This document shows, piece after piece, positions 1 to 64,000 of a stretch of DNA of 64,000 nt. Source of the stretch: Streptomyces mobaraensis (lineage in GTDB: Bacteria; Actinomycetota; Actinomycetes; Streptomycetales; Streptomycetaceae); assembly GCF_020099395.1 (NCBI RefSeq), contig NZ_CP083590.1, forward strand, positions 2,046,001-2,110,000, given 5' to 3'. Every line of letters starts with the position of its first letter. The first letter of the stretch is position 1. The position numbers were made by a program, and so were the translations under genes. Under the pieces are notes generated by a model. It made no database searches, was not told where the DNA came from, and saw nothing but the letters and a program-made list of their open reading frames with translations.

Positions 1-151
1 GCAGCGCGTCAGTCAGTTTACGGACGACCGGCGCCTCGATCGTCGAGGACGCCGAACGGACGAATTCACCAAGTTCTTGGAGCTTGGCCATGACGACCTT
101 GCTCTCTACTCCGAACTCCTTGGCGAGTTCGTATACCCGGACCTTAGCCAC
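1..151 (-). CDS. infB: Translation initiation factor IF-2, N-terminal fragment (runs off the window)
   Basis: Only the first 50 codons are present; the rest lies before base 1. The product delivers fMet-tRNA to the 30S subunit. The visible N-terminus begins [18 protein letters not shown] and continues with a [20 protein letters not shown] segment, the small helical IF-2 N-terminal domain typical of actinobacterial IF-2. The start is GTG at 151, chosen because AGAAGGAG lies a few bases upstream on the minus strand. It is the downstream member of the rimP-nusA-ylxR-infB cluster. The leader between ylxR and infB carries a tandem repeat and a perfect palindrome, listed separately. Confidence 0.95.
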
Positions 152-201
152 TTCGCTCCTTCTAGGTCCGGGTTGTCAACCGGACCGTCGCTACTTCATG
201 G

Positions 202-234
202 GCGTACTCATCGCGTACTCATCGAGTGCTCATC
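202..234. repeat. Three tandem 11-bp units in the infB leader
   Basis: Three consecutive 11-bp units (202-212, 213-223, 224-234) read GCGTACTCATC, GCGTACTCATC and GAGTGCTCATC. The first two are identical and the third differs at two positions. They lie in the 180-bp ylxR-infB gap, inside the presumed infB mRNA leader. No function is known to me. Confidence 0.7.
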
Positions 235-273
235 GCAATCTCGACCTACTTCCAAATCGCGAGGTACCTGACC

Positions 274-296
274 GCACGGGTACCGGGTACCCGTGC
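274..296. repeat. Perfect 23-bp palindrome in the ylxR-infB gap
   Basis: The arms GCACGGGTACC (274-284) and GGTACCCGTGC (286-296) are exact reverse complements around one base. In RNA this could form an 11-bp hairpin after ylxR and before infB. It could be an attenuator or processing stem, or a protein site. There is no U tract on the minus strand to make it a classical terminator. Confidence 0.65.
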
Positions 297-332
297 CTGG
301 GACATCCCCGCTGATGCGGGGTCCAACTCTTC

Positions 333-611
333 TTACCGCCCGATCGTCTCGATGTGACGGCGCAGTTCCGCGGTGTCCAGCGGTCCCGGGCTTTTGAAGG
401 CCCGGGGGAACGCCCGGCGGCGGACCGCCAGGTCGAGACAGACCAGTGTGGGGTGCACGGAGGCACCCCGGCCGGGCAGCGTACCGCGCGGATCGGGGAC
501 GCAGGCGCCCTCGGTCAGCACGATCCGCAACAGATCGCCCTTGGCCGCTCGCTCCCGGCACCCCACACAGGTGCGCTGAGGGCATGCGCGGGCATGCGTC
601 CGGCCAGACAC
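333..611 (-). CDS. ylxR: YlxR family (DUF448) RNA-binding protein
   Basis: A 92-residue protein of the YlxR family, which in other bacteria has been linked to RNase P modulation and to nusA-infB operon regulation. The family signature RTCVGCRERAAKGDLLR is near residues 13-29, and PDPRGTLPGRGASVHPTLVC follows; both are hallmark stretches. Length matches the family (about 90-100). The start is GTG at 611 with GGGGAGG about 12 bases upstream. The gene sits between nusA and infB, its usual place. The gap to nusA is about 236 bp, so it may have its own processing or promoter site. Confidence 0.93.
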   Translation of the reverse strand: MSGRTHARACPQRTCVGCRERAAKGDLLRIVLTEGACVPDPRGTLPGRGASVHPTLVCLDLAVRRRAFPRAFKSPGPLDTAELRRHIETIGR

Positions 612-847
612 TGGTTAAGTCTACCTCCCCGAGCCGAGCTCACCCCTTTGGGGCACAGATCGGCTACGTATGCTTTTTGACTCGTGGCGGATTCTCGTCG
701 GATCCGCGTCCGGTCCGCGGTGGATTTCCGCCACCGCGACGGCGGACGGCGGCGACGAGCGCCGGGGGCACGGCACCGCGGTACCGGCGCCGGCTCTTCG
801 CCGCGCGCCCCCGAGTGCTTCCGCCCGCCGGCGCTCGGCGCAGGCGC

Positions 848-1840
848 TTACTCCGGCTTGTCCTGCTGCTCGGTGTCCGGCCGGATGTCGATCCGCCAGC
901 CGGTGAGCCGCGCGGCCAGGCGGGCGTTCTGCCCCTCCTTGCCGATGGCGAGCGACAGCTGGTAGTCCGGCACGGTCACCCGGGCCGAGCGGGCGGCGAG
1001 GTCCACGACCTCGACCTTGCTCACCCGGGCGGGCGACAGCGCGTGGGCCACGAGCTCCGCCGGGTCGTCCGACCAGTCGACGATGTCGATCTTCTCGCCG
1101 TTGAGCTCCGCCATCACCGCGCGGACGCGGCCGCCCATCGGGCCGATGCAGGCGCCCTTGGCGTTCAGCCCGGAGCGGGTCGAACGGACGGCGATCTTGG
1201 TGCGGTGGCCGGCCTCGCGGGCGATGGCCGCGATCTCCACCGAACCGTCGGCGATCTCCGGGACCTCCATGGCGAAGAGCTTCTTCACCAGGTTGGGGTG
1301 GGTCCGGGAGAGCGTCACGGACGGGCCGCGGACACCCTTGGCCACCCGCACCACATAGGTGCGCAGCCGGGTGCCGTGCGTGTAGTCCTCGCCGGGGACC
1401 TGCTCCTGCACCGGCAGGATGGCCTCCAGCTTGCCGATGTCGACCAGGACGTTCTTGGGGTCCTTGCCCTGCTGGACGACACCGGCGACGACGTCGCCCT
1501 CCCGGCCCGCGAACTCACCGAAAGTGATCTCGTCCTCGGCGTCGCGCAGACGCTGGAGGATGACCTGCTTGGCGGTGGTCGCGGCGATCCGGCCGAAGCC
1601 GGACGGGGTGTCGTCGAACTCGCGCGGCTCCTCGCCCTCGGCGAGGTCCTGCGGGTCCTCCTTGGCCCAGACCGTGACGTGGCCGCTGGACCGGTCCAGC
1701 TCCACACGGGCCCGGCGGCGGCTTCCCTCGGTGCGGTGGTACGCGATGAGGAGGGCCGACTCGATCGCCTCGACCAGCAGGTCGAAGGAGATCTCCTTCT
1801 CTCGCACCAGGCCCCGCAGGGCACTCATGTCGATGTCCAC
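848..1840 (-). CDS. nusA: Transcription termination/antitermination factor NusA
   Basis: A 330-residue NusA, the RNA polymerase-associated elongation, pausing and termination factor. Visible domains are the N-terminal polymerase-binding domain (about 1-105), an S1 domain (about 113-180, [13 protein letters not shown]) and two KH domains with GxxG-type loops at about 229-237 (GACIGPMGG) and 298-305 (AIGKEGQN). The length fits actinobacterial NusA, which lacks the C-terminal acidic repeats of E. coli. The start is GTG at 1840 with AGGAGG about 8 bases upstream, only two bases after the rimP stop, so the two are translationally coupled. Confidence 0.97.
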
Positions 1841-1842
1841 GG

Positions 1843-2376
1843 CTACGCCTCCTCTTGATTCTCGTCGGTTTCCGCTTCGGCCTGGGCGGCCCCCGCACCG
1901 GACGGTCGGTTGAACTCGATCTCCACGCGGGCCTTCGCGATCTCGTCGAAGGCGAGCCGCCGGGCGGTGGGCTTGCGCCCCTTCACGCCCGGCACTTCCA
2001 TGTCCAGTCCCTCGTCGTCCACGGCGATGATCCGCGCGACCAGTTCACCGCCCGCGGTGAGCTGGGCCTTGATCAGCCGGCCGGTGGCCCGGACGTAGTG
2101 CCGGTGCTCGGTGAGGGGGCGGTCGGCGCCGGGGGAGGTGACCTCCAGGACGTACGGGGCGCCGCCCATGACGTCGCTCTCGTCGAGCTTGGCCGAGATC
2201 TCCCGGCTCAGCTCGGCGCACTCGTCCAGCTGGACGCCGTCGTCGGAATCCACCACGATGCGCAGCACACGCCGTTTGCCGGCCGGCGTCACGTCGACCT
2301 CTTCCAGATCCAGCTCCCGTGCGCTGACGAGAGGGGCGAGCAGCTCGCGGAGCCGCTCGCTCTGGGTGGTGCTCAT
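1843..2376 (-). CDS. rimP: Ribosome maturation factor RimP
   Basis: A 177-residue RimP, which assists 30S subunit assembly. It shows the N-terminal domain typical of the family ([45 protein letters not shown]) followed by the conserved [28 protein letters not shown] motif, where SPGxDRPL is diagnostic. The C-terminus is acidic and low in complexity. Start ATG at 2376 with GAGGAG upstream. It is the first gene of the rimP-nusA-ylxR-infB cluster, divergent from the lipoprotein gene at 2574. The 197-bp gap should hold both promoters. Confidence 0.96.
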
Positions 2377-2573
2377 CCGGGTGACTCCTCGGCCGCGTGT
2401 GCTGTTGTGGGAAAGTCGCGTGTCAGGTCAAAGCCTATCCGTTCCGGCACCCGGCTGACGATTCGGTGCCTTCGTCCGCGGGACACCCGCCGGGCGCCGG
2501 TACGCTCACGAACGGTGATCACGACCCCTGGTCCCGCGACGGTGCCCCGACGACCACCGGCAGGAAGTGGAAC

Positions 2574-3035
2574 GTGGCGTTCACGACGACGGCGCGGGCC
2601 CGCGGCCCCCGCAGACGCGCGCTGCTGACGGGCGCGACGGCGCTCCTGCTCACCGGCTGCGCCGGCGGCGGGGACGACGACCGTGCCGACGGCCGGACCC
2701 GCGCCGAGGCCGGCCGGAACGCGGCGGCCCTGCTGGCCCGCTACGACGCGACGCTCGCCGCGCACGCCGGCCTGGCGCCCCGGCTGGCCCCGCTGCGGGC
2801 CGAAACCGCCCGCCACGCCCGGGCGTTCGGCGCCGCTCCTTCGTCCCCGGCACCCCCGCCCGCCGTCCCCGACGACCCCGACGAGGCGCTCGCCGCGCTC
2901 GCCGCCGCCGAGCGCCGTACCGCCGACGGCCACACCGCGGCCCTCGCCGCGGCCCCGCCCGAACTCGCCCGGCTGCTGGCCTCCGTGGCCGCGTCCGGCG
3001 CGGCCCACGCCTACCTGCTGGGAGCGGACGCATGA
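2574..3035 (+). CDS. Small putative lipoprotein, function unknown
   Basis: A 153-residue protein. The N-terminus carries RRRALL followed by a hydrophobic stretch and the lipobox LLTGC near residue 25, so it is predicted to be a lipid-anchored extracellular protein; the arginine cluster would also allow Tat export. The rest is Ala/Arg-rich and helical (LLARYDATLAAHAGLAPRLAPLRAE). The start is GTG at 2574 with AGGAAG upstream; longer in-frame starts have no such site. Its stop overlaps the next gene's start in ATGA, so it is coupled to the DUF4439 protein and the two probably work together. I do not recognise a named domain. Confidence 0.8.
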   Translation: MAFTTTARARGPRRRALLTGATALLLTGCAGGGDDDRADGRTRAEAGRNAAALLARYDATLAAHAGLAPRLAPLRAETARHARAFGAAPSSPAPPPAVPDDPDEALAALAAAERRTADGHTAALAAAPPELARLLASVAASGAAHAYLLGADA

Positions 3036-3469
3036 CGGATCCGGCCGTGCTGACGGCGGCACAGGCGGCCCTGGCCGCCGAGCACGCGGCGGTCTACGGG
3101 TACGGGGTCGTCGGCGCGCGTGCCGGGGAGGAGCGGGCCCAGGAGGCCCGTGAGGCGTACGAGGCGCACCGCGCCCGGCGGGACGGGATACGGCGTACCG
3201 TCCGCGACCTGGGCGGCGCCCCGGCCGCCGCCGACGCCGCGTACGCGCTGCCGTTCCCGGTGCCCGACGTGTCCGCCGCGGTGCGGCTGGCGGCGGAGCT
3301 GGAGAGCCGGGTGGCGGCCGTCTACGCCGACCTGGTCGCGGCGGCGGACGGCGCGCTGCGCGGGGAGGCCGCGGCGGCGCTGCGCGAGGCGGCGGTGCGG
3401 GGAACGCGCTGGCGGGGCGGCAGCGTAGCCTTCCCTGGGCTCGTCGGCCGGGCCCCGGACGGCGCGTAG
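3032..3469 (+). CDS. DUF4439 ferritin-like domain protein
   Basis: A 145-residue protein resembling the actinobacterial DUF4439 family, a ferritin-like four-helix bundle. The first helix is LTAAQAALAAEHAAVYGYGVVGAR, with the AEHAAVYGYG pattern typical of this family. The following helices contain EAYEAHRARRDGIRR and a long AAELESRVAAVYADLV segment. No catalytic role is established to my knowledge. Start ATG at 3032 overlaps the upstream lipoprotein stop (ATGA), indicating translational coupling. Confidence 0.85.
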   Translation: MTDPAVLTAAQAALAAEHAAVYGYGVVGARAGEERAQEAREAYEAHRARRDGIRRTVRDLGGAPAAADAAYALPFPVPDVSAAVRLAAELESRVAAVYADLVAAADGALRGEAAAALREAAVRGTRWRGGSVAFPGLVGRAPDGA

Positions 3470-3546
3470 CCCCCGCCCCCGGCCGGCGCCGCCGGCACGG
3501 ACGCCCCACCGGCAGGGACCGCACGGACGAAAGGGACAGCACAGGG

Positions 3547-4488
3547 ATGGGCCATGCGAACGACCGCCTCGAACCGCCGGAACGGCTGGTTCACGCCCTG
3601 GGCTCCGACCCCGACCCCGCCCGCGCGGAGGCCGCCCGCCACTGGCTGGCCGGGCTCCCGGCGACGGCCCGGGAGTGGCTGGACCGCTGGGAGCTGACAC
3701 CCGAACGGGTGCAGGCGCCGGGCGGGCGGACGGGCCTGGTGGTCCTGGCGCACCGGTCCGACGGCACCCCGGCGGCGCTCAAGCTCCTGCCGCCCGGCGA
3801 CGCGGCGGCGGCCGAGCACGCCGCGCTGGAGCACTGGGGCGGGCTGGGCGCGGTCCGGGTCCTGGCGGCCGCCCCGGAGGCGGGCGCGCTGCTGCTGGAG
3901 CGGCTGCACCCGGACGTCGGCCTGCGCTCGCTCGCGGAGGCCAAGGCGCAGTTGGAGGCGTCGGCGACGCTCCAGCGGCTGTGGGTCGCGCCGCCCGGCG
4001 GCACGGCGGTCCCCTCGGTGGCCGGCCACACGGCCGGCCTCGCCGACGCCCTGCGCGCCCGGCGGGACGAATCCTGGGCGGCGGACGCCCGGCCCCTCGT
4101 CGACGAGGCCCTGGAGCTGCGGGACGCGCTGGCACCGGGCCCGGACGGCGAGCCGCCGAGCCTGCTGCACGGCGCCTACCACCAGGGGAAGGTCCTGGCC
4201 GGCGAGCGGCTGCCCTGGCTGGCGGTGGGCCCCCGCCCGCTGACCGGCGAACGCGCCTACGACCTGGCCCGCATGGTCCGCGACCGCGCCGACACCCTCC
4301 TCGCCTCCCCCGGCGCCCCGGCGATCCTCCGCCGCCGCGCGGCCCGCCTCGCGGACGCCCTGGAGGTGGACGCGGAACGGCTGCGCGGCTGGACCCTGTT
4401 CCGCGCGGTGGCGGACGGGGTACGGGAGCGGGCGGCCGGCAACCCGAAGGCGGCCGAACTCCTGCTGGAGTTCGCGGCGTTGCTGTAA
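3547..4488 (+). CDS. APH/streptomycin 6-kinase-fold protein with lost catalytic residues (probable pseudokinase)
   Basis: A 313-residue protein of the aminoglycoside 6-phosphotransferase/hydroxyurea-kinase type. The nucleotide-binding lysine is kept (AALKLLPP, K79) as is the following glutamate (E90). The catalytic loop, normally HGDLHPGN, reads HGAYHQGK at 208-215, so the catalytic Asp and the metal-binding Asn are replaced by Ala and Lys. The second metal motif, normally IDP in WLAIDP, reads VGP at 227-229. The surrounding LTGERAYDLARMVRDR is still family-like. By sequence it should not phosphorylate an antibiotic. The reading frame is intact with normal high-GC codon use, so it is maintained rather than decaying. 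It lies convergent to proS. Confidence 0.82.
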   Translation: MGHANDRLEPPERLVHALGSDPDPARAEAARHWLAGLPATAREWLDRWELTPERVQAPGGRTGLVVLAHRSDGTPAALKLLPPGDAAAAEHAALEHWGGLGAVRVLAAAPEAGALLLERLHPDVGLRSLAEAKAQLEASATLQRLWVAPPGGTAVPSVAGHTAGLADALRARRDESWAADARPLVDEALELRDALAPGPDGEPPSLLHGAYHQGKVLAGERLPWLAVGPRPLTGERAYDLARMVRDRADTLLASPGAPAILRRRAARLADALEVDAERLRGWTLFRAVADGVRERAAGNPKAAELLLEFAALL

Positions 4489-4681
4489 GGGCGGCCCGGG
4501 AGCTCCGCACGGCGGGGAGCGGCGCCCGCGCCACCGGACCAGCGCCGGGGACCGGACGGGCCCGCCGGATGCCCTGACGTCGGGCCTCGGAAGGCCCCGG
4601 CGCCGCACCGGGACCCGTTCACCACACGTCCGCGGCCGCCGGGCAGCGCGACGCCAGGACGCCGTACCAGCCCCGAACCCC

Positions 4682-6388
4682 CTACCGCAGGGCCCGGATC
4701 CGCTCGACCGCCGCGTCCGCGGACAGCTCCTCCCGCTCCCCCGTGCGCCGGTCCTTGAGCTCCACCCGGCCGTCCGGCGCGCCGCGGCCGACCGTCAGCA
4801 GTGTGGGGACGCCGAGCAGTTCGGCGTCGGCGAACTTGACGCCCGCCGAGACGCCCGCGCGGTCGTCGAGCAGGACGCGGACGCCCGCGTCGGACAGCCG
4901 GGCGGTGAGGGCGTCGGCCAGTTCCGCCTGAACGGCCTTGCCGGCGACGACGATGTGGACGTCGGCGGGGGCGATCTCGCGGGACCAGCACAGGCCGCGT
5001 CCGTCGTGGGTCTGCTCGGCGAGGGCGGCGACGGCGCGGGAGACGCCGATGCCGTAGCACCCCATGGTGACGCGGACCGGCTTGCCCTCGGGGCCGAGGA
5101 CGTCGAAGCCGAAGACGTCCGCGTATTTGCGGCCCAGTTGGAAGATGTGGCCGATCTCGATGGCCCGTCCCAGCCGGAGGCCGGTGCCGCAGCGCGGGCA
5201 GGGGTCGCCGGGTTCGACGACGACGGCGTCGAGGTACCGGTCGACGGTGAAGTCCCGGCCGCAGACGACGTTCCGCGCGTGGGTGCCGGGCCGGTTGGCG
5301 CCGGTGATCCAGGCCGTGCCGGGCGCCACCCGGGGGTCGGCCCAGTACGGGACGGGCAGCTTCTGCGGGCCGACGTAGCCGCGCACCAGGTCGGGGTGGG
5401 AGGCGAAGTCGTCGGCGGTGACGAGCTCCACCTCGGCGGGGGCCAGCCGTTCGGCGACCCGGCCGAGGTCGACCTCGCGGTCGCCGGGTACGCCGATGGC
5501 GACGATCTCGCCGTCGACCTTGACGAGGACGTTCTTGAGCACCGCCGAGGCGGGCACGTCCAGGAGGGCGGCGAGGGTGTCGATGGTGGGGGTGTCGGGG
5601 GTGTCCAGTTCCTCCAGCGGCCCGTGACCGGTGGGGTCGGCGGGACCGACGGCCGTGGTGACGGCCTCCGTGTTGGCGGCGTAGCCGCAGTCCGGGCAGT
5701 CGGCGAAGGTGTCCTCCCCCGCGTCGGCCGGGGCCAGGAACTCCTCCGAGGCGGAGCCGCCCATGGCGCCGGACACGGCGGAGACCACGCGGTGGTCGAG
5801 CCCGAGGCGCTCGAAGATCCGCAGGTACGCCTCGCGGTGGCGGCGGTAGGACTCCGCGAGCCCCTCGTCGTCGAGGTCGAAGGAGTAGGCGTCCTTCATC
5901 AGGAACTCGCGCCCGCGCAGCACCCCGGAGCGCGGCCGGGCCTCGTCCCGGTACTTGTTCTGGATCTGGTAGAGGGTGACCGGGAGATCCTTGTAGGACG
6001 CGCACTGGTCCTTGGCGGTGAGGGTGAAGACCTCCTCGTGCGTGGGACCGAGCAGGTACTCGGCACCCTTGCGGTCGCGGAGCCGGAAGAGGAGTTCGCC
6101 GTACTCCGTCCAGCGGCCGCTGGCCTCGTAGGGCTCCCGGGGCAGCAGGGCGGGCAGCAGGACCTCCTGGCCGCCGATGGCGTCCATCTCCTCGCGCACC
6201 ACCCGGGCGACGTTGTCGAGCACCTTCTTGCCGAGCGGCAGCCACGTCCACACCCCGGCGGAGCTCCGGCGGACGTAGCCGGCGCGGACCAGCAGCCGGT
6301 GGCCCGGCGTCTCGGCGTCGGCCGGGTCGTCGCGCAGGGTTCTGAGCATCAGCTGGGAGAGACGCAGGGGGCGCTGTACGGGTGACAT
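4682..6388 (-). CDS. proS: Prolyl-tRNA synthetase (bacterial type, with editing insertion)
   Basis: A 568-residue bacterial-type ProRS that charges tRNA-Pro. The N-terminal class II core contains [29 protein letters not shown] and the motif 2 region [14 protein letters not shown] with [17 protein letters not shown]. An INS/YbaK-like editing insertion follows in the middle ([19 protein letters not shown]). Motif 3 is [17 protein letters not shown]-terminal anticodon-binding domain contains [15 protein letters not shown]. The length fits the family. The start is ATG at 6388 ([15 protein letters not shown]); the open frame continues upstream but without homology. It is followed upstream by two acetyltransferase genes on the same strand. 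Confidence 0.96.
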
Positions 6389-6444
6389 GCCCGGAGGGTA
6401 GCGGTGGGCCGGGCGGAGTTCACCGGGTTTTCCGGGCCGGTCCG

Positions 6445-6978
6445 TCAGCCGAGCAGCGGCAGTTCCGCGCCCATCACCACGTACGGGCTGACGGCGCTGG
6501 GGAAGACCACCTGCCGGGCCAGGTCCCGGTAGCCGAGCTTGCGGTAGAGCGCGCGGGCCGGGCTCTCGACGTCGATGGCGGAGAGGATCGAGCGCGGTTC
6601 CGCCGCGTCCGCCGTGAGCGCGGTGATGAGCGCCCGGCCGATCCGCCGGTTCTGGAAGGCGGGGTGGACGTGCAGTTCGGTGATGACGAAGGCGTCGTCC
6701 AGCCACTCCTCCGTCCCCGTGGCCCGCAGGTACGGCTCGACGACGGTGGACCACCAGTGCCCGCGGTCGTTGGGCATGCCGTAGACGAAGCCGACGAGCC
6801 GGCCGCCCGGTGTCGTCGCGCCGAGGGCGCGGGCGCCGGGGCTGGTGAGGTGGCGGAGCACGATGTGGCGCCGGACGCCGACCTCCTCGGCGGTGAGTCC
6901 GAAGGCCACGGCCTGCACGGCCAGCGCGTCGTCGACCCGCGCGGCGAGGTCCAGCGGGCCGACCACGATGTCATCCAT
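6445..6978 (-). CDS. GNAT-family N-acetyltransferase
   Basis: A 177-residue single-domain acetyltransferase. The acetyl-CoA-binding core is visible as [23 protein letters not shown] (the V-x-P-x-xQ-x-RR-x-GRA motif A) and [10 protein letters not shown] (motif B). Earlier, [18 protein letters not shown] forms the central strands. The substrate cannot be told from sequence. It lies 56 bp downstream of the proS start on the same strand and 54 bp from the next acetyltransferase, so the three may be co-transcribed. Confidence 0.88.
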
Positions 6979-7032
6979 GCGGGGAGGCTACCCGGCCGGC
7001 CGGTCTTCCCGCCGGGCGCGGGAGGCGGTGGA

Positions 7033-7878
7033 TCAGAAGAGGACGCTCATGAAGGCGCCGGTCTCCCGGAAGCCGACCCGGCGGTAGGCGGCGCGCGCGG
7101 CGGCGTTGTAGTCGTTGACGTAGAGGCTGACCACCGGGGCGACCTCGCGGAGGGCGTGGTCCAGGACGGCGGCCATGCCGGTCACGGACAGCCCGCGGCC
7201 CCGGTGTTCGGGGGCGACCCAGACGCCCTGGATCTGGCAGGCGCGGGCGGTGGCGGCGCCGATCTCGGCCTTGAAGACGACCTTGCCGTCCTCTATCCGA
7301 GCGAACGAGCGGCCGGAGCCCACCAGTTCGGCCACGCGCGCCTGGTAGAGGAGCCCGCCGTCGCCGGCCAGCGGTGAGACGCCGACCTCCTCGGTGAACA
7401 TGGCGACGCAGGCCGGGAGGATCAGCTCCATCTCGTCCTTGCGGACGCGGCGGACCAGCGGGTCGGGGTCGACGTCGGCGGGCATCGAGCGGGTGACCAT
7501 GAGCGGCTGGTGGGCGCGGACCTCACGGGCCGGGCCCCAGTGCGGCTCCAGCAGCGACCAGAGGGCGGCGGTGGACTCGGCGGGGCCGACGATGGAGGAG
7601 CAGCGGCGGCCGGCCCGGCGGGCGCGGTCGGCGAAAGCGCGGACGGCCTCGGGCCCGGCGCAGATGGGGACGAGGTTGGCGCCGGCGTAGCAGAGCGCCT
7701 CCAAGCGCCCGAGGACGTACCAGCCCCACATCTCGCCGCCGAGCCGCCAGGGGTCGAGGCCGGCGACCTGCACGCGGGCGGCGACGAAGGCGTTGGCGAC
7801 GGGGTCGCGGTCGAGTACCGCGAGGGCGGCGTCGAGGTCGCCGGGTTCCAGGACCTTGGTCGTGGTCGTCGTCAACAC
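7033..7878 (-). CDS. DUF4081 plus GNAT acetyltransferase
   Basis: A 281-residue protein with two parts. The N-terminal half (about 15-125) matches the actinobacterial DUF4081 module that precedes a GNAT domain: LDRDPVANAFVAARVQVAGLDPWRLGG and FADRARRAGRRCSSIVGP. The C-terminal half is a GNAT domain with GVWVAPEHRGRGLSVTGMAAVLDHAL as the acetyl-CoA motif and YNAAARAAYRRVGFRETG as motif B. The substrate is unknown. The start is GTG at 7878. It sits between ispG upstream and the smaller GNAT gene downstream. Confidence 0.88.
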   Translation of the reverse strand: MLTTTTTKVLEPGDLDAALAVLDRDPVANAFVAARVQVAGLDPWRLGGEMWGWYVLGRLEALCYAGANLVPICAGPEAVRAFADRARRAGRRCSSIVGPAESTAALWSLLEPHWGPAREVRAHQPLMVTRSMPADVDPDPLVRRVRKDEMELILPACVAMFTEEVGVSPLAGDGGLLYQARVAELVGSGRSFARIEDGKVVFKAEIGAATARACQIQGVWVAPEHRGRGLSVTGMAAVLDHALREVAPVVSLYVNDYNAAARAAYRRVGFRETGAFMSVLF

Positions 7879-7965
7879 GTGTGCGGTTGCCTCACCGTCG
7901 CGGCCGGGGGCCGGGAAAACAGATTCCTGGCACTTTACCTCTCCGGTCCGGCGCCTACCCCGTCC

Positions 7966-7993
7966 CGGCGGGAGGACGACGGGCCTCCCGCCG
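7966..7993 (-). terminator. Hairpin after ispG
   Basis: A 10-bp G+C stem (CGGCGGGAGG at 7966-7975 with CCTCCCGCCG at 7984-7993) and an 8-base loop, starting 15 bases past the ispG stop on the minus strand. Likely a terminator separating ispG from the acetyltransferases, although there is no strong U tract. Confidence 0.6.
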
Positions 7994-8007
7994 CGGGGTC
8001 GCGTACG

Positions 8008-9165
8008 TCAGCCGGCGACGCTGACCTCGGGCTCGCCGGAGGCGACGCCGTCCTTCTCCATCTGGGCGGCGATCTTCATGGCCTCTTCGATGAGGGTCTC
8101 GACGATCTTCGACTCGGGGACGGTCTTGATGACCTCGCCCTTCACGAAGATCTGCCCCTTGCCGTTGCCGGACGCCACACCCAGGTCCGCCTCGCGCGCC
8201 TCACCCGGACCGTTGACCACACAGCCCATCACCGCCACGCGCAGCGGCACCTCCATGCCCTCCAGACCCGCGGTCACCTCGTCCGCCAGCTTGTAGACGT
8301 CCACCTGCGCCCGCCCGCACGACGGGCACGAGACGATCTCCAGCCGGCGCTGGCGCAGGTTGAGCGACTCCAGGATCTGGATGCCGACCTTGACCTCCTC
8401 CGCCGGCGGCGCCGACAGCGAGACGCGGATGGTGTCGCCGATGCCCTCCGCCAGCAGCGCACCGAACGCCACCGCCGACTTGATCGTGCCCTGGAAGGCG
8501 GGACCGGCCTCGGTGACGCCCAGGTGCAGCGGGTAGTCGCACTGGGCGGCGAGCTGCCGGTAGGCGTTGACCATGACGACGGGGTCGTTGTGCTTGACGG
8601 AGATCTTGATGTCGCGGAAGCCGTGCTCCTCGAACAGCGACGCCTCCCACAGCGCCGACTCCACCAGCGCCTCGGGCGTGGCCTTGCCGTACTTCTGGAG
8701 CAGACGGCGGTCGAGCGACCCGGCGTTCACCCCGATGCGGATCGGGGTGCCGGCCTCGGAGGCCGCCTTGGCGATCTCCTTGACCTTGTCGTCGAACTGC
8801 TTGATGTTGCCCGGGTTCACCCGCACCGCCGCACAGCCCGCGTCGATCGCCGCGAACACGTACTTCGGCTGGAAGTGGATGTCCGCGATCACCGGGATCT
8901 GCGACTTCGCCGCGATCACCTTCAACGCGTCCGCGTCATCCTGCGTCGGGCACGCCACCCGCACGATCTGGCAGCCCGACGCCGTCAGCTCCGCGATCTG
9001 CTGGAGCGTCGCACCGATGTCCGACGTCCGCGTCGTCGTCATCGACTGCACCGACACCGGGGCGTCCCCGCCCACGGCCACGGATCCGACCTGGATCTTG
9101 CGGCTGACGCGGCGGTCGGCGAGCTTGGTCGGAACGGACGGCATTCCCAGCGAAATCGCGGTCAT
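8008..9165 (-). CDS. ispG: 4-hydroxy-3-methylbut-2-enyl diphosphate synthase (flavodoxin), IspG/GcpE
   Basis: A 385-residue IspG, the [4Fe-4S] enzyme that converts MEcPP to HMBPP in the MEP isoprenoid pathway. Family motifs are [15 protein letters not shown] near the N-terminus, the TIM-barrel segments [11 protein letters not shown] and [12 protein letters not shown], and the cluster cysteines in SCPSCGR and [11 protein letters not shown]. The start is ATG at 9165 ([19 protein letters not shown]); the open frame extends further but without homology. It lies downstream of rseP and dxr, the second MEP-pathway gene here, which is the conserved Streptomyces order. Confidence 0.96.
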
Positions 9166-9342
9166 CTGGCGAGCAACCCCAAGGTCTGAATCATGGTCCC
9201 GAGATCGGCGGGCTCCGGTCTCCGAGATTACGGCAAGCGCCTCCCCGGAAGCACATCCCGCCCCGAACACCGCACGAACAAGCGGTGGCGGGACACGTTC
9301 CGCGCGCGGGGGGCGCGGGGCGGGGGGCGAACCCCCGCCCCC

Positions 9343-10644
9343 TCACGTCAGGCGCACCGGATTCACCACATCGGCCACGAGGACGAGCAGGGTGAAGCAG
9401 ATGAAGATACCCGCGACGACGTAGGCGACCGGCATCAGCTTGGCCACGTCGAAGGGGCCGGGGTCCGGGCGGCGGAACACCTTGGCGAACATCCGGCGCA
9501 CCGACTCCCAGAGGGCGCCGGCGATGTGCCCGCCGTCCAGGGGCAGCAGCGGCAGCATGTTGAAGAGGAACAGCGAGAGGTTGAAGCCGGCCACCAGGGT
9601 CAGCATCAGCGCGATCTGCTGGGACGGCGGGATGTCAAGGGTGAACACCTCGCCGCCGACCCGGGCCGCGCCGACGACGCCCATCGGGGAGTCGGCCTTG
9701 CGCTCGCCGCCGTCGAAGGCCGCGTTCCAGAGGTCGGGGATCTTGCCGGGCAGGGCGACCAGGGACTCGACGCCGGACTGGACCATGTCGCCCATCCGGT
9801 CGACCGACTGGCCGAAGGACTGCTGGACGATGCCGCTGGCGGGCGCGAAGCCGAGGAAGCCGGCGGTGATGTACTCGCCGCGGACGGGGTTGCCGTCGCC
9901 GTCGTACTTCTGGACCTGGTTCTCGATCAGGTTGGCGTGCAGGTCGAGGCGCTTGCCGTCGCGCTCGACGGTGATCGTCGCCGGTCCGGTGGTCTTCCGG
10001 ATGTCCTTCTGGATCGACTTCCAGTCGGGCGTCGGGTGCCCGTTGAACGCGACGATCTTGTCCTTGGCCCGCAGGCCGGCCGCGTTGGCCGGGGACTTCG
10101 GGGCGTCCTTGGGACAGGTGTCGGTGGCGCTGGACGCCTTGACGACGCAGTCCTGGACCGAGCCGACCTGCGTCGTCTCGGTGCGGACGCCGAAGGTCAT
10201 CAGCACGCCGAGGAAGAGCACGACGGCCAGGATCAGGTTCATGAACGGCCCGGCGAACATCACGATCACGCGCTTCCAGGGCTTGCGCGTGTAGAACAGC
10301 CGGCTCTCGTCGCCCGGCTGGAGCTCCTCGAACGCGGCCGACCGGGCGTCCTCGATCATGCCGCGCCAAGGGGACGTGGACCGGGCCGCGATCTTGCCGT
10401 CCTCGCCGGGCGGGAACATGCCGATCATGCGGATGTAGCCGCCGAGCGGGATCGCCTTGATGCCGTACTCGGTGTCGCCCTTCTTCCTGGAGAGGATCGT
10501 CGGGCCGAAGCCGACCATGTACTGCGGCACCCGGATGCCGAACATCTTGGCGGTCGAGAGGTGGCCCAGCTCGTGCCAGGCGATGGAGAACAGCAGGCCC
10601 ACCACGAAGACGACTATCCCGAGGACCGTCATCAGAAGGGTCAT
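9343..10644 (-). CDS. rseP: Site-2 protease (M50 zinc metalloprotease), RseP-like
   Basis: A 433-residue membrane protease for regulated intramembrane proteolysis. The zinc motif HELGH is at residues 24-28 in the first membrane helix, and the second catalytic motif is in [17 protein letters not shown] near the C-terminus. A single PDZ domain lies between (about 190-260, [20 protein letters not shown]). Three to four membrane segments are visible. The start ATG at 10644 overlaps the dxr stop (ATGA). The dxr-rseP-ispG order is conserved in actinobacteria. The substrate is probably an anti-sigma factor, which is an inference. Confidence 0.93.
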
Positions 10645-11921
10645 GCGCGGGCCTCCGAGGTCGCTCCGGCCGTACGGACCGCGGTTGCCGTACGCGCCAC
10701 CAGTTCGCGGGCCCGGGCACGGGCCCAGGTCTCCGCCTGCAGGACGTCCGGGACCGTGAGGAGGGTTCCCCGGTCGGGGGTGCCGTGCTCCGCCACGACC
10801 TCGGCGACGGTGTCCACGATGCCATTGAACGGCAGGCCGCCGGAGAGGAACGCGTCGACGCACTCCTCGTTCGCGGCGTTGAACACCGCCGGGGCCGTGC
10901 CGCCCAGGGAACCCACGTGCCGGGCGAGCGCGACGGAGGGGAACGCCTCCTCGTCCAGCGGGAAGAACTCCCAGGTGGACGCCTTCGACCAGTCGAAGGC
11001 CGGGGCGGCGTCGGGCACCCGCTCGGGCCAGCCGAGGCCGATGGCGATCGGGCCGCGCATGTCCGGCGGGGTGGCCTGGGCGAGCGTGGAGCCGTCGGTG
11101 AACTCGACCATGGAGTGCACATACGACTGGGGGTGGACGACGACCTCGATGCGGTCGAAGGGGATGTCGTAGAGCAGGTGGGCCTCGATCACCTCCAGCC
11201 CCTTGTTGACCAGTGTCGCGGAGTTGATCGTGATGACCGGGCCCATCGCCCAGGTGGGGTGCGCCAGGGCGTCGGCGGGGGTGACGGCGGCCAGCTGCTC
11301 CTTGGTACGGCCGCGGAACGGACCGCCGGAGGCCGTCACCACCAGCTTGCGGACCTCGCTGCGGGCACCGCCCAGCAGCGCCTGGAACAGCGCCGCGTGC
11401 TCGGAGTCCACCGGCACGATCTGCCCGGGCTTGGCGACGGCCTTGACCAGCGGGCCGCCGACGATCAGCGACTCCTTGTTCGCCAGCGCCAGCGACCGGC
11501 CGGCCTCCAGGGCCGCCAGCGTCGGCGCCAGACCGATCGAACCCGTGATGCCGTTGAGCACCGTGTGGCACTCGCTCCGGGCCAGCTCGGTGGCCGCGTC
11601 CGGGCCCGCCAGCACCTCCGGCAGCGGCCGGGCGCCGTACCGCGCGGCCAGCGCCGCCCGCAGCGCCGGAGCCGCCTCCTCCCGCGCCACGGCCACCGCC
11701 CGTACGTCCAGCCGGTGCGCCTGCTCGGCGAGCAGCTCGACCCGGCCGCCGGCGGCGGACAGGGCCGTCACCGTGAACCGGTCGGGGTTGCGCAGCACGA
11801 GGTCGATGGCCTGGGTCCCGATCGAACCGGTCGAACCGAGGATCACGATCTCGCGCGGGCCACCGCTCCGGTGCGTGGGGGCGGAGTAGCGCAGATGCGG
11901 GTCAGCGAGGGAGTCGGTCAT
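10641..11921 (-). CDS. dxr: 1-deoxy-D-xylulose 5-phosphate reductoisomerase
   Basis: A 426-residue DXP reductoisomerase, which makes MEP from DXP with NADPH. The Rossmann motif GSTGSIG is at residues 29-35. Other conserved stretches are [34 protein letters not shown] and [14 protein letters not shown] (catalytic and metal regions). The start ATG at 11921 is directly preceded by a GGGGGG Shine-Dalgarno-like run that is itself the 3' arm of a short hairpin. It is the first gene of the dxr-rseP unit. Confidence 0.96.
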
Positions 11922-11961
11922 CCCCCCATTGTGGGGGCTGGCGCGGTGCGGGCACCCAGGC

Positions 11962-11989
11962 CCCCTCCGGTCCCGGCGGACCGGAGGGG
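11962..11989 (-). terminator. Strong hairpin after the acyl-CoA dehydrogenase gene
   Basis: A perfect 12-bp stem (CCCCTCCGGTCC at 11962-11973 with GGACCGGAGGGG at 11978-11989) around a 4-base loop, starting 9 bases past the dehydrogenase stop on the minus strand. It separates this gene from dxr. Confidence 0.75.
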
Positions 11990-11997
11990 CTCGGGGA

Positions 11998-13932
11998 TCA
12001 GGGGACCGGCCGGTGCACGTTGTCGTACTTGGCCGGGCCCGGGGTGGCGTCGGCGATCCAGGGGCCGTCGTCACTCGGGTCGAGGATGCCGTCCTCCAGC
12101 CAGGTGCAGGCCCCGGCCGTCACCGCGTTCACCACCGAGCGGTCGAGGGCGTCGGTGTTGGTCCACAGCCGGGCGAAGAGCTCGTCGGCGCGGATCCGCG
12201 CCTGCCGGCAGAAGGCGTCCGCGAGCCCGTACGCCTCCCGGCCGTGCGCCCCCTCGGTGCGCAGCTTCTCGGCCCGGACGCAGGCCGCGCTCATGGCGAA
12301 GAGCTCGGCCCCGATGTCCACCACGCGTCCCAGGAACCCCTGCTTCGTCTCCAGCCGTCCCTGCCAGCGGGACATGGCGTAGAAGGTGGAGCGCGCGAGC
12401 CGGCGCGAGGCGCGTTCGACGTAGCGCAGGTGCCCGGAGAGATCCGTGTGGCCGGCCGGGTGGAACTCGGCGTAGCTGGTCGGCAGCTGGCCCGGGCCGG
12501 CGACGAGCTTGGGCAGCCAGCGGGCGTAGAAGCCGCCGGCCCGGGCGCCGGCCCGCGCCTTGTCGCCCAGGGTCTTCTCCGGGTCGATGAGGTCGCCGGC
12601 GACCGACAGGTGGGCGTCCACGGCCTCCCGGGCGATCAGCAGGTGCATGATCTCGGTGGAGCCCTCGAAGATCCGGTTGATGCGCATGTCGCGGAGCATC
12701 TGCTCGGCGGGGACGGCGCGCTCGCCGCGGGCGGCGAGGGAGGCGGCGGTCTCGTAGCCCCGGCCGCCGCGGATCTGGACCAGTTCGTCCGTCATCCGCC
12801 AGCCCATCTCGCTGCCGTAGAGCTTGGCGAGGGCGGCCTCGATGCGGATGTCGTTGCGGTCCTCGTCGGCCATCTGGCCGGAGAGGTCGACGATCGCCTC
12901 CAGGGCGAAGGTGGTGGCGGCGATGAACGAGATCTTCGCGCCGACGGCCTCGTGGCGGGCGATGGACTTCCCCCACTGCTCGCGGGCGGCGGACCACTCG
13001 CGGGCGATCTTCAGACACCACTTGCCGGCGCCGACGCACATCGCCGGGATGGACAGCCGTCCGGTGTTCAGCGTGGTCAGCGCGATCTTCAGGCCGGCGC
13101 CCTCGGGTCCGATGCGGTGCGCCGCCGGCACCCGGACCCCGTGGAAGCGGGTGACGCCGTTCTCGATGCCGCGCAGGCCCATGAAGGCGTTGCGGTGCTC
13201 GACGGTGACGCCCTCGGCCGCCGTCTCCACGACGAAGGCGGTGATCCCGCCCTTGTGGCCCTCGCTCTTCGGCACCCGGGCCATGACGACCAGCAGGTCG
13301 GCGACGACGCCGTTGGTGGTCCAGAGCTTGACGCCGTCGAGGACGTAGTCGTCGCCGTCGGGCACGGCGGTGGTGGCCAGCCGGGCCGGGTCCGAGCCGA
13401 CGTCCGGCTCGGTGAGCAGGAACGCCGAGATGTCGTGGCGGGCGCAGCGCGGCAGGAACGCGTCCTTCTGCTCCTGGGTGCCGAAGAGCTTCAGCGGCTG
13501 CGGGACGCCGATGGACTGGTGGGCCGAGAGCAGCGCGCCGACGACCGGGCTGACCGAGCCGACCAGCATCAGGGCCTTGTTGTAGTACACCTGGGTGAGG
13601 CCGAGGCCGCCGTACCGGACGTCGATCTTCATCCCGAAGGCGCCGAGCTCCCTGAGGCCCGCGACCGTCTCGTCGGGGATGCGCGCCTCGCGTTCGATGC
13701 GGGCGCTGTCGATGCCCGTCTCGCAGAACGCGCGCAGCCGGGCGAGGAACTCCTCGCCGCGCCGCACGTCCTCCGGCGCGGGCGCCGGGTACGGGTGGAT
13801 CAGGTCGAGCCGGAACCTGCCGAGGAAGAGTTCCTTGGCGAAGCTGGGCTTCTGCCAGCCCTGCTCGCGGGCCGCCTCGGCGACCCGGCGGGCTTCGCGC
13901 TCGGAGACCGGCCGTACGGATGGTGCGGTCAT
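11998..13932 (-). CDS. Acyl-CoA dehydrogenase, long (VLCAD/ACAD9-like) form
   Basis: A 644-residue FAD-dependent acyl-CoA dehydrogenase. The N-terminal and middle domains carry [19 protein letters not shown] and [17 protein letters not shown]. The C-terminal helical domain carries [18 protein letters not shown] and [22 protein letters not shown] (the FAD/substrate signature). About 200 further residues after that motif give the extended length of the VLCAD-like class. The start was set at ATG 13932 because GCGAGGTG lies about 7 bases upstream; a GTG at 13968 would add 12 residues but has no ribosome site. A near-perfect palindrome lies 42-68 bp upstream. Confidence 0.93.
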
Positions 13933-13973
13933 GGGGCACCTCGCCGCTTCAGTCGTCGCGGTTGTCACGGTCG

Positions 13974-14000
13974 ATACCGACCGGTGCTACCGGTCCGTAT
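13974..14000. promoter_or_regulatory. 27-bp palindrome upstream of the acyl-CoA dehydrogenase (candidate operator)
   Basis: The two arms ATAC-C-GACCGGT (13974-13985) and ACCGGTC-C-GTAT (13989-14000) are reverse complements around the triplet GCT, with one mismatched pair (13978/13996). It lies 42-68 bp upstream of the dehydrogenase start, in the place of a promoter-proximal operator. Size and form fit a TetR-family regulator, which commonly controls fatty-acid oxidation genes; that assignment is inference. Confidence 0.6.
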
Positions 14001-14062
14001 GTACCCGATTCGCGGGGTGTCTACCAGACCGCGCGCGGGATTCCGGCCGGGCCGGGCGGCCG

Positions 14063-14761
14063 TCAGCGCGGTGTGCCGGGCTTCACGAGGCCGCTCTCGT
14101 AGGCGACGACCACGGCCTGGGCGCGGCTGCAGAGGCCGAGTTTGGCCATGGCGCGGTTGAGGTGGGTCTTGACGGTGGCCTCGCTGATGACGAGCTCGGT
14201 GGCGATCTCGCCGTTGGACAGGCCGCGCCCGGTGTGGCGCAGCACCTCCCGTTCGCGGCCGGTGAGCACCTCGAGGACCTCGCTCCGCGGCGGTTCGGGG
14301 GCGGACCGCGGCCGGGTGAACGCCTCGACGAGGCGGCGGGTGACGCTGGGCGAGAAGAGGGTGTCCCCGCCCGCCACGGCGGTGACGGCGGCCAGCAGCC
14401 GCTGCGGCCCGGCGTCCTTGAGCAGGAAGCCGGAGGCACCGGCGCGCAGCGCGGCGTAGACGTACTCGTCGAGGTCGAAGGTGGTGAGGACGAGGATCCT
14501 GGGCGCGGGGACGAGGCCGGCGGCGAGGATGCGCTCGGTGGCGGCGATGCCGCTGAGGCCGGGCATCCGGATGTCCATGAGGACGACGTCCGGGTGGTGG
14601 GCGACGGCCAGGTCGACGGCCTCCTGCCCGTCGACGGCCTCGGCCGCCACGGTCACGCCGGGGGCCGCGCGCAGCAGGGCCGCGACCCCGGCCCGGATGA
14701 GGACCTGGTCGTCGACGACGAGGACGCGTATGCCGGTACCGCCGCCGTGCTCGCCGGTCAT
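14063..14761 (-). CDS. NarL/LuxR-family response regulator
   Basis: A 232-residue two-component response regulator. The receiver domain has the acidic pair VVDDQ (D17, D18), the phospho-acceptor in LMDIRMPG (D63) and the conserved lysine in FLLKDAG. The C-terminal LuxR helix-turn-helix is LTGREREVLRHTGRGLSNGEIA and ISEATVKTHLNRAMAKLGL. It is encoded 21 bp downstream of the histidine kinase on the same strand, so the two form one system. The target genes are not evident. The family normally binds DNA as a dimer after phosphorylation. Confidence 0.95.
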   Translation of the reverse strand: MTGEHGGGTGIRVLVVDDQVLIRAGVAALLRAAPGVTVAAEAVDGQEAVDLAVAHHPDVVLMDIRMPGLSGIAATERILAAGLVPAPRILVLTTFDLDEYVYAALRAGASGFLLKDAGPQRLLAAVTAVAGGDTLFSPSVTRRLVEAFTRPRSAPEPPRSEVLEVLTGREREVLRHTGRGLSNGEIATELVISEATVKTHLNRAMAKLGLCSRAQAVVVAYESGLVKPGTPR

Positions 14762-14782
14762 GATCCGTCCCGCCCCCGCCGG

Positions 14783-16075
14783 TCACTGGAGGGGAAGCGT
14801 CAGCCGGACCTCGAAGCCGCCGTCCGCCCGCGGGCCGGCCGCGAGTCTTCCCCCGTAGATCCTGGCGCGCTCGCGCATGCCGATCAATCCGTGCCCGCCG
14901 GACGGCACCGGGTTGGCCGGAACGTTTCGCCGCCGCCGGGGCGAGGGCCGGCCGTCGTCGGTGACGCTCAGTTCCAGTTCGTGCGGGCGGAAGGCGACGC
15001 GGACCACCGCGCGGGCGGCGCCCGCGTGCTTGATGATGTTGGTCAGCGCCTCCTGGACCACGCGGTACGCGCAGAGGTCGGGGCCGGCCGCCAGGGGCCG
15101 CCGCTCCCCCGTGACCTCCAGGTCCACCCGGACGCCGACCGCCCGCATCCGCTCCACGGTCGCCTCCAGCCGGTCGAGGCCGGGCATCGGGTGGTACGGG
15201 CAGTCGCCCTCCGGGTGCCCGCTCTCGTCCCCGCCCTCCGGGCCGACCCGGAGCACGGCCAGCAGCCGGCGCATCTCCTCCAGTGCCTCCCCGCTGCTGG
15301 CCGATATCGTGCCCAGCGCGTCCTGGGCGGTGGCCGGATCGCTGGTGAAGACGTAGCGGGCGAGCCCGGCCTGCACCGACACCACGGACATGTGGTGGGC
15401 GACGACGTCGTGCAGCTCCCGGGCGATGCGGACCCGCTCCTCGGCGACGGCGCGGCGGGCGTTCTCCTCGCGCTCCCGGCGGAGTTGGGCCGCCAGGCGG
15501 GACAACTCGGCGTTGCGCTGGGCGAGCTGGCGCGCGTTGCCGCCGAACTTCAGGATGATGAGGAGCATCACCGCGGCCTGGGCGATCGTGGTCACCAGGT
15601 CGTCGGTGTCGCCGAGTACCGAGGAGAGCACGGCGCACCCGGCGCAGCAGACGCCGCAGACCATGGCCACCGGCGCGGGGCGGCTCGCCGCGACCGCGTA
15701 CAGCGTCACCATCGGGCAGAGGCTGTTGACGATCGGCCAGTATCCGGCGGCGACGAACACCATCCACAGGGTGCTGGTCAGGGCGAACGTGAGGACGGGC
15801 GCCAGCCGGCGAGCGGCCAGGCTCAGGTTGATGACGCAGATCAGCCCGTAGGCCAGGGCGTCGGGCCGTTTCCAGAGGTCGTTCGCGGGCGACGGCGTGC
15901 TGACGTAGACCACCGTGGCGATGGCGCAGCACACCGCCAGCGGCGCGTCCCGCACCCACAACGGCCAGGCGGCGGACCGCCGTTCCAGCGTCCGCATCCA
16001 CGCGCGCGACCGCGCCGCTGCCGCCCCTGCCGTCCGCACCGCCGCAGCGTACCCGCGCGGCGCGCGGACCGGCAT
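14783..16075 (-). CDS. Two-component sensor histidine kinase (HisKA_3 type)
   Basis: A 430-residue membrane kinase. Residues about 40-175 hold several hydrophobic segments (about five to six passes) without a large outer loop, so it may sense something in or at the membrane. The dimerisation and phosphoacceptor motif is RVRIARELHDVVAHHMS with His222. The C-terminal HATPase domain has VVQEALTNIIKHAGA, VTDDGR and GHGLIGMRERARIYGG. The response regulator follows directly. No clear Shine-Dalgarno sequence precedes the ATG at 16075, so the exact start is uncertain. Confidence 0.92.
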   Translation of the reverse strand: MPVRAPRGYAAAVRTAGAAAARSRAWMRTLERRSAAWPLWVRDAPLAVCCAIATVVYVSTPSPANDLWKRPDALAYGLICVINLSLAARRLAPVLTFALTSTLWMVFVAAGYWPIVNSLCPMVTLYAVAASRPAPVAMVCGVCCAGCAVLSSVLGDTDDLVTTIAQAAVMLLIILKFGGNARQLAQRNAELSRLAAQLRREREENARRAVAEERVRIARELHDVVAHHMSVVSVQAGLARYVFTSDPATAQDALGTISASSGEALEEMRRLLAVLRVGPEGGDESGHPEGDCPYHPMPGLDRLEATVERMRAVGVRVDLEVTGERRPLAAGPDLCAYRVVQEALTNIIKHAGAARAVVRVAFRPHELELSVTDDGRPSPRRRRNVPANPVPSGGHGLIGMRERARIYGGRLAAGPRADGGFEVRLTLPLQ

Positions 16076-16266
16076 CGGCCGGGCGCGGGCCGTGCCGCCT
16101 GCCGCGGCGGGTGGAGGGAACGGGCCCGGATACCGCAGGGGTTGACCCGGGATTCAACCGGCGAGGGGATGGGTCCCGCCCGCCGGGTCCCTAGAGTCGT
16201 TCCCGTCGGCACCCCGGAGCTCTTCACGGGGGAAAATCGGGGGAACGTGCCGGCGGCACGGGGGAA

Positions 16267-16301
16267 CAGTGCGCTCCGGGTCATCGGCCCGGAGCGCACT
16301 G
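16267..16301 (-). terminator. Strong hairpin after the aldehyde dehydrogenase gene
   Basis: A perfect 14-bp stem (CAGTGCGCTCCGGG at 16267-16280 with CCCGGAGCGCACTG at 16288-16301) and a 7-base loop, starting 7 bases past the stop at 16308 and followed on the minus strand by TT. It separates the dehydrogenase from the kinase gene. The remainder of 16076-16266 shows no gene. Confidence 0.8.
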
Positions 16302-16307
16302 ACGTGC

Positions 16308-17759
16308 TCAGAGAGCCAGGCCGGTCAGGACGAGGACCCGCTCGTAGGTGTAGTCGTCCATGGCGTAGCGCACGCCCTCGCGGCCCACGCCGGACTGCTT
16401 GGCGCCGCCGTACGGCATCTGGTCGGCGCGGTACGAGGGGACGTCGCCGATGACCACGCCGCCGGTCTCCAGCGCGCGGTGGGCGCGGAAGGCGGTCTGG
16501 AGGTCGTGGGTGAAGACGCCCGCCTGGAGGCCGTAGGGCGAGTCGTTGACCGCCGCGAAGGCGGCCTCCTCGCCGTCGGCCTTGGAGAGGGTCAGCACCG
16601 GTCCGAAGACCTCCTCGCAGGCGATGGTCACACCGGCCGGGACGTCCGCGAGCACGGTCGGGGCGTAGCTGGCGCCCTCGCGCTTGCCGCCGGCGAGCAG
16701 CTTCGCGCCCGCGGCGACGGCCTCGTCCACCCACGACTCGACGCGCTTGGCGGCGTCCTCGCTGACCAGCGGGCCGACGTCGGTGGCCGCGTCCGACGGG
16801 TCGCCGGTCACCTGGGCCTCGACGGCCGCGACGACCTTGGGCACCAGGCGCTCGTACAGCGACGCGTCGGCGATCACGCGCTGCACCGAGATGCAGGACT
16901 GGCCGCCCTGGTAGTTGGAGAAGGTGGCGACGCGCTGCGCCGCCCAGTCCAGGTCCGCCTCGGAGGACCAGTCCGCCAGGACGACGGCCGCGCCGTTGCC
17001 GCCCAGCTCCAGGGTGACGTGCTTGCGCGGCGCCGAGTCCAGGATGGACCAGCCGACCGGACCGGAACCGGTGAACGAGATCACCGGCAGCCGCTCGTCC
17101 TGGACGAGGGCCGGCATCCGGTCGTTGGGAACGGTCAGGACGCTCCAGGAACCGGCCGGCAGCTCCGTCTCGGCCAGCAGCTCGCCGAGGACCAGCGAGG
17201 ACAGCGGGGTCGCCGGGGCCGGCTTGAGGATGATCGGCGCACCGACCGCGATGGCGGGCGCGACCTTGTGCGCGGCCAGGTTCAGCGGGAAGTTGAACGG
17301 CGCGATGCCGAGCACGACGCCGCGCGGGAAGCGGCGGGTGAGGGCCAGGCGGCCGGTGGAACCGGGGTCGGTGTCCAGCCGCTGCGCGTCACCCGCGTTG
17401 AAGCGGCGCGCCTCCTCGGCGGCCCACCGGAAGACGGAGACGGCCCGGCCGACCTCGCCGCGCGCCCACTTGATGGGCTTGCCGTTCTCGGCCGAGATCA
17501 GCTGGGCGATCTCCTCCGTGCGCTCGGCCAGCCGCTTGGCGACGTGGTCGAGGGCGGCCGTACGGACGTGCGCGGGCGTCCCCGCGAACTCCTCGCGCAC
17601 GGCGTGCGCGGCGGCCACGGCCTCCTCCACCTGCGCCTCGGTGGGCACGCTCACGGTGCCGACCAGGCGGCCGTCCCAGGAGTTCGTGACGTCGAAGGTC
17701 TCCTCGCCGGTGGCCTTGCGGCCGGCCAGCCAGAACGCGTGCGGGGCGGGGGAGGTCAT
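16308..17759 (-). CDS. NAD(P)-dependent aldehyde dehydrogenase
   Basis: A 483-residue aldehyde dehydrogenase. The nucleotide-binding segment includes GIAPFNFPLNLAAHKVAPAI and FTGSGPVG. The catalytic pair is E251 in TLELGGNGA and C289 in YQGGQSCISVQR. The PFNFPLN and ELGGN forms are of the benzaldehyde/semialdehyde type. Close to gabT and a PucR regulator, it could oxidise succinate semialdehyde or a related aldehyde formed from GABA or polyamines; this is inference from context. The start ATG at 17759 has AAAGGCGG upstream. Its upstream region carries copy 1 of the long palindromic element. Confidence 0.92.
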   Translation of the reverse strand: MTSPAPHAFWLAGRKATGEETFDVTNSWDGRLVGTVSVPTEAQVEEAVAAAHAVREEFAGTPAHVRTAALDHVAKRLAERTEEIAQLISAENGKPIKWARGEVGRAVSVFRWAAEEARRFNAGDAQRLDTDPGSTGRLALTRRFPRGVVLGIAPFNFPLNLAAHKVAPAIAVGAPIILKPAPATPLSSLVLGELLAETELPAGSWSVLTVPNDRMPALVQDERLPVISFTGSGPVGWSILDSAPRKHVTLELGGNGAAVVLADWSSEADLDWAAQRVATFSNYQGGQSCISVQRVIADASLYERLVPKVVAAVEAQVTGDPSDAATDVGPLVSEDAAKRVESWVDEAVAAGAKLLAGGKREGASYAPTVLADVPAGVTIACEEVFGPVLTLSKADGEEAAFAAVNDSPYGLQAGVFTHDLQTAFRAHRALETGGVVIGDVPSYRADQMPYGGAKQSGVGREGVRYAMDDYTYERVLVLTGLAL

Positions 17760-17887
17760 GGGGCCGCCTTTCCGGTACGGGGTGGGTGCGTGCCCCCTCA
17801 CCGTAGGGGGCGGACGGGGGCGCGCCATTTGTCCGCGGTGGAGCGGAGCGGAGGGGCGGGGCGCCGGATCGGCGCGGTGGGGGGGAT

Positions 17888-18035
17888 GCCCCAGTCCCGC
17901 CCCTTCGCCGTTTCCTGGGGGCAAGCCCCCAGACCCCCTCGTCCTCAAACGCCGGACGGGCTGACAAGTCAGCCCGTCCGGGGGTGCGGGGGCGGAGCCC
18001 CCGCAAGAAACGGTGAAAGGGCGGGACCGGGGCAC
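17888..18035. repeat. Dispersed nested-palindrome intergenic element, copy 1
   Basis: The core is a perfect 14-bp stem (CCGGACGGGCTGAC at 17952-17965 with its complement at 17968-17981, loop AA), preceded by TCCTCAAACG. Flanking hairpins are TGGGGG-CAAG-CCCCCA and GCGGGGGC...GCCCCCGC, and the right end is the shared CGCAAGAAACGGTGAA. The same core and flanks recur at 41.4 and 53.5 kb. Here the right arm of the outer core (GGCGTTTGAGGAC) is missing. It lies between the PucR gene's 3' end and the dehydrogenase start, both on the minus strand. Confidence 0.85.
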
Positions 18036-18040
18036 AACCC

Positions 18041-19597
18041 CTACGCCCCCGGCGAAGCCTTCAACGCCAGCCACAACTCCATCCGCACATCAGGATCATC
18101 CAGCGACCGCCCCAGAATCTCCTCCACCCGCCGCATCCGATACCGCAACGTATGCCGATGCACCCCCAGATCAGCCGCCGCCGCGTCCCACTGCCCATGC
18201 CGCGCGAGCCAAGCCCGCAGCGAGGCGACGAGATCCCCCCGCCCGGTCGCGTCATGCGCCCGCAGCGCCTTGAGCAGCCCGTCCGCGAACGCCCGCACCG
18301 CCTCGTCGCCGAGCAGCGGGAGAACGGATCCGGCGGCGACGTCCTCGTGCTCGACGAGGGGGCGTCCCCGGCGCCGGGCGACGGACAGGGCCTGTTCGGC
18401 CTGACGGAGGGCGGCGGCGGTGGCGCCGGGCAGGGCGGGCGCGGACAGCCCCAGCGCGAGACCCGAGCCCTCCCCCCGCACGGCGTCCGCGCAGGCGCCC
18501 GCCGCGGCTCCCCCATCGGGGGCCAGCAGCACCAGCCGCCCGGCCTCCGGCACGGCGAGCACCGGCTCCGCGGCCCTGCTGGCCGCCGCCTCCGCCGCGT
18601 CGGCGAGGGCGGCGAGCGGGTCGCCGGCGTCCGGGTCGGCGCCCTCCGCCGGCACCGGTTCGGCGACGAGCACCCGGAACGGCCGGTCGAGCAGGGAACC
18701 GTAGAGCTCCCCGGCGACGGCCCGCGCGTGCTCCGCCTCGCCGGACAGCAGCATCCGCAGCACCGCCGCGCCCAGCCGCTGCTCGGCGGCCTGGAGGGCG
18801 CGGGAGCGCTCGGTGGCGAGGGTGAGCAGGGCGACGGCCGAGTGGACGGCGTACCGCTCGGGGGTGCCGAGCGGCGCCCCGGTGCCGACGGCGAGGACAC
18901 CGCGGGCGCGCCGGCCGGTGCCGAGGGACTGGAGCTCGACCCGGTCGTCGCCCTCCTCCGGTGCGACGACGGCGCTGGCGGGCGCGGGCCGGCCGCGCAG
19001 CCGCTCGACGTCCGGGCCGAAGCGGGCGGCGCGCCGGGCGGCCCAGTCGGGGGCCGCGGCGACGACCGCGCCGGAGGCGTCGTACAGGGCGGCCCAGCCG
19101 TCGAGGTACGCGGCGAGCCGGGCGAGCAGTCCGGCCGGGCCGTCGGGGCCGAGGGCGGCGCGGGTCAGCTCCCGCTGGGCGGCGAAACCCGCGGTGACCG
19201 CCCGGTACTGCTCGGCTGCGATGGCGGCCGAGACGGCCTTGCTGATGGCGATGAAGGGGGTGCGCCGGGGCACCTCCAGCAGCGGAAGCCCCGCTTCCTC
19301 CGCGGCCTCGACGAGGGCGGGCGGCACCTGCTCGTAGTTGACGCCGACGGCGAACCCCAGGCCGACGACGCCCGCCCGGACCAGTCGCCTGACGTAGGGG
19401 CGCACGGTGTCCGGGTCCGCCGCGTCGATCTTCATGGCGGTGATCAGCAGCAGTTCGCCGCCCTCCATCCAGGGCACCGGGTCCGCCAGTTCGCTGACGT
19501 GCGCCCAGCGGACGGGGGTGTCCAGCCGCTCCCGGCCCGCGAGAACGGTGAGTTTGAGGGAGGAGTGGTGGACGAGCGAGGCGAGCGTGGGGGGCAT
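18041..19597 (-). CDS. PucR-family transcriptional regulator
   Basis: A 518-residue PucR-type regulator. The N-terminal purine-catabolism-regulator domain begins LASLVHHSSLKLTVLAGRERLDTPVRWAHVSELADPVPWMEGGELLLIT, the usual signature. A central GGDEF-like/CdaR-type region follows (about 290-400). The C-terminal helix-turn-helix is ARHGQWDAAAADLGVHRHTLRYRMRRVEEILGRSLDDPDVRMELWLAL. The start is ATG at 19597 with GAAGGTG upstream. It lies between the aldehyde dehydrogenase and the region holding gabT, so it is a candidate regulator of GABA or amine catabolism; the ligand is unknown. Confidence 0.93.
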   Translation of the reverse strand: MPPTLASLVHHSSLKLTVLAGRERLDTPVRWAHVSELADPVPWMEGGELLLITAMKIDAADPDTVRPYVRRLVRAGVVGLGFAVGVNYEQVPPALVEAAEEAGLPLLEVPRRTPFIAISKAVSAAIAAEQYRAVTAGFAAQRELTRAALGPDGPAGLLARLAAYLDGWAALYDASGAVVAAAPDWAARRAARFGPDVERLRGRPAPASAVVAPEEGDDRVELQSLGTGRRARGVLAVGTGAPLGTPERYAVHSAVALLTLATERSRALQAAEQRLGAAVLRMLLSGEAEHARAVAGELYGSLLDRPFRVLVAEPVPAEGADPDAGDPLAALADAAEAAASRAAEPVLAVPEAGRLVLLAPDGGAAAGACADAVRGEGSGLALGLSAPALPGATAAALRQAEQALSVARRRGRPLVEHEDVAAGSVLPLLGDEAVRAFADGLLKALRAHDATGRGDLVASLRAWLARHGQWDAAAADLGVHRHTLRYRMRRVEEILGRSLDDPDVRMELWLALKASPGA

Positions 19598-19735
19598 GGC
19601 ACCTTCGGGTGGGCGGTTTCGGGGGAACCCGCACGACCAGAGCGGGGCGGCACGGCGACCGGGCCGTCCCGTATGAACTGCTGTGACCGATTCTGCCTCA
19701 GCGGAGCACAAGGCGCGGTCTCTCGCCGACCGGCC

Positions 19736-22183
19736 TCAGTCCCGCAGGTTCACCAGCACCGGCGGCGTCATCACCCCCCGTACCGACGTCACCGACAGCA
19801 CCGCGTGCCCCGGCGGCACCCCGTGCGCCAGCTCGGACGCCGACCAGCGCTCGCGCTCCACCGTGCGCACGGTGACCGACTGGGCGGTGACCGCGCGGCC
19901 GGTGACCACCCGGCGCAGCACGTGCAGGGCGCGGGTGAGCGGCTCATGGGCGATGATCTGGCGGTCGGTGACGTCGCGGGTCTCCACCCACTCCTTCCCC
20001 CAGACCTCGGCGAACCGCGCGCCGTCCCAGGTGGTCACGCCGGAGAAGGCCATCCGGCAGCCGACGGTGCCGAGCAGGGCGCTGCGCAGCGCCTCGGGCA
20101 CGTCGTCGAGCGTGCGGAGGGTGAGGACGGCGCCGGCGTGCGCCGAGCGCAGCCGCTGGAGGCCGCGCACCGACTCGGCCGTCACCGTGTGGGTGGCGTC
20201 GTCGAGCACCAGGCAGGCGAAGAGGGAGCGGTCTGCGCGGGCGGCGGCGGACTCGGTGAACTGGGCGAGGATCAGCCGGGCCAGCATCCGGGACGCCTCC
20301 GCGTGCCCGCGCTCCGGCAGGTCGATCCGGACCCGCAGCGGGTGTTCGAGGGTGCGGAGGGAGAAGGTGCGCTTGGGGTCGCCGGTGTCGAAGAAGCCCG
20401 CGAAGGCCGGGCGGTCGAGCAGCGCGACGCGGTCGGCGAGCATCGGCGCCGGGTCGCCGGGCCGCCGCGCCTGCCGCTCGCGGGCGTCCAGTTCGCGGGC
20501 CAGCGCTTCCTGGCCGGTGGCCGCGAGCCGGTCGCGGAGCGCGTCGAGCGCCGCGGGCGAGCCGTCGAGCAGCTCGCGCAGCTCCTGGACGGACGGGAAG
20601 CGGCCGTGGGCGCCGTGGTACGGGCCGAGGATCTGGGCGAGGGCGGTGGCCGCCCGGCGGCCGTCCCCGCCGGGCAGCGCGGCGGCGAGGTCGCCGACGA
20701 GCCCCTCGGCGAGGATCGCGGCGGCCTCGTCGGGGTCCTCGGTGCCGCCGTACAGGTCCAGGTCGTAGGCGGAGTCCGGCCGGCCGATGCGGATCACCAC
20801 GTCGAACGCCTCGTCGGGCGCCAGGGCGGTGCCCGCGGCCCCGACGGCGACGACGGCGGCCCGCCCGGCGAGGGCCTGGAGGCACAGCGACTCCAGCACC
20901 GGCCGGACCAGGCCGGCGGTCTTGCCGCAGCCGGGCGGGCCGACGGCGAGCAGGGAGGTGCCGAGCAGGCCCGGCTCCAGCGCCCAGCCGACGCCCCGGT
21001 GGTCGTAGGGGTTGCGGTGGTCCTCGGCGGCGGTGCCGATCCGCACCTGCCCGGTGACCAGGTCGTGCCGGGCGGCCCGGACGGGCAGGTCGCGGGCGCC
21101 GGAGGGGTGGGCGCAGGCGGCGGCGCCGGCCCGCAGCACGGCGTCGGTGAAGGCGGGCCGCCACTCGGGCCGGTTGCGGACGGCCTCCCAGGCGCGTTCG
21201 ATCCGGGCCCGGTCCACGTCGTTCATCAGGCCCCGGCGGGCGTCCGCGGCGAGCCGCTCGGCGGCGTCGGGGGCGCCCTCGGCGCGCAGCCGGGGCCAGT
21301 CGGCCGGGTCCTCGTCGGGTGCGGGGGCGACGGTCCCGGCCGGTCCGCCGGGGAGCCGGGGCGGCCGGTCGGGGGCCGTGTACCGGCGCCAGAGCTCGCC
21401 CCAGCAGCCGAACCGGGCGGCGAGGGTGAGGAAGAGGGCGATGAAGAGGGTGTAGTAGGCGTAGCTGGCGTAGAAGAACATCGGCGGCTGCATCCAGGAG
21501 ACCGGGATGACCCGCATCAGCGGCCACAGCCAGATCTCGCCGAACACGTCGTAGCAGAGCTCCCAGGCGACGACCGCGCCGGCCAGGGCGAGGGCGGCGC
21601 GGCGGACGAGCAGCGGCCGGGGGATGCGGTCGGGCCGCTCGGGGAGCAGGGCGGGCGGCAGCCGGAGGCCCGTCCGGCGCTTGAGCGAGGACCAGGCGGG
21701 GCGGCCGTGGCGGCGCCAGAGCTCGGGGACGCGGCCGATGCGGGCGAAGAGGACGACCAGGCCGCAGAACCACAGGGCGTAGTAGACGTAGGAGGACAGC
21801 ATCCACTCGCGGGACATCTCGTCCCAGTCGCCGGGGACCAGCGCCTTCAGCGGCCACTTCCAGTACGGGCCGAAGTAGCCGTGCCACAGCAGGGACCAGA
21901 CGAGCCAGCCGCACAGCATCGAGATCACCGCGCCGCCGAGGAGCTGCCGGCCGGGGGTGCGGCCGGGCTCCTCCGGCGGCTTGGGGCGGTGGCCGAACCG
22001 CCAGACGCCGGGCTGGGCGGCCGGTCTGGGGGTGCGCAGCCAGGCCAGGAACGGGTGCTCGGCCTCGTCCTGCACGCCGGGCGCCGGCGGCCGGCGCGGG
22101 GCCGGCGGGACGGGCCGGGCCGCCCGTCCGCCGTGGAAGGGAGGCGCGCCGTACGCGTCCCCGTACGTGTCCTCGGTCGCCAT
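19736..22183 (-). CDS. Large membrane protein with VirD4/TraD-like ATPase domain
   Basis: An 815-residue protein. A proline-rich cytoplasmic start is followed by about four hydrophobic segments (about 82-103, 131-150, 193-215, 235-258), then a soluble C-terminal half with a Walker A motif GPPGCGKT at 415-422 and a Walker B-like FACLVLDDATH. The arrangement (membrane N-terminus, then RecA-like ATPase) resembles coupling proteins of type IV secretion or conjugation, but no relaxase, integrase or tra genes are near. Codon use is like the neighbours. The start at 22183 is divergent from gabT. An orthologue in the same place is expected in other Streptomyces; its role is unknown. Confidence 0.85.
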   Translation of the reverse strand: MATEDTYGDAYGAPPFHGGRAARPVPPAPRRPPAPGVQDEAEHPFLAWLRTPRPAAQPGVWRFGHRPKPPEEPGRTPGRQLLGGAVISMLCGWLVWSLLWHGYFGPYWKWPLKALVPGDWDEMSREWMLSSYVYYALWFCGLVVLFARIGRVPELWRRHGRPAWSSLKRRTGLRLPPALLPERPDRIPRPLLVRRAALALAGAVVAWELCYDVFGEIWLWPLMRVIPVSWMQPPMFFYASYAYYTLFIALFLTLAARFGCWGELWRRYTAPDRPPRLPGGPAGTVAPAPDEDPADWPRLRAEGAPDAAERLAADARRGLMNDVDRARIERAWEAVRNRPEWRPAFTDAVLRAGAAACAHPSGARDLPVRAARHDLVTGQVRIGTAAEDHRNPYDHRGVGWALEPGLLGTSLLAVGPPGCGKTAGLVRPVLESLCLQALAGRAAVVAVGAAGTALAPDEAFDVVIRIGRPDSAYDLDLYGGTEDPDEAAAILAEGLVGDLAAALPGGDGRRAATALAQILGPYHGAHGRFPSVQELRELLDGSPAALDALRDRLAATGQEALARELDARERQARRPGDPAPMLADRVALLDRPAFAGFFDTGDPKRTFSLRTLEHPLRVRIDLPERGHAEASRMLARLILAQFTESAAARADRSLFACLVLDDATHTVTAESVRGLQRLRSAHAGAVLTLRTLDDVPEALRSALLGTVGCRMAFSGVTTWDGARFAEVWGKEWVETRDVTDRQIIAHEPLTRALHVLRRVVTGRAVTAQSVTVRTVERERWSASELAHGVPPGHAVLSVTSVRGVMTPPVLVNLRD

Positions 22184-22571
22184 CGCTGCCCCTTGCCCCC
22201 GCCGGCCGGTCCTGCCCCTGCCACCACTGCTGCTGCCTGCCCGCCGTACGGCCCGGCTGGGCCGGGCCGACGTCGCGTGGCCAATCTAGCGGCCCTGAGC
22301 GGGGAGTTCAGCGTCTCCGGGTGGAGTTCCGGGATGACTCAGGGCCGTCTCGGGGTCGGCTCGGGGGCAGCACCGGAGGCGGCACCGCCCGGTCCGGCGG
22401 GGGCGGGCCCGGGCGGCGGGGGCGGCGGAGGGGCATCGGGGGCGGCCCGTCCCGCCATGTACCGTCCGGACAACGGCGCGCCCGTACTTCTCCCGAACGG
22501 AACATGCCGGGCCCGTCGGCCCGCCCTTAGCCTGCGGTCAAAAGTCCGCGTTCTTCCCCCGGGAGCCCACC
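22184..22571. other. Divergent intergenic region (membrane ATPase / gabT)
   Basis: This 388-bp region has no gene. It should hold promoters for both flanking genes. A GGGGGAGCCC-type ribosome site (GGGAG) precedes gabT. A long G-run segment (about 22380-22440) is strongly strand-biased in G. I could not assign a convincing -35/-10 pair. Confidence 0.5.
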
Positions 22572-23924
22572 ATGACCGCACTGACCGGAGGCTCGGCCCT
22601 CCCCCAGGAGCGCCGCGTCGTCACCGCCATCCCCGGCCCGAAGTCGCTGGAGCTCCAGGCGCGTCGCACGGCGACGGTCGCCGGGGGCGTCGGCTCGGTG
22701 CTGCCGGTGTTCACGACCCGCGCGGGCGGCGGCGTGATCGAGGACGTGGACGGCAACTCGCTGATCGACTTCGGTTCGGGCATCGCGGTGACGTCGGTGG
22801 GCGCCAGCGCCGAGGCCGTGGTCCGCCGGGCGTCGGCCCAGCTGGCGAACTTCACCCACACCTGCTTCATGGTCACCCCCTACGAGGGGTACGTGGAGGT
22901 CTGCGAGCGGCTCGCCGAGCTGACGCCGGGCGACCACGCCAAGAAGTCGGCGCTGTTCAACTCGGGCGCCGAGGCCGTCGAGAACGCGGTGAAGATCGCC
23001 CGCGCGTACACCAAGCGCCAGGCGGTCGTCGTCTTCGACCACGGCTACCACGGCCGCACCAACCTGACGATGGCGCTGACGGCCAAGAACATGCCGTACA
23101 AGCACGGCTTCGGCCCGTTCGCCCCCGAGGTCTACCGGGTGCCGGTGGCCTACGGCTACCGCTGGCCGACCGGCCCGGAGAACTGCGGCCCCGAGGCCGC
23201 GGCGCAGGCCATCGACCAGATCACCAAGCAGGTCGGCGCGGAGAACGTGGCCGCGATCATCATCGAGCCGGTGCTCGGCGAGGGCGGTTTCATCGAGCCG
23301 GCCAAGGGCTTCCTGCCGGCGATCGTGAAGTTCGCCAACGACAACGGCATCGTCTTCGTCGCGGACGAGATCCAGTCCGGCTTCTGCCGCACCGGTCAGT
23401 GGTTCGCCTGTGAGGACGAGGGCGTCGTCCCGGACCTGATCACCACCGCCAAGGGCATCGCGGGCGGTATGCCGCTGGCCGCGGTCACCGGCCGCGCGGA
23501 GATCATGGACTCGGCGCACGCGGGCGGCCTGGGCGGCACCTACGGCGGCAACCCGGTGGCGTGCGCCGCCGCGCTCGGCGCGATCGAGACCATGCGCGAG
23601 CTGGACCTCAACGCGAAGGCGAAGCGCATCGAGGAGGTCATGAAGGCCCGCCTCGCGGTCATGCAGGAGAAGTTCCCGGTCATCGGCGACATCCGCGGCC
23701 GCGGCGCGATGATCGCGATCGAGCTGGTCAAGGACCCGGAGACCAAGGCCCCCGCCCCGGAGGCGGCCGGCGCCCTGGCCAAGGCCTGCCACGCCGAGGG
23801 CCTGCTGGTGCTGACCTGCGGCACCTACGGCAACGTGCTGCGCTTCCTGCCGCCGCTGGTCATCGGAGAGGACCTGCTCAACGAGGGTCTGGACATCATC
23901 GAGGCGGCCTTCGGACAGCTCTGA
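22572..23924 (+). CDS. gabT: 4-aminobutyrate--2-oxoglutarate aminotransferase
   Basis: A 450-residue class III PLP aminotransferase closest to GabT. It transfers the GABA amino group to 2-oxoglutarate, giving succinate semialdehyde. Visible motifs are LFNSGAEAVENAVKIAR (phosphate binding), FDHGYHGRTNLTMALT, the PLP-binding aspartate in VADEIQSGFCRTG (D265) and the Schiff-base lysine in TTAKGIAGGMPLAAV (K294). Start ATG at 22572. With the pot transporter, aminotransferase and dehydrogenases elsewhere in the window it completes a route from polyamines through GABA to succinate. Confidence 0.95.
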   Translation: MTALTGGSALPQERRVVTAIPGPKSLELQARRTATVAGGVGSVLPVFTTRAGGGVIEDVDGNSLIDFGSGIAVTSVGASAEAVVRRASAQLANFTHTCFMVTPYEGYVEVCERLAELTPGDHAKKSALFNSGAEAVENAVKIARAYTKRQAVVVFDHGYHGRTNLTMALTAKNMPYKHGFGPFAPEVYRVPVAYGYRWPTGPENCGPEAAAQAIDQITKQVGAENVAAIIIEPVLGEGGFIEPAKGFLPAIVKFANDNGIVFVADEIQSGFCRTGQWFACEDEGVVPDLITTAKGIAGGMPLAAVTGRAEIMDSAHAGGLGGTYGGNPVACAAALGAIETMRELDLNAKAKRIEEVMKARLAVMQEKFPVIGDIRGRGAMIAIELVKDPETKAPAPEAAGALAKACHAEGLLVLTCGTYGNVLRFLPPLVIGEDLLNEGLDIIEAAFGQL

Positions 23925-24060
23925 TCCGCCGGTCCGGTTCCTTCCGATCCGGCGTGCGCGGGCGTCTGCACGGGCGCCCGTGAAGAACCTGTGCGGGGCG
24001 GGTGGTGGACGGGTGACACGGCTACCGTCCGCCGCCCGCCCTGCCGTACGGTTTCTGCAG

Positions 24061-24933
24061 ATGAGTGAGACACCCCGTCCGCAGGGGACTGCGGACGACG
24101 CCCCGCCGGTACGTCCCCAGTGCCGGCGCGGCCGTGCCACCGCGCACGCGACCGGGGCCGAGGCAGGAGCGGGCCCCGGGACTCCTCACCGATCGGACGG
24201 CCGCCCGTTCCACACCCCCCGGGGCGAGCGGCACGCCGACCAGGCCGGCGGCCTCGGAACCTCCCCCCCTGTTCCGGAGCCGCCGGCCCTTCGGCCGTCC
24301 CCGCTCCGCAGGATCCTCCTCCCGGCGCTCTCCGCCGTCCTGTTCGCCCTGGTCACCTGGCAGGTCGCCGGGCACGGCCCGCTGCGCGCGCTCGACGAGC
24401 GGGTGGGGCGCGCCGTCGCCGGCACGGCGTTCCCGCGGGCGGTCACCGGGTTCCTCGCCGACCTCGGCAACGCCTCCGTCGCCGTACCCGTGCTGGTCGC
24501 CGCGGCGCTGTGGGCGGTCCTGCGGCGCGGCCGGCCGTGGTCGCACGCCCTGGCCGTCGCCCTCGCCATGGCGGCGGTGCCCGCCCTGGTCGTCCCCCTC
24601 AAGACGCTCGTGGACCGCCCGGGCCCGCCCGCGATGGGGGCCGGCCCGCACGACGGCTTCTTCCCCTCCGGCCACGCCGCCACCGCCGCCGTGGCCTACG
24701 GCGCCGCGCTGCTGCTGCTCACCCACTCCCGCCGCGCCGCCGCCGGGTACCTGCTGCTGAACGCGGCGGTGGGGGCGGCACTCGTCCACCGCGGCTACCA
24801 CTGGCCGCTGGACGTCCTGGGCTCCTGGTGCCTGGCGGCGCTCGTGCTGTGGTGCCTGTCCCGGGCGCTCAGCCGCGGGCGAGCCGGGCGGCGGCCTCGT
24901 GCAGGGAGAGCTCCAGCACCACCGGATCGGTGA
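24061..24933 (+). CDS. PAP2-superfamily membrane phosphatase
   Basis: A 290-residue membrane protein. About 80 N-terminal residues are low in complexity and probably cytoplasmic. The PAP2 motifs are in order: KTLVDRPGP (K-x(4)-RP type), FFPSGHAA (PSGH) and RGYHWPLDVLG (R-x(3)-H-x(4)-D type), within about five to six hydrophobic segments. It likely dephosphorylates a lipid phosphate such as phosphatidic acid or undecaprenyl diphosphate at the outer membrane face. The start ATG at 24061 lacks a clear ribosome site. The last 65 bp overlap the convergent gene that ends at 24869. Confidence 0.87.
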   Translation: MSETPRPQGTADDAPPVRPQCRRGRATAHATGAEAGAGPGTPHRSDGRPFHTPRGERHADQAGGLGTSPPVPEPPALRPSPLRRILLPALSAVLFALVTWQVAGHGPLRALDERVGRAVAGTAFPRAVTGFLADLGNASVAVPVLVAAALWAVLRRGRPWSHALAVALAMAAVPALVVPLKTLVDRPGPPAMGAGPHDGFFPSGHAATAAVAYGAALLLLTHSRRAAAGYLLLNAAVGAALVHRGYHWPLDVLGSWCLAALVLWCLSRALSRGRAGRRPRAGRAPAPPDR

Positions 24934-25321
24934 GCACGCCCGACCCGTCGGGCGGTACCAGCCAGCGGACCAGGGAGGCGTTGCGGACCGGGTGCGGCAC
25001 CACGATCCAGGTGCCGGGCCCGGCGCCGCGCACCCCGGTCGCCAGCCACCGGGCCGCCGTCCCGGGCGGGACGAGGAAGCCGATCCGGCCCGCCCGTTCG
25101 TCGGCGAGGACGGGCCCGGGCCGGCCGGCGCGCTCGGCCAGGACGTCCGCCGTGGGGCGGCCGAGGCCGCCGGGAAGAATGAGGACGTCCCAGAGCCGGC
25201 CGGCGGGCAGCAGGGCGATCCCGAAGGGATTGCGCTCCCACTCCCACCGGCAGCTCACGGGATCGGGCGCGGCCGCCGCCAGCCAGTCCACCGCGCTCGT
25301 CCTCCCCGTGCCGCCGCTCAT
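24869..25321 (-). CDS. Conserved hypothetical protein (actinobacterial)
   Basis: A 150-residue protein that I cannot assign to a function. It has short conserved-looking motifs: CRWEWERNPFGIALLP, WDVLILPGGLGRPTADVL, IGFLVPPGTAARWLATGV, TWIVVPHP and RWLVPPDGSGVLTDP. The pattern recalls the short proteins related to the N-terminal part of bifunctional primase/polymerase domains found in Streptomyces, but that is a weak impression. The start was set at ATG 25321 because GGAGGAGG lies 7 bases upstream. Its 3' end overlaps the end of the convergent PAP2 gene by 65 bp. Confidence 0.75.
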   Translation of the reverse strand: MSGGTGRTSAVDWLAAAAPDPVSCRWEWERNPFGIALLPAGRLWDVLILPGGLGRPTADVLAERAGRPGPVLADERAGRIGFLVPPGTAARWLATGVRGAGPGTWIVVPHPVRNASLVRWLVPPDGSGVLTDPVVLELSLHEAAARLARG

Positions 25322-25421
25322 ACGCTGCCTCCTCCGTGTCGCGCGTGGGTGCGTCACGGGTGGGAGGGAGCGGCCGGGCGGCTCTTACGCGGGTCCCGCG
25401 GGATTCCCCCGACCGGGTTCA

Positions 25422-25445
25422 CCGGCCGGCGGGCACGCCGGCCGG
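25422..25445 (-). terminator. Hairpin after the potABC-flavoprotein operon
   Basis: A perfect 10-bp G+C stem (CCGGCCGGCG at 25422-25431 with CGCCGGCCGG at 25436-25445) and a 4-base loop, starting 5 bases past the flavoprotein stop at 25450 on the minus strand. Confidence 0.65.
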
Positions 25446-25449
25446 CGCC

Positions 25450-26862
25450 TCAGCTGTCGAAGCCCAGCCCGACCTTGTCCATGGCCTTGAGCCAGAGGTT
25501 GCGGCGCCCGCCGTTCTCGTCGGCCCGGGTCATCGACCACTGGGTGATGCCGATCCCCACCGACCGCACCGGCTCCGGCGGGAAGGGCAGCGGTCTGCTG
25601 CGGACCATCTCCAGCTCGGTGCGCTCCGTCCGTTCCCCCGCCAGCAGGTCGAGCATCACGTCGGCGCCGAACCGGGTGGCCCCGACACCGAGCCCGGTGT
25701 AGCCGAGGGCGTAGGCGACCCGGCCGCCGTGCGCGGTGCCGAAGAAGGCCGAGAAGCGGGAGCAGGTGTCGATGGCGCCGCCCCAGGCGTGCGTGAAGCG
25801 GACGCCCTCCAGCTGCGGGAAGCAGCGGAAGAAGTGCTCGGCGAGCCGCTGGTAGGTGGCCGGGTGGTGGTCGTACTCGGCCCGGACCTCGCCGCCGTAG
25901 TGGTAGACGATGTCGTAGCCGCCCCACAGGATCCGCCGGTCGGCGGTGAGCCGGAAGTAGTGGAAGTGGTTGGCGGAGTCGCTGAGCCCCTGCCGCCGCT
26001 TCCAGCCGACGGCCGCCAGCTGCTCCTCGGTCAGCGGCTCGGTGACGAGCACGTAGTCGTAGACCGGGGCGATGAACGGGCGCAGCCGCTTGACCAGCGA
26101 CGGGTAGACGTTGGTGCCGAGGGCTGCCCGCCGGGCGAACACCCGCCCGTAGGGGGTGCGGACGGCGATGCCGGCGCCGCGCGAGGACAGTCCGCTGCCG
26201 GGGGTGTGCTCGTAGATCCGGACGCCCAGCTCCAGGCAGGCGCGTTTGAGGCCCCAGGCGAGCTTGGCGGGGTGCAGCATGGCGACGCCGTCGCGGTTCC
26301 AGAGGCCGGCGAGGAAGGTCGGGGAGTCGACTTCGGCGCGCAGGGCGTCGCGGTCGAGGTACTCGTGGCCGGTGATGCCGAGGGAGGCGTACTCCTCGGC
26401 TGCCTCGCGGAGTTCGGCGACCTGGTGCGGGGCGGTGGCGATGTCGATCTCGCCGGTGCGTTCGAAGTCGCAGTCGATGCCGTGGCGGCGGAGGGCGGCC
26501 TCGATGCCGTCCAGGTTGCGGCGGCCGAGCTCCTCCAGGCGGTGGAGTTCGTCGGGCCAGCGGGCGAGGCCGTTGGCGACGCCGTGGGTGAGGGAGGCGG
26601 CGCAGAAGCCGCCGTTGCGGCCGGAGGCGGCCCAGCCGGTCTCCTCGGCCTCGATGAGGACGACGTCGCGGGCGGGGTCGCGTTCCTTGGCGTTGAGGGC
26701 GGTCCAGAGCCCCGAGTAGCCGCCGCCGACGACGAGCAGGTCGCAGTGCTCGTCGCCGACGAGGGCGGGGCGGGGGTCGGGCCGGCCGGGGTCGTCGAGC
26801 CAGTAGGGGCGCAGAGCGGTGTCGGAAAGTGATTGGGCAGGGTTCATGGCACGAGCGGCCAT
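25450..26862 (-). CDS. FAD-dependent amine oxidoreductase (PuuB/gamma-glutamylputrescine oxidase-like)
   Basis: A 470-residue DAO-family flavoprotein. The FAD-binding motif is LLVVGGGYSGLWTAL, followed by VLIEAEETGWAASGRNGGF, which contains the SGRNGG motif characteristic of PuuB-like oxidases. Near the C-terminus, YALGYTGLGVGATRFGADVMLDLL completes the FAD site. It probably oxidises polyamine or gamma-glutamyl-polyamine to an aminoaldehyde. The start ATG at 26862 has AAGGAG upstream and lies 4 bp beyond the potC stop, so it is the last gene of the potA-potB-potC operon, which supports a polyamine substrate. The exact substrate is inference. Confidence 0.88.
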   Translation of the reverse strand: MAARAMNPAQSLSDTALRPYWLDDPGRPDPRPALVGDEHCDLLVVGGGYSGLWTALNAKERDPARDVVLIEAEETGWAASGRNGGFCAASLTHGVANGLARWPDELHRLEELGRRNLDGIEAALRRHGIDCDFERTGEIDIATAPHQVAELREAAEEYASLGITGHEYLDRDALRAEVDSPTFLAGLWNRDGVAMLHPAKLAWGLKRACLELGVRIYEHTPGSGLSSRGAGIAVRTPYGRVFARRAALGTNVYPSLVKRLRPFIAPVYDYVLVTEPLTEEQLAAVGWKRRQGLSDSANHFHYFRLTADRRILWGGYDIVYHYGGEVRAEYDHHPATYQRLAEHFFRCFPQLEGVRFTHAWGGAIDTCSRFSAFFGTAHGGRVAYALGYTGLGVGATRFGADVMLDLLAGERTERTELEMVRSRPLPFPPEPVRSVGIGITQWSMTRADENGGRRNLWLKAMDKVGLGFDS

Positions 26863-26866
26863 GTTC

Positions 26867-27691
26867 TCAGCTCCTTCGGCTGCCTCTTCGTCTGTTCTTC
26901 CGGCGCCCGGCCAGCTGTCCGGCCAGGACGCACAGGACGGCGACGGCGAACATCGCCGTGCCGACGACATTGATCTGAACGGGAGTGCCCCGCTGCGCGG
27001 CTCCCCAGACGTACATGGGGAAGGTCACAGTGGAGCCGGCGTTGAAGTTGGTGATGACGAAGTCGTCGAAGGAGAGCGCGAACGACAGCAGCGCCCCGGC
27101 CGCGATGCCGGGCGCCGCGATCGGCAGGGTGACGCGGAGGAACGTCTGGAGGGGCGTGGCGTAGAGGTCCTGCGCGGCCTGTTCGAGCCGCGGGTCCATG
27201 CTCGCCACCCGGGCCTTGACGGCCGTGACGACGAAGCTCAGGCAGAACGTGATGTGGGCGATGAGGATCGTCCAGAAGCCGAACGCGACGCCGGTGTTGA
27301 GGAAGAGGGTGGCCATCGAGGCGGCCATCACCACCTCGGGCATCGCCATCGGCAGGAAGAACAGGCCGCTCGCCCCGCCGCGGCCCCGGAAGCGGTGCCG
27401 GGCCAGGGCGAACGCGGCGAGGGTGCCGAGCACGGTGGCGCCCACGGTGGCCCAGAGGGCGATCCAGAGGCTGAGCGAGAGCGAGCCGCAGAGGCCGGCG
27501 ACGTCGCAGGGGTGCGTCCAGGCGTCCGTGGAGAACCGCCGCCACTCGTAGTTGAAGCGGCCGGCGGGCTTGTTGAACGAGAAGACGGTGACGATGACGT
27601 TGGGCAGCAGCAGGTAGGCGAGCGTGCCCAGGCCGGCGATCACCACCAGGTGGCGGCGGAGCCAGCGCAGCGGTCGGGCGGCGGTACGCAT
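26867..27691 (-). CDS. potC: Polyamine ABC transporter permease PotC-like
   Basis: A 274-residue inner-membrane permease with about six hydrophobic segments (for example VVIAGLGTLAYLLLPNVIVTVFSF). The EAA-type loop is EQAAQDLYATPLQTFLRVTLPIAAPGIAAG, the contact with the PotA ATPase. FDDFVITNF is typical of PotC (SFDDFVxTxF). Start ATG at 27691 overlaps the potB stop (TGATG). With PotB it forms the channel for spermidine/putrescine uptake. Confidence 0.92.
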   Translation of the reverse strand: MRTAARPLRWLRRHLVVIAGLGTLAYLLLPNVIVTVFSFNKPAGRFNYEWRRFSTDAWTHPCDVAGLCGSLSLSLWIALWATVGATVLGTLAAFALARHRFRGRGGASGLFFLPMAMPEVVMAASMATLFLNTGVAFGFWTILIAHITFCLSFVVTAVKARVASMDPRLEQAAQDLYATPLQTFLRVTLPIAAPGIAAGALLSFALSFDDFVITNFNAGSTVTFPMYVWGAAQRGTPVQINVVGTAMFAVAVLCVLAGQLAGRRKNRRRGSRRS

Positions 27692-28599
27692 CAGACGACG
27701 TCCTCCGTCCCGGCCCGGCGCAGGTAGACGGTGACCAGGGCGAGGATCACGGCCATCAGCAGGAAGGACAGCGCGGCGGCGGTCGGGTAGTCGAGGACAC
27801 GCAGGAACTGCGACTGGACGACGTTGCCGATCATCTTCTGGTCCGGGGAGCCGAGCAGTTCGGCGTTGATGTAGTCGCCGGCGGCCGGGATGAAGGTGAG
27901 CAGCGTGCCGGCCACGACACCGGGCATGGACAGCGGGAACGTCACCCGGCGGAACGTGGTGAGGGGTCCCGCGTAGAGGTCGCCCGCGGCTTCGTGGAGC
28001 CTGCCGTCGATGCGTTCCAGGGAGGTGTAGAGCGGCAGGATCATGAAGGGCAGGAAGTTGTAGGTGAGGCCGCAGACGACGGCGAGCGGGGTGGCGAGGA
28101 GCCGGTGCCCCTCGGTGACGCCGAGGGCGTCGGTCAGGCCGAGGACGTGCAGCGAGTCGAGGGCGCCGACGACCGGTCCGCCGTCGGAGAGGATCGTCTT
28201 CCAGGCCAGCGTGCGGATCAGGAAGCTGGTGAAGAACGGCGCGATGACCAGCACCATCAGCAGGGTGCGCCAGCGGCCGGCCCGGAAGGCGATGAGGTAC
28301 GCGAGCGGGTAGCCGAGCAGCAGGCAGAGCACGGTGGCGGCGGTGGCGTAGCCGATCGAGCGGAGGAACTGGGGCCAGTAGGTGCTCAAGGCGTCCCAGT
28401 AAGTGGCGAAGTGCCAGGTGACCCGGAAGCCGTCCTCCAGCGAGCCGGTCTGGACGGAGGTCGACGCCTGGTAGACGAGGGGGGCCACGAAGAAGACCAG
28501 CAGCCAGAGGATGCCGGGGAGGAGCAGCCAGTGGGGGACGCGCCGGCCACGGCGGGCAGGGGTGACGTCCTGGACGGTGTCGGGGGTGACCGTCGTCAT
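27691..28599 (-). CDS. potB: Polyamine ABC transporter permease PotB-like
   Basis: A 302-residue permease with a first hydrophobic segment HWLLLPGILWLLVFFVAPLV typical of PotB, about six membrane passes, the segment AYLIAFRAGRWRTLLMVLVIAPFFTSFLIRTLAW and the EAA loop EAAGDLYAGPLTTFRRVTFPLSMPGVVAGTL. The GDYINAELLG segment is a PotB hallmark. Its start overlaps the potA stop (ATGA) and its stop overlaps the potC start, so the operon is tightly coupled. Confidence 0.92.
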   Translation of the reverse strand: MTTVTPDTVQDVTPARRGRRVPHWLLLPGILWLLVFFVAPLVYQASTSVQTGSLEDGFRVTWHFATYWDALSTYWPQFLRSIGYATAATVLCLLLGYPLAYLIAFRAGRWRTLLMVLVIAPFFTSFLIRTLAWKTILSDGGPVVGALDSLHVLGLTDALGVTEGHRLLATPLAVVCGLTYNFLPFMILPLYTSLERIDGRLHEAAGDLYAGPLTTFRRVTFPLSMPGVVAGTLLTFIPAAGDYINAELLGSPDQKMIGNVVQSQFLRVLDYPTAAALSFLLMAVILALVTVYLRRAGTEDVV

Positions 28600-29780
28600 G
28601 AGGGGGCCTCCCCCAGGTCCACGTCGGTGCCCGCCTCGATGCGCTGCGCGGCGTCCAGTCCGAAGCCGTGCCCGGGGTTCCAGTGCAGGAGCACCTCGGC
28701 ACCGGGGACCAGGCGGGGGTCGCGGTCGACGTTCTGGGCGTAGACGGACAGGCCGGTGCCGCCCGTGGCGACCGGGGAGTCGACGAGGTACTGGGTGGAG
28801 ACGCCGATGAAGCTCGCGGAACTGATGCGTCCGCGCAGCCTGTTGCGGCCCTCGGGGACGGTCGCGGCGTCGTCGGCGTGGGTGAGCGCGATCTTCTCCG
28901 GCCGTATGCCGACGAGGACCTTGTCCCCGGGGCGCGCGGGGACCTGGCAGCGGGCGACGGGCAGCGCGAGCTTGCCGTCGGCGGCGCGCAGCACGAGGTC
29001 GTCGCCGGAGGCGTCGAGGACGTCCGCGGTGATGAGGTTGGAGGTGCCCAGGAAGTTGGCGACGAAAGTGGTGCGCGGGGTCTCGTAGAGATCGGCGGGG
29101 GCGCCGAGCTGTTCCACCCGGCCGGCGTTCATGACGGCCACGGTGTCGGCCATCGTCATGGCCTCCTCCTGGTCATGCGTGACGTGCACGAAGGTGATGC
29201 CGACCTCGGTCTGGATCCGCTTGAGCTCCAGCTGCATCTGGCGGCGGAGCTTGAGGTCCAGGGCGCCCAGCGGCTCGTCGAGCAGCAGCACCTGGGGGTG
29301 GTTGATGAGCGCGCGGGCGACGGCCACGCGCTGCTGCTGGCCGCCGGAGAGCTCGTGCGGCCGGCGCCGGGCCAGGTCGCCGAGCTGGACGAGGTCGAGC
29401 ATCTCGCCGACCTGCTTGCGCACCGACTTCACCCCGCGCCGGCGTAGGCCGAAGGCGACGTTCTCGTGGATGTCGAGGTGCGGGAAGAGGGCGTAGCTCT
29501 GGAAGACGGTGTTCACCGGGCGCTTGTACGGCGGCAGGGCGGTCACGTCCCGGCCGGCGAGGACGACGCTGCCGGTGGTGGGGGTCTCCAGGCCGGCGAT
29601 CATGCGCAGGGTAGTGGTCTTGCCGCAGCCGGAGGCCCCGAGCAGGGCGAAGAAGGAGCCCGCGGGGACGGAGAGGTCCAGCGGGTGCACGGCCGTGAAG
29701 GCGCCGTAGCGCTTGCTGATCCCGGCCAGGCGGACGTCGGTTCCGCTGCCGCCGGGGCCGCTCGGGGCGGTTGCAGTCAT
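28596..29780 (-). CDS. potA: Polyamine ABC transporter ATP-binding protein PotA-like
   Basis: A 394-residue ATPase that powers polyamine import. Walker A is GASGCGKTT, the Q-loop is VFQSYALFPHLDI, the signature is LSGGQQQRVAVARAL, Walker B is LLLDEPLGALD and the H-switch is VTHDQEEAM. The C-terminal TOBE-type regulatory domain has VGIRPEKIAL. All motifs are intact. The start was taken at ATG 29780 (MTATAPSGPGG); the open frame continues upstream without homology. It is the first gene of potA-potB-potC-flavoprotein. No binding protein is in the operon; a potD gene lies 3.8 kb away. Confidence 0.94.
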   Translation of the reverse strand: MTATAPSGPGGSGTDVRLAGISKRYGAFTAVHPLDLSVPAGSFFALLGASGCGKTTTLRMIAGLETPTTGSVVLAGRDVTALPPYKRPVNTVFQSYALFPHLDIHENVAFGLRRRGVKSVRKQVGEMLDLVQLGDLARRRPHELSGGQQQRVAVARALINHPQVLLLDEPLGALDLKLRRQMQLELKRIQTEVGITFVHVTHDQEEAMTMADTVAVMNAGRVEQLGAPADLYETPRTTFVANFLGTSNLITADVLDASGDDLVLRAADGKLALPVARCQVPARPGDKVLVGIRPEKIALTHADDAATVPEGRNRLRGRISSASFIGVSTQYLVDSPVATGGTGLSVYAQNVDRDPRLVPGAEVLLHWNPGHGFGLDAAQRIEAGTDVDLGEAPS

Positions 29781-30230
29781 GGGTGTGGATCCATCGGATG
29801 TGGGGGCGTAGAGCACATAACAGTGACATACGGACGGGGATGTCCGCGTACGGGCCGTGCGGGTGCCGCATCGCTCACTCCTCCGCTGCCCGCTCGGGCC
29901 GGGACCGCAGCGGTCCCAGCCGTCGCTCCTAACGGATGTGATCGCCGATCCTGGCAGAGGAGGCGGCCCGCAACAAGAGATTCCGTCGTGGAGATTTGGT
30001 TCCACGACGGATTCGGTGCTGCGGGGGTGAGGGTCACGCGGTGCGGTCCCGACGGCGCGTCATCGGTCGCCGTCGGTCCGCCGTCGGTCGCCGGACCGGA
30101 CGAGGTGATCTTCTCATTGCCGGCCGCCCGACCGGTGCGCCGGTCCGCGTCGGACCGCCCCGATATTCACTCTGCGTTGTCAGTGGGGGGTGCCAGAATG
30201 GTCGGCATGTCGAGGGGAACGGGGAATGGC
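29781..30230. other. Divergent intergenic region potA / NADAR gene
   Basis: This 450-bp region holds no gene. It contains one striking perfect inverted repeat (listed separately) and presumably promoters for the pot operon and the NADAR gene. Its base composition is somewhat less G+C-rich than the genes around it, as is usual for promoter regions. Confidence 0.6.
29982..30011. promoter_or_regulatory. Perfect 11-8-11 inverted repeat upstream of potA (candidate operator)
   Basis: TCCGTCGTGGA (29982-29992) and TCCACGACGGA (30001-30011) are exact reverse complements separated by GATTTGGT. It lies about 200 bp upstream of potA and 220 bp upstream of the NADAR start. The form suits a dimeric regulator; in RNA it could also be a hairpin. 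No regulator can be named from sequence alone. Confidence 0.6.
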
Positions 30231-30836
30231 ATGGTGAACAGGGGTGTGGCGGACGCGCGGACCGTCGAGGAGCTGACGGCGGCCGTCACGCGCGGTGAGC
30301 GTCCGAAGTACGTCTTCTTCTGGGGGCACCGGCCGCGGCGGGACGGCTCGGTGGGGCCGGGCTGCTTCAGCCAGTGGTGGCCGTCGCCCTTCACGGTGGA
30401 CGGCACGGTCTACGCGACGGCGGAGCACTGGATGATGGCGGGCAAGGCCCGGCTGTTCGGTGACGCCGAGGCCGAGGCCCGGGTGCTGGCGGCGGCCCAT
30501 CCCAAGCAGGCGAAGGATGCCGGCCGGACGGTACGCGGCTTCGACGAGGAGGAGTGGCGGCGGCACCGCTTCGAGCTCGTCGTCGAGGGCGGCGTGCACA
30601 AGTTCGGCCACCACCCGGAGCTGCGGGAGTACCTGCTCGGCACCGGCAGCCGGGTGCTGGTGGAGGCCAGCCCGCTGGACCGGGTGTGGGGCATAGGTCT
30701 CGCCGCGGACGACGAGCGCGCCGCGGACCCGGCCCGCTGGAACGGGCTCAATCTGCTGGGCTTCGCGCTGATGGAGGCGCGTCAGCGGCTGGCGGACAGC
30801 ACCAGCGGCCCCCGGCCGGAGGCACCCGCCGCGTAG
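30231..30836 (+). CDS. NADAR domain protein (YbiA-like)
   Basis: A 201-residue protein of the NADAR family (YbiA/RibX-like), whose members cleave N-glycosidic bonds of riboflavin precursors or of NAD/ADP-ribose compounds. Family stretches are YVFFWGH, CFSQWWPSPFTVDGTVYATAEHWMMAGKARLF, VEGGVHKFGHHPELREYLLGTG and the C-terminal LVEASPLDRVWGIGL...WNGLNLLGFALMEAR. The EASPxDxxWGIG and GxNxLGxALM motifs are diagnostic. Starts at 30207 or 30198 are possible; 30231 has GGGGAA directly upstream. The last 55 bp overlap the convergent DUF4190 gene. Confidence 0.9.
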   Translation: MVNRGVADARTVEELTAAVTRGERPKYVFFWGHRPRRDGSVGPGCFSQWWPSPFTVDGTVYATAEHWMMAGKARLFGDAEAEARVLAAAHPKQAKDAGRTVRGFDEEEWRRHRFELVVEGGVHKFGHHPELREYLLGTGSRVLVEASPLDRVWGIGLAADDERAADPARWNGLNLLGFALMEARQRLADSTSGPRPEAPAA

Positions 30837-31618
30837 CCGCCGGCGGCGCCGGACGTGCCGGACGCCCGGTAGGTCACGTCGGAGATCTCGGTGATATCGG
30901 GATCGTCGACGTAGTGGTCGTCGTCGTGCGAAGGGTCGTCCGGGGTGTTGAGCACCAGGACGAAGACGGCGACGGAGGCGGCCAGCCCGAGCGCCCCGAG
31001 GATCAGCCCGGCAAGGGCCTGGCCGCGGTTGGTCGCCACGCCCCGGACGGCCTTCGCCCGTCCGACCGCCCCGAATATGACGGCGAGGACACCGAGGACG
31101 AGCCCCAGCACCACGGAGACGGCGAGGACCAGCGAGACGATGCCCAGCACGAGGGCGGCCGTGCCGAAGCCGTTGTCGGGGACGGCCGGCGCCATGGGCG
31201 CCACCGGCCCGTAGTACACCGGCAGTCCCGAGCCGCCGGGAAGACCCGGGGCGTGCGCCGGGCCGGGGCCCGGGTAAGGGCCCGGCCCCTGGGGTGCGGC
31301 GCCGTACGCCGGGTACGCCGGCCCGTACGGTGAGCCGGGCTGCGGCACGTTCGCGTAACCGGCCGGCGTCCCGTAGGGGGCGGAGGGCCGCCACGCGCTC
31401 GGGGTGCCGGGGCCCGTCGGGGCCGGGGGCACGGGCGGCACGATGCCTTCCGGCGGCGGAGGGGCCTGCGGCGGCACGGCCGCGTGCCGTGGCGGGCGGA
31501 CAGCGTCCGGGCCCTTGCCGAGCGGGACCCCGCCGCCGCCGAGCGGCACTCCCCGCTCCGGCGGCGCCCACGGGTCGCGGTCCCGCGGCTCCTGCTGCGC
31601 ACTGCCCGTGTCGGACAC
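30782..31618 (-). CDS. DUF4190 membrane protein with proline-rich N-terminus
   Basis: A 278-residue protein. The first 150 residues or so are very rich in Pro, Gly, Ala and Tyr (for example YPAYGAAPQGPGPYPGPGPA) and probably disordered. They are followed by DNGFGTAALVLGIVSLVLAVSVVLGLVLGVLAVIFGAVGRAKA and GQALAGLILGALGLAASVAVFVLVL, the two hydrophobic hairpins of the DUF4190 family. The function is unknown. The start was taken as GTG 31618 (MSDTGSAQQEP) because GGGGAGG lies upstream. The 3' end overlaps the NADAR gene by 55 bp in the opposite orientation. Confidence 0.82.
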   Translation of the reverse strand: MSDTGSAQQEPRDRDPWAPPERGVPLGGGGVPLGKGPDAVRPPRHAAVPPQAPPPPEGIVPPVPPAPTGPGTPSAWRPSAPYGTPAGYANVPQPGSPYGPAYPAYGAAPQGPGPYPGPGPAHAPGLPGGSGLPVYYGPVAPMAPAVPDNGFGTAALVLGIVSLVLAVSVVLGLVLGVLAVIFGAVGRAKAVRGVATNRGQALAGLILGALGLAASVAVFVLVLNTPDDPSHDDDHYVDDPDITEISDVTYRASGTSGAAGGYAAGASGRGPLVLSASR

Positions 31619-31725
31619 TGACCCTCCCCTGCTCCCCCGCCATGCTACGGCCTCCCGAACGGCGCCGGAGGACCCCCGCATACGATGATCGGCACCCGCC
31701 GACCGACCAGCCCCCGGAGGCCCGC

Positions 31726-32760
31726 ATGTCAGCGCTCGACCCCTTCATCGCCGGCCTGCCCAAGGCCGAGCTGCACGTGCACCACGTCGGTTCGGCCTCC
31801 CCGCGCATCGTCGCCCAACTGGCCGCCCGGCACCCGGACTCCCCGGTGCCCACCGACCCCGAGGCACTGGCCGACTTCTTCACCTTCCGCGACTTCGCGC
31901 ACTTCATCGAGGTCTACCTCTCGGTCGTCGACCTCGTCCGCGACGCCGAGGACGTCCGGCTGCTCACCTTCGAGATCGCCCGGGACATGGCCCGGCAGAA
32001 CATCCGCTACGCGGAGCTGACGGTCACGCCCTTCAGCTCGGTGCGGCGCGGCATCCCCGACGTGGCCTTCGTCGAGGCGATCGAGGACGCCCGCAAGGCG
32101 GCCGAGACCGAGCTGGGCGTGGTGCTGCGCTGGTGCTTCGACATCCCCGGCGAGGCCGGCCTGGAGGCGGCCGAGGAGACCGCCCGGATCGCCTGCGACC
32201 TGCGGCCGGACGGCCTGGTCTCGTTCGGCCTCGGCGGCCCCGAGATCGGCGTCCCCCGCCCGCAGTTCAAGCCCTACTTCGACCGCGCCATCGCCGCCGG
32301 GCTGCACAGCGTGCCGCACGCCGGCGAGACGACCGGCCCGGAGACGATCTGGGACGCACTGACCGCGCTGCGCGCCGAGCGCATCGGGCACGGCACCAGC
32401 GCCCCGCAGGACCCCCGGCTGCTCGCCCACCTCGCCGAGCACCGCATCCCGCTGGAGGTCTGCCCGACCTCCAACCTGGCCACCCGGGCCGTCACCGACA
32501 TCGAGCGGCACCCGATCCGGGAGATGGCCGCCGCGGGCGTCCTGGTCACCGTGAACAGCGACGACCCGCCGATGTTCGGCACCGACCTGAACACCGAGTA
32601 CGCGGTCGCCGCCCGGCTGCTGGAGCTCGACGCCCGCGGCGTCGCGGACCTCGCCAAGAACGCCGTCGAGGCGTCGTTCATGGACGCGGCGGGCAAGGCG
32701 CGGCTCGCCGCGGAGATCGACGCGTACACGGACGCGTACACGGCGGCCCTCGCGGACTGA
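31726..32760 (+). CDS. Adenosine deaminase-family protein, probable aminodeoxyfutalosine deaminase
   Basis: A 344-residue member of the adenosine/AMP deaminase family. Metal ligands are in ELHVHHVGS (H17, H19), VPHAGE and VNSDDPPMFGTDL; the catalytic Glu is in HAGE; GHGTSA follows. The N-terminal motif differs from ordinary adenosine deaminase (HLHLDG). From memory, the S. coelicolor gene in this position (SCO5662) was shown to deaminate 6-amino-6-deoxyfutalosine in the futalosine menaquinone pathway; that would make this a menaquinone gene. Start ATG at 31726 with CGGAGG upstream. An ordinary adenosine deaminase role is the alternative. Confidence 0.85.
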   Translation: MSALDPFIAGLPKAELHVHHVGSASPRIVAQLAARHPDSPVPTDPEALADFFTFRDFAHFIEVYLSVVDLVRDAEDVRLLTFEIARDMARQNIRYAELTVTPFSSVRRGIPDVAFVEAIEDARKAAETELGVVLRWCFDIPGEAGLEAAEETARIACDLRPDGLVSFGLGGPEIGVPRPQFKPYFDRAIAAGLHSVPHAGETTGPETIWDALTALRAERIGHGTSAPQDPRLLAHLAEHRIPLEVCPTSNLATRAVTDIERHPIREMAAAGVLVTVNSDDPPMFGTDLNTEYAVAARLLELDARGVADLAKNAVEASFMDAAGKARLAAEIDAYTDAYTAALAD

Positions 32761-32853
32761 CCGGCGGCCCTCGCGGGATGGCCGGCGGCGCGCGCCCGGC
32801 CGGGCCGCCGGGCCCGTCCGGCGGACCGCGCGCCCTCCGGCCACAATGGGCGG

Positions 32854-33537
32854 ATGCCGATCACCCGCGCCTTCCAGGCCGTCGCCCACCGCGGCGACCC
32901 GTACGTCCACCGCGAGAACACCCTGCCGTCCATCCGCTCGGCCCGGCGGGCCGGGGCGGCGGCGGTGGAGATCGACGTCCGCCTCACCCGCGACGGGGTG
33001 CCCGTCCTGCTGCACGACGCCACCCTGCGCCGGCTGTGGGGCCACGACCGCGCCCTCGCCTCGGTGACCGCCGACGAGCTGCGCGCCCTGACCGGCGGCG
33101 GCGTGCCGACGCTGCGGGAGGCACTGGCGGACGACGGCCCCGGGCGGCTGTTCGTCGACCTCCCCGACCCCTCGGCGGCGTCCGCCGCCGTCGCGGAGGT
33201 GCACGCGGCGGGGGCCGCGGGCCGCGTCTACTACTGCGGCGGCACCGACTCCATGCGCGAGGTGCGGCGGGCCGACCCGGAGGCGGAGATCGCCCTCACC
33301 CGGACCACCCTGAACCCGCCCCCCGCGGCCCTGCTCGCCGCGGTCCGCCCGCACTGGCTCAACTACCGCTTCGGGCTGGTGAGTCCGGAACTGGTCGCCC
33401 GGCACCACGCCGACGGCTACCTGGTGTCGGCGTGGACGGCGGACACCCGGCGCTCCATGCGGCGCCTGCTGGCCGCCGACGTCGACTCGATCACGACGAA
33501 CCGGGTGGGCACCCTGCGGGCGTTGCTGGCTTCCTGA
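32854..33537 (+). CDS. Glycerophosphodiester phosphodiesterase family protein
   Basis: A 227-residue GDPD-family protein without a signal peptide, so cytoplasmic. The catalytic motifs are AHRG near residue 11, ENTLPSI, EIDVRLTRDGVPVLLHDATLRR (metal Glu-Asp and catalytic His) and a C-terminal VSAWTADTRRSMRRLLAADVDSITTNRV. It would hydrolyse glycerophosphodiesters to glycerol 3-phosphate and an alcohol. It lies 93 bp after the deaminase gene on the same strand. Confidence 0.9.
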   Translation: MPITRAFQAVAHRGDPYVHRENTLPSIRSARRAGAAAVEIDVRLTRDGVPVLLHDATLRRLWGHDRALASVTADELRALTGGGVPTLREALADDGPGRLFVDLPDPSAASAAVAEVHAAGAAGRVYYCGGTDSMREVRRADPEAEIALTRTTLNPPPAALLAAVRPHWLNYRFGLVSPELVARHHADGYLVSAWTADTRRSMRRLLAADVDSITTNRVGTLRALLAS

Positions 33538-33588
33538 ACCGGCTGTCTCACGGCGCGGCGGCCGGGGCGCGTCGGAGCTCTCAGGGCC

Positions 33589-34776
33589 TCACAGCCCGAC
33601 GATCTCGTTCCACTCCTTCGCGAACCCCGGCCGCTCCCTCGCCGTGATGTCGCGCGCCGTCGCCAGCCGCTTCCGCATGTCGTCCGTCGGAAAGATCAGC
33701 GGGTTCTCCGCCAGCTCGGCGAGCTCCTTGTCCTTCGACGAGGCGAGCACGTCCCGCGCGGCGGGCACCGGGCAGACGTAGTTGACCGCCGCGGCCAGCT
33801 CCGCCGCCACCTCGGGCCGGTAGTAGTGGTCGATCAGCTGCTCGGCGCTCGCCTTGTGCCGGGCGAGGTCCGGGATCATCAGGCTCTCCGCCCACAGCTC
33901 CGCGCCCTCCTCCGGCACCACGAAGGCGATATCGGGGTTGTCGGCCTGGAGCTGGATGATGTCGCCGGAGTACGCCTGGCAGGCCAGCACGTCGCCCGAC
34001 GACAGCTCCTTGATGTAGTCGTTGCCGGTGAACCGGCGGATGTGCCGCTGGGCGACCAGGCGGCGCAGCCGGTCCGTCATCCGGTGGAAGTCGTCGGCGG
34101 TCCACCGGGTGACGTCGACGCCGTCACCCAGCATCAGCAGGGTGAACGCCTCGTCCATCCCGGACAGCAGGGTGACCCGGCCGCGCAGGTCGTCCTTCCA
34201 CAGCTCGGCCGTGCTGCGGATCTCGCGGCCCAGCTTCTTGCGGTGGTAGGCGATGCCCGTGATCCCGGACTGCCAGGGCACGGAGTGCTTGCGGCCGGGG
34301 TCGAACGACGGCTTGCGCAGCAGCGGGTCGAGGTGCCGGGCGACGTTCGGCTGCGCGGCCCGGTCCATCTCCTGCACCCAGCCGAGGCGGACGTAGCGGG
34401 CGCACATCCAGTCGCTGACGACGATCAGATCGCGGCCGGTGTCCTGATGATTCATCAGGGCGGGGCTGATCTTCCCGAAGAACTCGTCGTTGTCGTTGAT
34501 CTCCTCGGTGTACTTCACCGAGACGCCGCTGCGCTTCTCGAACGCCTCCAGCGTGGGCCGCCGGCCGGGATGCTTCTCGTCGGTGTCGATGTACAGCGGC
34601 CAGTTGGCGAACGACAGCCGCCGGTCGGTGGCGGAACGATCCTTCGCGGCGCGGTCGCCGGGGGCGATGTAGGCGGCCGGCACTCCGCAGCCGGCGAGCG
34701 CGGCTCCACCCGCGCCGGCGACCGTCGCGCGCAGCAGGGAGCGGCGGGACAGGTGCTTCACGGGCTTCTCTCGCAT
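33589..34776 (-). CDS. potD: Polyamine ABC transporter substrate-binding lipoprotein PotD-like
   Basis: A 395-residue extracellular binding protein. The signal SRRSLLRATVAGAGGAALAGC combines a twin-arginine motif with a lipobox (LAGC), so it is probably a Tat-exported lipoprotein. The mature part is PotD-like: LSFANWPLYIDTDEK, ALMNHQDTGRDLIVVSDWM, VPWQSGITGIAYHRKKLG and ACQAYSGDIIQLQADNPDIAFVVPEEGAELWAESLMIP. A GTG five codons inside is a possible alternative start. It is the likely partner of PotA-PotB-PotC but sits apart from them, across four unrelated genes. Confidence 0.92.
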   Translation of the reverse strand: MREKPVKHLSRRSLLRATVAGAGGAALAGCGVPAAYIAPGDRAAKDRSATDRRLSFANWPLYIDTDEKHPGRRPTLEAFEKRSGVSVKYTEEINDNDEFFGKISPALMNHQDTGRDLIVVSDWMCARYVRLGWVQEMDRAAQPNVARHLDPLLRKPSFDPGRKHSVPWQSGITGIAYHRKKLGREIRSTAELWKDDLRGRVTLLSGMDEAFTLLMLGDGVDVTRWTADDFHRMTDRLRRLVAQRHIRRFTGNDYIKELSSGDVLACQAYSGDIIQLQADNPDIAFVVPEEGAELWAESLMIPDLARHKASAEQLIDHYYRPEVAAELAAAVNYVCPVPAARDVLASSKDKELAELAENPLIFPTDDMRKRLATARDITARERPGFAKEWNEIVGL

Positions 34777-34891
34777 GACGGCAGGATGGGGGAGGCGATC
34801 TTCACGGACAAGGGGCGGGGTGTCCGGAGATCGGGGGTGCCGGCAGACGCTTCGCCGGGCCGTCGATGATACGGGAACGCCGGGGGCGGGG

Positions 34892-35494
34892 TCAGTCGCG
34901 GGGGAACTTGTGGGTGTGGATCGTCAGGCCGAGCGGGGTGCGGGTCAGGTCGACGGGCTCGCCGAACTCGACGATCAGTTCCGAACGGTAGGTGCCGCCT
35001 TGGGGAGAGGTGTGGGCATGACACCGGCCGGTATAGGGGTCGATGATCAGAAGGACGGGCACACCGGCCGCGGCGTAGGTCCGTTTCTTGGGGCCGTAGT
35101 CGTTGCTCCTGGTGCCCTCCGAGATGACCTCGACGACGAGTTCCACGTCCTTCGGAGCGTACTGATCCCTCGCGTCGGGCCGTGCCCCGTCCGTCACCTT
35201 GACCAGATCCGGGCAGAACCCGTTCCGGTACCCGGGAAAATCCATCCGCACATCCGAATCGATGTGGGCTTCCTTCCCGAAGCGGTCGACAAGCTGCCAC
35301 AAAACGGTACGGATGATGCGCCAGTGGTCAGGGGACTTCGGCGTGACGCAAACCGTCCCCTCGACGATCTCGATGTGATGCCCCTCAGGGGCCGGCAGGC
35401 GCTCCAGAGCCCCGAACATCTCGTCCAGGAACGTGTCCTCCGGCTCTTCTGCCAGGGCTGTCCCCTCCGTGCCGAGCCCGTCCGTGTCGGTCAC
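34892..35494 (-). CDS. Uma2-family (DUF820) endonuclease-like protein
   Basis: A 200-residue Uma2 protein of the PD-(D/E)xK nuclease superfamily. The family core is visible as FPGYRNGFCPDLVKVTD, DVELVVEVISEGTRSNDYGPKKRTYAAAGVPVLLIIDP (the E-V-x-S-x-x-T-x-x-x-D and K segments). The function is unknown; such genes are common in multiple copies in Streptomyces and cyanobacteria. The start was chosen at GTG 35494 because GGGAGGGGG lies upstream. It lies between potD and the aminoaldehyde dehydrogenase and looks like an addition to an otherwise conserved polyamine block. Confidence 0.88.
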   Translation of the reverse strand: MTDTDGLGTEGTALAEEPEDTFLDEMFGALERLPAPEGHHIEIVEGTVCVTPKSPDHWRIIRTVLWQLVDRFGKEAHIDSDVRMDFPGYRNGFCPDLVKVTDGARPDARDQYAPKDVELVVEVISEGTRSNDYGPKKRTYAAAGVPVLLIIDPYTGRCHAHTSPQGGTYRSELIVEFGEPVDLTRTPLGLTIHTHKFPRD

Positions 35495-35596
35495 TGTTCC
35501 GCCCCCTCCCGCGCGCCCCTTGCGCACACGGTCGAACGACGAACGCGGGCCCGGGACACGGCCTGTCCCGGAACCCGCGTTCGGACGCGTGAGGCG

Positions 35597-37048
35597 TCAG
35601 CCCAGCGACGTCATCACGTGCTTGATCCGCGTGTAGTCCTCGAACCCGTACGCCGACAGGTCCTTCCCGTAGCCGGACTTCTTGAAGCCGCCGTGCGGCA
35701 TCTCCGCGACCAGCGGGATGTGGGTGTTGATCCACACGCAGCCGAAGTCGAGCCGCTTGGACATCCGCATGGCGCGCGCGTGGTCCTTGGTCCACACGGA
35801 CGACGCGAGCGCGTACTCGACGCCGTTGGCGTGGGCGACGGCCTGGTCCTCGTCCGTGAAGGACTGGACGGTGATGACCGGGCCGAAGACCTCGTTCTGG
35901 ACGATCTCGTCGTCCTGCTTGAGGCCGGAGACGACGGTCGGGGCGTAGAAGTAGCCCTTGTCGCCGACGCGGTGGCCGCCGGCCTCGACCTTGGCGTGGG
36001 CGGGGAGGCGGTCGATGAAGCCGGCCACCTGCTTCAGCTGGTTGGCGTTGTTGAGCGGCCCGTAGAGCACGTCCTCGTCGTCCGGCTGCCCGGTCTTCGT
36101 GTCGGCCGCGGCCTTGGCGAGGGCGGTGACGAACTCGTCGTGGACGGACTCGTGGACGAGCACGCGGGTGGCGGCCGTGCAGTCCTGGCCGGCGTTGAAG
36201 TAGCCGGCCATGGCGATGTCCTCGACGGCCTTGGCGAGGTCGGCGTCCTCGAAGACGACGACGGGCGCCTTGCCGCCGAGCTCCAGGTGGACGCGCTTGA
36301 CGTCCTTGGCCGCGGACGCGGCGACCTGCTGGCCGGCCCGGACGGAGCCGGTGACGGAGGCCATCGCGGGCACCGGGTGCTCGACCATCAGCCGGCCGGT
36401 GTCGCGGTCGCCGCAGACGACGTTGAAGACGCCCTTGGGGTGGCCGAGCTCCTCCAGCACCCCGCCGATGATCTCGGCGAGCAGGACCGTGGAGGCCGGG
36501 GTGGTGTCGGACGGCTTGAGGACGACGGTGTTGCCCGCGGCGAGGGCGGGGGCGAACTTCCAGACGGCCATCATCATCGGGTAGTTCCAGGGGGCGACCT
36601 GGGCGCAGACGCCCACCGGCTCGCGGCGGATGATGGAGGTCATCCCCTCCATGTACTCGCCGGCGGAGCGGCCCTCCAGCAGCCGGGCGGCGCCCGCGAA
36701 GAAGCGGATCTGGTCCACCATCGGCGGGACCTCTTCGCTGCGGGTGAGGGCGAGGGGCTTGCCGGTGTTCTCCGACTCGGCGGCGATCAGGTCCTCGGCC
36801 CGCGCCTCGATCGCGTCGGCGATCTTGAGCAGGACCTTCTGGCGCTCGGCCGGGACCAGGTCGCGCCAGGCCGGGAACGCCTCCTCGGCGGCGGCCATGG
36901 CGGCGTCCACGTCGGCGGCGCCGGACAGCGGAGCGGTGGCGTACACCTCGCCCGTGGCCGGGTTGACCACGTCGGTGGTCCGCCCGTCCGCGGCGTCCCG
37001 GAACTCCCCGTTGATGTAGTTGCGCAACCGGCGCGGCTCGGTGGTCAC
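35597..37048 (-). CDS. Gamma-aminobutyraldehyde-type dehydrogenase
   Basis: A 483-residue aldehyde dehydrogenase of the PuuC/PatD/betaine-aldehyde type. The nucleotide site has VAPWNYPMMMAVWKFAPALAAGNTVVLKPSDTTP. The catalytic Glu is E256 in HLELGGKAP and the catalytic Cys is C290 in NAGQDCTAATRV. It would oxidise 4-aminobutanal or a gamma-glutamyl form to GABA. The start was set at GTG 37048 because AGGAGAGG lies 8-11 bases upstream. It is divergent from the Lrp regulator and the aminotransferase, as in the S. coelicolor polyamine locus (SCO5655-5657, from memory). Confidence 0.93.
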   Translation of the reverse strand: MTTEPRRLRNYINGEFRDAADGRTTDVVNPATGEVYATAPLSGAADVDAAMAAAEEAFPAWRDLVPAERQKVLLKIADAIEARAEDLIAAESENTGKPLALTRSEEVPPMVDQIRFFAGAARLLEGRSAGEYMEGMTSIIRREPVGVCAQVAPWNYPMMMAVWKFAPALAAGNTVVLKPSDTTPASTVLLAEIIGGVLEELGHPKGVFNVVCGDRDTGRLMVEHPVPAMASVTGSVRAGQQVAASAAKDVKRVHLELGGKAPVVVFEDADLAKAVEDIAMAGYFNAGQDCTAATRVLVHESVHDEFVTALAKAAADTKTGQPDDEDVLYGPLNNANQLKQVAGFIDRLPAHAKVEAGGHRVGDKGYFYAPTVVSGLKQDDEIVQNEVFGPVITVQSFTDEDQAVAHANGVEYALASSVWTKDHARAMRMSKRLDFGCVWINTHIPLVAEMPHGGFKKSGYGKDLSAYGFEDYTRIKHVMTSLG

Positions 37049-37096
37049 GGTGTGCACCTCTCCTGTGAGATGTCCGAAGGGTGAGACGCCCAGCCT

Positions 37097-37178
37097 AGCC
37101 AGGAGGACCACGTTTTCGATATACCCACCAGCCAGGAGCAACGGAATCGGTTATTCAGGTGCCTCGTCACAACGGATT
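37097..37178. promoter_or_regulatory. Phased direct repeats between aminoaldehyde dehydrogenase and Lrp gene
   Basis: AGCCAGGAG occurs at 37097-37105 and again at 37130-37138 (33 bp apart); CAACGGAAT/CAACGGATT occurs at 37139-37147 and 37170-37178 (31 bp apart). Both spacings are near three helical turns, as expected for an Lrp/AsnC protein binding several sites on one DNA face. The region is the shared promoter of the divergent genes. Operator function is inference. Confidence 0.45.
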
Positions 37179-37213
37179 TCATCGCCGGACGCTTGTCATA
37201 CGGCGGACTCCTC

Positions 37214-37735
37214 ATGCACAGTGGCCGGGTGGCCACTCGTAAGACGGATTCAGCGGTTTCAGCGGTTTCCAGGGGCGCCCGCGGCGCGCCGCCCCTCGAC
37301 GCCGTCTCCCTGGCGATCATCGAACAGCTCCAGGAGGACGGCCGCCGGCCCTACGCCGCCATCGGCAAGGCCGTGGGACTGTCCGAGGCGGCCGTCCGGC
37401 AGCGCGTGCAGAAGCTGCTGGACCAGGGCGTGATGCAGATCGTCGCGGTCACCGACCCGCTCACCGTGGGCTTCCGCCGGCAGGCCATGATCGGGATCAA
37501 TGTCGAGGGGGACCTCGACCCGGTCGCCGACGCCCTCACCGCGATGGACGAGGTGGAGTACGTCGTGGTGACGGCCGGCTCCTTCGACCTGCTCATCGAG
37601 GTCGTCTGCGAGGACGACGACCACCTGCTGGACGTGATCAACAAACGCGTCCGCGTCCTGCCCGGAGTGCGCTCCACCGAGAGCTTCGTCTACCTCAAGC
37701 TCCGCAAACAGACCTATACATGGGGAACCCGATAG
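37214..37735 (+). CDS. Lrp/AsnC-family transcriptional regulator
   Basis: A 173-residue Lrp/AsnC protein. The N-terminal helix-turn-helix is AIIEQLQEDGRRPYAAIGKAVGLSEAAVRQRVQKLLDQGVMQIVAV. The C-terminal RAM/AsnC ligand domain is VEYVVVTAGSFDLLIEVVCEDDDHLLDVINKRVRVLPGVRSTESFVYLKL. From memory, the S. coelicolor orthologue (SCO5656) has been described as a regulator of polyamine utilisation. Its stop overlaps the next gene by 16 bp. A GTG at 37229 and a TTG at 37193 are other possible starts. Confidence 0.92.
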   Translation: MHSGRVATRKTDSAVSAVSRGARGAPPLDAVSLAIIEQLQEDGRRPYAAIGKAVGLSEAAVRQRVQKLLDQGVMQIVAVTDPLTVGFRRQAMIGINVEGDLDPVADALTAMDEVEYVVVTAGSFDLLIEVVCEDDDHLLDVINKRVRVLPGVRSTESFVYLKLRKQTYTWGTR

Positions 37736-39102
37736 CCGTGAGCAGCAAGGACCTCTCCCAGACGGCGTACGACCACCTGTGGATGCACTTCACCCGCATG
37801 TCGTCGTACGAGAACGCCCCCGTGCCGACGATCGTGCGCGGCGAGGGCACGTACATCTACGACGACAAGGGCAAGCGCTACCTCGACGGCCTGGCCGGAC
37901 TCTTCGTCGTCCAGGCGGGCCACGGCCGCGCCGAACTGGCCGAGGCCGCCGCCAAGCAGGCGCAGGAGCTGGCCTTCTTCCCGGTGTGGAGCTACGCCCA
38001 CCCCAAGGCGATCGAACTGGCCGAGCGGCTGGCCCACTACGCGCCCGGCGACCTCAACAAGGTCTTCTTCACCACGGGCGGCGGCGAGGCCGTAGAGACG
38101 GCGTGGAAGCTGGCGAAGCAGTACCACAAGCTCACCGGCAACCCCGGCAAGTACAAGGTGATATCCCGCGCGGTGGCGTATCACGGCACCCCGCAGGGCG
38201 CGCTGGCCATCACCGGACTCCCGGCTCTCAAGGCCCCCTTCGAACCCCTGGTCCCCGGCGCCCACAAGGTGCCCAACACCAACTTCTACCGCGCGCCGAT
38301 CCACGGCGACGACCCCGAGGCGTTCGGCCGCTGGGCCGCCGACCAGATCGAGCAGCAGATCCTCTTCGAGGGCCCCGACACCGTCGCCGCCGTCTTCCTC
38401 GAGCCGGTCCAGAACGCCGGCGGCTGCTTCCCGCCGCCGCCCGGCTACTTCGCGCGGGTGCGCGAGATCTGCGACCGGTACGGCGTCCTGCTCGTCTCCG
38501 ACGAGGTCATCTGCGCGTTCGGCCGGCTCGGGACGATGTTCGCCTGCGACAAGTTCGGCTACGTCCCGGACATCATCACCTGCGCCAAGGGCATGACCTC
38601 GGGCTACTCCCCCATCGGCGCGGCCGTGGTCTCCGACCGGATCGCCGAGCCGTTCTTCAAGGGGAAGAACACCTTCCTGCACGGCTACACCTTCGGCGGC
38701 CACCCGGTCTCGGCCGCCGTCGCGCTGGCCAACCTCGACCTGTTCGAACGCGAGGGCCTCAACCGGCACGTGCTGGACCACGAGGCGGCCTTCCGCGCCA
38801 CCCTGGAGAGGCTGCGCGACCTGCCGATCGTCGGCGACGTGCGCGGCGACGGCTTCTTCTACGGCATCGAGCTGGTGAAGGACCAGGCCACCAAGGAGTC
38901 GTTCACGCCCGAGGAGTGCGAGCGGCTGCTCTACGGCTTCGTGTCCAAGCGGCTGTTCGAGGACGGCCTCTACTGCCGGGCCGACGACCGCGGCGACCCG
39001 GTCGTCCAGCTCGCCCCGCCGCTCATCGCCGACCAGGGCACGTTCGACGAGATCGAGCAGATCCTCCGCGGCGTCCTCACCGAGGCGTGGGCGCGGATCT
39101 GA
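37720..39102 (+). CDS. Class III aminotransferase, probable polyamine (putrescine) transaminase
   Basis: A 460-residue class III PLP aminotransferase. Visible motifs are TTGGGEAVETAWKLAKQYH, AYHGTPQGALAITG, LEPVQNAGGCFPPPPGYF, the PLP aspartate in VSDEVICAFGRLG (D261) and the Schiff-base lysine in IITCAKGMTSGYSP (K290). The family includes putrescine--pyruvate transaminases. Context (Lrp regulator overlapping by 16 bp, aminoaldehyde dehydrogenase divergent, pot genes nearby) points to conversion of putrescine or similar diamines to aminoaldehydes. A GTG at 37738 with GGGGAA upstream could be the true start. Confidence 0.92.
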   Translation: MGNPIAVSSKDLSQTAYDHLWMHFTRMSSYENAPVPTIVRGEGTYIYDDKGKRYLDGLAGLFVVQAGHGRAELAEAAAKQAQELAFFPVWSYAHPKAIELAERLAHYAPGDLNKVFFTTGGGEAVETAWKLAKQYHKLTGNPGKYKVISRAVAYHGTPQGALAITGLPALKAPFEPLVPGAHKVPNTNFYRAPIHGDDPEAFGRWAADQIEQQILFEGPDTVAAVFLEPVQNAGGCFPPPPGYFARVREICDRYGVLLVSDEVICAFGRLGTMFACDKFGYVPDIITCAKGMTSGYSPIGAAVVSDRIAEPFFKGKNTFLHGYTFGGHPVSAAVALANLDLFEREGLNRHVLDHEAAFRATLERLRDLPIVGDVRGDGFFYGIELVKDQATKESFTPEECERLLYGFVSKRLFEDGLYCRADDRGDPVVQLAPPLIADQGTFDEIEQILRGVLTEAWARI

Positions 39103-39401
39103 CGACCTGACGGGCCCGGCGGGGGTCCGCGCGCGCCACGTCGGCGGTGCGCGCGGGCCCCCGCCGCGCACTTCCTGCCCCTTTCCGCCCCTTGAGGCCG
39201 TTTCCGCCCCCGCACACCCTCTTCGCACCCTCGCGCCATGAGCCCGATGGGAGGAAAGTGGGCCACTCCTGGACCACTCCCGCGCCGAGCCTGGACCGGG
39301 GCTAGGATCCCCGTTCCGTACGGTGCCAGTGACCCAATGGCCCCCGGTTCGTTCACCCGGACAGGGGAACGGACCCTCCAGCGACCCGAGGTGTGCTCGA
39401 A
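39103..39401. other. Gene-free gap before the ABC-like pair
   Basis: This 299-bp gap has no gene. It begins with G+C-rich sequence and a C/T-rich stretch (CTTCCTGCCCCTTTCCGCCCC, about 39169-39195). The second half presumably carries the promoter of the next gene. No repeat or hairpin stands out. Confidence 0.4.
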
Positions 39402-40139
39402 ATGGTGGCCCCGCCGGACAACGACGTGCTCTGGGCACGCGGCCTGCACTACTCCTACAACGGTTCCCCCGCCCTCGCAGGCGTGTCCATCGGCATCCGC
39501 GAGGGCGAGGTCCTCGCGGTCACCGGGCCGCGCGGCGCGGGGAAGACCACCCTCCTCAAGTGCCTCTCCGGCCAGCTCGTACCCGCCTCCGGCGAGGTCT
39601 GGTTCAACAGCGCGCCGGTGCACACCCTCCCCCGCGCGGAGCGCGAACGCCTGCGGCGCGAGCGGTTCGGCTGGATCGACAGCACCCCGCACCTGGTGCC
39701 CGAGCTGACCGGCTGGGAGAACGCCGCCCTCCCCCTGCTGGCCCGGGGCACCGGCCACCGCACCGCCAAACAGGCCGCCGCCGAGTGGCTGGAACGCCTC
39801 GACGTGGGCGACTGCGCCCGCAAGCGGCCCGCCGCGCTCTCCCGCGCCCAGTGCCAGCGGATCGCCGTCGCCCGCGCCCTGGCCTGCGAGCCCACCGTCG
39901 TCTTCGCCGACGACCCCACCGCGCCGCTGCACAGCACCGACCGGGCCCAGGTCCTGCGCACCCTCACCACCGCGGCCCGCTCGCACCACATCACCGTCGT
40001 CCTCGCGACGCCGGACGACGAGGGCGCCGCGCTCGCCGACCGGGCGGTCGGCCTCGCCGACGGCCGCCGGGGTGGCGGCATCCCCGCACCGGACGCGCCC
40101 GACGGGGAGGGCAGGGCCGCGTGCTCAGTCTCCGCCTGA
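39402..40139 (+). CDS. ABC-type ATPase with degenerate motifs
   Basis: A 245-residue ABC-domain protein of the MacB/LolD-like type. Walker A is intact (GPRGAGKTT, 42-50). The other motifs are altered: the Q-loop position reads GWIDSTPHLVPELT with no Gln; the signature is LSRAQ (146-150) instead of LSGGQ; Walker B ends ADDPTAPL (169-176), with Asp for the catalytic Glu; and the H-switch reads LATPDDE, with Pro for His. Such a protein would bind ATP but should hydrolyse it poorly. It is coupled by a 19-bp overlap to a membrane protein gene. A GTG at 39393 is a possible alternative start. Confidence 0.85.
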   Translation: MVAPPDNDVLWARGLHYSYNGSPALAGVSIGIREGEVLAVTGPRGAGKTTLLKCLSGQLVPASGEVWFNSAPVHTLPRAERERLRRERFGWIDSTPHLVPELTGWENAALPLLARGTGHRTAKQAAAEWLERLDVGDCARKRPAALSRAQCQRIAVARALACEPTVVFADDPTAPLHSTDRAQVLRTLTTAARSHHITVVLATPDDEGAALADRAVGLADGRRGGGIPAPDAPDGEGRAACSVSA

Positions 40140-41344
40140 CCCGGGGCGCGCACCCGCTCGTCCTGCTGCGGCGCGTGCTGGTCGCCGCCGCCGCGGCGGG
40201 CGCCGCCTTCCTGCTGCTCTGCGCCCTCGGGTACGCCGTCGCGCATCCGAAGCGGCCGGAGGAGGGGGTCGTGCGGCTGCTGTGGTGCGCGGTCCCCTGC
40301 GCGGCGGTCGTGCACTTCGCCCTGGCGGTGGCCCGGACGGACCCCGCCACCCGGCCCCGGGACGGGCTCGACGCGATCGGCCTCGGGCCGGTCCGGCTCG
40401 CCCTGCTGGCAGCCGCCTCCACGGCCCTCACCTGCGGCCTCGGCAGCGGCGCGGCCCTGCTCGCCTATCTCGAACTGCGGGGCGACCTCGGCGGCACCCC
40501 GCTGAGCGGTACGGCGAACCGGCTGCTGGACGGCGGCCACGCCCTGCCGTGGGCCGCCACCGTGACCCTGCTCGCCCTGCTGCCCGCCGTGAGCGCCGGC
40601 GTGTGCGCCCTCGTTCTGCGCCCGCGCGAGGAACAGCGCAAGCGCCCGGGCCCGGCGCACGCCCGGCCGCAGCCGGACGACACCTCGGCGCCGCGGCGCG
40701 GCGCGTCCCCCCGGCCCTCGTACGCCGGGCTCCCGTGGGGCATCACCGTCATCGCGACCGGCCTGGCGCTGGTGGCGTACGTGGGCCACGCGCCCGCGCC
40801 GGAGCCGGGCCGGCTGCTCGCCCTCCCCGGGCAGGACGGCGGGGCCTCCCCCGGTCTCCTCGGCGGCTGGCTGCTCACCGTGTTCGGCCTGGTCCTGGCG
40901 GGCCCGGGGCTGACGCACTGGTGCGGTGCCGCGCTCGCGGCCGGGCGGCCCGGCCCGGTGCGGATGCTGGCCGGGCGCATGCTCCAGGACGCGGCGACGC
41001 GGCTGGGCCGGCCGCTGGGCGTCCTGTGCGCGGTCGCCGCCGGCGCGCTGGCCGCCGCCGAGCTCTACGGGGTGGCCTGGGAGGACGCGGGCCCCCGGCC
41101 GTTCGGCCCGCTCACGGGGCTGGGCGCGGCCGTGGTCATGGCCTGCGCGACCGCCACGGCGATCACGGCGGCGCTGGACGCGCGGCAGGTGCGGTCCGAG
41201 ACGACGGCTGCCCTGCTGCGGCTGGGCTTGCCGGGCTCTTTGCTGCGCGGTGCCGCTGCTGTACGGACGGCTGCGCTGGTCGTCGTGCTGGCTCCACTGA
41301 CGTGGGTGGTCGCGGAGTTGGCGGCGTTGCCGCTGACGCGGTGA
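40121..41344 (+). CDS. Multi-pass membrane protein, ABC permease-like partner
   Basis: A 407-residue membrane protein with about eight to nine hydrophobic segments, including VLVAAAAAGAAFLLLCALGYAVAH at the N-terminus and ALVVVLAPLTWVVAELAAL at the C-terminus. A charged cytoplasmic loop rich in Arg and Pro lies in the middle (about 165-200). The end, RSETTAALLRLGLPGSLLRGAAAVRTAALVVVLAPL, recalls FtsX-type permeases. The start is GTG at 40121, overlapping the ATPase gene by 19 bp. It probably forms a complex with the degenerate ATPase; the substrate is unknown. Confidence 0.8.
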   Translation: MLSLRLTRGAHPLVLLRRVLVAAAAAGAAFLLLCALGYAVAHPKRPEEGVVRLLWCAVPCAAVVHFALAVARTDPATRPRDGLDAIGLGPVRLALLAAASTALTCGLGSGAALLAYLELRGDLGGTPLSGTANRLLDGGHALPWAATVTLLALLPAVSAGVCALVLRPREEQRKRPGPAHARPQPDDTSAPRRGASPRPSYAGLPWGITVIATGLALVAYVGHAPAPEPGRLLALPGQDGGASPGLLGGWLLTVFGLVLAGPGLTHWCGAALAAGRPGPVRMLAGRMLQDAATRLGRPLGVLCAVAAGALAAAELYGVAWEDAGPRPFGPLTGLGAAVVMACATATAITAALDARQVRSETTAALLRLGLPGSLLRGAAAVRTAALVVVLAPLTWVVAELAALPLTR

Positions 41345-41359
41345 GGATGCCCCGGACCC

Positions 41360-41550
41360 GCCCCTTCGCCGCTTCCTGGGGCTGCGCCCCAGACCCCCTT
41401 TTCGCGGCTCCGCCGCTCGTCCTCAAACGCCGGACGGGCTGACAAGTCAGCCCGTCCGGCGTTTGAGGACAGCGCCCGCAGGGCGCTTCGGGGGGCGGGG
41501 GCCTGCCCCCGCAAGAAACGGTGAATGGGGGTGCCCCCTCTGGGGGAGGG
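41360..41550. repeat. Dispersed nested-palindrome intergenic element, copy 2
   Basis: The core is a perfect 25-bp stem (41419-41443 with 41446-41470) around AA; its right arm begins GTCAGCCCGTCCGG and ends GTTTGAGGAC. Flanking hairpins are TGGGGC-TGC-GCCCCA, GCGGCTCCGCCGC and GCGCCCGCAGGGCGC. The right end is CGCAAGAAACGGTGAATGGG followed by GTGCCCCCTCTGGGGGAGGG. It lies between two convergent genes, so it may act as a bidirectional terminator. Confidence 0.85.
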
Positions 41551-41562
41551 ACCGAGGCACTC

Positions 41563-42489
41563 CTACACGCGCTGCACGGGCTCCGTCGCCTCGTCCACAG
41601 CGGGGGTCGCCGCCCCGTGACTGTCGGGTTCACCGAACCACGCGACCGCAACCGCCCCCGCGACGGCGAGGATGAATCCGAGGACCGCCACCCAGGCGAA
41701 CCCCTCCCGAGAAGCGTCCCCAAGCAGCAGCACGCCGATGATGCCCGGCAGAATCGTCTCACCCACGACCAGAGCCGCCGTCGCACCGTTGACGGAACCG
41801 ATCTGCAGGGCCACCGTGTGCAGGTACATGCCCACGCCACCGGAGATCAGGATCGCGTAGAGAGCCGGGTCGGCGAGGAGGGTGGGCAGGTGGAACGGGT
41901 CGATCCCGTCGAGGATGCGCACCCCGACCCCGATGGCACCGAAGCCCAGTCCGGACAGCAGACCGGCGAGGATCGCGGCCCGGGACCCCATCAGACGCAC
42001 CGCCACCGTGCCACCGGCCATCAGCACCACGGAGATGATCAGCAGCCACCAGTGCGTAGACCGGGCGGTCTCCCCGCTGCCCTCGTGCCCGGCGGCCGTC
42101 GCGAGCAGCACCAAGGCGGCGCAGACGACGGCGATGGACGCCCACTCGGGGCGCTTGAGCCGTATGCCGAGCAGCTTGATGCTGAGCAGGGCGGTGACGA
42201 TCAGGTTGGCGCTGATGACCGTCTGGGAGAGGAAGAGGGGCAGCAGCCGGGCCGCGAGGGCGCCGAGGCCGAAGCCGAGGAAGTCCAGGACGGTACCGAC
42301 CATGAACTCCCAGGTCACGGCGGCCTTGGCGGTGGAGGACAGGCTGGGTCCGCCGTGCTGGGTCACGCCCGTGTCGGGGGACGAGGCCGCCTCCCGGAGG
42401 GCGGATTTCCGCGATCCGACGGCTTGCAGGACCGAACCCGTGCCGTAGCACGCCGAGGCCGCGACAGCCGTCACCAGGCCGATGATCAC
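41563..42489 (-). CDS. DMT-superfamily membrane protein (EamA-like)
   Basis: A 308-residue membrane protein with about nine to ten hydrophobic segments in two halves, as in drug/metabolite transporters. It starts VIIGLVTAVAASACYGTGSVLQAVGSRK, and TVISANLIVTALLSIKLLGIRLKRPEWASIAVVCAALVLL is typical of the EamA fold. The C-terminal half has GSVNGATAALVVGETILPGIIGVLLLGD. The substrate is unknown. The start was set at GTG 42489 because GGAGC lies 6 bases upstream; a TTG one codon earlier is less likely. It is convergent with the ABC-like pair across copy 2 of the palindromic element. Confidence 0.85.
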   Translation of the reverse strand: MIIGLVTAVAASACYGTGSVLQAVGSRKSALREAASSPDTGVTQHGGPSLSSTAKAAVTWEFMVGTVLDFLGFGLGALAARLLPLFLSQTVISANLIVTALLSIKLLGIRLKRPEWASIAVVCAALVLLATAAGHEGSGETARSTHWWLLIISVVLMAGGTVAVRLMGSRAAILAGLLSGLGFGAIGVGVRILDGIDPFHLPTLLADPALYAILISGGVGMYLHTVALQIGSVNGATAALVVGETILPGIIGVLLLGDASREGFAWVAVLGFILAVAGAVAVAWFGEPDSHGAATPAVDEATEPVQRV

Positions 42490-42608
42490 CAATTGCTCCG
42501 TTCGCCAATGAACCGCCTGCTCCTGAACCAGACGTTCAACGCGGCGCCGAAGTTGCCTAGGGTCAAGAAAAGGTCAAGAAAAAGGAGGGCGCCTTCTCGC
42601 CGTATCGC

Positions 42609-43652
42609 TCAGCCGCCCAGCACTACCACGTGCTCGGCGTCGAACGCGACCCCTGCCCGTGCTCCCACCTCCGGCGCGTGCGCCAGCGCGCACGCCGCCT
42701 GGAGCGCCGGACCCCGCTCCGGACGGAGCGAGAGCAGCACGTGGTCGCCCCGGAAGGTCCGGGCGGTGACCTCGCACGGCAGTCCGTCCGCCACCAGCCG
42801 GACGCCACCCGGCCGTACCAGGAGCGAGCAGGGGCCCTCCGGGGAACCGGCCGGGACGGGCACCTTGCCCCACGGGGTGTCGGCCCGGTCGCCGGTGACG
42901 GTCGCGGGGACGACGTTGTCGAAGCCGAGGAAGCGGGCCACGAACTCGGAGGCGGGCCGCCGCCAGACGTCCAGGGGCGTGCCCTGCTGGGCGATCCGGC
43001 CGTCCCGCATCACCACCACCCGGTCGGCGAGCGCGAACGCCTCGCCCTGGTCGTGGGTGACCGCCAGCACGGTCGTGCCGAGCCGTCCGAAGAGCTGCCG
43101 CAGCTCGGTCACCAGCCGCTCGCGCAGGCTCCGGTCCAGCTGCCCGAGGGGCTCGTCGAGCATCAGCAGCCGGGGGCTCGGGGCGAGCGCCCGGGCCAGC
43201 GCGACGCGCTGCTGCTCGCCGCCGGACAGCGCCGCGACGGACCGCCGCCCGGCGCCCGGCAGGCCCACGAGATCGAGGAGTTCGGCGACCCGCCGCCGGG
43301 CCTCGTCGCGTCCGGCACCACGCGTGCGAAGCCCGAAGGCGACGTTCGCGGCCACGTCCCGCTGCGGGAAGAGCTGGTGGTCCTGGAACATCAGCCCCAC
43401 GCCCCGCCGGTGCACGGGCACCCCGCCGACGTCCTCGCCGGACAGGAACACCCGCCCGGCGTCGGCCCGCTGGAGCCCGGCGACCACCCGCAGCAGCGTG
43501 GACTTGCCGCTGCCGCTGGGGCCGAGGACGCAGACGACCTCGTGCTCGGCGACGTCGAGGCCGACGGCGTCCAGGACAGTCCGGTCGCCGAACCGGACGG
43601 TGACGCCCTCCAGACGCAGCATCGGAGCAGGCAGCATCGGAGCGGACGGCAT
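42609..43652 (-). CDS. thiQ: Thiamine ABC transporter ATP-binding protein
   Basis: A 347-residue ATPase of the ThiQ/FbpC type. Walker A is GPSGSGKST, the Q-loop LMFQDHQLFPQRDV, the signature LSGGEQQRVALARAL, Walker B LLMLDEPLGQLD and the H-switch VTHDQGEAFALAD. A C-terminal TOBE-like part follows. All motifs are intact. The start at ATG 43652 abuts the thiP stop (TGATG overlap). The thiamine assignment rests on the TPP riboswitch ahead of thiB in the same operon. The open frame runs further upstream into thiP, but only because of the scrambled block there. Confidence 0.92.
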   Translation of the reverse strand: MPSAPMLPAPMLRLEGVTVRFGDRTVLDAVGLDVAEHEVVCVLGPSGSGKSTLLRVVAGLQRADAGRVFLSGEDVGGVPVHRRGVGLMFQDHQLFPQRDVAANVAFGLRTRGAGRDEARRRVAELLDLVGLPGAGRRSVAALSGGEQQRVALARALAPSPRLLMLDEPLGQLDRSLRERLVTELRQLFGRLGTTVLAVTHDQGEAFALADRVVVMRDGRIAQQGTPLDVWRRPASEFVARFLGFDNVVPATVTGDRADTPWGKVPVPAGSPEGPCSLLVRPGGVRLVADGLPCEVTARTFRGDHVLLSLRPERGPALQAACALAHAPEVGARAGVAFDAEHVVVLGG

Positions 43653-45330
43653 CAGAACTCCCCCGTGCGGTCGGTACGTACGCGTTCCAGCACCAGCAGC
43701 GCCACGGCGCACACCAGCATCAGGATCGTGCTCAGGGCCATCGCCTGCCCGTAGTTGAGCTCCCCGGGACGGCCCAGCAGCCGGGCCACGGCCACGGGGA
43801 GCGTGGGGTTGTCGGGGCGGGCGATGAAGACGGTGGCGCCGAACTCGCCCAGGGAGACGGCGAAGGCGAAGCCCGCCGCGACCGCCAGGGCCCGGCCGAC
43901 CATCGGCAGGTCCACTCCGCCAACCCGTGTCGGACGCGCCGAGCACGTCCTGATCGTGCCTCCGCAGCCGCGGATCGACTGCGTCGTGCACGTCAGCATC
44001 GTGCTTGCTCACTACGGCACTCCGTACTATCGCCTGGGCCATCGGTACCTGATCCTTCGTAGCTCCGCTGTCCTGCGGCGTTTCTCGTCCAGGCGATCAC
44101 AGTGCCGCGCCGTTTCGCGGTCACGTTTCGGAGGTGCTTCCAGCGGCAGCATCTCGTTTAGCGCAGTCGCGCCCGCTTTACTTTTAGCCGGCTCTTCTTC
44201 TTCGTCGCCGTGCGTCGCGGCGGCATTCACTTAGCCGTCTTCGACGACGACGGGCGATGACGGTGGCCGCGAGGCCGTACGCCGCGTGTTGCTCGCTCGC
44301 CTCCGCGACGACGCCGAGCAACGCCGTCGTCCCGCCCCGTAGGCGAGCGCGTGAAGGCGTGCCGTAGCCGTCTGGCCGTCGACGTCGCTAGCTCGAGTCA
44401 CCGCGCGAGCGGCTGCCGTAGCTGCGCGGCTCCCTGGGCTCAGCTTTCGGCTAGCAGCTTCTGGGCGCCGCCGCGAGTCGGCGCGGCGCGTCGTGCGGCG
44501 GCGCGTCCTCAGCCCAGTCGGACTCGCAGCTCGTTTCGCACGGTCCCGCGCTGTCACCAGCTCAGCGCGTCGGCGACGGCGGCGTCCTGCGCGTGATGAC
44601 GTACGGCCTTCCCCTACGTAGTACGAGCAGTACGGCGGTCTGCCGGTACATCTTACTCACCCCAGCTCGATCGTACCCTGTCGCTCGAAGTACGCCGCGC
44701 TCGATTCGTTCAGGTGTAAAGGTGAACTAGCAAATCCTCAGCGCCGCGCGGCGACGGCCGTCGCGTCAGTCAGGTGTTAGGCGCCGCCAGTCGTCGTACC
44801 GGCTGAAACTCTCCGAGCACCCGCGCGGCCTCCTCCTGCCGGGGGTCGAGCTGCGCCCAGAGCCCGCCGACGGTCCGGACGACCACGGCGTAGTTGAAGA
44901 AGACGTGGGCGAGCAGGATCGCCCAGACGGAGTTGTCGAGCCGGACGCCCCACAGTTCGTCGAGCAGTCCCCGCCGCCCGAGCAGCGCGAGGAAGGCGGA
45001 GCCGGCCACCACGGTGGGCAGCACGAACGGGACGGTGACGACCGCCCGCAGCAGCCCCTTGCCGGGGAAGTCGAAGCGCGCCATGGCGTACGCGCCGGGG
45101 AGCGCGAGCACCAGCGTGAGCGCCGTGGAGGCCGCCGCCTGCCAGGTGGTGAACCACAGGACGTGCCCGGTTGCCGGGTCGGTGAGCACCTCGCCGATGC
45201 GGCCGAACCGCCACCGTCCGTCCGCCTTCAATCCCCGCGTGACGATCGCGGCCACCGGGTAGGCGAAGAAGAGGCCGAAGAAGGCGAGCGGGACGGCCAT
45301 CAGGCCGAGGCGGACGCCCGTCCCCCGCAC
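43652..45330 (-). pseudogene. thiP: Thiamine ABC transporter permease, disrupted by a scrambled central block
   Basis: The 5' part (start GTG 45330, AAGGA upstream) encodes intact ThiP-like sequence: LMAVPLAFFGLFFAYPVAAIV, and VVRTVGGLWAQLDPRQEEAARVLG ending near 44814. The 3' part from 43915 encodes VDLPMVGRALAVAAGFAFAVSLGEFGATVFIARPDNPTLPVAVARLLGRPGEL to the stop at 43652. The 900 bp between have many stops and frameshifts in all frames, yet keep the right length: the gene would have about 560 codons, normal for a two-module ThiP. The total length is not a multiple of three. If the sequence is correct, thiamine import would be lost; if it is an assembly fault, the gene is intact. Confidence 0.85.
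43916..44813. other. Scrambled, lower-G+C block inside thiP
   Basis: About 900 bp with abrupt edges. Short fragments still match a ThiP gene in order on the minus strand: a YRQTA codon string near 44635-44652, an IAQAI-like string at 44029-44049, VDPRLR at 43961-43981 and VLGAS at 43933-43949. Between them are dense substitutions and indels. Three 60-base rows that I counted (44041-44100, 44641-44760) are about 60-62% G+C, far below the flanks. GTAC, TACG and CGTA strings are visibly over-frequent. No inverted terminal repeats, target duplication, transposase or RNA gene can be seen. Confidence 0.8.
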
Positions 45331-45350
45331 TCCGCGGTCCTTCGGTGCGG

Positions 45351-46448
45351 TTACTTCAGGACGATCGAGGACCATGCCTTGACCCACTGATCACGGTTCT
45401 TCGCGATCTTCTCGGGGGCGAGCGTCTGCGGGGTGTCGACCGTCGCGCCGAACTTGGTGAACAGCTCGGGCAGCTTGGCGTCCGTCACCACCGGCTTGAC
45501 GTACATGCTCAGCGGCACGTCCTCCTGGAACCGCTTGCTCAGCAGGAAGTCCAGCAGCGCCTTGCCGCCCTCGGCGTTCTTCGCGCCCTTGAGCAGCCCG
45601 GCGTACTCGGTCTGCCGGAAGCAGGTGCCGGTCGCGACGCCGGTCGGCGCCTCGTCCGCCGACTTCGGCGGCGTCTTCATGCCCTGCACCTCGGCCGGCG
45701 GGCTGGACGCGTAAGAGACGACGAGCGGCCGGTCGCCCTTGGCCTTGCGGCCGGCGGCGGAGCCGGAGAAGCGGTCGTTGTACGCCTGCTCCCAGCCGTC
45801 GACGACCTCGACGCCGTTGTCCTTGAGCTTCTTCCAGTAGTCCTGCCAGCCCTCGTCGCCGTACTTGGCGGCGGTCCCGAGCTGGAAGGCGAGGCCCGGG
45901 GAGGAGGTGGCCGCGTTCTCGGTGACCAGCAGGCCCTTGTACTCGGGCTTCACCAGGTCGTCGAGGGTCTTCGGCGGCGCCAGCTTGTGATCGGTGAAGT
46001 AGGCACGGTCGTAGTTGACGCAGATGTCACCGGAGTCCACCGGCGTCACCCGGTGCTCGGCGTCGTCGGCCCGGTACTCCTTCGCCACCCGGTCCAGGCC
46101 CTTGGCCTCGTACGGCTCGAAGATCCCGTTGTCGAGGGCGCGGGAGAGCAGCGTGTTGTCGACGCCGAAGAACACGTCACCCTGCGGGTGGCTCTTGGAG
46201 AGGATCGCCTGGTTCACGGCCCGCCCGGCGTCGCCGCTCTTGAGCGTCTTCACCTTGTAGCCGGTCCGTGCGGTGAACTCCTTGAGCACGTCCGGGGAGA
46301 CGACGAACGACTCGTGCGAGACGAGGGTGACCGTCTTGCCGCCGTCCTTCTCCTTGGCCTCGTCGGAGCCTCCGCAGGCCGCGAGGGCCGGAACGGCCAG
46401 GGCGGTGACGGCGGCGGCGCCCAGGGCACGCCGGAGGGTGGTGTTCAT
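45351..46448 (-). CDS. thiB: Thiamine ABC transporter substrate-binding lipoprotein
   Basis: A 365-residue extracellular binding protein. The signal peptide ends in a lipobox (ALAAC near residue 25), so it is lipid-anchored. The mature part is ThiB/FbpA-like: VTLVSHESFVVSPDVLKEFTARTGYKV, GDVFFGVDNTLLSRAL, VDSGDICVNYD, LVTENAATSSPGLAFQLGTAAKYG and SYASSPPAEV. The SHESF and FGVDN motifs are typical of ThiB. The start ATG at 46448 follows the TPP riboswitch directly. First gene of thiB-thiP-thiQ. Confidence 0.95.
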   Translation of the reverse strand: MNTTLRRALGAAAVTALAVPALAACGGSDEAKEKDGGKTVTLVSHESFVVSPDVLKEFTARTGYKVKTLKSGDAGRAVNQAILSKSHPQGDVFFGVDNTLLSRALDNGIFEPYEAKGLDRVAKEYRADDAEHRVTPVDSGDICVNYDRAYFTDHKLAPPKTLDDLVKPEYKGLLVTENAATSSPGLAFQLGTAAKYGDEGWQDYWKKLKDNGVEVVDGWEQAYNDRFSGSAAGRKAKGDRPLVVSYASSPPAEVQGMKTPPKSADEAPTGVATGTCFRQTEYAGLLKGAKNAEGGKALLDFLLSKRFQEDVPLSMYVKPVVTDAKLPELFTKFGATVDTPQTLAPEKIAKNRDQWVKAWSSIVLK

Positions 46449-46457
46449 GGTCGAGCT

Positions 46458-46545
46458 GACTCCCTACGCCGGTACTAACCGGATCAGGTCCGAGGGTCTG
46501 CGGCGCGGGCCGCACTCTCAGCGCTGTGTGCGCTCCCCTGTCGGA
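46458..46545 (-). promoter_or_regulatory. TPP riboswitch (THI element) ahead of thiB
   Basis: On the minus strand the conserved THI-box strings are in order: GGGGAGC, CTGAGAGTGCGG, AGACCCT, GGACCTGATCCGGTTAGTACC and CGTAGGGAGTCA. Binding of thiamine diphosphate folds this RNA and represses the genes behind it. The closing GTAGGGAG is also the best Shine-Dalgarno candidate for thiB (about 13 bases from ATG), so control is probably at translation by masking that site. A -10-like TACAAAT lies at 46552-46558 just upstream. Confidence 0.93.
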
Positions 46546-46599
46546 TTGTTCATTTGTACGAGCGGTGCGAGTGCACCGTACCAGTGCGCCCGCCCGCTC

Positions 46600-46619
46600 C
46601 CCCGCCGCCGCCGGCGGGG
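46600..46619 (-). terminator. Hairpin at the end of rlmN
   Basis: An 8-bp G+C stem (CCCCGCCG at 46600-46607 with CGGCGGGG at 46612-46619) and a 4-base loop immediately after the rlmN stop, upstream of the TPP riboswitch. Probably separates rlmN from the thi operon. Confidence 0.55.
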
Positions 46620-46620
46620 C

Positions 46621-47733
46621 TCAGCGCTCGGTCGCCGCCAGCTGGCCGCAGGCGCCGTCGATCTCCTGGCCGCGCGTGTCCCGGACGGTGACCGGGACGC
46701 CGTGGGCCGCGATCGCCGCGACGAACGCCCGCTCGTCCTCCGGACGGGACGCCGTCCACTTGGAGCCCGGGGTGGGGTTCAGCGGGATCAGGTTGACGTG
46801 CACCCGCTTGCCCTTGAGCAGCCGGCCCAGCAGGTCGCCGCGCCACGCCTGGTCGTTGATGTCCCGGATCAGGGCGTACTCGATGGAGATCCGGCGACCG
46901 GACTTCTCCGCGTACTCCCAGGCCGCGTCCAGGACCTCGCGGACCTTCCAGCGGGTGTTGACCGGGACGAGCGTGTCGCGCAGCTCGTCGTCGGGCGCGT
47001 GCAGCGAGACCGCGAGGCGGCACTTGAAGCCCTCGTCGGCGAACCGGTGCATCGCCGGCACCAGGCCGACGGTGGAGACGGTGATGCCGCGCTGCGACAG
47101 CCCGAGGCCGTCGGGCTCCGGGTCGGTCAGCCGGCGGATGGCGCCGACGACGCGCTTGTAGTTGGCGAGCGGCTCGCCCATGCCCATGAAGACGATGTTC
47201 GACAGCCGCGCGGGCCCGCCCGGGACCTCGCCGTCGCGCAGCGCCCGCATGCCGTCGACGATCTGGTGCACGATCTCGGCGGTCGACAGGTTGCGGTCCA
47301 GACCGGCCTGGCCGGTGGCGCAGAACGGGCAGTTCATCCCGCAGCCGGCCTGTGAGCTGATGCACATGGTGACCCGGTCCGGGTAGCGCATCAGGACGGA
47401 CTCGACGAGCTTGCCGTCGTGCAGCCGCCACAGCGTCTTGCGGGTGGTGTCGTCGTCGCACGAGATGTGCCGCACGACGCTCATCAGCTCCGGCAGCAGC
47501 TCGCCCGCGAGCTTCTCGCGGGCGCCGGCCGGGATGTCCGTCCACTGCGCGGGGTCGTGCGCGTACCGCGCGAAGTAGTGCTGGGACAGCTGCTTCGCCC
47601 GGAAAGGCTTCTCACCGATGGCGGCGACGGCCTCCTTGCGCTCGGCGGGCGAGAGGTCGGCGAGGTGCCGCGGGGGCTTCTTGGCTCCGCGGGGGGCGAC
47701 GAAAGTAAGCTCACCGGGAGCCGGACGTGCCAC
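46621..47733 (-). CDS. rlmN: Dual-specificity 23S rRNA/tRNA (adenine C2) methyltransferase RlmN
   Basis: A 370-residue radical SAM methyltransferase that methylates A2503 of 23S rRNA and A37 of some tRNAs. The radical SAM cluster motif is [14 protein letters not shown] (CxxxCxxC). Other family stretches are [61 protein letters not shown] and a C-terminal [10 protein letters not shown], which contains the methyl-carrying cysteine. Length and motif order are typical. Confidence 0.96.
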
Positions 47734-47901
47734 GATGGCTACTCCTCAAGACGACGAGGTCGGGCACCCCGCGACGGCGGGGACAACGGCAACATGACGC
47801 CAAAGCCCGGAGACCTCACTGGACGACCCCCACAACGGCGGGGACGAGCGAAGGGCCCGCGGCAGCAATGCCACAGGCCCTTCCAGCGTACCTGGTGCTC
47901 G

Positions 47902-49017
47902 TCAGCCCGCCCCGACAAAGGCGACGAGCAGCAACCACACCACCGGCGCCGTCGGCAGCAGCGAATCCAGCCGGTCCATGATCCCGCCATGCCCCGGCAG
48001 CAGCCGGCCCATGTCCTTGATGCCCAGGTCCCGCTTGATCATCGACTCGCCGAGGTCGCCCAGGGTCGCGCTCACCGCGACGGCCAGGCCGAGCAGCAGG
48101 CCCTGCCACCACACCCCGTCGTCGATCAGGAAGCGCATGCACAGCGCGCCCGCCGCCATGGCGAACAGCACCGCGCCGATCAGACCCTCGCGGGTCTTGC
48201 CGGGGCTGATGCGCGGCGCCAGCTTGCGCTTGCCGAAGCGCCAGCCCACCGCGTAGGCGCCGGTGTCGCTGACCACCGTGAGGATCAGGAAGGTCAGCAC
48301 CCGCCAGGCACCGTCGTCGGCGGCGAGCATCAGGGCCACGAAGGTGGCCAGGAACGGCACGTAGAACGCGGCGAAGATGCCCGCCGTGACGTCCTTGAGG
48401 TAGTCGTCCGGCGGCTCGGTCATCCGCCATACCAGCACGGCGAGCGCGGTGAGGGCCATGGCCACCCACGCGCCCTCGGCGCCGTCGACGTACCCGGCGA
48501 CGATCATCGCGGCCCCGCCGATGGCGAGCGGCACCAGGGGCGCCTTGATGCCCTTGCGCTCCGCGAGCCGGGAGGTGAGCTCCCACAGCCCGACCACCAC
48601 GGCGATCACGATCACGCCGAGGAAGACGGGCTTGTAGACGAAGAGCGAGGCGACGATGACCGCGCCGAGCCCCAGGCCCACCCCTATCGCGGCCCGCAGA
48701 TCGCGGCCCGCGCTCTTCTTCCCCGCCTTGGGCGCCTGGGGGGCGGGTTCGTGCGGCCGGATGTCGGGCTCCCCTCGGTCACGGTCGTCGCGATGGTCAC
48801 GGTCGCCGTGTTCGTCACGGAACAGGGGGCCACCGAGGTGAGCGGCCCCCTGGTCACGGTCCTCCTGGTCTCCGCCTGCGTCGGGCACGATCGGCATGGG
48901 CCGAGTCTGCGCCGCCACGGCCGCTTCGCGCACTGGACCCGCCGGGAACGGGGTGTGCCGGTCGGCGGATCCCCACTGCCCGGCGCGCGACGGGGTTCCC
49001 CAGGATGCGTCGTTCAT
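47902..49017 (-). CDS. cdsA: Phosphatidate cytidylyltransferase
   Basis: A 371-residue CDP-diacylglycerol synthase, which activates phosphatidic acid with CTP for phospholipid synthesis. The first 105 residues are charged, low in complexity (Asp/Arg/His-rich: RDEHGDRDHRDDRDRGEPD) and cytoplasmic. About eight hydrophobic segments follow. The family signature is near the C-terminus: KRKLAPRISPGKTREGLIGAV and SATLGDLGESMIKRDLGIKDMGRLLPGHGGIMDRLDSLL. The start ATG at 49017 overlaps the frr stop (TGATG), so the two are coupled. Confidence 0.95.
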   Translation of the reverse strand: MNDASWGTPSRAGQWGSADRHTPFPAGPVREAAVAAQTRPMPIVPDAGGDQEDRDQGAAHLGGPLFRDEHGDRDHRDDRDRGEPDIRPHEPAPQAPKAGKKSAGRDLRAAIGVGLGLGAVIVASLFVYKPVFLGVIVIAVVVGLWELTSRLAERKGIKAPLVPLAIGGAAMIVAGYVDGAEGAWVAMALTALAVLVWRMTEPPDDYLKDVTAGIFAAFYVPFLATFVALMLAADDGAWRVLTFLILTVVSDTGAYAVGWRFGKRKLAPRISPGKTREGLIGAVLFAMAAGALCMRFLIDDGVWWQGLLLGLAVAVSATLGDLGESMIKRDLGIKDMGRLLPGHGGIMDRLDSLLPTAPVVWLLLVAFVGAG

Positions 49018-49574
49018 CAGACCTCGAGCAGCTCGGATTCCTTGTGCTTGAGCAGCTCGTCCACCTGCGCCACGTACTTCGCGGTGGTGTCGTCGAGCTC
49101 CTTCTCGGCGCGGCGCACGTCGTCCTCGCCGGTCTCCTTGTCCTTGACCAGCTTGTCGAGCTGGTCCTTGGCCTTGCGGCGGATGGAGCGGATCGAGACC
49201 TTGGCGTCCTCGCCCTTGCCCTTGGCGACCTTGATGAACTCCCGGCGGCGCTCCTCGGTGAGCTCGGGGAAGTTCACTCGGATGATGTTGCCGTCGTTGC
49301 TGGGGTTGACGCCCAGGTCGGAGTCGCGGATGGCCTGCTCGATGTTGCGCAGCGCGCTCTTGTCGAACGGGGTCACCACGGCCATGCGCGGCTCGGGGAC
49401 CGAGAACGACGCCAGCTGGTTGATGGGCGTCAGCGCACCGTAGTAGTCCGCCACGATCTTGTTGAACATCGCCGGGTGCGCACGCCCGGTGCGGATCGCC
49501 GCGAAGTCCTCCTTGGCGACCACAACGGCCTTCTCCATCTTCTCCTCGGCTTCGAGGAGGATCTCTTCGATCAC
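49017..49574 (-). CDS. frr: Ribosome recycling factor
   Basis: A 185-residue RRF, which with EF-G splits post-termination ribosomes. Conserved stretches are [81 protein letters not shown] and [33 protein letters not shown]. The start was placed at the second of two adjacent GTG codons (49574), giving the family length of 185 and a correct spacing to AGGAG. It lies between pyrH and cdsA. Confidence 0.96.
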
Positions 49575-49743
49575 CACTTGCTCCTGGTGTTATCAGTAAG
49601 CAGAGCCTCGCCCCTGCGCGCGTCTTCTCCTGCACGGTGTCCGACCGGCAGGCGGTTGTCCATCCCCGGGCCGTGGTCTTCCCACGGCACCGGGTTGCCG
49701 TCCGCCGGTGCCCGGGGGCGCGGCGGACGGCCGTACGGGCGTC

Positions 49744-50523
49744 TCAGTCCCGCGTGCCCTGGTCGCTCACGAGCGTGCCGATCTTCTCACCCTTGACGGC
49801 GCGGGCGATGTTGCCCTCGGCGAGCAGCTCGAACACCAGGATCGGCAGCTTGTTGTCCATGCACAGGCTGATGGCGGTGGCGTCGGCGACCTTGAGGCCG
49901 CGCGCCAGCACCTCGCCGTACTCCAGGGCGTCGAACTTCACCGCGGCGGGGTTCTTCTTCGGGTCCGAGTCGTAGATCCCGTCGACGCCGTTCTTGCCCA
50001 TGAGGATCGCCTCGGCGTGGATCTCCAGGGCGCGCTGGGCGGCGGTGGTGTCGGTGGAGAAGTAGGGCATGCCCATGCCGGCGCCGAAGATCACGACGCG
50101 GCCCTTCTCCAGGTGGCGCACGGCGCGCAGCGGGATGAACGGCTCGGCGACCTGGCCCATGGTGATGCCGGTCTGGACCCGGGTCTCCACGCCTTCCTTC
50201 ACCAGGAAGTCCTGGAGGGCGAGGCTGTTCATCACCGTGCCGAGCATGCCCATGTAGTCGGAGCGCGCCCGGTCCATGCCGCGCTGCTGGAGCTCGGCGC
50301 CGCGGAAGAAGTTGCCGCCGCCGATGACGACGGCGATCTCGTAACCCTCGCGGACCACGGCCGCGATCTCCCGGGCGATGGCGTGCACGATATCGGGGTC
50401 GACACCGAGCCCTCCGCCGCCGGCGAAGGCCTCGCCGGACAGTTTCAGCAGGAACCGGCGGGGTTTCCCGTGGTCGTCGCTCTTGCCGTCGGCGGCCCTG
50501 TGGGCGTCCGCACCCTGATTCAT
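49744..50523 (-). CDS. pyrH: UMP kinase
   Basis: A 259-residue hexameric bacterial UMP kinase, which makes UDP. Family motifs are [99 protein letters not shown] and [20 protein letters not shown]. The start ATG at 50523 has AGGAGAA upstream; upstream in-frame sequence lacks homology. It is transcribed in the order rpsB, tsf, pyrH, frr. Confidence 0.96.
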
Positions 50524-50551
50524 TGGAGTTCTCCTCGTGCACATACGAAGA

Positions 50552-50598
50552 AGGCCATTGCCGGTGGGTCCTTTCGGTTCCCTGTGCGGCAATGGCCT
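50552..50598 (-). terminator. Hairpin between tsf and pyrH
   Basis: A perfect 12-bp stem (AGGCCATTGCCG at 50552-50563 with CGGCAATGGCCT at 50587-50598) around a 23-base loop, followed on the minus strand by TTCTTCG. It lies midway between the tsf stop and the pyrH start. It could be a terminator or attenuator setting the tsf:pyrH ratio. Confidence 0.65.
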
Positions 50599-50683
50599 CC
50601 TCGTCACATCAGCGGCCGGCCGGTGACCGGTCGGCTGCGTACGACCCTAGCGGGTCGCGGGTCAATCGCTGCCCTGCCGGGGC

Positions 50684-51520
50684 TCAGGCGCCGACGCGGA
50701 TGCGGGCGAAGCGCTTCAGCGTGACGCCGGCCTCGTCCAGGATCTTCTGGACGGTCTTCTTGTTGTCCTTGGCGAAGGGCTGGTCCAGCAGGACCTGCTC
50801 CTTGAAGAAGCCGGTGACGCGACCCTCGACGATCTTCGGGAGGGCGGCCTCGGGCTTGCCCTCCTCGCGCGCGGTGGCCTCGGCGACGCGGCGCTCGTTC
50901 TCCACGACGTCGGCCGGGATGGCGTCACGGGAGAGGAACTTCGGCGCGAACGCGGCGATGTGCTGCGCGACGTCCTTCGCGACCTCGGCGTTCTCCTTGT
51001 CCAGCTCGACCAGGACGCCGACCTGCGGGGGCAGGTCCGCGGCGGTGCGGTGCATGTACGCGGAGACGTAGCCGTCGGCGAAGGCGGCGAAGCGGTCCAC
51101 GACGATCTTCTCGCCGAGAGTGGCGTTGGCCTCGTCGATGAACGCCTGGACGGTCTTGCCGGCCTCGATCTCGGAGGCGAGCAGGGCCTCAAGGTCGGCG
51201 GGGGCGGTTTTGGCGACGTGGGCGGCGAGCGCGTCGGCCACGGTGATGAACTTCTCGCCCTTGGCGACGAAGTCGGTCTCGCACTTCAGCTCGACGATGA
51301 CACCGGAGGTGTTGTCGTCGGCGATGGAGGAGACGACGGCGCCGTTCTCGGTGGTGCGGGACTCGCGCTTGGCGACGCCCTTGAGGCCCTTGACGCGGAC
51401 GATCTCGATGGCCTTCTCGAGGTTGCCCTCGGCCTCGTCGAGCGCCTTCTTGCAGTCCATCATGCCGGCGCCGGTCTTCTCACGGAGAGCCTTGACGTCA
51501 GCGGCGGTGAAGTTCGCCAT
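50684..51520 (-). CDS. tsf: Elongation factor Ts
   Basis: A 278-residue EF-Ts, the nucleotide exchange factor for EF-Tu. The N-terminal UBA-like domain has TAADVKALREKTGAGMMDCKKALDEAEGN (the family signature). The core has TDFVAKGEKF, PKFLSRDAIPADVVENER and VLLDQPFAKDNKKTVQKIL. Start ATG at 51520. It lies downstream of rpsB across a hairpin. Confidence 0.97.
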   Translation of the reverse strand: MANFTAADVKALREKTGAGMMDCKKALDEAEGNLEKAIEIVRVKGLKGVAKRESRTTENGAVVSSIADDNTSGVIVELKCETDFVAKGEKFITVADALAAHVAKTAPADLEALLASEIEAGKTVQAFIDEANATLGEKIVVDRFAAFADGYVSAYMHRTAADLPPQVGVLVELDKENAEVAKDVAQHIAAFAPKFLSRDAIPADVVENERRVAEATAREEGKPEAALPKIVEGRVTGFFKEQVLLDQPFAKDNKKTVQKILDEAGVTLKRFARIRVGA

Positions 51521-51648
51521 CGTTGAAATCCTTCTTGTGCACTGTGCCCCGCCGTGCCGCTCGGCACCCGGCGGGGCAGGTCCGTCTTGAGGTCACCACG
51601 ACGGCCGGCCCCCGTCCACCGGACGGAATCCGGCCGTGGATCCACCAG

Positions 51649-51686
51649 GGACGGCGGGGTCACGCTGTACGTGGCCCCCGCCGTCC
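51649..51686 (-). terminator. Hairpin between rpsB and tsf
   Basis: An 11-bp perfect stem (GGACGGCGGGG at 51649-51659 with CCCCGCCGTCC at 51676-51686); the inner bases TCACG/CGTGG extend it to about 16 bp with one wobble position. It starts 12 bases after the rpsB stop and probably partly terminates rpsB transcripts before tsf. Confidence 0.65.
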
Positions 51687-51698
51687 GGTACGGCAGGG

Positions 51699-52583
51699 TC
51701 AGGCCTGCTCGGCGTCCGCGGCCGGCTTCTCGGCCTCGGCGGCGGGAGCCTCGGCGGCGGGAGCCTCGGCGGCGGCGGCCGGGGCCTCCTCGGCAGCCTT
51801 CTTGGCGTCCCCGCCCTCGAGCAGGTCGCGCTCCCACTCGGCCAGCGGCTCGCCGGCCTTCTCGCCCGGCTTCTGGTCGCCGGTCGCGGCACCGGAACGG
51901 GCGATGAGGCCCTCGGCGACGGCGTCGGCGATCACGCGGGTGAGCAGGGTGACGGAGCGGATCGCGTCGTCGTTGCCCGGGATCTTGTAGTCGACCTCGT
52001 CGGGGTCGCAGTTGGTGTCGAGGATGGCGACGACCGGGATGCGGAGCTTGCGCGCCTCACCGACGGCGATGTGCTCCTTCTTGGTGTCCACGATCCAGAC
52101 GGCGCTGGGCACCTTCTGCATCTCGCGGATACCGCCGAGGGTCTTCTCCAGCTTGGCCTTCTCGCGGGAGAGGACCAGGAGCTCCTTCTTGGTGAGGCCG
52201 GAGGCGGCCACATCCTCGAAGTCGATGAGCTCGAGCTCCTTCAGGCGCTGCAGGCGCTTGTAGACGGTCGAGAAGTTGGTGAGCATGCCGCCCAGCCAGC
52301 GCTGGTTGACGTAGGGCATGCCGACGCGGGTCGCCTGCTCGGCGATCGCCTCCTGGGCCTGCTTCTTCGTACCGACGAACATGATGGAGCCGCCGTGCGC
52401 GACGGTCTCCTTGACGAACTCGTAGGCGCGGTCGATGTACGACAGCGACTGGAGCAGGTCGATGATGTAGATGCCGTTGCGCTCCGTGAAGATGAAACGC
52501 TTCATCTTCGGGTTCCAACGACGGGTCTGGTGACCGAAGTGGACGCCGCTCTCCAGCAGCTCCCGCATCGTGACGACGGCCAT
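51699..52583 (-). CDS. rpsB: 30S ribosomal protein S2
   Basis: A 294-residue S2. Core motifs are [58 protein letters not shown] and [27 protein letters not shown]. The C-terminal tail of about 40 residues is an Ala/Glu/Pro repeat ([18 protein letters not shown]), longer than in most bacteria but usual for Streptomyces. Start ATG at 52583. It leads rpsB-tsf. Confidence 0.97.
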
Positions 52584-52898
52584 GGCCGCGCTCCTTGTGA
52601 TACTCGGTTTCCACGGCGGCCGGGCGGCCGCCGCTCCTGACGTCCCGGAGCGTCCGCCGTGCGCCGCTCCCCACTGGGGAGCCGTTCACGGACCGAGGGA
52701 CGCGTCCACCGCGCTGCCCGGGAAGGGTCTGACGCGACGGTGGCGGGGCGTGCGAAGTCGACCCGGTGACCCGGATCGCCAAGAGAAGTGTACGGGACCG
52801 GGGAAGGGGCGGGTGACGGCGTTGTCCACAACCGGCGAGTAGTCCACAGATCCGGCTCAAGATCCCCCGGATTCCCGGGCTTCCACCACGGTGGGCGC
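52584..52898. other. rpsB leader and divergent promoter region
   Basis: This 315-bp region between rpsB (minus) and the M23 gene (plus) holds no gene. It has several short palindromes: GGCGGCCGGGCGGCCGCC near 52618 and GCTCCCCACTGGGGAGC near 52667-52683. These would fold in the rpsB 5' leader and might be an autoregulatory S2-binding structure; that is inference. Confidence 0.5.
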
Positions 52899-53573
52899 AT
52901 GTCTGCGCAAAGGATCTCGCACGCTTTTCTGACGGCGGTACTGGCCGTGATCTTGCTCGTCGGCGCGCTTCCGGCGGCGGCCGGCGGGCCGGTCCGACCG
53001 TCTCCCGCCGCACCGCCCGCCGCACCGCCCGGCGACGCAGCCCGTGCCTGGCCGGTGGGCACCCGTCCGGCCATCCCGCGCGGCTGGGAGCCGCCGGCCG
53101 TCCGCTGGGCCCGGGGCCACCGCGGGGTCGACCTGGCCGCCGCCCCCGGCGATCCGGTCCGGGCCGCCGCCGGCGGCGTCGTCTCCTTCGCGGGGACGGT
53201 CGCGGGGCGGGGGGTGGTGAGCGTGGAGCTGACGGGGACGGGTGATCCTCCGCTGCGGACGACGTACGAGCCTGTGCGGGCCGGTGTCCGCCGGGGGGAC
53301 CGGGTGGCGGCGGGGGATGTGCTGGGTGCGCTGGGCCCCGGGCCGTGGCACTGCGCCGGCGGCTGCTTGCACTGGGGACTGCTGCGGGGGCGGGAGTATC
53401 TGGATCCGTTGGGGTTGCTGCCGGGGTGGATGCTGCGGCGGGGGCCGTCGCGGTTGCTGCCCCTGTCCCTCCCTCAGAGGGGGCACCCCCATTCGCCGTT
53501 TCTTCCAGGGCTGTGCCCCCGGACCCCCGAAACCGCGCTGCGCGCGGTTGTCCTCAAACGCCGGACGGGCTGA
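52899..53573 (+). CDS. Secreted M23 (LytM) domain protein, active site incomplete
   Basis: A 224-residue protein with a signal peptide (MSAQRISHAFLTAVLAVILLVGALPAAA) and one M23 domain. The zinc ligands are kept: H74 and D78 in GHRGVD and H158 in CLHWG. The two catalytic histidines are missing: the HxH motif reads C156-L-H158, and the usual YGHL-type strand reads TYEPV (about 123-127). It therefore probably binds peptidoglycan or another hydrolase instead of cutting. The last 38 residues or so and the stop lie inside copy 3 of the palindromic element, so the C-terminus is repeat-encoded. It is divergent from rpsB, a conserved position. Confidence 0.83.
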   Translation: MSAQRISHAFLTAVLAVILLVGALPAAAGGPVRPSPAAPPAAPPGDAARAWPVGTRPAIPRGWEPPAVRWARGHRGVDLAAAPGDPVRAAAGGVVSFAGTVAGRGVVSVELTGTGDPPLRTTYEPVRAGVRRGDRVAAGDVLGALGPGPWHCAGGCLHWGLLRGREYLDPLGLLPGWMLRRGPSRLLPLSLPQRGHPHSPFLPGLCPRTPETALRAVVLKRRTG

Positions 53574-53678
53574 GTTCCAGCCCGTCCGGCGTTTGAGGAC
53601 GAGCGGCGAAGCCGCGAAAAGGGGGGCTGGGGCGTAGCCCCAGGAAACGGTGAATGGGGGTGCCCCCTCTGGGGGAGG
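53466..53678. repeat. Dispersed nested-palindrome intergenic element, copy 3 (full form)
   Basis: The core is a perfect 23-bp stem (53550-53572 with 53578-53600) around a 5-base loop. Outside it, the left end (about 53466-53505, CCCTCCCTCAGAGGGGGCAC and on) is an imperfect reverse complement of the right end (about 53642-53678, GAATGGGGGTGCCCCCTCTG and on), so the whole 213 bp is a giant nested palindrome. The M23 stop lies within. It sits between convergent genes. Confidence 0.85.
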
Positions 53679-53701
53679 GATAGGGGCACCCCACCGGGGC
53701 G

Positions 53702-54280
53702 TCAGCCCCGGACACCCCGCAGGGCCATCCCGACCGCCACGTCCGCGACTCGCCCCGGCTCGTCGACCCCAAGCTCGATCCGCCGGACGGCCGAGTCCAC
53801 GACCCCCTGCAACATCATCGCGACGAGCCGCGGCTCCTCATGCCCCAGAGCCACCAGCGCCTCGCCCACCATCGAGATCAACCCGCCATGCGCAGCCCGG
53901 ATCTTCTCCCGGGCGGCGGCGTCCAGCTCCCCCGCGGAGATCGCGACGACGGCACGATGCCGCCGGTCCCCGACCAGCGCCAGCTGCCGCCGCACATACG
54001 CCTCGATCTTCGCCTCCGGCGTATCCGCTTCCGCCATGGCGGACTCGACCTCGGCCGCCCAGACGGGGAAGTCGACGGCGCACAGCTCCTCGACGACGGC
54101 CGCCCGGGAGCGGAAGTACTCGTAGACGGAGGACCGGGCGAGTCCGGTGCGCTCGGCGAGGGCGGGGAAGGTCAGCGCTTCCGTACCGCCCTCGGACAAC
54201 AGGGAGCGGGCGGCGTCCAGCAGGGCGTCGCGCTGCATCGTCCGGTGCTCGGCCACTGAGGCCGCTCGAATCCTGGGCAC
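53702..54280 (-). CDS. TetR/AcrR-family transcriptional regulator
   Basis: A 192-residue TetR-family protein. The N-terminal DNA-binding domain is RDALLDAARSLLSEGGTEALTFPALAERTGLARSSVYEYFRSRAAVVEELC, with the TetR helix-turn-helix at about 38-57. The C-terminal ligand domain has EAKIEAYVRRQLALVGDRRHRAVVAIS. The ligand and targets are unknown. The start is GTG at 54280; a GTG at codon 9 is possible. It lies between whiG and the M23 gene. Confidence 0.92.
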   Translation of the reverse strand: MPRIRAASVAEHRTMQRDALLDAARSLLSEGGTEALTFPALAERTGLARSSVYEYFRSRAAVVEELCAVDFPVWAAEVESAMAEADTPEAKIEAYVRRQLALVGDRRHRAVVAISAGELDAAAREKIRAAHGGLISMVGEALVALGHEEPRLVAMMLQGVVDSAVRRIELGVDEPGRVADVAVGMALRGVRG

Positions 54281-54375
54281 GGTTCCACTTTACGGACCTG
54301 GGAGGAAAGAGACGAGGTCGGAGCGGCGACTCGACGCCGGGACCGGCCCGGCCCCGGCCGCCCCCGGCCCGTCCC

Positions 54376-55212
54376 TCAGCGGCCCACGTCCGCGAGCTTG
54401 GCCCGCAGCTGGAGCACCGACTTGGTGTGGATCTGACTGACCCGGCTCTCGGTGACACCGAGCACCTGGCCGATCTCGGCGAGGGTGAGCCCCTCGTAGT
54501 AGTAGAGGGTGACCACCGTCTTCTCCCGTTCCGGGAGGGTGTTGACGGCCCGGGCGAGCAGCCGGCGGAGTTCGTGGTCCTCGGCGACCTCGACGGGGTC
54601 GTCGGCCGCCGTGTCCTCCAGGGTGTCCATCAGGCTGAGCCGGTCGCCGCCCTCGCCCCCGACGTGCAGCAGCTCCTCCAGGGCGACGACGTTCGCCAGG
54701 GACAACTGGCTGAAGACGGTGTGCAGTTCCTCGAGGGGGATGCCCATTTCGGCGGCCACCTCCGCCTCGGAGGGCGTCCGGTGGAGGGTGGCCTCCAGAG
54801 TGGCGTAGGCACGCTCCACGGCCCGTGCCTTCTGCCGGACGGACCGGGGGATCCAGTCCAGCGCCCGCAGTTCGTCGATCATCGCGCCCCGGATGCGGGT
54901 GATCGCGTAGGTCTCGAACTTGATGGAGCGGGCGGGGTCGAACTTCTCGATCGCGTCGATCAGTCCGAAGATCCCGGACGAGACGAAGTCCGCCTGCTCC
55001 ACATTGGACGGCAGCCCGACGCTGACCCGTCCCGCCACGTACTTCACCAGCGGTGAGTAGTGGAGGATCAGCTGCTCCCGCAGCCTTTCGTCACCCGACG
55101 CCTTGTACGAGCGCCACAGCTCGTCGAGGGTCGAGGGTGCGGGCGGGCGGGCGGCGCCGCGCGCCGCGGGCGGCGCCGCCGCGCGGTCCGATCCGGAGGG
55201 TTGCTGGGGCAT
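54376..55212 (-). CDS. whiG: RNA polymerase sigma factor WhiG
   Basis: A 278-residue FliA/WhiG-type sigma-28 family factor that starts sporulation in Streptomyces aerial hyphae. Region 2 has [46 protein letters not shown] and [28 protein letters not shown]. Region 3 has [14 protein letters not shown]. Region 4 has [48 protein letters not shown]. The first 25 residues are Pro/Ala-rich. Known control by an anti-sigma factor and c-di-GMP in Streptomyces is family knowledge, not visible here. Confidence 0.97.
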
Positions 55213-55507
55213 TCGTCGTCTTGAGCCGTTCTGCTGTGACGTGGATCAGGTGCGACAGGATCCATCCGCATGGCCGGAATCCCGTGAGCGTAGCGTGACC
55301 GGCGCGCTGCGGGGAGCGACCGTGTCCCGCGGGCCCGTTCGGCGGTCCGCACGGCCACCGGCCGAGAGCACAGCCACCGGCCGTGCTCTCGGCCGACGGC
55401 CGTGCCCCGGGACCGTGCGGGGCCCGGCGGAGGCGCGGCCCGGCGCCGCCGGGGTCACCGCGGTCTTGGCGGTCATGTCCTTAACCCTTTCACCCGATCG
55501 CCCCAGG

Positions 55508-56824
55508 TCAAGAACCGCCTCGCCGCATGGAGGGGCGCCGTCCGAGGGGCTTGGAGGGGACGGATGTTGACGCCCGCGCGACCGGGCGCCAGTGGTCGCC
55601 CCGGCGTGCGACGAAGCCCAGGCCGTGCAGTTCGTAGAGCCTGCCGAGCGTGGTGTCCCTGCTCAGCCCGGCGTTGAGGGCGATCCGGGCGGTGTCGCCG
55701 CCGGAGCCGGGGACGGCTTCCAGGACGGCCGCCGTCTGAGGGGCGAGCAGGTCCCGGGGGACGGCGGGCCCCCGGCGTTCGGGCGCCAGCTCCCCTATGG
55801 CGCCCACCAGTTCGGCGACCTCGTCCGCGTCGGTCACCAGTGTGGCGCCCTCGCGCAGCAGTTCGTGCACGCCGGCCGAGAGGCCGGAGGTGACCGGGCC
55901 CGGGATGCCCATCGTGTGCCGGCCCAACGCCCGCGCGCGCCGCGCCGTGACGAGCGAACCGCTGCGGTACTCCGCCTCCACGACGACCGTGCCCCGGGTG
56001 AGGGCGGCGATGACCCGGTTCCGCAGGACGAACCGGCCGCGGGTGGGATGACCGCCCGGCGGCAGTTCGGCGAGGACGAGGCCCTGTTCCGCTATCCGGC
56101 CGAGCAGTTGGGCGTGGCCGCGCGGGTAGGGCACATCCACTCCGCAGGCCAGGACGGCCGCGGTCGCCCCGCCGGCGGCGAGCGCCCCGCGGTGGGCCGC
56201 GCCGTCGACCCCGTACGCGGCGCCGGAGACGACCACCCAGCCGCGCTCGGCGAGCCCGGCACCGAGGACGGCGGCCATGTGCGAGCCGTAGTCGCTGCAC
56301 GCCCGGGCGCCCACCACGGCCACGGAACGCAGCGCCCACAGCCGGAGGTCGGCGGGCCCCCGCACCCAGAGGCCGAGCGGCCGGGCGTCCCCGAGGTCGT
56401 CGAGCTGGGTCGGCCACTCGGGCTCGCCGGGACAGACGAACCGCCCGCCGAGCCGGGCCACGGCGGCGAGGTCGCCCGCCGGGTCGAGCGCGGCGGCCCG
56501 GGCCCGGCACCCGGCCAGCCGCTCGCTCCTGGCCCCCTTGGGCGGCGGCCCGTCCCCGAGGAGTCCGCGCACGAGGGCGGGGGCGCCCCACTCCCGCAGC
56601 CAGCGGCCCACGACCTCGTCCCCGGGCTCGGTGAGCCGCGTCAACGCGACCCGGGCCAGCCGCTCCTCGTCGCCCACGGCCCCGCGGCCGGCAACGGCCC
56701 CGGCAGCGGCACCGGCGTCCGTACCGTTGGCGGTGGCCGTCCGTGCGCCCGCCTGTCCACCGGCCGCCACCCCGGCGGTCAAGCCGACTTCACCGGCTTC
56801 GGCACCGTCCCGCACCCCCGTCAC
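55508..56824 (-). CDS. dprA: DNA processing protein DprA/Smf
   Basis: A 438-residue DprA-family protein, which in transformable bacteria loads RecA on single-stranded DNA. The Rossmann-like core has VAVVGARACSDYG, VVSGAAYGVDGAAHRGAL, LACGVDVPYPRGHAQL, GRFVLRNRVIAAL and EYRSGSLVTARRARALGR. A C-terminal winged helix has TARIALNAGLSRDTTLGRLYELHGLGFVARRGDHW. The first 55 residues or so are low in complexity. Start GTG at 56824 overlaps the comM stop (GTGA). Natural competence is not established for Streptomyces. Confidence 0.93.
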   Translation of the reverse strand: MTGVRDGAEAGEVGLTAGVAAGGQAGARTATANGTDAGAAAGAVAGRGAVGDEERLARVALTRLTEPGDEVVGRWLREWGAPALVRGLLGDGPPPKGARSERLAGCRARAAALDPAGDLAAVARLGGRFVCPGEPEWPTQLDDLGDARPLGLWVRGPADLRLWALRSVAVVGARACSDYGSHMAAVLGAGLAERGWVVVSGAAYGVDGAAHRGALAAGGATAAVLACGVDVPYPRGHAQLLGRIAEQGLVLAELPPGGHPTRGRFVLRNRVIAALTRGTVVVEAEYRSGSLVTARRARALGRHTMGIPGPVTSGLSAGVHELLREGATLVTDADEVAELVGAIGELAPERRGPAVPRDLLAPQTAAVLEAVPGSGGDTARIALNAGLSRDTTLGRLYELHGLGFVARRGDHWRPVARASTSVPSKPLGRRPSMRRGGS

Positions 56825-58458
56825 AGCAGCCCCCCGGCCTCGGCCCCGGCCCCGGCCGCCACAGCACCCCGCCGGACGCCGGTGCGCAGTTCGAGCGCCT
56901 GGCGGACGTCGTCCGCCGACGGCCGGGCGTGGCCCGCGAGGTCCGCGACGGTCCAGGCGACCCTGAGCACCCGGTCCAGCCCGCGCGCGGTGAGCAGGCC
57001 GCGTTCCATGTCCCGTTCGGCGTCCCGCAGGGCTTCCGGCTCGACGAGCCAGCGGGTGCGCAGTTCGTGCCCCGGGACCTCGCTGTTGGTGCGCCAGGGC
57101 GTGCCCGCGTACCGCGCGGCGGCCCGTTCGCGGGCGGCCCGCACCCGGGCGCCGACCGTCGCGGAGCTCTCGGCGCCCGGGCCGAGCCCCACCAGCTCCG
57201 CGCGGGCCACCGGTTCGACGGTCACCCGGAGGTCGACCCGGTCGAGCAACGGCCCGGAGAGGCGGGCCAGATAGCGCCGTACGGTCCTGGGCGCGCAGTC
57301 GCAGCCGTCCCCGCCGAGCCCGTGCCGACCGCACGGGCAGGGGTTGGCGGCCAGAGCCAGCAGGAACCGGGCCGGGAGCCGCATCACCCCGCCCGAGCGG
57401 GCCACCACCACATGCCCGGACTCCAGCGGCTGCCGCAGGGCGTCCAGGACACGAGGGGAGCATTCGGGCGCCTCGTCCAGGAACAAGATCCCATGGTGAG
57501 CCAGCGACACCGCGCCCGGCCGGGGCATCCCCGAACCCCCGCCGACCAACGAGGCCATCGAGGCCGAGTGGTGCGGTGCGCAGTAGGGCGGCCGGTCGAT
57601 CAGCGGCTGCCCGGCCGGGAGCGTGCCCGCCACCGAGTGGACCGCCGTGACCTCCAGCGACTCCTCCGGGGTGAGCGGCGGCAGCAGGCCGGGCAGCCGC
57701 TCGGCGAGCATGGTCTTGCCCGCGCCCGGCGGACCCAGCAGGAACAGGTGGTGCCGCCCGGCGGCGGACACCTCCAGCGCCCGGCGCGCCCGCCGCTGGC
57801 CCGCGACCTCGGCGAGGTCGGGCGTATGCCCGTCGTGCCCGTGGGAAGCCACGCCCATGCCCTGGCCCGCGCCGGGCACCGCCAGCCCGGCGAGCAACGG
57901 GTCGGGGCGGCCGTCCCGTTCGGGGTCCGCCTCCTCGGGCACGGGCTCGTCGGTGAGGACGGCCACCAGCTGGCGCAGGCTGCGTACCCCGAGCACCGCG
58001 ACGCCGGGCACCAGCGCCGCCTCGGCGGCGGTGCGCTCGGGGACGACGACCTGCCGGTACCCGGCGTCCGCCGCCGCGAGCACGGCCGGCAGGACGCCCC
58101 GCACCGGGCGGACCCGGCCGTCGAGGCCCAGTTCCCCGATCATCACCAGGTCGGCGATCCGCCGCGGGTCGATGCGCTCGGCGGCGCCCAGCACCGCACA
58201 GGCGACGGCCAGGTCGAAGCCGCTGCCGCCCTTCGGAACGGACGCGGGGCTCAGCCCCACCGTCAGCTTCCGCTGCGGCCACTCGCCGCCCGAATTGGAG
58301 ATGGCGGCGCGGACCCGATCCCGGCTCTCGGAGAGGCTCTTGTCGGGCAGCCCGACGAGGGTGAAGGCGGCGACGCCCGGTTCGAGGTCGGCCTGGACCT
58401 CGACGACCACCCCTTCCACCCCGACCAGGGCGACCGAGCACGTACGGGCGAAGCCCAT
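56821..58458 (-). CDS. comM: YifB/ComM-family Mg chelatase-like AAA+ ATPase
   Basis: A 545-residue AAA+ protein of the YifB/ComM family; ComM is a hexameric helicase that promotes branch migration during transformation. An N-terminal ChlI/Lon-like domain ([33 protein letters not shown]) is followed by Walker A GPPGAGKT at 242-249, Walker B ILFLDEAPE, the cysteine-rich FLLALAANPCPCG...GDGCDCAPRTVRRYLARLSGPLLDRVDL and the C-terminal lid. Start ATG at 58458 overlaps the yraN stop. Conserved yraN-comM-dprA block. Confidence 0.95.
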   Translation of the reverse strand: MGFARTCSVALVGVEGVVVEVQADLEPGVAAFTLVGLPDKSLSESRDRVRAAISNSGGEWPQRKLTVGLSPASVPKGGSGFDLAVACAVLGAAERIDPRRIADLVMIGELGLDGRVRPVRGVLPAVLAAADAGYRQVVVPERTAAEAALVPGVAVLGVRSLRQLVAVLTDEPVPEEADPERDGRPDPLLAGLAVPGAGQGMGVASHGHDGHTPDLAEVAGQRRARRALEVSAAGRHHLFLLGPPGAGKTMLAERLPGLLPPLTPEESLEVTAVHSVAGTLPAGQPLIDRPPYCAPHHSASMASLVGGGSGMPRPGAVSLAHHGILFLDEAPECSPRVLDALRQPLESGHVVVARSGGVMRLPARFLLALAANPCPCGRHGLGGDGCDCAPRTVRRYLARLSGPLLDRVDLRVTVEPVARAELVGLGPGAESSATVGARVRAARERAAARYAGTPWRTNSEVPGHELRTRWLVEPEALRDAERDMERGLLTARGLDRVLRVAWTVADLAGHARPSADDVRQALELRTGVRRGAVAAGAGAEAGGLL

Positions 58459-58817
58459 CACGCCACCCCCCTGACGTGCTGCACCTCGGGAGCGCCCCGC
58501 TCCGGGAGCACCACGCCGACCAGGTCGATGCGCACCCCACCCGGGGGCGGGCCGCCGTACCGCTCCAGCCAGCGCCCCGCGAGCCGGCGCAGCCGCTCGG
58601 CCTTGACGGCCGTGAGGGCCGCCATCGGGTGCTGGTAGGCACCCGCCCTGCGGGTCTTCACCTCGCACACGACCAGCGCGTCCCGGTCGTGCGCCACCAC
58701 GTCGATCTCGCCCTCGCGGCAGCGCCAGTTGCGGGCCAGCACCGTCATCCCGGCCTCCGTCAGCCGGCGTACCGCCAGGTCCTCCCCGTAGCGCCCCAGC
58801 GCCCGTCGCGCGTCCAT
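58458..58817 (-). CDS. yraN: YraN family (UPF0102) nuclease-like protein
   Basis: A 119-residue UPF0102 protein with a restriction-endonuclease-like fold. Motifs are [41 protein letters not shown] (the G-E-D and E-I-D residues) and [32 protein letters not shown] (E-x-K). Length is typical. The start was set at ATG 58817 with GGGAGGTG 6-8 bases upstream; a GTG three codons earlier is too close to that site. It is coupled to comM by a TGATG overlap. Confidence 0.93.
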
Positions 58818-58910
58818 CCGCACCACCTCCCGGGACCGACGGTGCGGCCTCCGGGCGGAAGTGGGGGATCTTGGTCGAATCCTGTGGACAACCCGCCGGT
58901 TGTGGAGAAC

Positions 58911-59219
58911 TCAGCCACTCGGAAGGTCGAGATCGCTCTTGTTGAGCTCCTCGATGTTGACGTCCTTGAACGTCAGGACCCGCACCTGTTTGACGAAGCG
59001 GGCGGGCCGGTACATGTCCCAGACCCACGCGTCCGCCATCGAGACCTCGAAGAAGACCTCGCCCTGGACGGAGTGGACCTGCATCTCGTAGTCGTTGGTC
59101 AGGTAGAAGCGCCGCTCGGTCTCGATCACGTATTTGAACAGACCGACGACGTCGCGGTACTCCCGGTAGAGCTTCAGCTCCATCTCGGTCTCGTACTTCT
59201 CGAGGTCCTCGGCGCTCAT
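58911..59219 (-). CDS. DUF2469 protein
   Basis: A 102-residue protein of the actinobacterial DUF2469 family, highly conserved and of unknown function. Its typical sequence is MSAEDLEKYETEMELKLYREYRDVVGLFKYVIETERRFYLTNDYE, then VFFEVSMADAWVWDMYRP and FVKQVRVLTFKDVNIEELNK. The start ATG at 59219 has AAGGGGAA upstream. It lies between yraN and the NUDIX gene, a conserved order. Confidence 0.93.
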   Translation of the reverse strand: MSAEDLEKYETEMELKLYREYRDVVGLFKYVIETERRFYLTNDYEMQVHSVQGEVFFEVSMADAWVWDMYRPARFVKQVRVLTFKDVNIEELNKSDLDLPSG

Positions 59220-59258
59220 GGCATGTTCCCCTTCAGCCGTGCGTCCCCCCATTGTGCG

Positions 59259-59765
59259 TCAGGCGCGTTCCGTCTCCAGGCGCACCGGCACCTGCGGGGG
59301 ACCGTCTCGGAGCAGCGTGCTCAGCAGCTCGGCGAGCCTGGTCGGATACACCGTCTCATGGGTGGCGAGGAGTTCACCGCAGGTCCACCAGCGGAGTCCG
59401 GTCACACTGCGGCGTTCCAGCTCCGTCCCGCCGCCGGTCCAGGAGCCCATCTGCCGGGTACGGGCCAGGTAGTAGCGCTCCTCCTGGTCCCACCGGCGGC
59501 CGTCGAAGGGGAACGAGCAGGTGCGCCGCCACAGCGGCGGGCCGAGCTCGATCTCCGTGATCCCGGTCTCCTCGGCGAGCTCGCGGCGGGCCGCCGCCTC
59601 CCAGTCCTCGTCACCCTCCAGTCCGCCGCCCGGGGTGAACCACCAGGTCCGCCCGGGGTCGGCGGGTTCGAAGCCGTGCAGCAGCAGGATCCGGTCCCGG
59701 GCGTCGAGCAGGACGACGCGGGCCGCCCGCCGCCGGGCTTCCCCGGTCCGTGCCGCGTCAGCCAT
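59259..59765 (-). CDS. NUDIX hydrolase
   Basis: A 168-residue NUDIX-family pyrophosphohydrolase. The Nudix box is GGGLEGDEDWEAAARRELAEETGI (G-x5-E-x7-REUxEExGU), fully conserved. The substrate is unknown. Its start overlaps the end of sipZ by 8 bp. In S. lividans sipZ is reported to head an operon with a mutT-like gene, which this would be. Confidence 0.92.
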   Translation of the reverse strand: MADAARTGEARRRAARVVLLDARDRILLLHGFEPADPGRTWWFTPGGGLEGDEDWEAAARRELAEETGITEIELGPPLWRRTCSFPFDGRRWDQEERYYLARTRQMGSWTGGGTELERRSVTGLRWWTCGELLATHETVYPTRLAELLSTLLRDGPPQVPVRLETERA

Positions 59766-60573
59766 GGGGCGCCACCGCCTTCCCTGTCCCGCCGGAGGAC
59801 CCGCCCGAAGTCCCGCCGGAAGCGCCGCCGGAAGACCCGCCCGAAGCCGTCCGCCGCGTCAGCAGGCGGGCGAGCGGGCCGTACGCCGCACCTACCAGGA
59901 TGAGCGCCGCGCCCACCACGACGGCGATGGCCAGCAGGCGCACGGGCCCGGGCCGCGACGTGCCGCCCGGCAGGGCGTCGAACGCGGCGGGGCGGGACAG
60001 CACGCCCAGGTCACCGGCCGGCCAGAGCACGGCGTCCACCCGCGCGCTCACCGCGTCGCGCGGGATCGCGCCCTGGTCCTTGCCCAGGTGGGAGCGGGAG
60101 TCGACGGAGTCGGCGCGGTGGTCGCCGAGCAGGAACAGCTCCCCCTTGGGTACGGTGGCCGAGAAACCGCCGGCGGCCGGGCCGAAAGCGCCGGAGGCCG
60201 GGCCGCCACCGTGCAGATACGGTTCTTCGACGGGGGTGCCGTTGATCGTCATCCGCCCCTGCCGGTCGCAGCAGGCGACGGTGTCACCGCCGACCCCCAC
60301 CACGCGTTTGACCATGGCCATGTCGCCCCACACCTTGTCGTGGAAGACGACGACATCGCCGCGCCGGACGTCGTCCCCGTCGATCCGCTGGGCGAGGACG
60401 CGCGCGCCGCGGGCGATGGTCGGCGCCATGGAGTCGGTGGGGACGGTGTACGGCTTGTAGACGAGGGCCGCCCACGCGAAGCCGCCGAGGAAGAGGACGG
60501 CGCCGAGGGCCACGGCGATCCCGGACACCAGCCTGCCGGCACGTCCCGGACCACCGCGTTCCGCTCCGCCCAT
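59758..60573 (-). CDS. sipZ: Type I signal peptidase (SipZ-like)
   Basis: A 271-residue S26 signal peptidase. One N-terminal membrane segment (about 15-40) is followed by box B PTDSMAPTI with the catalytic Ser48, RGDVVVFHD, box D MVKRVVGVGGD with the catalytic Lys89, and box E LFLLGDHRADSVDSR. A second hydrophobic segment near the C-terminus (VRLLAIAVVVGAALILVGAAYG) gives a second membrane anchor. The tail is a Ser/Gly repeat (SGGSSGGASGGTSGG). The start at ATG 60573 has GGGTGGGGGA upstream. It removes signal peptides from exported proteins. Confidence 0.92.
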   Translation of the reverse strand: MGGAERGGPGRAGRLVSGIAVALGAVLFLGGFAWAALVYKPYTVPTDSMAPTIARGARVLAQRIDGDDVRRGDVVVFHDKVWGDMAMVKRVVGVGGDTVACCDRQGRMTINGTPVEEPYLHGGGPASGAFGPAAGGFSATVPKGELFLLGDHRADSVDSRSHLGKDQGAIPRDAVSARVDAVLWPAGDLGVLSRPAAFDALPGGTSRPGPVRLLAIAVVVGAALILVGAAYGPLARLLTRRTASGGSSGGASGGTSGGSSGGTGKAVAPHG

Positions 60574-60812
60574 CGCGTCCCCCACCCGTAGAAGATCCGC
60601 TCCCCGCGCCGGGGCATGAAATCGCACCCTACCCGCGGTACGGGAGCGGCGTCAGCCCTCCCGTACCGCGGGCCGGAGAGGACGGACGGGCTGCCGGCAT
60701 GCGGGCGGCCCGACGGCTTGAACACACCGTCAACCCGGAGGCCGCAACACGCCGTCAGCCCCGGAGACCGGAACACGCGAACACCCGCCAGTCCCGGGAC
60801 CGGAACGCGCCG

Positions 60813-61904
60813 TCAGTCGCGCACTACGGCGGCGCGGGAGGCGAGCAGCCGGCGGCGGCGCCACAGCACCAGCGGGACGGCCCCCGCGAGGCCCAGCGCC
60901 GGGGGCGCCGCGGCGGCGGCCGCGCCCAGACCGGGCTGGTCGAAGGTGTCGGGGACGGGCAGCGTCGCCCAGCGGTTCAGCGGCCAGGCGACGACGATCG
61001 CGCGGCCGACGACGTCGTCCACCGGCACGAAGCCACCGTCCTCGTCCTGGTGCCAGCGCGAGTCCATCGAGTTCTGCCGGTGGTCGCCCATCACCCACAG
61101 CTTGCCCTTGGGCACCGTGACCGGCCCGAAGGGCTTGTCGCTGCACGGGGTGTCCCCGGGGAAGATGTACGGCTCGTCGAGCGCCTTGCCGTTGACGACG
61201 ACGGGGTTGTTGCCGCCCTTGCACTCGACCTTGTCGCCGCCGACCGCGATGACCCGCTTGATCAGGTCCTTCTCCCCGGCGGACGGCATGAGTCCGACGA
61301 AGCTGAGGACCTTCTGCACCCCGTTGCCCACCGGCCCGGACTGCTCGCCCGGGGTGTCCCTCAACCAGCTGCCCGGGTCGTGGAAGACGACCACCTCGCC
61401 GCGCTCGGGCTCGGCGCCGAACCAGGGGGTGAGCTTGTCGACCAGCACCCGGTCGCCGCGCTGGAGGGTGTCCTGCATCGACTCGGACGGGATCGAGAAC
61501 GCCTGCACCAGGAACGTCTTGATGAAGAGCGCGAGGATCAGCGCGACGCCGATCAGGATCGGCAGTTCCTTCCAAAAGGACCGCTGCTTCCCGGCCTTTC
61601 CGGCTTTACCGGGCTTACCAGGCTTACCGGGCTCGCCGTCCTTCCCCAGCGACACCGGCTCCCCGGGCCCCCGGCCGTCCGGCAGGTCACCGCCCACCGG
61701 CCCGTCCGGAACCCGGCCGGGATCCTCCGGTGGCGGCGGCCCGCCCGGGCCCCCGTGGGGCCCTTGGGGCGAAGGGGGCGAAGGGGGCGAGGCAGGCGAG
61801 GGGGGAACACGTTCCCCCGCGGCCGGCTCCCCGGCACCGTCCGGGCGCTTCTCGGGCTCTCCATGGCCGGACCGGGCGCCGACCGCCACATCCCCCACAT
61901 CCAC
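60813..61904 (-). CDS. sipY: Type I signal peptidase (SipY-like) with long repeat-rich N-terminus
   Basis: A 363-residue signal peptidase. The first 108 residues are a cytoplasmic Pro/Gly/Lys extension with short repeats (SPASPPSPPSP; GEPGKPGKPGKAGKAGK). One membrane segment follows (about 115-135), then PSESMQDTL with Ser142, box D DLIKRVIAVGGD with Lys216, and LWVMGDHRQNSMDSR. A C-terminal hydrophobic segment ends in WRRRRLLASR. Start ATG at 61904. Middle-to-last gene of the four-gene cluster. Confidence 0.92.
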   Translation of the reverse strand: MDVGDVAVGARSGHGEPEKRPDGAGEPAAGERVPPSPASPPSPPSPQGPHGGPGGPPPPEDPGRVPDGPVGGDLPDGRGPGEPVSLGKDGEPGKPGKPGKAGKAGKQRSFWKELPILIGVALILALFIKTFLVQAFSIPSESMQDTLQRGDRVLVDKLTPWFGAEPERGEVVVFHDPGSWLRDTPGEQSGPVGNGVQKVLSFVGLMPSAGEKDLIKRVIAVGGDKVECKGGNNPVVVNGKALDEPYIFPGDTPCSDKPFGPVTVPKGKLWVMGDHRQNSMDSRWHQDEDGGFVPVDDVVGRAIVVAWPLNRWATLPVPDTFDQPGLGAAAAAAPPALGLAGAVPLVLWRRRRLLASRAAVVRD

Positions 61905-62078
61905 TCCTCACTCCGCGCTGTCGCCTGTCGCCATCCGCCGCAGGCCCGCCACTCCCTTAACGAGCGGGAGTTCCACAGGGGTCGGGGTCCGGATCATCCC
62001 GTTCACCCCGCCCGTCCCGGAACGTCCTCACCCTCCGGACCGGACCCGACGGAGCCGAGGAGACGGTGGCCGCCTCCG

Positions 62079-62942
62079 TCACCCCGACAGCCGGCGCCAG
62101 TGCCCCGGCGGCCAGGCGATCACCATGGCACGGCCGATGACCAGGTCTTCCGGGACGGTACCGTGCCCGGTCTCGGCGAGGTGGAACCGTGAATCGGCCG
62201 AGTCGGAGCGGTGGTCCCCCAGCACGAACAGCCGCCCGCGCGGCACCCGTACGTCGAACGGAAGCTCGGACGGCGGGTTTCCGGGGTGCACATACGGCTC
62301 GCGGACCGGCGAACCATTGACCATGATTTTGCCGCTCGCGTCACAGCACTTGACCCTGTCCCCGCCGACCGCGACCACCCGTTTGATCAGATCCTGTTCC
62401 CCCGCCGACGGCAGCAGCCCGACGAACGACAGCACCCGCCGCCCGGCCCGGATCCCGGCCGACCCCTCCTCGGGCTCCCCCGCCTCCCCCAGCCAGTCCC
62501 CCGGGTCCTTGAACACCACCACGTCGCCCCGGCCGGGCCGGTCGCCGAACCAGGGCGTCAGCTTGTCCACCAGCACCCGGTCGCCGATCCGGATCGTCTG
62601 CTCCATGGAGCCGGAGGGGATCACAAACGCCTGTACCAGGAACGTCTTCAGCACCAGAGCGATCAGCAGGGCCACCGACAGCAGGACGGGCACCTCGGTG
62701 ACCAGGGACCTCCGCCGGTTCCGCCGCACCCGCCGCGCCGCCAGACGCCGCGCCGCCCGCCCCACCGGCGCGGCATCCGCCGGCCGGGGCCCGTACCGCG
62801 CGCCCGCCCGCCCGTACCGTACGCGGGGACGCCCGCACCGCACCCGAGGACGTCCGTACCGTCCGCGGGGACGCCCGTACCGCGTGCCCGCCCCCGAACC
62901 CCGCCACCACCGGGGCCCGCCCCTACGGTGCCCCACGCGCAC
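62079..62942 (-). CDS. sipX: Type I signal peptidase (SipX-like) with Arg-rich repeat
   Basis: A 287-residue signal peptidase. The N-terminal 80 residues are strongly basic and contain imperfect repeats of a YGRPRxR unit (about 18-51: RYGRPRGRYGRPRVRCGRPR and on). The membrane segment lies at about 83-105. The catalytic residues are Ser112 in PSGSMEQTI and Lys187 in DLIKRVVAVGGD; box E is LFVLGDHRSDSADSR. No C-terminal membrane segment. The GTG start at 62942 overlaps the end of sipW by 20 bp, so the two are coupled; a GTG at 62936 is possible. Confidence 0.9.
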   Translation of the reverse strand: MRVGHRRGGPRWWRGSGAGTRYGRPRGRYGRPRVRCGRPRVRYGRAGARYGPRPADAAPVGRAARRLAARRVRRNRRRSLVTEVPVLLSVALLIALVLKTFLVQAFVIPSGSMEQTIRIGDRVLVDKLTPWFGDRPGRGDVVVFKDPGDWLGEAGEPEEGSAGIRAGRRVLSFVGLLPSAGEQDLIKRVVAVGGDRVKCCDASGKIMVNGSPVREPYVHPGNPPSELPFDVRVPRGRLFVLGDHRSDSADSRFHLAETGHGTVPEDLVIGRAMVIAWPPGHWRRLSG

Positions 62943-63747
62943 CCCCGCCCTGGCCGCGCGGCTCCGGTACGCCGTCGAAGGCGTCCGGCCGGTCCAGCGC
63001 GGTCCAGCGGCCGAGCGGCCAGCCGATCCACTCCGCCCGGCCGATCACCCGGTCCACCGGGACCATGCCGCCGCCCGGCTCCCCCAGGTGGTCGCGCGAG
63101 TCCCGGGACGCGCTGCGGTGATCACCCAGGACGAACAGCCGCCCCTCCGGCACCTCCACCCGGAAGGGCACCCGCGAGGCCGTGTCGCCCGGGAAGAGGT
63201 AGTTCTCGGTGATCACACGGCCGTTGACGGACAGCCGACCCCGGTGGTCGCAGACCACCCGGTCCCCGCCGATCCCCACGACCCGCTTCACGTAGTCCGT
63301 CGGCGCCGGCTGCATCAGGCCGACGGAGGAGGCGACCTTGCGCACTGCCTTCGTCACCGCGTTCTCGGCCGGCTCCTCCTGGACGAACGACCCCAGGCCG
63401 TCGAAAACGATCACGTCCCCGCGCCGCGGCTCGTCGCCGAAGCGGTAGGCCAGCTTGTTGACCAGCACCCGGTCGCCGGGCCGCAGGGTGTTCTCCATCG
63501 ACGCCGACGGGATCACGAACGGCTGCACCACATACGCGCTGACCAGCATCACGGAGGCCAGGCAGCAGACCAGCAGCACCCCCGCCCGGCGCAGCGGCCC
63601 GCCGCCGGTCACCCACCGCCACACCCGCCGGAGCAGCCCGGCGAGCGTCGAACGGCCCGGTATACGCGAAGAGCGCGACCGCTGCTCCTCGCCCCCTTCG
63701 GGGTGGGGAGAGCGGTCGCGCTCCGAAAGCTGTGCGTCGGTGTCCAT
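62923..63747 (-). CDS. sipW: Type I signal peptidase (SipW-like)
   Basis: A 274-residue signal peptidase. A charged N-terminus is followed by a membrane segment (about 54-74, RRAGVLLVCCLASVMLVSAYVV), PSASMENTL with Ser83, RRGDVIVFDG, box D DYVKRVVGIGGD with Lys154 and box E LFVLGDHRSASRDSR. There is no second hydrophobic segment. Start ATG at 63747. First gene of the sip cluster, just behind rplS. Confidence 0.92.
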   Translation of the reverse strand: MDTDAQLSERDRSPHPEGGEEQRSRSSRIPGRSTLAGLLRRVWRWVTGGGPLRRAGVLLVCCLASVMLVSAYVVQPFVIPSASMENTLRPGDRVLVNKLAYRFGDEPRRGDVIVFDGLGSFVQEEPAENAVTKAVRKVASSVGLMQPAPTDYVKRVVGIGGDRVVCDHRGRLSVNGRVITENYLFPGDTASRVPFRVEVPEGRLFVLGDHRSASRDSRDHLGEPGGGMVPVDRVIGRAEWIGWPLGRWTALDRPDAFDGVPEPRGQGGGARGAP

Positions 63748-63792
63748 CGGTCCGAGAGCCTATCCGGCCGGACCCGGACGCCGGGCGGAAGC

Positions 63793-64000
63793 TCAGTTGT
63801 CGCGCTTCTCCTTGATCTTCGCGGCCTTGCCGCGGAGCTCACGGAGGTAGTACAGCTTGGCGCGACGGACGTCACCGCGGGTCACGAGCTCGATCTTCTC
63901 GAAGATCGGGCTGTGGACCGGGAAGGTGCGCTCGACGCCGACCGAGAAGGAGACCTTGCGGACGGTGAAGGTCTCGCTGATGCCCGCGCCCTGGCGGCGG
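63793..64000 (-). CDS. rplS: 50S ribosomal protein L19, C-terminal fragment (runs off the window)
   Basis: The last 69 codons of L19, at the 30S-50S interface of the ribosome. The visible sequence reads [20 protein letters not shown], then [19 protein letters not shown] and [19 protein letters not shown], ending EKRDN. The start lies beyond base 64000. Position upstream of sipW is as in other Streptomyces. Confidence 0.96.

Follow-up and report, generated by a model that had tools for sequence, protein, structure and literature searches.

An apparently uncorrected stretch of sequencing read within a thiamine-type transporter permease gene of the deposited Streptomyces mobaraensis chromosome

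Within the window analysed here (the whole 64,000-nucleotide stretch of the Streptomyces mobaraensis chromosome, G000:C1:2046001-2110000), a ThiP-like permease gene is interrupted by a block of about 900 bases, in which the middle part of that same gene is present as a colinear but badly damaged copy. On the strength of its error pattern and of comparisons with related records, this block is very probably an assembly artefact, in which the bases of an essentially uncorrected, noisy single-molecule read stand in place of an intact thiP. It is almost certainly an ordinary artefact. An earlier note on this DNA had offered a bad consensus patch as the simplest explanation, a proposal now supported by the existence of an intact allele with identical flanks (protein P0005), by errors that are blind to codons and asymmetric between strands, and by an analogous patch in a plasmid record. 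The case matters mainly as a warning, for a gene shadow with such sharp edges may pass for new biology. Codon-position balance, strand asymmetry and intact alleles with identical flanks are features that help to tell such patches from real decay.

The source genome (G000) comprises two contigs and 7.67 Mb, including a 7.6-Mb chromosome, and comparisons were made chiefly to G051, the nearest of 60 other genomes of the genus sampled, whose ThiP is P0001. The permease gene lies on the minus strand in the order TPP riboswitch, thiB-like gene, thiP and ABC ATPase gene (Table 1). The thiB-like protein scores 226.7 bits against TIGR01254 (cut-off 93.4) and misses the stricter thiB model TIGR01276 (93.4 vs 317.15). 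The permease is called ThiP because of its setting, downstream of a TPP riboswitch and beside a thiB-like gene; the ThiP models themselves score below their NCBIfam cut-offs on P0005 (TIGR01253, 111.8 vs 395.1; NF006952, 149.3 vs 679), and in the 25 of 34 model matches considered, the sole model passed is modB (TIGR02141), narrowly, at 186.8 vs 182.6. Several database sources label relatives of the permease as iron ABC transporter permease. With the intact relative's counterpart of window 43652-45387 thus passing modB narrowly and the ThiP models not at all, automatic naming in this Streptomyces permease family may be unreliable.

Table 1. Features of the thiP locus in the window
Feature	Coordinates	Strand	Description	Basis
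ABC transporter ATPase gene, thiQ-like	42609..43653	-	Intact; adjoins thiP	PF00005 and PF08402 above cut-offs; open frame
thiP C-terminal part	43652..43914	-	Clean, through the stop codon	87/87 residues as in P0005
Scrambled block	43915..44812	-	Noisy colinear copy of approximately codons 193-479 of the permease gene (G051 frame numbering)	G051 alignment and error tabulation
thiP N-terminal part	44813..45387	-	Clean; start ATG at ~45375 (by P0005) or GTG at 45387	188/188 residues as in P0005
thiB-like gene, thiamine ABC transporter substrate-binding protein	45351..46448	-	Intact; 365-aa open frame	TIGR01254
TPP riboswitch	46444..46549	-	Upstream of the thiamine-type transporter operon	RF00059, 70.1 bits vs gathering score 54.3

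In the alignment to G051 the edges of the block are abrupt, with outermost disturbed positions at ~43915 and ~44812, within a base or two of the 43916..44813 given earlier, and the frame between them is broken as deposited. A lone mismatch at 44818, beyond the outer edge, is probably ordinary divergence. The reverse complement of the block (rc) has two matches in G051 thiP, one over rc 161-882 (71% identity, E = 7e-63) and the other over rc 11-102, both in the correct order and on the correct strand, which bears out the reading of the block as a shadow of thiP; the strings YRQTA, VDPRLR and VLGAS, previously picked out as ThiP-like, are all present in intact ThiP. The earlier note had also proposed aligning the block with a relative and tabulating the changes. 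Of the 965 columns in the global alignment of 43915-44815 to G051, 695 match, and the others comprise 103 substitutions, 103 inserted bases and 64 deleted bases, so that thiP similarity is present and the block is indeed the same gene and not an insertion; its length is likewise close to that of the intact gene, at 901 bases vs 862 in G051. With G051 ThiP as the query, the deposited gene contains eight stops in the first match and two in the second. One earlier figure is corrected: G+C, put at about 60-62% in the rows counted, is 67% overall (61-75% across 200-bp windows), vs 77% in G051.

Simple reversal or complement as the source of the scramble is rejected, as among the matches listed the reverse complement alone matched over 700 bases, and the merely reversed or merely complemented block gave short matches only. 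No second copy of the block was seen in its own genome among the 40 of 596 candidates scored. A search for another source in 100 genomes of the genus, with four candidates scored in each, returned G051 thiP (71%) as the best match, and the next-best by E-value was a stretch of 61 bases, itself within thiP of another genome (G017). The edges had been placed at the two homologous EAA loops of the duplicated permease; at the DNA level the two edges resemble each other no more than chance pairs do (local score 22, where 95% of 300 random pairs score at most 24), and we therefore read no mechanism into their positions.

The character of the changes sets the block apart from its surroundings. Against G051, the flanks carry 25 substitutions in 681 columns (96% identity) and zero indels; the N flank (44816-45387) is 95.5% and the C flank (43640-43913) 96.35% identical in DNA, each gap-free. 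By codon position, 18 of 20 flank substitutions fall at position 3, vs an even 33/36/34 over positions 1/2/3 in the block (Fisher p 2e-6). The block holds every one of the 168 indel columns of thiP as aligned up to 45198, and the rest of the N flank beyond 45198 is likewise gap-free. The noise also has a direction: 71 of the 103 inserted bases are T vs 13 A; G>T occurs 27 times vs 0 for its strand complement C>A, and G>C 18 times vs 6 for C>G; and A>T occurs 14 times vs 1 for T>A, a skew aided by the base content of G051 (A 0.16, T 0.07). C>T (15) and G>A (8) do not differ significantly (p 0.21). Runs of at least two G number 46 in the block vs 89 in G051, and there are 27 transitions vs 76 transversions. 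At the flank rate, approximately 32 of the 103 block substitutions are expected as ordinary divergence, leaving an apparent error of ~8% net substitutions, 12% insertions and 7.5% deletions, ~28% in total. The noise is thus codon-blind, indel-rich and strand-asymmetric, and on this tabulation selection-shaped divergence is rejected as the origin of the changes. Such asymmetry fits one raw single-strand read and is not what one would expect of a duplex consensus.

An intact form of the gene exists in other records. P0005, found in a protein search in which 7997 candidates were scored and the best 120 listed, is an intact protein of 561 aa encoded on three contigs (the longest 7,633,041 bp), and, compared as protein only, it is identical to the window flanks at 188/188 residues on the N side and 87/87 on the C side. 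Seven codons in the block region differ between P0005 and G051; the block is of the P0005 type by clean substitution at two of these (356, 369) and compatible with it at codon 342, the remaining four being unreadable. The template beneath the noise was therefore probably a P0005-like allele. All 100 other Streptomyces genomes searched with G051 ThiP (G051 included) carry the gene, 99 of them in one piece as one open frame; in the exception (G050) contig ends divide it, and its frame has no stops. The best matches in these genomes are stop-free and only the present genome is broken, so that as deposited it would be annotated without a working thiamine-type transporter. Across the thiP region G051 and S. 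huiliensis align gap-free at 95.6% identity, and the region is therefore normal elsewhere. S. huiliensis was also the closest genome, at 96%, in a scan with P0005, among the best 80 loci; in its DNA alignment to the window the C flank is gap-free, and 18 columns of the N flank are gaps. A 50-base pattern taken from the flank gave no matches in the genome contig collection, from which near records were possibly left out.

How such a block might enter a finished chromosome can be envisioned in a few steps. A draft contig would have been built directly from raw reads; over a bad segment of its backbone read the consensus step would have had no usable evidence, so that the raw bases stayed. Alternatively, the segment may have been patched in by hand. 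More tentatively, the surplus of insertions over deletions, the predominance of T among the inserted bases and the excess of transversions suggest PacBio continuous-long-read chemistry. Options such as lowercasereference retain draft bases where read evidence is absent. Arrow has been used with this option, as seen in an excerpt of PMC7756384. According to the part of PMC7671305 consulted, raw PacBio reads err by insertion at 8.0%, by deletion at 3.2% and by substitution at 1.7% (~13% in total), with elevated rates of A-C and G-T transversion and with T-rich 6-mers, whereas in ONT reads each error type stands at ~4% and transitions outnumber transversions. The block shares with that PacBio profile the excess of insertions over deletions, the gain of T-rich words and the raised transversions, and in kind fits it more closely than the Nanopore one. 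Its total error (~28% vs ~13%) is roughly double the raw-read figure quoted there, which would require an exceptionally poor segment; its apparent substitution rate is also far above that of raw PacBio reads in PMC7671305, possibly in part through alignment within dense indels.

Published support for the proposed origin of the patch is general. As described in a portion of PMC8442456, Flye assemblies show local error spikes before polishing that are gone after Medaka; these resemble the present case in being a short error spike amid otherwise good bacterial sequence, and differ from it in that they vanished with polishing, whereas the thiP patch persisted into the deposited genome. Passages of two further papers note that real ONT reads contain higher-error regions (PMC11046930) and that read glitches caused trouble for some assemblers (PMC6966772).

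A closer parallel comes from the plasmid of the same species. Contig 2 of the present genome is 99.3% identical to the plasmid NZ_CP094263.1 of S. mobaraensis DSM 40587, and 157 of the 159 differing columns fall in one patch of ~370 bp (contig 2 9917-10288 vs NZ_CP094263.1 6478-6842), the remaining two being single-base indels. An FtsK/SpoIIIE-type frame is open through the patch in contig 2, which thus holds the clean copy, and its end is broken in NZ_CP094263.1. Like the thiP block, this patch is a sharp-edged, colinear shadow of an intact gene amid otherwise identical DNA; unlike it, the patch lies at another locus and in another record, is shorter (~370 bp) and has a less biased spectrum, without the strong T bias. 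The analogy suggests that faults of this sort may come up repeatedly when these GC-rich genomes are assembled. As to the plasmid itself, contig 2 (29,134 bp) ends in perfect 141-bp inverted terminal repeats, which makes a linear plasmid likely; both of its ends are missing from the DSM 40587 record, which is listed as circular, at 23,857 bp.

These comparisons bear directly on the readings in which the block would be biologically real. A sharply bounded hypermutation of ~900 bp, with dense T insertions and losses of G runs confined to one transporter gene in one strain, had been raised in the earlier note and now appears very improbable. The block is truly in the deposited sequence, has abrupt edges and is the sole one in the ~1 Mb compared, and a process acting on one strand could in principle yield a strand-biased spectrum; were this reading true, an unknown mutational process would be at work. 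However, an intact gene exists with identical protein at both flanks (P0005), the changes are dominated by inserted T and G-run loss rather than by one base change, and read errors suffice to account for them, a like patch differing between two records of one plasmid. We know of no process that gives ~28% mixed error with indels over 900 bp and none adjacent, and apparently none of the papers found on hypermutated tracts in Streptomyces concerns such a block. Diversity-generating retroelements, which alter adenines in short variable repeats without indels, resemble the case in confining dense changes to one gene segment; a target of such an element is rejected, as the block is dominated by G>T and T insertions and has 167 indel bases. 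Scarcely credible, and less likely still than hypermutation, is a real pseudogene, or a diverged homologue of foreign origin in place of the native sequence. The frame is broken as deposited, with eight and two stops in its two matches, as either would have it, but neutral decay would not halt at two points beside indel-free flanks of 96% identity, and the neighbouring frames are open. A diverged functional homologue would retain codon structure, whereas the changes here are even over codon positions, and the best match to the block in the 100 genomes of the genus (four candidates scored per genome) is thiP of G051 itself, at 71%.

Another kind of artefact is a better-placed though still unlikely candidate: data corruption, a simulated or masked stretch added after assembly, or a Nanopore segment in place of a PacBio one. 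A manual gap patch would likewise leave a single 900-bp block in ~1 Mb. Against these candidates, homopolymer loss, T-dominated insertions and 76 transversions vs 27 transitions look platform-like and non-random; against a Nanopore source in particular, transitions are the commoner change in the profile given in PMC7671305, as far as consulted, and its three error types occur at similar rates.

The preferred reading, a patch of uncorrected read, also has to be set against the quality of the chromosome around it. Three stretches of chromosome, 1.144 Mb in all, were compared with G051, of which ~1.01 Mb could be aligned (311,109 of 344,000 in the first, 345,931 and 354,447 of 400,000 each in the second and third), and divided into windows of 250 columns (5108, 5529 and 5817, respectively). 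In the first stretch, 22 windows lack codon contrast against a coding-like relative; 14 of these run consecutively through the thiP block with 66-76% identity, and identity in the remaining 8 is at least 83%. With no identity limit, the second stretch has 14 such windows, at most two in a row and all with at least 81%. At an identity limit of 82%, 1 (second stretch) and 2 (third) isolated low-contrast windows were found; with the roles of the two genomes exchanged, the counts were 2 and 1. No comparable block was found elsewhere in the ~1 Mb compared of the 7.6-Mb chromosome; the assembly is therefore otherwise good there, and by this measure the patch is a rare fault within the ~1 Mb compared.

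The addition of codon contrast was what separated the block from ordinary divergence; identity and indels by themselves flagged 58 regions in the first stretch, among which the block did not stand out. A frame-contrast scan of the genome by itself was likewise set aside, as it returned many ordinary low-contrast stretches, and the comparison with G051 was therefore needed. In a fifth-order Markov composition scan the block is absent from the 80 lowest windows, and the scan mainly flagged a region of another locus (L051). There, positions 5461-11400 form a 5.9-kb low-contrast region with 58% G+C and eight CTAG sites, which, by size and composition, is probably an rRNA operon.
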